A stretch of 25,676 bases of DNA from a virus (IMGVR_UViG_3300041809_000311:1-25676), one strand, 5' to 3'. Counted from the stretch's first letter, positions 1 to 25,676 are shown. Numbers and translations are program-made. The notes: generated by a model from the letters alone, not told the origin.

Positions 1-1
1 T

Positions 2-31
2 ATGCCCGAGATTGAGGACATGGGACGTTAA
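2..31 (+). CDS. possible 3' end of a plus-strand gene cut by the left edge
   Basis: The second reading frame runs from the window edge to a TAA and ends in the residues MPEIEDMGR. It lies directly upstream of two small plus-strand genes with the same orientation. Ten codons are too few to show coding character, and the ATG at position 2 need not be a start. It is listed only because the plus-strand cluster probably continues to the left. Confidence 0.22.
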   Translation: MPEIEDMGR

Positions 32-45
32 CTAAGAGGTTCGAC

Positions 46-168
46 ATGAAACGCAAGATGACTTCGAAGGCCAAGAAGAAGACCAATCTTGGCAAGAAGG
101 ATATGGGCGACAAGGCCAAGAAAGGCCGTGGCGCTATCGAGCGCAGACTAGAGGGAAAGGAAATGTGA
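46..168 (+). CDS. small lysine-rich basic protein (40 aa), unknown function
   Basis: A 40-residue ORF starts at an ATG with a GAGG Shine-Dalgarno sequence 6 bases upstream (36-39). It is strongly basic (KAKKK, GDKAKKGRG) and ends in RRLEGKEM. Its stop is followed within two bases by the ATG of the next plus-strand gene, so the two are probably co-translated. That neighbour ends in almost the same tail, KRLEGKEI. Small basic proteins of this kind are often nucleic-acid associated, but that is inference; no known domain is visible. It may belong to a plus-strand operon that begins left of the window. Confidence 0.7.
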   Translation: MKRKMTSKAKKKTNLGKKDMGDKAKKGRGAIERRLEGKEM

Positions 169-169
169 C

Positions 170-343
170 ATGCCCGGCATGGAAAAAACGATGAAGGAAT
201 TTAAAAAAGGCAAACTCCATAGCGGGAGTAAGCATGGCCCCAAGGTCAAGAGCCGTGCCCAGGCAATCGCAATAGGAATGAACGAATCTGGCAAGAGTAA
301 TAAGAAGGCGCGGAGCAAGCGCCTCGAAGGAAAAGAGATTTAA
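170..343 (+). CDS. DUF6496-like small basic protein (57 aa)
   Basis: The 57-residue product has the pattern MKEFKKGKLHSGSKHGPKVKSRAQAIAIGMNES, split here as MKEFKKGKLHSGS and KSRAQAIAIGMNE. This resembles the DUF6496 family of small bacterial and phage proteins (short helix, LHSGSK.GP.VK.R.QA.AI core), whose function is unknown. A lysine/arginine tail (KKARSKRLEGKEI) follows the core and repeats the end of the preceding 40-aa protein. The ATG lies one base after the TGA of that gene. Its TAA (341-343) overlaps the TAA of the converging minus-strand gene (340-342), so the two transcripts meet with no spacer. Family assignment is from memory of the motif, not a search. Confidence 0.78.
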   Translation: MPGMEKTMKEFKKGKLHSGSKHGPKVKSRAQAIAIGMNESGKSNKKARSKRLEGKEI

Positions 344-582
344 TTCGGCGGCCTACCTTTCGCTTCTTCTTCCGTGATGGCCTTCAGGATTTCATCAAAC
401 TTGTTCTTCACTCGACCCCGAAGGGCCGTCGCTTCGATGCGTGTGGTCGCCGTAACTACGGCAGACAAAATAGCAGTCTGACGCGCCACCAGCTTCATCA
501 GATCCTTGCTGTCTTTATCCAGCGGTAACTTCATGATCTCCAGTGCCTTCTTCAGGCACAGGATTCGCAGCTCGGAAAACAT
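340..582 (-). CDS. conserved-looking small helical phage protein (80 aa), last gene of the minus-strand operon
   Basis: The ORF open in this frame extends to 1167, but its upstream part is only the shadow of the PurD-like gene in another frame. The ATG at 582 lies 14 bases after that gene's stop, with GAGA-type purines just upstream (TTAAGTGAGACAGACGGC precedes the ATG). The 80-residue product starts MFSELRILCLKKALEIM and looks wholly helical and charged. It contains a hydrophobic stretch (TAILSAVVTATTRIEATALR) and an acidic/basic C-terminus. Size and helix pattern are compatible with a small packaging or scaffold-like phage protein, even a terminase-small-subunit-like protein, but I cannot assign a family. 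Its stop overlaps that of the convergent gene at 170-343. Confidence 0.6.
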   Translation of the reverse strand: MFSELRILCLKKALEIMKLPLDKDSKDLMKLVARQTAILSAVVTATTRIEATALRGRVKNKFDEILKAITEEEAKGRPPN

Positions 583-596
583 GCCGTCTGTCTCAC

Positions 597-1925
597 TTAA
601 AATTCCATGCCCGTCGCGTAGCCGTGCGCTTGGATCTCCGGCAGTTGCTTCTTGAGCCTCTGACCGATATCCGGCCTCCAGAAGGGTGACGAGGGCGCCT
701 TCAAGCGTTCCAGTGTCCGGTACGCCTTCGTCCTCGCTTCGCGCACGCTGTCTCCGGTCCCGGTCGTGGTCAGGACGTAATCCCCCGCCGTCAGCATCAT
801 CGGGGCGTGGATTATCTTGCCATTCAAATCCTGTGGCGCTTCGCCCCACATCATTTGGCATGGATGGATGTTTTCCATCAGGTTTGACGTTATCCCGTAC
901 ACCGGCACTCCCACCACTTCCTTTTGAGTCGCCTTTGAGTACGGGAAGTCCGGCAGTGCCATCACCACTGTTACCGCTGTTTTTGAGAGCAGCCAGGGCC
1001 GCGAGTCGCGCCCTTCGCTTAGGTCTGCCAGCCATGACACCGGGTCTTTCTCTTTGAGTAAAGCCTGTTGCAGGTTGAATGTCGGCCAGCCGAACCGCAT
1101 GGTGAACTCCAGCGGCCACGCCTGACCTTTGTCGTCGATGATAGTGTTCACATCGACATAGCCGCAATAGTCCAGATCACCTAGCGCATCCTCCAGCGGT
1201 CTCAGTACGGCATCCGCCAGCTTGGACTTCTTGACGTAGCGGCCAACGGTGCCCATCTCGCCCGTATTCGGCCCGCGGTCCCCGGCCATGAGCTGCTTGA
1301 ACTCCCAGTTCTCAAACCACCCTTCATTGAACCCGCCCGAACCAAACCACCCGCCAACGGCCATTTCCGTGCCGCCGATGAACTCCTGCAGGATGAATGA
1401 ACCCTTGAGCTTCTGTGCCTTCTTCCACCGCTCCAACATGTAAACGAGATCAGCCGGCGACTTGGCGACATACGACAAGGCTTTGTCCGGTTCATCTCCG
1501 CAAGGTTTGGAGACGAAGCGGCGGTTCTCCCGCTTCACATAGGCTATGGCCTGGTCGTAATCCTTGAACTCACGATATGGCGCGACTTCGATCCCAGCCT
1601 TCTTGAATACCTTTTGCCCCAGTGTGCGGTTTAATTCCCACTCCGCTGCGGCTTGGCTGGCGCCGATGACCTTCAGCCCGTCACGCTTGCGCCAGGCGTC
1701 GATGTCGCGGAGGTACTTGGTATTGTCGCCCAAGATGACCAGATCGGCCCAGCGCATCCAGCCGCGCCAGTCATCGGTATAAGTGACAAGACCTTTGCCG
1801 ATATAGTCATCGCGCGGTGTGGTTTTGGGAAAGAAGTATTTGCATTGATGGCCCGCATCCTGGGCGCGGATCACGATGTCTAGCATCCCATCGCCGCCGT
1901 TGGAGGCAATGAACAGGACTTTCAT
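597..1925 (-). CDS. purD: PurD-like (GARS) ATP-grasp ligase
   Basis: The 442-residue product follows the architecture of phosphoribosylamine-glycine ligase, the second step of purine synthesis, which joins phosphoribosylamine and glycine using ATP. Visible landmarks are an N-terminal nucleotide-fold start (MKVLFIASNGGDGMLD), an ATP-grasp core with FVSKPCGD (137-144) and ILQEFIGGTE (178-187), the family signature GPNTGEMG (218-225), the metal/ATP strand PLEFTMRFGWP (271-281), and a C-terminal GARS domain ending WRPDIGQRL. Typical PurD reads EFN.RFGDPE at the metal strand; here Asn is Thr and DPE is WPT, so substrate or activity may differ. The ATG at 1925 overlaps the upstream TGA (ATGA) and is preferred over an in-frame GTG at 1934. 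Its place at the end of a virion operon argues for a phage-specific carboxylate-amine ligase as an alternative to true PurD. Confidence 0.85.
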   Translation of the reverse strand: MKVLFIASNGGDGMLDIVIRAQDAGHQCKYFFPKTTPRDDYIGKGLVTYTDDWRGWMRWADLVILGDNTKYLRDIDAWRKRDGLKVIGASQAAAEWELNRTLGQKVFKKAGIEVAPYREFKDYDQAIAYVKRENRRFVSKPCGDEPDKALSYVAKSPADLVYMLERWKKAQKLKGSFILQEFIGGTEMAVGGWFGSGGFNEGWFENWEFKQLMAGDRGPNTGEMGTVGRYVKKSKLADAVLRPLEDALGDLDYCGYVDVNTIIDDKGQAWPLEFTMRFGWPTFNLQQALLKEKDPVSWLADLSEGRDSRPWLLSKTAVTVVMALPDFPYSKATQKEVVGVPVYGITSNLMENIHPCQMMWGEAPQDLNGKIIHAPMMLTAGDYVLTTTGTGDSVREARTKAYRTLERLKAPSSPFWRPDIGQRLKKQLPEIQAHGYATGMEF

Positions 1926-2068
1926 TGGGAACACGCCGTCTGCTGGTGCGAATCAGGAACACACGGCGGCGGAGGCGTGCCAGTAACGACAAAATAAATT
2001 AACCAGATTATCATACCGGCCCAAAACACCTTCCAGACTGTAACGGCAATAAAGACTATGTTTTTCAT
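1922..2068 (-). CDS. single-helix membrane peptide (48 aa)
   Basis: A 48-residue ORF is coupled on both sides: its ATG overlaps the TGA of the 931-aa gene (ATGA at 2065-2068) and its TGA overlaps the ATG of the PurD-like gene. It has a long hydrophobic N-terminal half (VFIAVTVWKVFWAGMIIWLI), predicted to be one transmembrane helix. A short polar tail follows with PPPPC, a second Cys and no further helix. Function is unknown. Small one-helix peptides in phage late operons are sometimes holins, pinholins or spanin parts, but nothing specific here proves a lysis role and the endolysin lies 5 kb away. Confidence 0.65.
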   Translation of the reverse strand: MKNIVFIAVTVWKVFWAGMIIWLIYFVVTGTPPPPCVPDSHQQTACSQ

Positions 2069-4860
2069 GGCACAGGCTCATTGCGTTTGGCCTTGAGCTT
2101 TTCAGCCCGCCGGATTGCGTAGCGTTTATCCTTGTTCTGGAAATAGGTCTTGGTCGCCTGCTGCTGTTCTGTGGGCGACTGCACTCCGATCTGTGAGAGG
2201 AAGAACTGTTCCGGCGAACGCGCGCCTGTAACAATTTGCTGGCCCTGGCCGATAGGCGAAATCTTGCTACCGATCCATGAGCCAAGATCGTAAGCGAACT
2301 GATCTGGATGCCCATCCACAAGATTTTCTGGGTAGGCAATGGGCTGGCCACTATAAAGATATTTGCCGTGGTATGCCTCTATCGGCGCTTCTACGATGCC
2401 AGGACTGAACACAGACTGGGCGGCCTGTGCCGGACCTTTCTTGCCTGTGGCCACGTCGATAGCTGCCTGTGGCACGCTAGCGGCACCAGGTCGTGTGACT
2501 GTGGCGTACTTATTGCCAGTGATTTTCTGCCAAGCTTTGTCCATCGCTGGATAATAAAGCGTCAACATCACACCAAGCATAGCCAGCTTGTCCATTGCAG
2601 CGGCTTTATCTTTAATCGAAGTTTCGCTGCTCACCATGTCCTTGGCCATGTTTAGGTAGGATGCTAGGCGGTTGTATTGGTAGCGACCGAAATAGGTGGC
2701 GATAGGTGTTTGCAGAACTTGAGAGATCATGCGCGAGCCCATCACCTTGCCAGGAACCCGATAATTCGGCATGTGTTTTTCGGTTTCTTCGGTTGCCTTG
2801 GCGTAAGGAACACCTTTCTCGCGTAGCTCCATTTGCCGAGCCACGGACAGGATGTCGCCAAAGGACCAAAGGGCTTTGTTGGAGGTCTTGTAAATCGCCT
2901 TCACCATGTTGATCGGCGTGTCATAGCCTGCGATTTTAGCCAACTGATCCCATCTCTTTGGGTCTGCCGTCACTGCCTCTCCCAGCTTTGTGGTCAGTGC
3001 CTTGTGCAGATCGCTGGTGATCAGCCTGGCATAGGGCAGTGAGGCGCCGGCACGTAAAGAACGCATATAATCATCGTTTTGGGTGATGACGGCGCGAGCT
3101 GCGCGTAATAAGGACCGAGTAGTAGACGGCAGCGAAGTTGCCGTGCCAACAAGGCCCTTCTCAACAAAATAGTGATTCGCCACGTTGCGCATGTGGGGAA
3201 ACGGATTCCAGAAGATCGAGCCTTTCACCAGGTTGCCCATGCGGTCGAAACTGGTGGTCAGATCATCCAAGTCATGCTGACGTCCGCGAGCATCCTCCAG
3301 CGCATGTGCCAGATCCGGCTCCATGAAATACTGGCCGAACTGAGGGACTTTGGGCACGATCCACTTCTTGCCGTTGGTTTCCGGCGGCTCAATTGGGTGG
3401 TCCGATACCTTGGCCGCCACCCCAGCCCAATCAGGCGAAGCCTTCATGCTTTCGATGAATTGGGCGTTGCGCACAGCGCTGCGCAGCTTGGCCAGATTGT
3501 CCAGCCGATTTGCCAACAGGTTTTTGTGGTATCGCGTTGCCGCCACGTCCTCGATTTCCTTGGTGGTGGCTTCTTCCAGCCGCCAAGTATTGCCTTCAGC
3601 GCGGACTTTTGAGCCGGGGCCGATCTTCTGGCCCTTGGGAAACTTGCCGAACTCGGGTCCAGCCGGATCATCGCTGCCGTCAAAGGCAGACACTGTACCG
3701 TCCCGGCCTATATGGACGACGACTTTTTCGCCATCAGGAGAGACCGCATTATAGAAGCGGCGGGACTTCTGGGCATCCACGGTCTTGCGCATGGACCGCG
3801 CCGCAGCACCGCCCGTGAACTTGCTCTCGACGCCTTTCTTCCAGCGGTCCAGCACTTCGCTGAAGCTGCGGGTTTTGCCCACCGGATAGCGCGGCGTGTA
3901 TTTGGCGCCGGGCAGCTCATTCTCGCCCTCGACCTTTTCGCCGGTAATGGCTTCCAATTGCTTAGAGAGTTGGTCGGCCTCCTGCTTTATCGGCGCGATG
4001 TTCTGGTCATAGACCTGCTGTTCCTCCGGCGTCAACTTTATGCCAGTGGGATTTTCTTCATAGTGGTATAGCTTTTCCCATGTGGCGCCCGGAACATCCG
4101 GCGCCTTCTCGACCGCCTTCATCACGTCCAGCTTGTCGGCCACGCGGTTGGATTCGAGCTGGAATAGCTGGTCCTCGAACTTGCGCGGTTGGGTCAGGGC
4201 CGGAGGCTGCGCCAGCGGACCCTCTTTCGGCATAGCCGTGGGCTGGTCCAATTTAAAGCCTGGAGGCGGTGGAGGTGGTTCGGCTGCCTTTGGCTTGGCA
4301 GCCTCGACCGCCTTTGGCGCTGCCTCCGGCGCCGCAGCGGCAAGCCTGCCTTTCTCTGGCGCGGCCAGCATCTCTGCCGTACCAAGCGTTTCAGCCACGC
4401 CTTTTTTGACATCGACGGCTGGCATGTTGCCGTGGGCTGGAATGTCCGGGAGGACTTTTGATACGCCGCGGCCCACGGCCTCATTCACGGCACCAAAGGC
4501 CTGCGGAACGCCAGTGGCGGAAACCGCCAGATTGAAAGCATCCACAGGTAATTTTCCGGCGGACAGGAAGCGGTCGAAAGCCTGCTTTTGCTGATCCCAG
4601 AAACCGGACTTTTGGAACTGTTCCTTATTGGGCTGGCTGGCCAGATAGTCCTTTTTCAACTGATCCCACGAGCCGGAAACTCCAGCTTTATAGGTGTCGG
4701 CTACCTGTGACATTATGCCGCTATCTTTTTTCGGGGCGTCTAGTGTGAAGCCTGGAGGCGGTTGTGGCATAGCGGCAGCCGTTGGCTGGATCGTGAAGCC
4801 AGGCGGTGGCGGCGGAACGATATTGAAGCCGGGCGGGGGCGGCGGGATATTGTTATCCAC
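2065..4860 (-). CDS. large internal-virion/polyvalent-type protein with PPPPPGF motifs (931 aa)
   Basis: This is the third and largest of three consecutive ejection-protein-like genes, in the position T7 uses for gp16. It starts at a GTG with AGGGGA nine bases upstream. The N-terminus carries proline motifs ending in PGF at residues 6-12, 16-22 and 34-38, and a fourth, PPPPPPGF, at 195-202 after an Ala/Pro/Lys-rich linker. A central charged region (about 225-450) precedes a mostly helical C-terminal half containing FWNPFPHMRNVANHY (550-564). That half resembles the large polyvalent protein-associated domains of phage proteins (LPD38-like, from memory). A hydrophobic helix lies near 765-780. 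I see no lytic transglycosylase or other catalytic motif. Likely role: a DNA-ejection protein packed in the head. Confidence 0.65.
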   Translation of the reverse strand: MDNNIPPPPPGFNIVPPPPPGFTIQPTAAAMPQPPPGFTLDAPKKDSGIMSQVADTYKAGVSGSWDQLKKDYLASQPNKEQFQKSGFWDQQKQAFDRFLSAGKLPVDAFNLAVSATGVPQAFGAVNEAVGRGVSKVLPDIPAHGNMPAVDVKKGVAETLGTAEMLAAPEKGRLAAAAPEAAPKAVEAAKPKAAEPPPPPPGFKLDQPTAMPKEGPLAQPPALTQPRKFEDQLFQLESNRVADKLDVMKAVEKAPDVPGATWEKLYHYEENPTGIKLTPEEQQVYDQNIAPIKQEADQLSKQLEAITGEKVEGENELPGAKYTPRYPVGKTRSFSEVLDRWKKGVESKFTGGAAARSMRKTVDAQKSRRFYNAVSPDGEKVVVHIGRDGTVSAFDGSDDPAGPEFGKFPKGQKIGPGSKVRAEGNTWRLEEATTKEIEDVAATRYHKNLLANRLDNLAKLRSAVRNAQFIESMKASPDWAGVAAKVSDHPIEPPETNGKKWIVPKVPQFGQYFMEPDLAHALEDARGRQHDLDDLTTSFDRMGNLVKGSIFWNPFPHMRNVANHYFVEKGLVGTATSLPSTTRSLLRAARAVITQNDDYMRSLRAGASLPYARLITSDLHKALTTKLGEAVTADPKRWDQLAKIAGYDTPINMVKAIYKTSNKALWSFGDILSVARQMELREKGVPYAKATEETEKHMPNYRVPGKVMGSRMISQVLQTPIATYFGRYQYNRLASYLNMAKDMVSSETSIKDKAAAMDKLAMLGVMLTLYYPAMDKAWQKITGNKYATVTRPGAASVPQAAIDVATGKKGPAQAAQSVFSPGIVEAPIEAYHGKYLYSGQPIAYPENLVDGHPDQFAYDLGSWIGSKISPIGQGQQIVTGARSPEQFFLSQIGVQSPTEQQQATKTYFQNKDKRYAIRRAEKLKAKRNEPVP

Positions 4861-4863
4861 AGG

Positions 4864-5967
4864 TTATTTCCCCTGTGGCACCCAGGCCTTTTTAACCGGG
4901 TCCCACACGACGATGTTGCCCTTGCCATCAGAAGCTGTCGGTTGACCGCCACCACCAGGAGCCCCTCCACCCGGAGCCGCCGGAGCCGACCCTTTATAGA
5001 CCTTCTCCATCTGGTCCAGCTTCTTTTGACTGTCTGCCACCTTGGCCTCCGCGTCCTTTACACGCGGGTCCGTCTCGTCGAGCTGGCCCGTGGCGCTATT
5101 CTTTAGCGTAGCCAGTGTGCGATTTGCATTGGTCAACTGGCTGGTAATGAGCTTAATCCGCTGATCGCCGGCATCCTTCTGGGCCTTAGTGATCTGGCCG
5201 GACTGGAAACGCTGGTTCAGATTACTCTGCACGAACTGGACGCGCTGCATGGACGCCCCGACCTGTTGCTGGACCTCCTGTAGCCGCATGTTCTGGCCGC
5301 GCTCCTGCGTGGCCGATCTGACATCGGTGTTGCGCTCGGAAGTGGCGGCGCGGACATCAGTATTGCGGTTCGCCGTCTGGTCCTTCATTTGCTGGACCAC
5401 GACCTGGGCGCCCTGCCGGATGGCGGGATCAAGACCCTTTGAAAGGTTAATGACCTGCTCAGTCGCCTGGAAAAGCGTCTGCGGGTCGATATTAGGATTG
5501 CGTGCCCTTATCTCCTTGGCGACGCTCATCACCACCTTGATCGGCGCCTGTGGGTCGGTTGGATCAATCCCGCCGATCGCGGCTTGCGGAGCCTGCTGGG
5601 GAGCCTGTTGCTGGGCTGGCATAGAAGGCCCAGACGGTTGCGGAGCCGCCTGGGCAGGTGCCGCAGGAGCCCCAGTTTGAGGAGCCGCTGCGGTTTGGGG
5701 ACTGGGCTGTGAAGGCTGGCCTGGCGCCATCGGCGCTGCGGCGGGCGGAGGCGGGCTGGCGCCGGGCAACCCTCCTAACCCGGCGCCGCCTTGACCCCCA
5801 CCAAGATTTGCGAATACTGCGGCCTGAGCCGCGAGCTGCTTCTTCTTCTCGTCCAGCGCCATCTGCGCCTGCTGCAACTGCATGGCGTTGGCGGCTATGG
5901 CTTGCTGGTTGCTGTAGCCCTGCTGGACACCGGGCGCTAAGGCGCCGAGGGCGGAAAGAAAGCTCAC
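4864..5967 (-). CDS. internal virion (ejection) protein candidate, Ala/Pro/Gln-rich with coiled coil (367 aa)
   Basis: The 367-residue protein begins with a short hydrophobic segment (FLSALGALAPGVQQGY) and a helix rich in Gln and Ala. A low-complexity Pro/Ala/Gln linker covers roughly residues 50-130. A predicted coiled coil then runs from about 140 to 315, with the short repeat NRNTDVRAATSERNTDVRSAT inside it (two copies of RNTDVR.AT). It ends in a glycine-rich hinge and a small conserved-looking tail, IVVWDPVKKAWVPQGK. The GTG start overlaps the stop of the 288-aa gene (GTGA). Position between two similar proteins suggests the middle member of a T7 gp14-gp15-gp16-like ejection set; there is no sequence proof of that homology. 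Confidence 0.62.
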   Translation of the reverse strand: MSFLSALGALAPGVQQGYSNQQAIAANAMQLQQAQMALDEKKKQLAAQAAVFANLGGGQGGAGLGGLPGASPPPPAAAPMAPGQPSQPSPQTAAAPQTGAPAAPAQAAPQPSGPSMPAQQQAPQQAPQAAIGGIDPTDPQAPIKVVMSVAKEIRARNPNIDPQTLFQATEQVINLSKGLDPAIRQGAQVVVQQMKDQTANRNTDVRAATSERNTDVRSATQERGQNMRLQEVQQQVGASMQRVQFVQSNLNQRFQSGQITKAQKDAGDQRIKLITSQLTNANRTLATLKNSATGQLDETDPRVKDAEAKVADSQKKLDQMEKVYKGSAPAAPGGGAPGGGGQPTASDGKGNIVVWDPVKKAWVPQGK

Positions 5968-6830
5968 AGGGCTCCGAGGATGTCGCCGGCCAGCGTACCC
6001 CCGCCTCCAGTATTAAGCCCAAACAGACCGCCAAGACCCTGGCCGATCCCGCTGTATGTCGCGTTGGACTGCTGCTGTTGCGCCGTCCCAGCCTGCGTGC
6101 CGTAGCCCAGATACTGGAGGATGCTGTTAAGAACGTCGCTGGTTGCTCCCGTTGCTCCGCCAACCGCCGCCGTGCCCGCCGTCAAGGTCTGCAGAGCATT
6201 AAGGGCTTGCTGCTCCGTCGTCGTATAGGGCAGCGCCGAGGCGGTGGTTTCTGTATTCATCCCGGCCTGCCCGACTTGGCCGCCTTGGGTCGCGGCATTG
6301 CCCTGGGTCGTAGCCAGGGTTCCGGCAGTACTGGCGGCGGCTTGCTGACGGGCCTGCTCGTTCGCCAGCCAGTTGGTGTTGAAGTTCTGCGCCTGCGAGC
6401 CGGTCACTCCGGCTCCATAAGGCGTATTGGCCACGCCTGTCATGGCGTTGATTGCGTTCTGCTGGTCCAGCATCTTTTGATACTGCTGGTTATAAACCGC
6501 ATTATTGGGATCGAAACCTGTGGCCAAGGCTTGCGGCACATATCCGCCCGCCGCGCCGGCAGTATTGAAAAGCGATGTGGCGCTGCCCTGCTGTTGGGGG
6601 GCGAGCGTGCCAGTGCCATAGCCACCAGCCTGTTGAGCGCCTGTCACCGCCTGGCCAGCGTAGGGATTGTTAACGGCCTGGTTGGTTATGTTCTGGACTT
6701 GGCCACTGACGCTTGGCGCATAACCGGATACCGCACTGACCTGCTGGGGCAGCAACTGGTTAAGCTGGGTGTTGGCCCCCTGCAAATCCGCAGTCGGGGG
6801 GGCATATATATTACCGCCAGATCCGCTCAT
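5964..6830 (-). CDS. internal virion/tail-associated protein candidate, Gln/Ala/Gly-rich (288 aa)
   Basis: The 288-residue product is rich in Gln, Ala, Gly, Thr and Asn. It has several small-residue helices and a C-terminus resembling many phage ejection proteins (ATSDVLNSILQYLGYG, then GIGQGLGGLFGL). Tyr-Gln pairs (YNQQYQKMLDQQNAINAM) mark a helical centre. It has no signal peptide and no strong transmembrane helix, but the C-terminal glycine-hydrophobic segments could insert into a membrane. The ATG overlaps the GNAT stop (ATGA), and its own stop overlaps the next start. By order and composition it would be the first of the three-protein ejection set. The assignment is contextual. Confidence 0.6.
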   Translation of the reverse strand: MSGSGGNIYAPPTADLQGANTQLNQLLPQQVSAVSGYAPSVSGQVQNITNQAVNNPYAGQAVTGAQQAGGYGTGTLAPQQQGSATSLFNTAGAAGGYVPQALATGFDPNNAVYNQQYQKMLDQQNAINAMTGVANTPYGAGVTGSQAQNFNTNWLANEQARQQAAASTAGTLATTQGNAATQGGQVGQAGMNTETTASALPYTTTEQQALNALQTLTAGTAAVGGATGATSDVLNSILQYLGYGTQAGTAQQQQSNATYSGIGQGLGGLFGLNTGGGGTLAGDILGAL

Positions 6831-7285
6831 GCCAACACCTTCGTCCAGGCCACCGCCTCTCGACGATACCCCAATCTCTCCAAGATTACACCAAGGGCCC
6901 GATGTTGCTCTGTCACGTCATAGCGGACCTTGACCGCCCCTGCCGCCTTTAGGAGGGCGTCGCTCTCGGCCAAGAATCGAAATCCCAGAAGGCCACGCCG
7001 TTTGTCGGGGAGGAGATAGAGGACATCGTTCTGTCCAAACACGGTGTTTCGGTGTCTTGTGTGACGGTTGAGGAAGAACGAATTGTATCCAACAAGCCGC
7101 CCATTATGACGGGCCGCAATGGCCCGGTAACCACCTGCTCGTTCAAGAGAGCGGTAATAGTCGTAGTCAACTTCAAGCGGGATTTTCTCGTGGTCAACGC
7201 CGATCTCCAGCCAATCCTGATAGGCGATCTTCTCTAGGCCGTCGTTAAGGAGTCTGTCCAGCGGCTCCCACTGGAATGACATCAT
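6827..7285 (-). CDS. GNAT-family N-acetyltransferase (152 aa)
   Basis: The 152-residue protein has a GNAT layout: an N-terminal helical segment, then strand GYRAIAARHNGRLVGYNSFFL (51-71), a central strand ending QNDVLYLLP (85-93), and the acetyl-CoA pyrophosphate loop KRRGLLGFRFLAESD (95-109), which fits R-R-G-x-x-G followed by a helix. The final part VTEQHRALGVILERLGYRREA resembles the usual C-terminal helix and strand. GNAT enzymes transfer acetyl groups from acetyl-CoA to amines; the target is unknown. Two adjacent ATGs are possible, the first overlapping the endolysin TGA. It lies between the endolysin and the ejection set, so modification of a virion or wall component is possible but unproved. 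Confidence 0.8.
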   Translation of the reverse strand: MMSFQWEPLDRLLNDGLEKIAYQDWLEIGVDHEKIPLEVDYDYYRSLERAGGYRAIAARHNGRLVGYNSFFLNRHTRHRNTVFGQNDVLYLLPDKRRGLLGFRFLAESDALLKAAGAVKVRYDVTEQHRALGVILERLGYRREAVAWTKVLA

Positions 7286-7773
7286 GCGATAGCGGCTGTC
7301 GATGGGGCGACGGTGGCACCGCCTGGAAAATCATCCCAGGGCAATTCCAGATGCGGGCCGTCCTGGAAGCGGCCCCCTCGCTTAATATACTCAGCCGCCT
7401 CGGTAATGGCAGGCTCGGTATAATCCGCCATCTTCTTATCCCACACGCCACCCCAAGTCAGTGGCACCTTGAGCCTATCGCCCGCTGCCTTCATCTGATC
7501 GGCCAGCGTGTAATAGGTATTCCATGACCAGGATGGCTGTCCGTTAACCAGAACCACGAAGTCTATGGCCATGCCGTTCAAATGACGCGACCGCATGGTT
7601 GTTGACTTGCCCGCCGCCACGTCTGCCCTTTGCTGGGCTGTAGTTCTGAGGCCCTGAGAAATCGCAAAGGTAAACGGAATCACCGCATTTTTAGCCATGT
7701 CGTTTGCGACGTTAACTAAAAAAGGATGGACGCCGTTGAGGTTAGCTACGGAGCGCTGGTCGAGAATAAACAC
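7282..7773 (-). CDS. M15-type L-alanyl-D-glutamate peptidase endolysin
   Basis: The 163-residue protein matches phage endolysins of peptidase family M15, such as T5 Lys, which cut the peptide stem of peptidoglycan at lysis. The zinc motif S-R-H-L-N-G-M-A-I-D is at 62-71, giving ligands His64 and Asp71. The third ligand, His141, is in DGPHLEL, with Asp138 three residues before it as in the T5 catalytic Asp-x-x-His arrangement. TWGGVWD (about 106-112) fits the usual W-G-G segment. It has no signal peptide, so a holin or similar pore is expected elsewhere. The start is GTG with GGAAA upstream. The stop overlaps the GNAT start. An unusual 12-base sequence shared with position 24 lies inside this gene. 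Confidence 0.9.
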   Translation of the reverse strand: MFILDQRSVANLNGVHPFLVNVANDMAKNAVIPFTFAISQGLRTTAQQRADVAAGKSTTMRSRHLNGMAIDFVVLVNGQPSWSWNTYYTLADQMKAAGDRLKVPLTWGGVWDKKMADYTEPAITEAAEYIKRGGRFQDGPHLELPWDDFPGGATVAPSTAAIA

Positions 7774-7829
7774 AAAAGTTAATTTCCGTTATTCCCGGAC
7801 AGGAATTGTGGTTACCTTTTCATTAACTA

Positions 7830-8000
7830 TTATGCCGTGCGTCCGCCGAGGCTTTTAGGCGTCGGTGCTGTCCCGCCGCGCACTGCCTCGTTATCCACAG
7901 TGCAACTGGTCTTGGCCGCTGGCACGCCCATGTTCGAATCCTTGGGAGATTTGCGGGACAGGCCGGAATGCATGTTCATGCCGCCAGATGACTTTTTCAT
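7830..8000 (-). CDS. small basic hypothetical protein (56 aa)
   Basis: The reading frame opens further upstream, but the ATG at 8000 is preceded by a clear Shine-Dalgarno sequence (TGAGGAGAAACCC before the ATG). This gives a 56-residue protein beginning MKKSSGGMNMHSGLSRKSPK. It is rich in Ser, Gly, Lys and Met, has no hydrophobic helix, and looks largely disordered. The gene starts 11 bases after the stop of its upstream neighbour. A 56-base non-coding gap separates its stop from the endolysin start. Function is unknown. Glycine/serine-rich small proteins of this type are common beside phage tail genes. Confidence 0.6.
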   Translation of the reverse strand: MKKSSGGMNMHSGLSRKSPKDSNMGVPAAKTSCTVDNEAVRGGTAPTPKSLGGRTA

Positions 8001-8011
8001 TGGGTTTCTCC

Positions 8012-8743
8012 TCAATCGCCGAGCCAATTTAACCTAATATGATTCTGATCCTGGACCGCGCCTTCGTACAAGATGATGTCACGATCCGCCTGCACGATCT
8101 GCGCCTGTATATCAGTTATCATAGCAGGTAGCTTGTCCTTGGGAACGGTGATGTCCAGTGCGCCCTTCAGGCTCGCCAGTGTCATGGTCAACTGATCCTT
8201 GCGCGTGACCAGCTCTTGCTGGCGCCCGACCAGCTCCGCCGTCCTGGCCTCAACCTTGTGCGCCATCGGATGAGGCTTGCCGAAACCATAGAGCTTGCCA
8301 GGCATGAAGACTTCCGCCTCTGGCGGCCCACTTACCGCGATCCCTCTCAATAGCGCGGTCTGGACGAAGAACCGGCAGCCGGGCCGCTGAAACTTGTATT
8401 CTGTTGCGTCTGCGAGATCGACGCCATAAAGGCCTATTTCCTCGGGATTTTCCTCCAACGCCATCGCCAGCATGAAGGAGATGGTCGAGGTAAAGAACCA
8501 TGTCCCGTACTTCGCCAGCATGGCTTTGAGGGGATAATTTGTCTGTGTGAACACAGGTTTGTCCTGGCTTGTGAGCCAGGCACGATGGTCCGGGTGACTA
8601 TCGATTATCGCGTCTTCATGGAGATCAAACCAGCGGTCCCAGCGCGGCAGACCAGGCACATTACAACCCCAGATTTCCCAGGATGGATCACCGAACGGCG
8701 CCTTGACGCAGTGCGCCGCCGAACCGACAACCGCGATCTTCAC
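8012..8743 (-). CDS. conserved-looking Rossmann-like phage protein with C-terminal coiled coil (243 aa)
   Basis: I place the start at the GTG at 8743, which overlaps the upstream TGA (GTGA) as most junctions here do; a longer frame reaches an ATG at 8782. The protein then begins MKIAVVGSA, a typical first strand and glycine turn of a nucleotide-binding fold. Other marks are WEIWGCNVPG, WFDLHED, TSTISFMLAMALEE, and IGLYGVDLADATEYKFQRPG. The last 75 residues form a coiled coil with few prolines. The LYGVD and QRPG strings resemble a family of phage hypotheticals related to MptE/DUF115-type proteins, but this is recollection. A nucleotide-sugar or pterin-like ligand is possible; the activity is unknown. 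Confidence 0.72.
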   Translation of the reverse strand: MKIAVVGSAAHCVKAPFGDPSWEIWGCNVPGLPRWDRWFDLHEDAIIDSHPDHRAWLTSQDKPVFTQTNYPLKAMLAKYGTWFFTSTISFMLAMALEENPEEIGLYGVDLADATEYKFQRPGCRFFVQTALLRGIAVSGPPEAEVFMPGKLYGFGKPHPMAHKVEARTAELVGRQQELVTRKDQLTMTLASLKGALDITVPKDKLPAMITDIQAQIVQADRDIILYEGAVQDQNHIRLNWLGD

Positions 8744-9180
8744 GTGCTGGTGAGAGGCCCGGCTACGCTGATCAGTGCCCATTGGCTCGTACTGACGGCG
8801 CTAAGAGTGCCAGCCGGTCGGTTCTTTGCAGCCGTGGTCGAGGCGAAAGTCAACTTCGTCTTCGCCTTGTCGAAAGTGCCTGTAACGATGGCTTTCACAG
8901 TGGAAGCACAAAACAGATTGACTACTTGGCCGACCTGGGCCGCCGTGGGATTGGCGATGGCATATCTGCCCGTGGTGCCCGCCGTTCTGGTCGTGCTGTT
9001 TAGGATCACAGTGCCGGAAGTCGGAAGATTGCCGGTTGTGCTGCCGACGCTCACCACGCCGACGATAGGGGTGGAACCAGTCACATAGCCATTGATGGCG
9101 TTAATAACCTGGTTGAGCAGGTTGTCGAGCTGTGAGGGGTCCTGCGGACCCGTGAAAGTCGCAATCGTGGTGCCGGCCAT
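8740..9180 (-). CDS. small virion protein candidate (146 aa)
   Basis: The 146-residue product starts at an ATG with GAGGGGG upstream. A helix (SQLDNLLNQVINAINGYV) leads into a Thr/Ser/Gly/Val-rich region that should be mostly beta (GTVILNSTTRTAGTTGRYAIANP, shown here in part). There is no signal peptide or membrane helix. Composition and place just after the tailspike gene suggest a fibre-tip, baseplate-like or head-decoration protein. I do not recognise a family. It is translationally coupled to the next gene by GTGA. Confidence 0.6.
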   Translation of the reverse strand: MAGTTIATFTGPQDPSQLDNLLNQVINAINGYVTGSTPIVGVVSVGSTTGNLPTSGTVILNSTTRTAGTTGRYAIANPTAAQVGQVVNLFCASTVKAIVTGTFDKAKTKLTFASTTAAKNRPAGTLSAVSTSQWALISVAGPLTST

Positions 9181-9218
9181 AGGAAGCCCCCTCTAATTCC
9201 ACGGCAGTATTGCCATAT

Positions 9219-9236
9219 TTTGGCGGCAAAGCCAAA
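9219..9236 (-). terminator. short hairpin just after the tailspike gene
   Basis: TTTGGC (9219-9224) and GCCAAA (9231-9236) form a perfect 6-bp stem with a 6-base loop. It starts a few bases beyond the tailspike stop in the minus transcript. No T-run follows it, so it is not a textbook intrinsic terminator. It may be an mRNA 3'-end stabiliser or a weak attenuator within the 58-base gap. Confidence 0.3.
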
Positions 9237-9238
9237 TC

Positions 9239-11032
9239 CTACTGTCCGTTGCAGTTGTAATTGTAAGCCACTGAATTGGTGCCGCCTGACAAAGTAATCG
9301 TAAACGCGGTTTTGCTCTGGGCTGAAATATAGGCCGTGATGCCTCCTGCCGCCGAATTAGCTGGAGCGATGGTACACCATGCCGAACTTGGATAGGCGAT
9401 ATTAAAGGTCACCGTGCAGGCCGTCGGGCTGGATGTACCAAAGGTCACTACCCCGCCTGTGTCAGTGCCGGAAACGCTAGGAGACGCTCCGCACGACGTT
9501 AGGCCTGGTGCCGAACTGCTATTAAGAAGGCCTGCGTCAATGGTTACGTGCGGACTGCCGTGAGGAACGCAGATATTGTTGTAGGAATTATTGCCGATTA
9601 CCGCGTCGCATGTTGCTCCGTTGCCTTCGACAATAGCTCCGTTTGTGGCAGTGCCTCCAAAAGCCCCCTGGCCGGATCCAGGTGTTGGAATTGATCCGGC
9701 TCCGACAAAACTGGGCGCGAAAATTCCGGGGCAGGTGGCGGAAGCTCCCATCCCGGTGTTCATGTATTCCAGCAATCCTGCCGACCGATATGCAGTACCG
9801 CAGCCAGCGTTGTTAGTCAGGGCACCGTTGAGCACGTCGGCGTGCAAAAGCACGCTGGCGCCGCTATCGAACGTCCCGGTCCCATCCACCAGACTGTCGT
9901 GTTCGACTAGCGTTCCATTTCCGGTCACATGATAGGCAACGGAGCTGAAGTGCGAATTGTCGTGGGCGAACAGAGATCCATAAGTTACTTCAAAATCAGT
10001 TCCACTCGCCGCCTCGAAATAACTGTCGTAGACGATATTGGGGCCGTAGCCTCCAGAACTCCCAGTAACATCGTTGATAATTCCGTGGGTTCCTCCGTAG
10101 GACTGGATTCCGTCTACACTGTTGACTGCCGCACCGCCTTCGAAATCCACCGCTGCCGTGGCCGGGTTGAAGGTTCGTCCGCCACCGATATAAACGCCAT
10201 TGGAAGAAACATGCGCGCCGCCGCCTTGAACGCAATCATTGAGATAGATGCCAGTGCCCGAGCCAATATCGTAGCCGCCGACGATGCGGCCCTGCTGTGC
10301 GCCGGAACCGTAAATCCCTTTGGTAAGGGTCTGAGAACCGCTGTTGATACTGACGGTATCGACACCGTAGGCGGCAACGCCATTGAGCCAAATGCCGTAG
10401 GCTTCGGCGCCGGAACCGCCGCCCTCGATGGAAAAGTTCGACAAAAAGGCCTTGTCGATAGCCAGCCCGCAGGTTCCGATAACCTCAAGGCCGCCTGACG
10501 AGTTTTCAAAAATCAGGCGCGATTTCGGGCCAGTGCCATAAATCCTGAGTGGTCCGGCAGACGATAGTGTGTAACTAAGGTTTGAGGCGATCACACACCC
10601 AAGAGGTGCGGCAGGTATGAACAAGGCGCTGCCCGCCGTTGCTCCGCCGCCTGTGGCCGTCAAGGCATAGGAAAAAGCCGTGGAATCATCAGTAGAGCCA
10701 TCACATTTAGCCCCGAACATCTGAGGCGTGAGATAACCAGGTAATTGCCTAAGCCATCGCCCCGTTGACACACCCGTGGCGGCAAAGATGGTGCCATGAT
10801 CTGCTGTCGCAGTAGATGCGGCGCTCCATGTGAACAGACCGCCGCCACCATCCCCGGCTGCGGCCAATCCTTGGACGGTCACAACAGCATTTACATATTG
10901 GCTACTTGCCGCACCGAGCCCAACGAGACCGCCCGTTCCAGTAATGCTCGGAAAGGTCCGCGTGGTATTCGGCCCCTGCGCCGCAGCAGCAAGAGGCCAT
11001 AGGAGAGCTAAAAGAAAGAGAAGTTTGCGCAT
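9239..11032 (-). CDS. tailspike, pectate-lyase-like beta-helix, with Sec signal peptide (597 aa)
   Basis: The first 18-19 residues form a Sec signal peptide: charged MRKLL, a Leu/Ala core, and AAA-Q before the mature GPNTTR. An N-terminal adaptor follows, with AAAGDGGGGLFTWS and GRWLRQLPGYLTPQMFGAKCDGSTDD (about 56-116, quoted in part). This is the usual lead-in to a phage pectate-lyase-3/tailspike beta-helix, and residues 120-480 show the repeating short strands and Asn/Gly/Ser turns of such a helix. The last 110 residues form a separate beta domain with several Cys. Such proteins bind or cut surface polysaccharide; no catalytic set can be named. The ATG overlaps the upstream stop (ATGA). 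A signal peptide on a virion protein is unexpected. Confidence 0.82.
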   Translation of the reverse strand: MRKLLFLLALLWPLAAAAQGPNTTRTFPSITGTGGLVGLGAASSQYVNAVVTVQGLAAAGDGGGGLFTWSAASTATADHGTIFAATGVSTGRWLRQLPGYLTPQMFGAKCDGSTDDSTAFSYALTATGGGATAGSALFIPAAPLGCVIASNLSYTLSSAGPLRIYGTGPKSRLIFENSSGGLEVIGTCGLAIDKAFLSNFSIEGGGSGAEAYGIWLNGVAAYGVDTVSINSGSQTLTKGIYGSGAQQGRIVGGYDIGSGTGIYLNDCVQGGGAHVSSNGVYIGGGRTFNPATAAVDFEGGAAVNSVDGIQSYGGTHGIINDVTGSSGGYGPNIVYDSYFEAASGTDFEVTYGSLFAHDNSHFSSVAYHVTGNGTLVEHDSLVDGTGTFDSGASVLLHADVLNGALTNNAGCGTAYRSAGLLEYMNTGMGASATCPGIFAPSFVGAGSIPTPGSGQGAFGGTATNGAIVEGNGATCDAVIGNNSYNNICVPHGSPHVTIDAGLLNSSSAPGLTSCGASPSVSGTDTGGVVTFGTSSPTACTVTFNIAYPSSAWCTIAPANSAAGGITAYISAQSKTAFTITLSGGTNSVAYNYNCNGQ

Positions 11033-11382
11033 CAGTGGTAGATCACCGTGAGATCATGCGCCGCCGTTCCAGTTACGATAGTCAATCCAGTACGGAACGC
11101 GATGTCGTGCATCACACAATTGGGCGCCTGCGAGGTGACAGTGGCTGTTTCGGTGATTGTGCCAATCAAGGTGCCGGAACCGGCTGTATTGTCGTAAACC
11201 GCGACCGTGCCGGAGACGCCGTACTTGTTAATGCAAATCTCATGCAGCACACCCTGGCCCGTCATCACGACGGTGGTAGCATCAGTCGTGATATTCAGGT
11301 AGCTAAAACCGCCATCATCCAAGCCGTTGGCCCAGCAAGGCGCAACCGACAAAACCAAAAGAATTAGCGCGCGTTTAAGCAT
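11032..11382 (-). CDS. small secreted-type tail protein (116 aa) with signal peptide
   Basis: MLKR, a hydrophobic core (ALILLVLSVAP) and CWA-NG give a clear Sec signal peptide cleaved after residue 18. The mature 98 residues look like a small beta-sandwich (FSYLNITTDATTVVMTG, then GTVAVYDNTAGSGTLIGTI in separate strands), with two Cys (ICIN and NCVM) that could pair after export. The ATG has a strong AGGGGGC upstream, nine bases after the preceding stop. Its stop overlaps the tailspike start. Similar small beta proteins accompany phage spikes, but I cannot name a family. A periplasmic chaperone or cap for the spike is an alternative. Confidence 0.68.
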   Translation of the reverse strand: MLKRALILLVLSVAPCWANGLDDGGFSYLNITTDATTVVMTGQGVLHEICINKYGVSGTVAVYDNTAGSGTLIGTITETATVTSQAPNCVMHDIAFRTGLTIVTGTAAHDLTVIYH

Positions 11383-11391
11383 GGTCGCCCC

Positions 11392-12117
11392 CTATCGGAC
11401 ATAAGTATTACTGCCGTCGTTGAACATTACCGCAGATTGGCAGAACCCGGAAACCACAGGCGCGGTCAACCGGAATATCTCATTGGTTCCATCGGTCAGA
11501 ATCACGGCGTTGTAGGACGCGTCCACTTTGGTGATAACCAATTCTCCAGCGGCAACATTCGGCGGATAAGCAATGGTCTGATTTCCGGCGGTAGATCCGG
11601 CTTTGATGGTGTGAAGTCCCATTGTGCTGCTGACGGTAAAGTTCGTGGTGCGGCGGGTCACGGCAAGCGCTTGGAGCGCCGTAATATCCGCATTGACGCC
11701 CTTTGCCGCCCGAGCGGCTGCGGCGCCTGCTGGGTCAAATGCCGTGGTTGATGCCGTGGCGGCGGATTTCAGACCAAGATTGTAACGGGCAGAACTGGCG
11801 CTGACCAAATCGGCCAGGTTCTGAGATTTCTGCAGGGAAGTGGCCAATACCGCAGCCGCAGCTCCGGCGGCGTCAAAGGCCGTGGTGGACCGGGTAGCCG
11901 CAGAACCAAGGCCAAGGTTGGTGCGTGACGTGCCGGCGTTTCCTACATCGCTAAGATTGTTGGCGGCATAGAGCACCCCGACCGGGATGGTCGATGAATA
12001 CTGGATGGTATTGATATAGGTGATCAGGGCATTAATCAGCTCGGTCAACAATCCGACATCCTGCGGCGCCGAAAGCAGCGGGTAGGGTGTGGGAAAGTTG
12101 AGCGGCGTATTGGTCAC
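11392..12117 (-). CDS. tail fibre protein with tandem LSDV/NLGL repeats (241 aa)
   Basis: An open frame extends to 12456, but its Arg-rich N-terminus is the shadow of the overlapping upstream gene. The GTG at 12117 overlaps that gene's TGA (GTGA) and begins MTNTPLNFPTPYPLL. Helical residues 20-40 precede two tandem copies of a 46-residue repeat, NNLSDV...SRTNLGLGSAA...TTAFDAAGAAAA and NLADLV...ARYNLGLKSAA...TTAFDPAGAAAA (54-88 and 100-134). A C-terminal beta region follows. NLSDV/NLGL repeats are common in trimeric phage tail fibres. Unlike its neighbours on both sides it lacks a signal peptide. Confidence 0.72.
   Translation of the reverse strand: MTNTPLNFPTPYPLLSAPQDVGLLTELINALITYINTIQYSSTIPVGVLYAANNLSDVGNAGTSRTNLGLGSAATRSTTAFDAAGAAAAVLATSLQKSQNLADLVSASSARYNLGLKSAATASTTAFDPAGAAAARAAKGVNADITALQALAVTRRTTNFTVSSTMGLHTIKAGSTAGNQTIAYPPNVAAGELVITKVDASYNAVILTDGTNEIFRLTAPVVSGFCQSAVMFNDGSNTYVR
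11716..11958 (-). repeat. two tandem fibre repeats (NLSDV-NLGL type), 46-residue period
   Basis: Copy 1 covers 11854-11958 and copy 2 covers 11716-11820, both in the 241-aa fibre gene. Shared residues are N-L-[SA]-D, S-[RA]-x-x-N-L-G-L, S-A-A-T, S-T-T-A-F-D-x-A-G-A-A-A-A. The next gene upstream (12114-13082) has one further copy of the first half at residues 64-84, so the motif has spread across two genes. Confidence 0.7.
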
Positions 12118-13082
12118 TGCACCCACTCGAAAATGACACGACCATTTGCGCCGGAACCGCCAGCATATCCACCGCTGGCCGCCGCCGCTCCGCCGCCGCC
12201 GGCTCCGCCTAGCCCAGCCGAACCAGCAGAATCGGCGGAGGTCTGATACGATCCACCACCGCTGCCGGCAGGATTGGAACCCCCGGCCCCGGAACCGTAA
12301 AGACCGATACCGAGGCCGCCAGCCTGGGCGCCGTACGGATTGGAACCAACCAAAGTAAGGCCCGAAGTAGAGGCCGTAACGGCACACGTGCCGAGCCCGC
12401 CGCCGTAAGCAGATCCTGTGCTTACCTGACCCTGACCGCCTGTGCCGCCGCCGCATGTCATGATGGTTGCAGAATTGGGCGCCTGCACGCTGCTGGTGTT
12501 GCCGTTCCCCCCGGTGCCTCCAGCACTACTGCCAGCAGATCCGCCACTGCCGATAGTGACGGCTAAGGTATTGGTTGCCACCGGACCGGAAAACCATCCT
12601 ACGGCATAGCCACCGGAACCACCCCCGCCGCCTGCCACATTGGTGCCGTCCGCCCCGCCACCGCCCCCACCTCCGCCAATAACAGTGATCTTGAATACCG
12701 TGGAACTGGTAATGGATGCCGGTACTGTAAAAGTGCCGGTGGTAAGAAATACCTGGGCGTGAAGCGAACTCTTGGAGTAGAGATTACCCGCGCCGTCATC
12801 GACAACGTTGTTTCCAAGGCCTTCGACTGCCGCTGTGCCGAGACCAAGATTGATGCGGGAACTGGAAGCCGAATTGACATCCGAAAGATTGTTCGCGGCC
12901 CCTAATAGGTTTGTGTTGGCGCAGACCAGGATGTTTTGGAAGTTGGAATTAACCTGGTTTGCGTCAGCCGTTTGGCCGTTGACAAACGTATAGGGATAGC
13001 TTGAACAATTGGCGGCATGGGCTTCATCCCAACCACAGCAACCAAGAAGCAGAACAAACGCGGCGATGATATATTTGGTCAT
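12114..13082 (-). CDS. glycine-rich tail fibre/adhesin with signal peptide (322 aa)
   Basis: Residues 1-23 form a signal peptide (MTKY, a hydrophobic core with two Cys, DEAHA-A). The mature part begins with TFVNGQTADANQVNSNF, a motif frequent in phage fibre N-termini. It is followed by NNLSDVNSASSSRINLGLG (64-82), as in the next gene. From about residue 110 to the end there is a Gly-rich domain: FTVPASITSSTVFKITVIGG starts a strand, then runs of Gly broken by Ser, Asn and Ala. This resembles phage glycine-rich adhesin domains that pack as polyglycine helices and bind receptors. A second protein of this type is encoded at 20525-21316. The ATG overlaps the nozzle stop. Confidence 0.75.
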   Translation of the reverse strand: MTKYIIAAFVLLLGCCGWDEAHAANCSSYPYTFVNGQTADANQVNSNFQNILVCANTNLLGAANNLSDVNSASSSRINLGLGTAAVEGLGNNVVDDGAGNLYSKSSLHAQVFLTTGTFTVPASITSSTVFKITVIGGGGGGGGADGTNVAGGGGGSGGYAVGWFSGPVATNTLAVTIGSGGSAGSSAGGTGGNGNTSSVQAPNSATIMTCGGGTGGQGQVSTGSAYGGGLGTCAVTASTSGLTLVGSNPYGAQAGGLGIGLYGSGAGGSNPAGSGGGSYQTSADSAGSAGLGGAGGGGAAAASGGYAGGSGANGRVIFEWVQ

Positions 13083-15199
13083 ATCGCGGCCCCCAATACG
13101 TTAAGAAGATAGCCCAATGGCTGGTACTTCATATAAAGATTTCCGATGGCAAAGCTGGCCTGTGAAGCTCCCACGACCAGAATTGAACCCTGCTTGAAGA
13201 TAATGGGCGTGGTCCAGGGAATGTTATATTCCCGCAAGTAGCCAACGATGCCACCCCAGACCGCAGCGCCCCAATCGGAGCTGCCCCAAATCATGGGCGA
13301 ACTTCCAGGGCCGCTCAGTTGGATCTGATTAAGTGTCGTTCCGATCTCATTGATAAAGGAAATGCCAATGGATTGGCCGCCAGGAAGGGATAGGGTTATC
13401 GCCGTCTGGCCCATGCGGTTTTGCGACATTTCCTGATTGTCGGGCAGCAACACCGTCTGATAGGCCCACGACAATAGGCTGCCGTTTTCCACATAGACAT
13501 CACTAGACAACGGATTAACACCGGACAGCCACAGTTTGTTACTGATGCCCGCGCCCACCAGCAAAAAGCCATGTCCCGTGTCGGCCCCGGTTGCAGCCTG
13601 ATAAGACTGGATCAAGGCGGCAGGAAAAGTATGGGGTCCTGTCCAAATCTTCAGATTAAAATCCAGCCAGTATTCCTGATAAGGCTCTCCGACCGCCACA
13701 CTGTTCTGGCAACTAATCCGCAAGACATTCTGGTTGAACCCTGCTGTCATGCGTGTCGGATAGAGCGCGTTGATGAAAGGCACGGAAACACCGTTCCCGT
13801 TAGCTCCAATGGGATCACTGACATGGGCGGAAAAATCAATGATGCGGAGGCCGTCCGGCGCGACAAAGGCAAGACCCAACGGTGTCGGTACGATGGTGTT
13901 TGGCGCCAGACAACCAACGGACACATCCAGCGCATTGGGCGACAGATTGCTGGTGGCCTGATCGCCAGTGATCTGCCACATGGCTTCGTCGCCCTTGAAC
14001 ACAATCAGGGCCTGGATGATGCCGCCAGTGGTGATGTTGTTGAGCGGCAGGCCGGCGGATGCTGTAACCGGCGTGCTATCTCCGAAGGTCAAGGCCTGGG
14101 TGGCATAGCTGATATTCAGCGGCAGAAGCGAATCGGAGAAGTATTCGAGGTTATTGACGGCATACCAGGCTCGTCCGTTGTAATTCGAGACCCAAGTCGG
14201 AACAGCCGGAAGCGGCGTTACATTGCTATTTCCGGCGCCCCAGACCGGGGCGGCGAAGGTGCCTCCTGTAATGGTCAGGGCCAGCAGGTTTGTGTTGGCC
14301 GTGGCGTTCTTGGACATGGTGATGGTGCCGCCACCGGAGACATTGATGGCTACCCCAGAGGCACCCGAGGTTGCCGACAGAGAAAGTGTGATCGAGGTGC
14401 CACCGCCAGGAAGCGCCGTAATATAAGTTCCGGCCTGAATACCGGAACCACTGACATACATTCCGACCTGCATCAGCGCCACAGCGGCAGCCGGGATGCT
14501 GTCCACAGTGGTGCTGCTATGAGTCGTGCCCGTGGTGTTAATGTCCGTGGTGCCGTTGGTTACCGATTCCACCACGGTGTTCGACGGTATTCCCGTGCCG
14601 CTAATGGCCTGTCCGGGCTGCACGCCGTCCAATATCGGCGCCGATGAACCGTCGCCGCTGATGGACTGGATGACATTGGAACCGCTGGAGATATTGCCGA
14701 CCAGCGTGTTCAGCGAAAATCCGGTAAGGTCTATCCAGCCGAAGTAAGGATCGGAACCGCCTGCGAAGCCGGGATGAGTAACGATGATCCGGTTCGCCAC
14801 CATTTCCATGTGCGGCGGCGTCCAGTCCCCGCTGGTGGATTGCGTGGCTGGCGTGTTCGCGCTGGTGATGTTGGAGATGGAAACAAAGGCAGCCGCCGAC
14901 AGATCGTAGCAAAACGGAACATCGACATCCGAAGGACTAGAGGTCGGGATCATCCCGTAAGCCCTGGTTCCGATCACCAGGAGTGCTGTCGGCAAGCCAG
15001 GGCTGGAAATGCCCGACGTGCTGAAATCTGTTTCCAACGTCGAGGCGGGGCGGGGGACAAAAAGGCCGGTGGTGGATTCGGACGGCACCAGGTTGGACAA
15101 CTGTACCATCGCACCTGGGAAGGTATTGGTCCCATCCGCCGAATCCGACAGCCCCTTGGGCTTGACGGTGATCGGCCTTTGATTACGGCGGGAGGACAT
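13079..15199 (-). CDS. tail nozzle / tail tubular protein B-like (706 aa)
   Basis: The 706-residue protein starts MSSRRNQRPITVKPKGLSD and contains a long all-beta body. Features are typical of podovirus nozzle proteins (T7 gp12, P22 gp10 type): FPGAMVQLSNLVPSE near the N-terminus, repeated beta blades, WYAVNNLEYFSDS, VFKGDEAMWQITGD, LAFVAPDGLRIID, and a C-terminal WGSSDWGAAVWGG segment. A Gly/Thr/Ser-rich insertion at roughly 170-310 has Ig-like strands. It directly follows the adaptor gene, as expected for a stack of adaptor then nozzle. It should form the distal tube that anchors the fibres. Assignment rests on fold pattern and position. Confidence 0.78.
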   Translation of the reverse strand: MSSRRNQRPITVKPKGLSDSADGTNTFPGAMVQLSNLVPSESTTGLFVPRPASTLETDFSTSGISSPGLPTALLVIGTRAYGMIPTSSPSDVDVPFCYDLSAAAFVSISNITSANTPATQSTSGDWTPPHMEMVANRIIVTHPGFAGGSDPYFGWIDLTGFSLNTLVGNISSGSNVIQSISGDGSSAPILDGVQPGQAISGTGIPSNTVVESVTNGTTDINTTGTTHSSTTVDSIPAAAVALMQVGMYVSGSGIQAGTYITALPGGGTSITLSLSATSGASGVAINVSGGGTITMSKNATANTNLLALTITGGTFAAPVWGAGNSNVTPLPAVPTWVSNYNGRAWYAVNNLEYFSDSLLPLNISYATQALTFGDSTPVTASAGLPLNNITTGGIIQALIVFKGDEAMWQITGDQATSNLSPNALDVSVGCLAPNTIVPTPLGLAFVAPDGLRIIDFSAHVSDPIGANGNGVSVPFINALYPTRMTAGFNQNVLRISCQNSVAVGEPYQEYWLDFNLKIWTGPHTFPAALIQSYQAATGADTGHGFLLVGAGISNKLWLSGVNPLSSDVYVENGSLLSWAYQTVLLPDNQEMSQNRMGQTAITLSLPGGQSIGISFINEIGTTLNQIQLSGPGSSPMIWGSSDWGAAVWGGIVGYLREYNIPWTTPIIFKQGSILVVGASQASFAIGNLYMKYQPLGYLLNVLGAAI

Positions 15200-15202
15200 T
15201 GC

Positions 15203-15943
15203 TCACCAACCGATTACTTTCGTGTTTGGAAGGCGATTCAATGGGTTACGGAATATCCTGCGATCCAATTTCACGGTCTGGGCGCGATCCGAGGCATCAT
15301 TACAGAGTTCCAAAAATCTCCGAAGTATCCCTTGCGCTCCCACGGGACTGTCGCCCAGAAAATCCTTCCACCGCAGATCATCCGTCAGCTTCATCAATTC
15401 GCCGGCCAGCCGCGTGCGCAGATAATTGGTATTGGGGAACCATGGCACGGTGGTGCTGGTTTCCGGCGTGGTGATGTCCGGCATCTGGGCGTAGTAGCGG
15501 ACTTGGCAGAGAAAGGCGCCGGAGGCCGGAGGCCAAACAATCGCTACGGGCGGCGTCTGGCTCATGTCGGTGGCGAAAATATACGGATAGGATTGAAGGC
15601 CTGCCTGCTGCACTAGGTTGTCGTATTCCGACAGATCGCAGGGGATCATCGGATAAGGCACGCCCTGGAGAAACCAGACCGTGCTCTTATCATCCACTTG
15701 GCGAAGGTAGTTGGAGGGAAGCGGATAAGGCCCCCCTCCAGGGGTGACATTGGGGTAGGCAGTTGTGGTCAGCAGACCTGGATTGAAGTTGAAAACGTAA
15801 GTCTGCTTGGCCTGGTCGATATTATAGGTCTGACATAGATCCTGCAGAATGATGTTGAGCATCTGCCCGGCTTGGGACGTGTAACCGGGCGCGGCGGCGT
15901 CCTGACAGGCTAGGGCGACAATCTGTTGTGCCTGCAGGGCCAT
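15203..15943 (-). CDS. tail adaptor / tail tubular protein A-like (P22 gp4 / T7 gp11 type, 246 aa)
   Basis: The 246-residue protein matches the head-to-tail adaptor group of podoviruses. A helical N-terminus (MALQAQQIVALACQDAAAPGY, then LNIILQDLCQTYNID) resembles the first helices of gp4-like proteins. A beta section follows with YPLPSNYLRQVDD and YPYIFATDMSQTPPVAIVWPP (quoted in part). The C-terminus has a helix, RTRLAGELMKLTDD, and basic residues. These proteins bind the portal and receive the nozzle. The ATG has GAGGATGA directly upstream. The 3-base gap to the nozzle gene shows tight coupling. Confidence 0.78.
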   Translation of the reverse strand: MALQAQQIVALACQDAAAPGYTSQAGQMLNIILQDLCQTYNIDQAKQTYVFNFNPGLLTTTAYPNVTPGGGPYPLPSNYLRQVDDKSTVWFLQGVPYPMIPCDLSEYDNLVQQAGLQSYPYIFATDMSQTPPVAIVWPPASGAFLCQVRYYAQMPDITTPETSTTVPWFPNTNYLRTRLAGELMKLTDDLRWKDFLGDSPVGAQGILRRFLELCNDASDRAQTVKLDRRIFRNPLNRLPNTKVIGW

Positions 15944-15949
15944 TCATCC

Positions 15950-16588
15950 TCACACTTCCGCCGTTTCTTCCACCAAGAACTCCATGTACGGAGGCAGGCC
16001 AGCGATCATGCGCAGATCATTAATTTCCGCTCGGCGCTTCTTCAGATCATCCTTATAGCGCTGGACATTGACCCGCGTGGTTTCCCTGTGCTGCTCGGTA
16101 TCCTTGGGAACCGCCGCGATGGCTTCCCTGGTCTTTTCGATCTCCGCATTGACGGCATTTATCTTGGATAGCGCATGGCCCTTGGGTACGTAGTTTCCCT
16201 TACGACCGGATTTGATGTGCTCGTTATAGCCGTCCTTCTCCAGTTCATCCCGGTATTTTTCCTGCTCGGCCAACTTGACCTTCAGGACTGCGATCTGATG
16301 TTCCGCCGTCTTCTCGGCCATCGGGATAGCGTTCAGGAAGTTGCGCAGATGGCGCCCAACCTCCTCGATTTCCTTCTCCAGTTTGGTCAGGTCGTAATGC
16401 GCCTTCTTGCGGTCCAAGACGGAGAAAATGCGGTCGATCTTGGAATTGATGACAGCCAGATCCTCGTCCTCCGCCACAAAGCACTGGACCGTCATCTGGC
16501 GGTCCCCGCCCATGTTGGAGACGATGGAGTAGCCGATGGCGGGCGCCTGCTTTACCTCCGGCAGACCGTGAAATTCGTCCCGGTCCAT
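15950..16588 (-). CDS. coiled-coil protein in head module (212 aa), unknown
   Basis: The 212-residue product has an N-terminal beta-like part (GYSIVSNMGGDRQMTVQCFVAED), then a long charged coiled coil from about 45 to 200 with regular Glu/Lys/Leu heptads (KLEKEIEEVGRHL and KVKLAEQEKYRDELE). It ends GLPPYMEFLVEETAEV. The ATG overlaps the preceding stop by one base (TGATG), with GGGAGGG upstream. Located between capsid and adaptor genes, it may be a minor head or assembly protein. No family is recognised and there are no catalytic motifs. Confidence 0.65.
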   Translation of the reverse strand: MDRDEFHGLPEVKQAPAIGYSIVSNMGGDRQMTVQCFVAEDEDLAVINSKIDRIFSVLDRKKAHYDLTKLEKEIEEVGRHLRNFLNAIPMAEKTAEHQIAVLKVKLAEQEKYRDELEKDGYNEHIKSGRKGNYVPKGHALSKINAVNAEIEKTREAIAAVPKDTEQHRETTRVNVQRYKDDLKKRRAEINDLRMIAGLPPYMEFLVEETAEV

Positions 16589-17097
16589 CAGGCGGCCCTC
16601 CCGGACAGAGTGTTACGAGGGGGCACCGCGTTGCGGCCAACACGGTACAACTCATCCACATGGCGGGCGGCGATCTTGGCGGCCATAGACTTGCCGTCGA
16701 TGGTGTTCTGGTGTTCCCAGCTCATGTACATCTGACTGCGCAGACTATCGGCCACATGGCGCGGAACCTTGTAGGTCTGGGCGTGGTAATAGCGGGTGGT
16801 ATTGACGCCGATGTAGGCGGCAAATTCGGGCAGGTCGATGGTGATGGAAACCATCTCATCGGCATGGCGGTTGCCCGTCACCAGCCCTTCGTCTTCCTTG
16901 AGACGCTGGATTTCAGCCTTTTTCAGTTCGACCTTGGCCGCGTTCTTCCGCTCGGCCACGATCTCGTCGCGCGCGGCCTTGCGGATTTCCGCGATTTCCT
17001 TGGGCGTCAGGATCGGTTCGTCTTGGTGCTGGGCCTGGCCGTCAGCAACAGCCTTGGTCACGGCCTCGTCTATAAAGCCGGTGTCTTTCTCGCTCAT
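16588..17097 (-). CDS. conserved-looking phage protein of head module (169 aa)
   Basis: Residues 1-75 are helical and highly charged (TPKEIAEIRKAARDEIVAER). Residues 80-150 form a compact domain with VSITIDLPEFAAYIGVN, RYYHAQTYKVPRHVADSL and QMYMSWEHQNTIDGKS. The string Tyr-x-His-x-x-x-Tyr-x-Val-Pro and the Trp-x-His-x-x-x-Ile-x-Gly element recall hypothetical proteins that follow capsid genes in other phages, but I cannot give a family name. The ATG at 17097 has a GAGGAG Shine-Dalgarno sequence. It could be a head-completion or decoration protein. Confidence 0.68.
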   Translation of the reverse strand: MSEKDTGFIDEAVTKAVADGQAQHQDEPILTPKEIAEIRKAARDEIVAERKNAAKVELKKAEIQRLKEDEGLVTGNRHADEMVSITIDLPEFAAYIGVNTTRYYHAQTYKVPRHVADSLRSQMYMSWEHQNTIDGKSMAAKIAARHVDELYRVGRNAVPPRNTLSGRAA

Positions 17098-17106
17098 AGT
17101 GTCTCC

Positions 17107-17409
17107 TCAGGTGTGAACGTAGCTGGTCCCGGCGGCGGCGAGCTTGCTGACCAGAATCGGCCAGCCGGTCTCGTCCACAGCTACATAATCGCCGGGCAGC
17201 ATCGTCAGGACACCACGGTTCGGAACATAGAGCAAGCCGTTGGCGGAGAAGGCCTGTGGGAAGATCGGATTGGTATTCTGCTGGTCGTTCTTAATGGAAT
17301 TGGCAATGGTGGCGATGTCCGCCGCCGCCATGCCGCTGCCATAGCCGGGCAGAAACTTGAGCGCCGTCAAGCTGGTATGTCCGGTCGTTCCGAGTGTGAC
17401 TGTGGCCAC
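17107..17409 (-). CDS. small structural protein candidate (100 aa)
   Basis: The 100-residue product begins at a GTG preceded by GGAGA (GGAGAATTAA before the start). It has a short Thr/Gly-rich N-terminus, a helix with AAADIATIANSIKND, and a beta segment GLLYVPNRGVLTMLPGDYVAVDETGWPILVS, given here in pieces: LYVPNRGVLTMLPGD and YVAVDETGWPILVS. Such sequences look like phage head or capsid-decoration proteins, but I do not recognise a family. The ATG of the following gene lies 9 bases beyond its stop. Confidence 0.6.
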   Translation of the reverse strand: MATVTLGTTGHTSLTALKFLPGYGSGMAAADIATIANSIKNDQQNTNPIFPQAFSANGLLYVPNRGVLTMLPGDYVAVDETGWPILVSKLAAAGTSYVHT

Positions 17410-17449
17410 TTAATTCTCCATCCATTCAAGGTGTTGCATCAGACAGAGA

Positions 17450-17734
17450 TCAGCCGCCACCCAGATACCAACCCTGCCAAATCGGGGTTGCCGCAGCGTT
17501 GTTAAGCGCAGCCGCAGCATTGGTGCCCAGCGTCGAACAGGCGTTTGTGATGTTGGTCGAGGTCGGGTAGTTGCCGGTCGAGGTAATGGTAATCTGACCC
17601 GCACCACCCGGCGAGGACTGCTGCACCTTGACCCGCTGCTGGGCCGGGACTTCCATCGGCCCCTGGCCGGTTCCGATCGCAACGATCTCGGCTGACCAAC
17701 GCAGGGCGTAGGTGATATTGGCATTAGCTGTCAT
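17450..17734 (-). CDS. small hypothetical structural protein (94 aa)
   Basis: The ATG at 17734 has a strong AGGAG at the right spacing. The 94-residue protein is beta-rich at the start (ITYALRWSAEIVAIGTGQGP, then QRVKVQQSSPGGAGQITITS) and ends with Ala/Asn helix and GWYLGGG. It follows the capsid gene by 28 bases and precedes another small gene after a 40-base gap, so it may be a capsid decoration or stabilising protein. Function is not recognised. Confidence 0.6.
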   Translation of the reverse strand: MTANANITYALRWSAEIVAIGTGQGPMEVPAQQRVKVQQSSPGGAGQITITSTGNYPTSTNITNACSTLGTNAAAALNNAAATPIWQGWYLGGG

Positions 17735-17762
17735 GTGAAACTCCTGTTAAGCCGTTGAATTA

Positions 17763-19115
17763 TCAGCCAAATGTGCTTGTGTAGGCGGAAACGCTCTCGA
17801 TCCGTGACATGAACATCACGTTAGTCAAGATGGTTCCGTAAAAAGCCTTCCACCCAACCACTCTTAATTGATTCAAGGGGTCTGATTTATCGGCATCCTT
17901 CAGGTACGTAAATTTCACGTTGTCCAGCACCACCTGGCCGTAGGCCCCGCGCCCGATGACAAAGGTCGGATAGACCGTCAGGCCGCTGCCGGGAATGGCC
18001 GGAGGCGTCTGGGCAATGCCAAGGCCGGTAATCGTGACCGTGGTATTGGAAGGCAACTGCGTGGCCTGCCCCTGAAGCGGGCCAACGGTAGGTCCAGCGG
18101 TGCAAAGGCCAAGCGTGGCCGGGCTGGTCGTGGTCCCCACATAGACGTTCCAGGTAAAGCCGGAGACGTTCGGCGTGGTAACGTTGATCGAGCCGTTCGG
18201 GCCGGTGACGCTGATCGCGGCTGACACTGCCGTGATATAGGATTCGTACTGGTTCTGTGTGTCCTGGCCGGTAACGATGATGTAATAATTGGTAGGAGAA
18301 CCGGCCAGATTGCCGGATGTGCCGGCGGTGCCGGTAAGCTGGGAATAGGCTGTCCACGACGGCACCATGTTGGTCTTGCAGAACCGGATACCGGACCATT
18401 CGCCCGCCTCATAATTATAGAGGCGGTTCAGGTCGCTGTAGGTCCAAGCATTGATGACCGTGGGGTTCTGCCGGAAGTCCGCCACCACCAGGGTATGAAT
18501 CAGCGCGGCGTAGTGCGGCATGGCCCTGGGATTATCGGACGCGCGCGAACCACCGGATTGCGCCTCGATCTTGGTATCGGTCTGCTCGTCGCCCATGAAG
18601 CGCGGAGCGCCAAGGGTTTCCAGCGCCGCATCGGTGCGGATGACGGTCTGGGTGTCCAGCACATCGCCGGCAACCAGCGCGCCGCGCGAGCCGCGGCTGT
18701 TAACATAGTTGACCTGCGGAGAACCCAGGAGGGCCAGGAAGGTATTGCGTTCGAGGGTTTCCGCGATCTGCAGACCCGTCAGCTCGGTCGCCTTCTTGAA
18801 CAGCGGATGCTTGATGGTCAGTTCCGCCACATCGGTGATGGTGACCTTATCGCCCCACTGCTGAAGCTGGGCCGTGACCTGCTGGATGGTCATGGTCTCG
18901 CCAATCGGAGGCACGCCCTCCGACAGCGGCGCATAGGGAAGCGGGATGCGGTTATACCGCGTTGCGGTATAGGTGGTGCCACGGCCCTTGGGCAGCGTCA
19001 GCGGGTCGCCAAACTGGTAGGCCACAAGCTGGCGGCGGGTGAGAGGAAGCGTCTCATCCGCGATATAGTTTTCAATGTCTTCCTGGAACTGTGAAGATTG
19101 ATTAGGGCCAGCCAT
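17763..19115 (-). CDS. major capsid protein, N4-gp56 family (450 aa)
   Basis: The 450-residue protein has the N4-gp56-type capsid pattern: LPKGRGTTYTATRYNRIPL (41-59), EGVPPIGETMTIQQVTAQLQQWGDKVTITD (66-95, key parts GETMT and WGDKVTITD), HPLFKKATELTGLQIAETLERN (103-124), and a C-terminal VGWKAFYGTILTNVMFMSRIES block (420-441). Members use the HK97-like fold and form the head shell. An extra domain at residues 258-372 (DNA 18000-18344) has an Ig/FN3-like strand pattern (NYYIIVTGQD, SGFTWNVYVGTT, TTVTITGLG), probably exposed on the surface. The start has GGAGAG upstream, within a perfect hairpin. The order scaffold then capsid is typical. Confidence 0.88.
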   Translation of the reverse strand: MAGPNQSSQFQEDIENYIADETLPLTRRQLVAYQFGDPLTLPKGRGTTYTATRYNRIPLPYAPLSEGVPPIGETMTIQQVTAQLQQWGDKVTITDVAELTIKHPLFKKATELTGLQIAETLERNTFLALLGSPQVNYVNSRGSRGALVAGDVLDTQTVIRTDAALETLGAPRFMGDEQTDTKIEAQSGGSRASDNPRAMPHYAALIHTLVVADFRQNPTVINAWTYSDLNRLYNYEAGEWSGIRFCKTNMVPSWTAYSQLTGTAGTSGNLAGSPTNYYIIVTGQDTQNQYESYITAVSAAISVTGPNGSINVTTPNVSGFTWNVYVGTTTSPATLGLCTAGPTVGPLQGQATQLPSNTTVTITGLGIAQTPPAIPGSGLTVYPTFVIGRGAYGQVVLDNVKFTYLKDADKSDPLNQLRVVGWKAFYGTILTNVMFMSRIESVSAYTSTFG

Positions 19116-19121
19116 TTTCTA

Positions 19122-19142
19122 CTCTCCGTGTTGGACGGAGAG
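19122..19142 (-). promoter_or_regulatory. perfect hairpin containing the capsid gene's ribosome binding site
   Basis: CTCTCCGT (19122-19129) and ACGGAGAG (19135-19142) form an 8-bp perfect stem with a 5-base loop. In the minus-strand mRNA the 3' arm reads ACGGAGAG and supplies the GGAGAG that serves as Shine-Dalgarno for the capsid ATG at 19115. The stem would cover the ribosome site when folded. There is no T-run, so it is not an intrinsic terminator. It may tune capsid translation or protect a processed 5' end. Confidence 0.6.
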
Positions 19143-19158
19143 CGGAATGGCGCCCCCG

Positions 19159-19977
19159 TCAGATGTCCATGTTTTCGAGACGGTTCCGGCGCTGTTCGAC
19201 CTCATTGCCGCCGCGGCGCGTGCCCTCGGAAGCCTGGTCGCCGCGGGAATTGACGGGGCGCGCCTGCTGGCGGGCGATGTTTTCCTTGCCCTGCTTAGCT
19301 TGCTTATTGACGGCCTTGGCGCCATTGGCCAGGACGCGCTGGCCGATGAGATAGGCGGCGATGACTTCGCGCTGCGGGACACGTTCGCCACTGGCTCTGA
19401 GCTGCTCGATCCGGCGCTCGGTTTCATCACGGACGGCGGCGAGAGCCTTGCCGCGCGCGGTCTGTTCCATGCAGGCAGTATTGTAGGACTGCCGGTCGTT
19501 GGCGTCCCAAGTCTGATACTGCAACTGCGAAAAGCGTGCATTAAATCCCTGTTCCTGCTTCTTCAGCAGGTAGTCCACCTTCTCGTCCGGCGACATCAGC
19601 TCGACGCGAGCCCGCTCTGCCGCTTCCTGTTCCGCCGTCTGGCGGCCAGTTGCCGCCTGACGTATCTGATCCATTTCCCGCCTAAGGGCCTCGGCTTCCG
19701 CCTTGGCTTCCTTCGCGGCCCGCTTGGCCTCCTGAACCGCAATCGTCGCGGCACTGCGAGGCTTTACGGCTACTTCAGCCGATTGACCGGCTTGCCCTTC
19801 ATGATCTCCTGCAGCGTCTTCTGCGCCTTGATCACTTGTGTCTTCTCCGGCGTCCCCTTCGCCTTCATCTGCTCCGTCTTCATCTGCACTGGAGCCATCG
19901 GCCCCTTGTTCTGCGACTTCATCGGATTCGATGTCCTCAACGTCCGGCGAAACCGGCTTTTTGCCAGGATCTGACAT
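19159..19977 (-). CDS. capsid scaffolding protein (272 aa)
   Basis: The 272-residue protein has the standard scaffold profile. Its acidic, low-complexity N-terminus (about 1-70, Asp/Glu/Gly/Ala) is followed by a charged coiled coil (74-130, with AKRAAKEAKAEAEALRREMD) and a middle helix with SPDEKVDYLLKKQEQGF. The basic C-terminus (about 225-272, NKQAKQGKENIARQQARP) is the part that usually binds capsid subunits. It is the first gene of the head block and immediately precedes the capsid gene. The ATG has AAAGAGC upstream and a small hairpin further upstream (19992-20006). It should be absent from the mature virion. Confidence 0.82.
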   Translation of the reverse strand: MSDPGKKPVSPDVEDIESDEVAEQGADGSSADEDGADEGEGDAGEDTSDQGAEDAAGDHEGQAGQSAEVAVKPRSAATIAVQEAKRAAKEAKAEAEALRREMDQIRQAATGRQTAEQEAAERARVELMSPDEKVDYLLKKQEQGFNARFSQLQYQTWDANDRQSYNTACMEQTARGKALAAVRDETERRIEQLRASGERVPQREVIAAYLIGQRVLANGAKAVNKQAKQGKENIARQQARPVNSRGDQASEGTRRGGNEVEQRRNRLENMDI

Positions 19978-19991
19978 GTGATGCTCTTTCT

Positions 19992-20006
19992 GCGGTTTCG
20001 AACCGC
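19992..20006 (-). promoter_or_regulatory. hairpin in the scaffold leader
   Basis: GCGGTT and AACCGC form a 6-bp stem with a 3-base loop, ending 14 bases before the scaffold ATG in the minus-strand leader. A second imperfect stem (GTTGGGG with CCCCGAC) can form at 20010-20033. They could stabilise the 5' end of a late transcript or attenuate it. The evidence is dyad symmetry only. Confidence 0.35.
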
Positions 20007-20075
20007 CAACGTTGGGGAGAGTCTGCCCCCCGACAGAACGACGGTTTTTCGTCCACCGCCAAACGTGTGCTTAGG

Positions 20076-20102
20076 ATTGTTCTTTCTATTGCCGGAAGTC
20101 AA
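20076..20102 (-). promoter_or_regulatory. weak candidate promoter for the head operon
   Basis: On the minus strand TTGACT (20097-20102) is followed after 15 bases by AACAAT (20076-20081), a partial -35/-10 match upstream of the scaffold gene. The spacer is shorter than the usual 17. It lies in the only sizeable non-coding gap of the window (168 bases), between two divergent starts. Phage-specific promoters would not look like this, so the call is tentative. Confidence 0.25.
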
Positions 20103-20109
20103 GAACAGG

Positions 20110-20124
20110 GTTAATGATGTTAAC
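20110..20124. promoter_or_regulatory. palindrome GTTAATGATGTTAAC, operator-like
   Basis: Two inverted GTTAA half-sites are separated by 5 bases (15 bases in all). They sit between the candidate minus-strand promoter and the plus-strand start at 20146. Dyads of this size often bind a dimeric repressor. The right part extends into GTTAACTAA, a 9-mer also found at 27-35 just before the first plus-strand gene. Confidence 0.35.
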
Positions 20125-20145
20125 TAATCGCCTCCTGGGGGCTCC

Positions 20146-20322
20146 ATGAAAACCGAAGATCTGTTTCTGGTCCGCGCGCTGCTCCACCGCATGAAGCTGG
20201 AGGCCAACACCCCCGCCGCTGTCCGCACCGCCGACACCATCATGGAAGTCATGATCGGCTGTGGTCCACTGGTCTCGGAGCCGCAGATTTCCTGGGCTGG
20301 CGATACGATGGTGGTGCGTTAA
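20146..20322 (+). CDS. lone plus-strand small protein (58 aa), unknown
   Basis: This is the only plus-strand gene between the left-edge pair and the right edge. Its codons have the strong G/C third-position bias of the window, which supports real coding. The 58-residue product begins MKTEDLFLVRALLHRMKLEA, is helical in its first 40 residues, and ends in a short beta-like segment (QISWAGDTMVVR). A G-run (CTGGGGG) upstream may serve as ribosome site. It is divergent from the scaffold gene and convergent with the 20319-20525 gene, and the two stop codons overlap at TTAA. A small regulator is possible; no DNA-binding motif is certain. Confidence 0.6.
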   Translation: MKTEDLFLVRALLHRMKLEANTPAAVRTADTIMEVMIGCGPLVSEPQISWAGDTMVVR

Positions 20323-20525
20323 GGTTTATATCCACCACGATAATTTGGATTGTGAGCCGCGTCGTATTTATGCTGCTCTGTCCTATCGAGCCCGCCCGGT
20401 CCCATGTCTTGAGACATCGCCACAGGATAAGCCTTTTCGATCTTTCTCAAATGCGAGCCCGCTAAAAAGCAAACTGGCGGTGCGATGATGGCCCATGCGA
20501 TCAGAATTTCCAGCCATACATGCAT
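20319..20525 (-). CDS. small one-helix membrane protein (68 aa)
   Basis: The 68-residue product has one N-terminal hydrophobic helix (WLEILIAWAIIAPPVCFLAG) and a charged, flexible cytoplasmic or periplasmic tail (HLRKIEKAYP, then HKYDAAHNPNYRGGYKP). The ATG overlaps the TGA of the glycine-rich gene (ATGA). Its TAA overlaps that of the convergent plus-strand gene. The topology fits a small holin-like or tail-associated membrane protein, but family and function are not recognised. Confidence 0.65.
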   Translation of the reverse strand: MHVWLEILIAWAIIAPPVCFLAGSHLRKIEKAYPVAMSQDMGPGGLDRTEQHKYDAAHNPNYRGGYKP

Positions 20526-21316
20526 CAGCCAACTCCCATCATCATCAGTGTAGCATTTTTCGCTGTCGGCCCAGGACCGCTTGTGAAATTCAGAACGATA
20601 ATGCCCTTGGCGCCAGAACCAGCCGTAGAGGGATGATAAAAATTTCCCCCTCCACCACCCCCGTACAAGCCACCATTGCCGCCGTTGTAGAACCCAGAAT
20701 GATAGGAGCCACCACCGCCGCCACCGCCCGCGCCCTTGCTTGAGCCGAAGCTACTACCGGCGCCCCCTTGCTGTCCCGCTTGCGTAGCGCCTCCGCGCGA
20801 GCCCATTTTTCCGGCGCCCGCTGGCGTGCTTCCGGTATCGCCAGCGCCGCCCACGCCGTTTCCGTAAGATGCTGAAGAACCATTGCCCCCCGCACCCTCT
20901 GGTCCACCAGCGCCGCCACCGCCGCCCGGGATACCGGCAACGCCGGCGGTACAGCCATTACCGCCATTATAATTTCCTGCCGCTCCCGTTCCACCGCTGC
21001 CGCCCAGGCTGTAGTTCGAATAGCGATATTTGGAGCCCTTAGCCAAAAGGGTGGAAGTGTTCTTGAAATAGCTGTCACCACCGCTTTGGGTCGGATTATT
21101 TGTACTACCAGTACCTCCCTTGCCGACCGCATAACTGTAAGCGTTTCCCGCCGTGACGGAGAGATTTGTTATCTTGCGCCATTCGCCGCCGCCGCCGCTG
21201 CGCCCCGCGTTTCCGCCGCTACCGCCGCCAATGGCTTGCACAGATGTTAGCGTCGTGACCCCGGCAGGAATCGTGTAGGACGTTCCCGAGGTCGAAACCA
21301 GGAAGACCGTGGTCAC
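20525..21316 (-). CDS. glycine-rich adhesin/receptor-binding protein (263 aa)
   Basis: The protein starts at a GTG overlapping the upstream TGA (GTGA). Residues 1-40 form beta strands (TVFLVSTSGTSYTIPAGVTTL, in part). Then about 200 residues are dominated by Gly with Asn, Ser, Ala and Tyr (GGGGGAGGPEG, GAGGGGGGGSY), before a final strand GIIVLNFTSGPGP. This is the plan of phage glycine-rich tail-tip domains that stack as polyglycine helices and set host specificity. The first 40 residues resemble the beginning of the Gly-rich half of the 322-aa fibre (FTVPA...V.VIGG). It has no signal peptide, unlike that protein. Confidence 0.72.
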   Translation of the reverse strand: MTTVFLVSTSGTSYTIPAGVTTLTSVQAIGGGSGGNAGRSGGGGEWRKITNLSVTAGNAYSYAVGKGGTGSTNNPTQSGGDSYFKNTSTLLAKGSKYRYSNYSLGGSGGTGAAGNYNGGNGCTAGVAGIPGGGGGAGGPEGAGGNGSSASYGNGVGGAGDTGSTPAGAGKMGSRGGATQAGQQGGAGSSFGSSKGAGGGGGGGSYHSGFYNGGNGGLYGGGGGGNFYHPSTAGSGAKGIIVLNFTSGPGPTAKNATLMMMGVG

Positions 21317-21525
21317 AGAATTTGGCCTTTGCCGATGTGCTTGACCATTTCACGCGCTGGATGGAACGGATAATCCTCCAGTGGAAATGCCTCCATCACC
21401 TCATGCGGCTTCAGAACTTCCTTGGCGCGGTAGAGGTGAGAGTGGTCTGGATCATCGGATGTGTCGATAAGACGATAGATTTCCTTAGTGTCCCGATGAT
21501 AAACGATGGCGAATAGCTTACTCAT
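21313..21525 (-). CDS. hypothetical protein (70 aa)
   Basis: The 70-residue product (MSKLFAIVYHRDTKEIYRLI and EVLKPHEVMEAFPLEDYPFH, with a hydrophilic middle) is neither secreted nor membranous. It is coupled to both neighbours: its ATG overlaps the sulfotransferase TGA, and its own TGA overlaps the GTG of the glycine-rich gene. It may be a small accessory of the tail module. No family is recognised. Confidence 0.62.
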   Translation of the reverse strand: MSKLFAIVYHRDTKEIYRLIDTSDDPDHSHLYRAKEVLKPHEVMEAFPLEDYPFHPAREMVKHIGKGQIL

Positions 21526-22313
21526 GCCGCCACCAGTTTGAGCGGGTTCCTCCAGAATTGATCATTTACATAGCTTGCGAATAGATTATCCGGCAGGATC
21601 GTTTCGCGCGGCGTCCAGCGCACAGCGCCATTCACATCATGCAATCCGCGAGCCCCGATGTTGCGGTCGAACTCCGAGGCGCTGTATTCCACATGATCGA
21701 AATCATGCGCGAATTTCGGCTCTCCGATGAAGTCATAAATCCGGGCCACCGCGGCATCCGGCGACTTGCACAGATGCTCATATTCCACCAGCAAAACCTT
21801 GTCCTTCTGCTCGCCGGACAAAGCCTCGCGCAAGCCATCCAGCGCAAACCCGACGACACCACCCGAGCCTGAGACAATCGCCGCCCGGCTATAGATTGTT
21901 GTGTCTGTCGAATAGTTATAGACACCACTCGGCTCAAAGGCGTTGCGGCGGTAAAGCCGCTCGAAACTGTCTATGATCCATGACAGATCACGCACACAGC
22001 AGATAATTTTAGCTTCCGGGAACAGCTTGGAAAGCGCGGTCAGGCGGTGGGTCCAGAATCGGCTTGTGTCGAATACGATCCCGGACCTATCCTTGTAATA
22101 ACCGTGAAACACGCCACGCAGGATTTCGATGCGCTGGTCATCGGTTATCCAGACAGCATTTTCGTTCCTGCGGGCCATCGCCGATTCCATCGCGGAATAA
22201 AGCGAGGAAACCGGCGAGGTCATCCCAGCGGTGATTTCAGGGTTCTGCCGCAGGATCGCGCCCAGCAGGGTCGAGCCGGAACGCGGCAGTCCCGATATGA
22301 AATGCAGCCGCAT
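21522..22313 (-). CDS. PAPS-dependent sulfotransferase family protein (263 aa)
   Basis: The 5'-phosphosulfate loop is clear at the N-terminus: FISGLPRSGSTLLGAIL (5-21). The 3'-phosphate site follows the family spacing, with CVRD at 106-109 giving Arg108 and Ser116 eight residues on (WIIDSF). A later VLLVEYEHLCKSPDAAVARI (173-192) is also typical. Such enzymes transfer sulfate from PAPS to sugars, lipids or tyrosine. Full length (263 aa) with no signal peptide or membrane helix, so it acts in the cytoplasm. It sits among tail genes and is coupled to the next gene by ATGA. Targets could be a tail protein, a host glycan or a host metabolite; the sequence does not say. Confidence 0.85.
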   Translation of the reverse strand: MRLHFISGLPRSGSTLLGAILRQNPEITAGMTSPVSSLYSAMESAMARRNENAVWITDDQRIEILRGVFHGYYKDRSGIVFDTSRFWTHRLTALSKLFPEAKIICCVRDLSWIIDSFERLYRRNAFEPSGVYNYSTDTTIYSRAAIVSGSGGVVGFALDGLREALSGEQKDKVLLVEYEHLCKSPDAAVARIYDFIGEPKFAHDFDHVEYSASEFDRNIGARGLHDVNGAVRWTPRETILPDNLFASYVNDQFWRNPLKLVAA

Positions 22314-22329
22314 GGTCTCTTACAACCAG

Positions 22330-24213
22330 CTAAACAAGCGTGAGTGTGGCGGAGGTTGCTTCTTGAAGAATCACCGTCCCAGCCAGAGATGCCGTGATCG
22401 GATTGACGCCGACCGTGGGATCTGCCTGCCCTACGCAAGAGAGAGTGAACGCACCAGCCGCGAGAAACGCAACCCCGCAAGTCGCCACATCCGGCGTCGA
22501 GGCGGACGGCGCCGCAGGTGTCAACGTCGCGGCGGTTGACGGCGTAATGGTCCAAGCGGGCGTGCCGTAAAGGGGGCCGTTGGCGGTGAATGTCGCGGTG
22601 TGGGTCGTACCGACGATAAGCGAGGACGAGGGCATGGTGATGGTTCCTTCCGGTGGTTCGGGGACATAGGGGACGATGGCGGTCGAGACTAATGCAGGAT
22701 TGGAAACCGTGGATTCGCGCGGATCGACGCTGCCGTAGTTCTTAATCATCTTGTCGGCGGCGGCAAAACAGGCGTCCAGATTTGTGAATGTCGTGCGAAC
22801 CGGCAGGATGCCTTGGCTGTCAAGATACTGGGCATGGACCATGATGGACCGGGTGGTCATCAGGTACTGCTGGCCCTGCATCGCCACGCCGCCATTGAAC
22901 GGATCGGCTGTCAACGCCGCGACTTGCGCGGCAGTCGGCGCCGTAGAGCCCTGGTTGTTGGTCTGGAGCGCGGCGAACGCCGCCGCCCACGAATTTTGCG
23001 TGGCATCGAGATAGTACGCCCCGCCCCAACCAGGCGGATAACCACTTGTCCCGCTCAATCTGTCGATAGCGTTGTTCAGCGCCCACAGATAAAGCGGCGC
23101 CCAATCGGAATGGCCGGTCAGGACGCCAAACCCAAGCGCGGAAAGCATGTAGTCGCATTGCCACGGTGCGAACGGCGTCTGGGGGGAAACCAGATGGAAA
23201 GTCTGCTGCCAACCAGTGGAAGTAATCGCTGCACCATAATAGGCAAGTTGCTGGTCCAGCAGGGTTTTGAAATAACTCGACGGCAGCAGATAGCTGGGAA
23301 GCGGTCCCAAGGATTCCGCGTCCGCCGTCGCAATATGCGCCATGAACAAGGTGCGCAGCCCCCAGGATATGCCGCGATACTCTCCGGTGATGGTCGCTTT
23401 GCCCTGCTGACCGGAGAGTGTCGCGTTCGTCAGCACCATAAAGTTCGCGTGGAACTGAAGGCTCTCCAGAAAACCAAGATCGCCCGTGGCCTCGAAGGCC
23501 ATGTAATCGTATTCCGGGTGGTGGGCCTGCTGCGGTGTCCAATTGCCGCCGAATGTCGAATAGCCCCCCTGGTTAGGATTCGGTGGCCCCTTCGCCAGCC
23601 AGGGCGAACCCTGGTAGCCCGGCGCATCAAAGGAGTTCGCCGTGGGATATGTCAGAAGGTTTATAGGCAGTCCGGTTGTCTGATCACGAAAGTGCAATGG
23701 ACATGTCTCGCCCACTAGAGCCCAGTCGATCATAGGACTCGGATCGTCGCCGAGCATATAAAATGCGCTGTTGTCCGTAATCAGGCCAATATCTGGCCGT
23801 TCGCCCGTGGTCGGCTCATATATTACGACACTGGATGAACCCATGAGTGTGTATGGAACGCGTGATGGTTGCGCATCCAGCGGAACGCCGATTGGCGCAT
23901 ATGGAAACATCCGCTTGGCCGACACGATCTGGGCCGGAGATTTCTTGATCGTGATCGGACAGTTCGTGCGATCTGTCCAGCGCGCGCACCACCAATGAGC
24001 CGGGACGTTGAAGGGCCCTATGGTGTAAGGACCGAGATTTTCAGCGAGGGCTGCGCTCCCATCTGCCGGCGGCGCAGGGTTCAAGATGCCAAGATGATAG
24101 ACAACGCGGCCATCAGACCGCGACAGAACTTGCAAATTCGTGTCCGCCGTTGGCGGTGTCTGCGCTGGCGTAATGACTGAGCCAGTAAGATCGGCGGCGC
24201 CCGGTGAACTCAT
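22330..24213 (-). CDS. large tail protein with helical (alpha/alpha-type) core and Ig-like C-terminus (627 aa)
   Basis: The 627-residue product starts at an ATG with AGGCAAG upstream. Its first 190 residues are beta-rich, with WWCARWTDRTNCPI. From about 215 to 500 the chain is mostly helical, with spaced motifs HHPEYDYMAFEATGDLGFLE, FHANFMVLTNA, RGISWGLRTLFMAH, and WQCDYMLSALGFG. This pattern of paired helices ending in conserved His, Trp and Tyr recalls (alpha/alpha) barrels of polysaccharide lyases and glycosidases, though I cannot name the family. The last 100 residues (TITMPSSSLIVGTTHTATF onward) form an Ig-like domain. It may degrade or bind host surface glycan. Confidence 0.65.
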   Translation of the reverse strand: MSSPGAADLTGSVITPAQTPPTADTNLQVLSRSDGRVVYHLGILNPAPPADGSAALAENLGPYTIGPFNVPAHWWCARWTDRTNCPITIKKSPAQIVSAKRMFPYAPIGVPLDAQPSRVPYTLMGSSSVVIYEPTTGERPDIGLITDNSAFYMLGDDPSPMIDWALVGETCPLHFRDQTTGLPINLLTYPTANSFDAPGYQGSPWLAKGPPNPNQGGYSTFGGNWTPQQAHHPEYDYMAFEATGDLGFLESLQFHANFMVLTNATLSGQQGKATITGEYRGISWGLRTLFMAHIATADAESLGPLPSYLLPSSYFKTLLDQQLAYYGAAITSTGWQQTFHLVSPQTPFAPWQCDYMLSALGFGVLTGHSDWAPLYLWALNNAIDRLSGTSGYPPGWGGAYYLDATQNSWAAAFAALQTNNQGSTAPTAAQVAALTADPFNGGVAMQGQQYLMTTRSIMVHAQYLDSQGILPVRTTFTNLDACFAAADKMIKNYGSVDPRESTVSNPALVSTAIVPYVPEPPEGTITMPSSSLIVGTTHTATFTANGPLYGTPAWTITPSTAATLTPAAPSASTPDVATCGVAFLAAGAFTLSCVGQADPTVGVNPITASLAGTVILQEATSATLTLV

Positions 24214-24225
24214 AATTCTTGCCTA

Positions 24226-25676
24226 TCAGATATTCTTAACATAAAGAGCCGTGGCCTTGACTGTAATGCTGCCTGCGGACAGGGCGGCAGTCCAGTTGGT
24301 GTTAACGGTGTTCTGCTTAAGCCCATCCGATGAAGGAAGCATGAAGCCCCTCGTGTCGTTAGCCGGGATATAGATCGGAATACCTGTCGCCCCGCTCGAA
24401 CTGGAAAGCGTCATCGTAACACCTGTGGCAGACTGATTGGCCGCGATCAACCCGTAAATATCGTTATACACTGAGGAAATGCCAGCGACTAAGGTGGCCG
24501 ATGTCGTGCTGCTCAGGGTTATGGTATTGCTGGCCTTATTGTCCCGAACATTGCCAATCACCGTGACTTGGCGGCCCAACTTATCGGCCATCGCGCCGAC
24601 CAGGTTCCCGTCCGTGGCCGCGCTCGGATTGGAAGTCTTGGCCAGCAATCCGTTATAGACGCCGTTGGCAGGAACGCCAGATCCCGTGGCCCCTTCCCAA
24701 ATACCCGTGACCGCCCCGATGGAGTTAGTTCCTGCGGGCAACGCGTCAGTGATGGCCGTCACCGCAGCGACTGTGGTGACGGTTGCCAGCGTCTGAGCGG
24801 CAGCAATAGAGACCGTGGCGTTCAGGCTGGATGCCGTGGCCTGGGCAACGGTCAAGGCGCCTTGATCGGAGGCTATCGCTACCGGCAGGGAGGCGGATTT
24901 TGTAGTCTGGCCCAGCGCTAGGGATGTTCCACCAACAGACGCGATGTCTGCCTGGCCCGCGTAGATCGAGCCCGAAGGATTGACGCCTGTCTGGCCGCGC
25001 AAGGTGCCACTGACATTAAGCCCGAGATAATCCGCATCCGCCGGAACGCCCGATCCGGTCGCGGACGCCGCGGCATTGCCGCTGGAGCATGCCTTTACAT
25101 TAACCGCGAGATAACCGTTGGAATCGAGCTGAAGCGCGGAAGACTGGGTGTTCGCTAAAGTGATGGGCGAGGAATTATAGACACCGCCCGCCACGTTCAT
25201 ATCCGCCGGTGCTGTGCCCGCTCCCACCGTGCCCTGGACGGAAGTCTGGTTCGCCGCGGTGGCGGCGCCAGTAGGTAATGGCGTTGCGCCGCCCGTGGCC
25301 AAGACCACGCGGAGAGTGGAAGCTCCTGCCGCGCCCGCGTTGACATCCGCCGTCACCGGGAAGTTGCTGGCATCCACAAGATTGGTCGTGCCAGGCGAGG
25401 CCTGGTTGATCGACACCGGGAACGCCGCCTGGTTAGAGGCAATGGCCACCGGCACTGAAGCCGACATCGTGGTTTGGCCCAAGGCCAGTGAAGTGCCGCC
25501 AACGGACGCGACATCTGTCTGGGCAGCGTAAACGCTTCCCGTGGGATTTGTCCCGGTCTGGCCGCGAAGGGTGCCGGAGACATTAACGCCGTTGTAACTA
25601 GCCGAGGATGGGACCGCAGAGCCGGTGGACCCAGCAGCCGGGTTAGATCCTGAAACCGAAGGCGAGCCGGCAATGC
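24226..25676 (-). CDS. repeat-containing tail protein, N-terminus cut by the right edge
   Basis: The frame stays open to the window edge, so the TTG at 25482 is not the real start and at least 483 codons are present. The protein is rich in Thr, Ala, Ser and Gly. It contains a near-duplicate block of about 72 residues (GSxVP...VNVSGTLRGQTG...SVGGTSLALGQTT.SAS.PVAIAS) starting 189 residues apart. A short third piece, TGSGVPANGVYNGLL, lies further on. The C-terminal 70 residues (PIYIPANDTRGFMLP and NTNWTAALSAGSITVKATALY) look like a separate beta domain. It is probably a fibre or tail-tip protein. It lies 12 bases upstream of the 627-aa gene. Confidence 0.72.
   Translation of the reverse strand, partial: IAGSPSVSGSNPAAGSTGSAVPSSASYNGVNVSGTLRGQTGTNPTGSVYAAQTDVASVGGTSLALGQTTMSASVPVAIASNQAAFPVSINQASPGTTNLVDASNFPVTADVNAGAAGASTLRVVLATGGATPLPTGAATAANQTSVQGTVGAGTAPADMNVAGGVYNSSPITLANTQSSALQLDSNGYLAVNVKACSSGNAAASATGSGVPADADYLGLNVSGTLRGQTGVNPSGSIYAGQADIASVGGTSLALGQTTKSASLPVAIASDQGALTVAQATASSLNATVSIAAAQTLATVTTVAAVTAITDALPAGTNSIGAVTGIWEGATGSGVPANGVYNGLLAKTSNPSAATDGNLVGAMADKLGRQVTVIGNVRDNKASNTITLSSTTSATLVAGISSVYNDIYGLIAANQSATGVTMTLSSSSGATGIPIYIPANDTRGFMLPSSDGLKQNTVNTNWTAALSAGSITVKATALYVKNI
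24643..25626 (-). repeat. diverged internal repeats of the right-edge tail protein
   Basis: Copy 1 (25408-25626) and copy 2 (24847-25059) encode about 72 residues each and share GTLRGQTG, SVGGTSLALGQTT and SAS.PVAIAS. They are still similar at the DNA level (GTCTGGCCGCGMARGGTGCC is common to both in the plus sense). Copies start 567 bases apart. A third, short trace (TGSGVP...YNG) lies at 24643-24687. More copies may lie outside the window. Confidence 0.72.

Follow-up and report, generated by a model that had tools for sequence, protein, structure and literature searches.

Sec leaders on tail fibre and spike genes of uncultured podophages

The fibres and spikes of some podophages may be made as Sec precursors, oxidised in the periplasm and joined to the virions at lysis, a reading to which we assign a probability of about 0.52. 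Export of the leadered fibres is well supported by sequence comparison; cleavage by signal peptidase I, trimerisation in the periplasm and joining to virions at lysis are steps that we infer. The window is the whole stretch analysed, one IMG/VR virus record of 25,676 nucleotides that represents a partial genome.

The structural genes of the window lie on the minus strand (Table 1): the capsid gene, several small genes, genes for a 246-aa and a 706-aa protein, and then the fibre and spike genes in the order 322-aa fibre, 241-aa fibre, 116-aa protein and 597-aa spike. An AlphaFold2 model of the 706-aa protein (alignment A2, mean pLDDT 82) has its best Foldseek matches (E 3e-13 to 1e-6) among the nozzle chains of podophage tail complexes, namely those of Pa223, E1004, T7, SU10, phiM1, P22 and Sf6. 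Judged from this model the protein is a podophage tail nozzle of the T7-like kind, and its gene, directly upstream of the leadered 322-aa fibre gene, was used as the anchor of the genomic slot.

Table 1. Features of the window and bacterial loci with the same N-terminal domain (a slash marks the predicted cleavage site)
Feature	Position	Strand	Basis or remark
N4-gp56 family major capsid protein	17763..19115	-	NCBIfam TIGR04387, E 8.5e-40
706-aa predicted tail nozzle (T7 gp12 / P22 gp10 fold)	13079..15199	-	AlphaFold2 and Foldseek
322-aa leadered tail fibre	12114..13082	-	PHROG tail-fibre families (phrog_863, E 3e-25), Pfam Gly_rich_2
Sec leader of 322-aa fibre, residues 1-23, AHA/ANC	13014..13082	-	detector score 5.31
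Mature N-terminal domain of 322-aa fibre, residues 24-58, Cys26 and Cys54	12909..13013	-	
241-aa leaderless fibre	11392..12117	-	phrog_2282 tail fibre, E 9e-13; stem matches 322-aa stem
116-aa exported protein (predicted), two mature Cys	11032..11382	-	leader score 4.71
Sec leader of 116-aa protein, residues 1-18, CWA/N (alternative ANG/L)	11329..11382	-	score 4.71
597-aa leadered tailspike/depolymerase-like protein, GDGGGG motif, 12 mature Cys	9239..11032	-	
Sec leader of 597-aa protein, residues 1-18, AAA/Q	10979..11032	-	score 5.42
146-aa leaderless protein, TGPQDPSQ family	8740..9180	-	relatives found mostly leadered
Bacterial tandem arrays	L198 (G001:C10:147299-150567), L151:5695-8000, L166:2-1887, L264:3742-7837		

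Leaders and gene families in the window

The sequence-only reading had claimed that three of the four consecutive fibre and spike genes carry Sec leaders and that the 241-aa fibre does not, and this is confirmed at the level of sequence. The 322-aa protein begins with MTKYIIAAFVLLLGCCGWDEAHA/ANC, the 116-aa protein with MLKRALILLVLSVAPCWA/N (or cut at ANG/L) and the 597-aa protein with MRKLLFLLALLWPLAAAA/QG, each with the basic n-region, hydrophobic core and AxA-type site of a predicted Sec and signal peptidase I substrate, whereas the 241-aa protein begins with MTNTPLNFPTPYPLLSAPQDVG and has no leader. Leaders were called with a crude rule-based detector rather than SignalP, and a few by eye (L066, L099, L127, L151 and L313). 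The detector requires K or R in the n-region, a core of 8 residues that averages 1.8 or more on the Kyte-Doolittle scale, and a site of AxA type; its cut is 4.0. Its background is 8 of 404 genes (2.0%) outside the fibre cluster of related phages, on either side of the nozzle, and at that rate three leadered genes in four would arise by chance with P = 3e-5. The one other gene flagged in the window scores 3.34, under the cut. Downstream of the nozzle in related contigs the rate is 33% for the first gene, 25% for the second and 4% for the third.

The start codons in the window look right: that of the 322-aa gene shares the letters ATGA with the nozzle stop, the ATG of the 597-aa gene shares TGATG with the 116-aa stop, and the 322- and 597-aa genes have no second in-frame start within their first 44 codons. 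As to a lipobox like that of Llp and Cor, LLGC is present in the 322-aa leader; the relatives align at AxA and, by eye, mostly have no Cys there.

Downstream of its leader the 322-aa fibre consists of an N-terminal domain, starting ANCSSYPYTFVNGQTADANQVNSNFQNILVC, an NNLSD/NLGLG stem and a glycine-rich C-terminal domain. The stem is common to the 241-aa fibre, for which a longer 354-aa reading frame is merely a 5' extension into the 322-aa gene. A leaderless protein elsewhere in the window (20525-21316) has a Gly_rich_2 C-terminal domain like that of the 322-aa fibre, and at 21522-22313 a sulfotransferase-like sequence, FISGLPRSGSTLLGAILRQNPEIT, was noted by eye among the phage genes.

The 597-aa protein is tailspike/depolymerase-like by family match, in that residues 50-167 match the EPS depolymerase family phrog_4250 (E 1e-9). 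It also matches the particle-associated glycoside hydrolase 6c72 at E 0.007, several of its tblastn matches in phages carry a tail spike annotation, and Pfam gave no beta-helix match. Family and structure searches with the 116-aa protein gave no match. Orthologues of the 116-, 597- and 706-aa proteins were not found in viral contigs, where single-protein searches reach close relatives only, so the leaders of the 116- and 597-aa proteins are judged from their sequence and context alone. The comparison of leaders among orthologues suggested by the sequence-only reading thus succeeded for the 322-aa slot, where both forms were found, and found nothing to compare for the other two.

Leadered and leaderless fibres in one slot

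Relatives were collected from contigs of uncultured viruses with a degenerate DNA pattern for ADAxQVxxNF, which finds the N-terminal domain of about 40 aa, and in a second scan with a DNA pattern for the nozzle motif WxGPHTFP only, which is unbiased toward the fibre domain; each gave at least 120 matches. A first search had recovered chiefly the common NNLSD stem and was left out of the leader test. Among the cultured phages of INPHARED, neither the nozzle nor the domain had a match. The domain is predicted to form an extended stretch that leads into a helix (block pLDDT 85-97, mature residues 1-30), and its three Foldseek matches, none of them significant, are all podophage tail structures.

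The domain occurs in a leaderless form, M-AIIGTLPVTLQNGTV-ADANQV, and in a leadered form, MIQ...VQA/QIIGTLPYTLTNGQV-ADANQV. As judged from such sequences, the leader is an exact prefix of about 20 codons, ending in AxA, before an otherwise identical domain, so that cleavage would leave the same N-terminus as in the leaderless fibres, which begin at the domain itself. Both forms occupy the same slot: among the matches listed, the nozzle is the direct upstream neighbour of 31 of 44 leadered and 28 of 49 leaderless domain genes, and the nozzle-anchored scan gave a leadered gene next to the nozzle in about 51 of 84 cases, near-copies counted. Among the matches listed, 48 of 60 leadered relatives have AxA 15 residues ahead of the ADAxQV motif, a spacing that the choice of cleavage site weakly favoured, and 23 of 37 leaderless proteins have the start Met at that distance from it. 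All 60 leadered relatives have K or R at positions 2-6, with Ala at -1 in 58 and at -3 in 51, again among the matches listed. Wrong start calls are rejected, given that the nozzle stop lies about 44-57 nt from the motif in leaderless genes against about 95-113 nt in leadered ones and that the start codons abut the nozzle stop. A leader in the following genes goes with a leadered first fibre (23 of 36 against 5 of 38, p 9e-6).

The two forms also differ in cysteine content. In the window the mature 322-, 116- and 597-aa proteins have 4, 2 and 12 Cys and the 241-aa fibre has one; the cysteines of the 116- and 597-aa proteins had been pointed out before, and the pair Cys26/Cys54 in the 322-aa domain had been missed. 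Among the matches listed, 93 non-redundant domain proteins were compared, and an N-terminal Cys pair is present in 28 of 44 leadered proteins but in none of 49 leaderless ones (Fisher 9e-13, ancestry ignored). The pair is placed at -12/-13 with +15 or at -15 with +20, and none of the 44 leadered proteins listed has just one of the two Cys. Exported proteins of Gram-negative bacteria prefer even numbers of Cys (PMC7678975). Whole mature leadered fibres, among the matches listed, have an even number in 45 and an odd number in 9 cases (p 7e-7), against 11 even and 18 odd in whole leaderless fibres. After clustering at 50% identity the even to odd ratio is 33:7 for leadered and 9:16 for leaderless fibres (Fisher 2e-4), and single linkage at 30% leaves 8 leadered clusters, six even, one odd and one without Cys (binomial p 0.13). 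These patterns suggest that the leadered fibres are oxidised and folded outside the cytoplasm. Some members of a second leadered fibre family, encoded by the gene after the first fibre, also have an N-terminal Cys pair, for example NCAEASQLLPCLN (L082, L303 and L356).

In a tree of 122 nozzle rows, which does not tell gain from loss, the leader label needs 16 changes, at least 14 of them on starred branches; the fibres themselves recombine. Single ancestry of leader and Cys pair is rejected on this tree. Of 14 independent pairs with one leadered and one leaderless member, about 8 show the Cys pair following the leader and none shows the opposite (median p 0.008). For instance, the leadered L338 (GVPCSVPF...ILTCL) and the leaderless L355 (SVSYTPPF...ITTSL) have nozzles that are 79% identical, and leader and both Cys change together; the leadered L060 and the leaderless L085 are 62% identical in the nozzle and 78% in the N-terminal part of the fibre. 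L143 and L362 each combine a leadered copy that bears Cys with a leaderless copy that lacks the pair. The leader is, by these sequence comparisons, a recurrent and repeatedly evolved trait in uncultured podophages, that of the window included.

Leaders, equivalence of the slot and signatures of oxidation are thus supported by comparative data, and the earlier claim of export into oxidising conditions gains support from beyond the window, through orthologues that share the slot and a Cys pair and Cys parity that track the leader. Orthologues that start downstream of the leader, which the sequence-only reading had named as evidence against itself, gave a mixed outcome: there are many of them, yet it is they that lack the Cys pair, and they therefore strengthen the case for export.

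Fibre families and bacterial homologues

The leadered proteins belong by sequence family to the podophage tail fibres. Phage Tail Collar is found in 20 of 55 leadered relatives, alongside the S74 chaperone and many PHROG tail families, and the stem after the domain (NSDITSLxGLTTPLSxxQGGT) matches solved virion fibres, the putative tail fibre of SU10 (7z47, E 2e-5) and phiM1 gp47 (8vbx, E 2e-4). Podophage fibres on T7-type nozzles likewise have their gene after the nozzle, and Collar and S74 domains occur here too; the present fibres add a Sec leader and a Cys pattern of periplasmic type. The phiM1 fibre has 263 residues ahead of the matching region, whereas those described here begin directly at the domain of about 40 aa.

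Leaders are almost confined to fibre and spike genes, and they also precede unrelated fibre and spike N-termini, such as the FPDNTTGAITPANLR family, the TGPQDPSQ family, a pectate-lyase-like spike (L396:10030-11382) and S74-chaperone proteins in related records. Record G668 (45.9 kb) has four leadered proteins of 402, 574, 732 and 886 aa in the fibre and spike region, while the scan of its other genes showed no fibre without a leader, and no integrase was found. Further leadered small proteins were seen near capsid genes in related records (L386:17716-18429 and L392:10894-11445). In the record of L128 a 482-aa phage protein (L392:8717-10165) combines a domain of glycoside hydrolase family 18 (E 4e-37) with a leader of twin-arginine-like type, MTLSRRRFLLG, which suggests Tat export of a chitinase-like enzyme.

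Secreted proteins that share the N-terminal domain of these fibres, most of them with paired Cys, are encoded in tandem arrays on bacterial chromosomes (Rhizobium rhizogenes, Sphingosinicella and others). Of these genomes three were searched for the nozzle gene, those of L198, L151 and L166, and none gave it; there was also no convincing match in about 960 sampled bacterial genomes; Alphaproteobacteria, the class of Formivibrio and Acidobacteriota gave weak partial matches only. Because genomes in which no nozzle was found encode secreted homologues, the exported form can work without a virion, and the arrays are possibly cellular surface fibres.

From the periplasm to the virion

In the proposed route the leadered fibres and spikes would be made as Sec precursors, and signal peptidase I would remove about 20 residues, so that the chains begin with the sequence that follows the start Met in the leaderless relatives. 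Once processed, they would fold and form disulfides in the periplasm, while virions are built in the cytoplasm up to the nozzle. At lysis the two would meet, and the virions would bind the fibres through the common N-terminal domain, at the nozzle or adaptor.

The main rival, distinctly less probable than this route, accepts export but places the leadered proteins in the host envelope. Their role there would be superinfection exclusion by receptor masking, removal of capsule in which progeny could be trapped, or some other remodelling of the surface, with leaderless fibres serving the virion. It has precedents in T5 Llp, a periplasmic lipoprotein for superinfection exclusion encoded beside the receptor-binding protein (PMC9586334), and in lambda Lom, an outer-membrane protein encoded between spike and fibre genes (PMC12309495). 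Leaderless fibre-like genes adjoin the leadered ones in the window, where the 241- and 146-aa proteins could be the virion fibres, and bacteria hold secreted homologues outside prophages. The virion reading is nevertheless favoured because leadered and leaderless forms alternate in one slot with one mature N-terminus and because G668 has no recognised leaderless fibre. The leadered proteins also bear Collar, S74 and virion-fibre stem sequences, and an integrase was found in 3 of 20 related records searched; that 17 have none may speak against lysogenic conversion.

The precedents themselves differ from the present proteins. Llp and Cor of T5 are likewise exported proteins encoded beside a receptor-binding gene, and Llp has a disulfide (PMC9586334), but they are small lipoproteins, whereas the proteins here are mostly of fibre size with fibre domains, and the leaders of the relatives are type I-like. 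Lom shares a signal-peptide gene within the tail-fibre region (PMC12309495) but is a beta-barrel expressed in lysogeny, unlike the fibre-domain proteins of records that mostly have no integrase.

The other explanations are less probable still. A leader that is used and left uncleaved, as an inner-membrane tether until lysis or for late release, would have a parallel in the signal-anchor-release and signal-peptide endolysins, with which tailed phages use Sec for delayed activity (PMC6116005), but seems improbable given the strong conservation of AxA and of its spacing to the domain, which fits cleavage. Non-functional leaders, such as remnants captured from host secreted proteins, would agree with the secreted bacterial homologues and with the fast divergence of leader sequences; the features are kept while the sequence changes, however, and Cys pair and Cys parity track the leader, so that this explanation is very improbable. 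Some phage genes, among them those for holins, have dual starts, and a leadered gene might in the same way give two products, one exported and one that begins at the mature domain and stays in the cytoplasm for the virion. This is the least credible explanation and is largely excluded by the scarcity of in-frame starts: at the mature N-terminus almost no leadered gene has one preceded by a ribosome-binding-like site, and the 322- and 597-aa genes of the window have none in their first 44 codons.

Tailed-phage virions are normally assembled in the cytoplasm, and filamentous phages assemble at the membrane. Their pIII, a virion adhesin with a cleaved signal peptide and disulfides, resembles the leadered fibres in these features and differs in its assembly at the membrane. 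A published description of a Sec-exported tail fibre of a tailed phage was not found among the open-access papers searched. Tailed phages use host Sec for Llp (PMC9586334), Lom (PMC12309495) and endolysins such as Lys44 of fOg44 (PMC6116005); the last are lysis enzymes, unlike the fibre- and spike-like proteins described here. The sequence-only reading had offered three outcomes, in which the proteins join released particles, pass through a membrane-tethered intermediate or have a separate role in the envelope; it is partly supported overall, with assembly at lysis favoured.

It is an even chance that a large group of uncultured podophages makes its receptor-binding fibres outside the cytoplasm, as Sec-exported and disulfide-bonded proteins added to virions at lysis, by a route often gained or lost as about 20 codons came or went ahead of a fibre that otherwise stayed unchanged. 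Tailed phages are assumed to complete their virions in the cytoplasm, and if the fibres are periplasmic, part of assembly moves to lysis. Fibres could then have disulfides, and the cell envelope could be a target for free fibres or depolymerases ahead of release. In annotation, the leaders on such fibres should then be kept and the genes not be taken for host genes. The sister pairs with and without a leader are natural material in which the route can be tested with single constructs.
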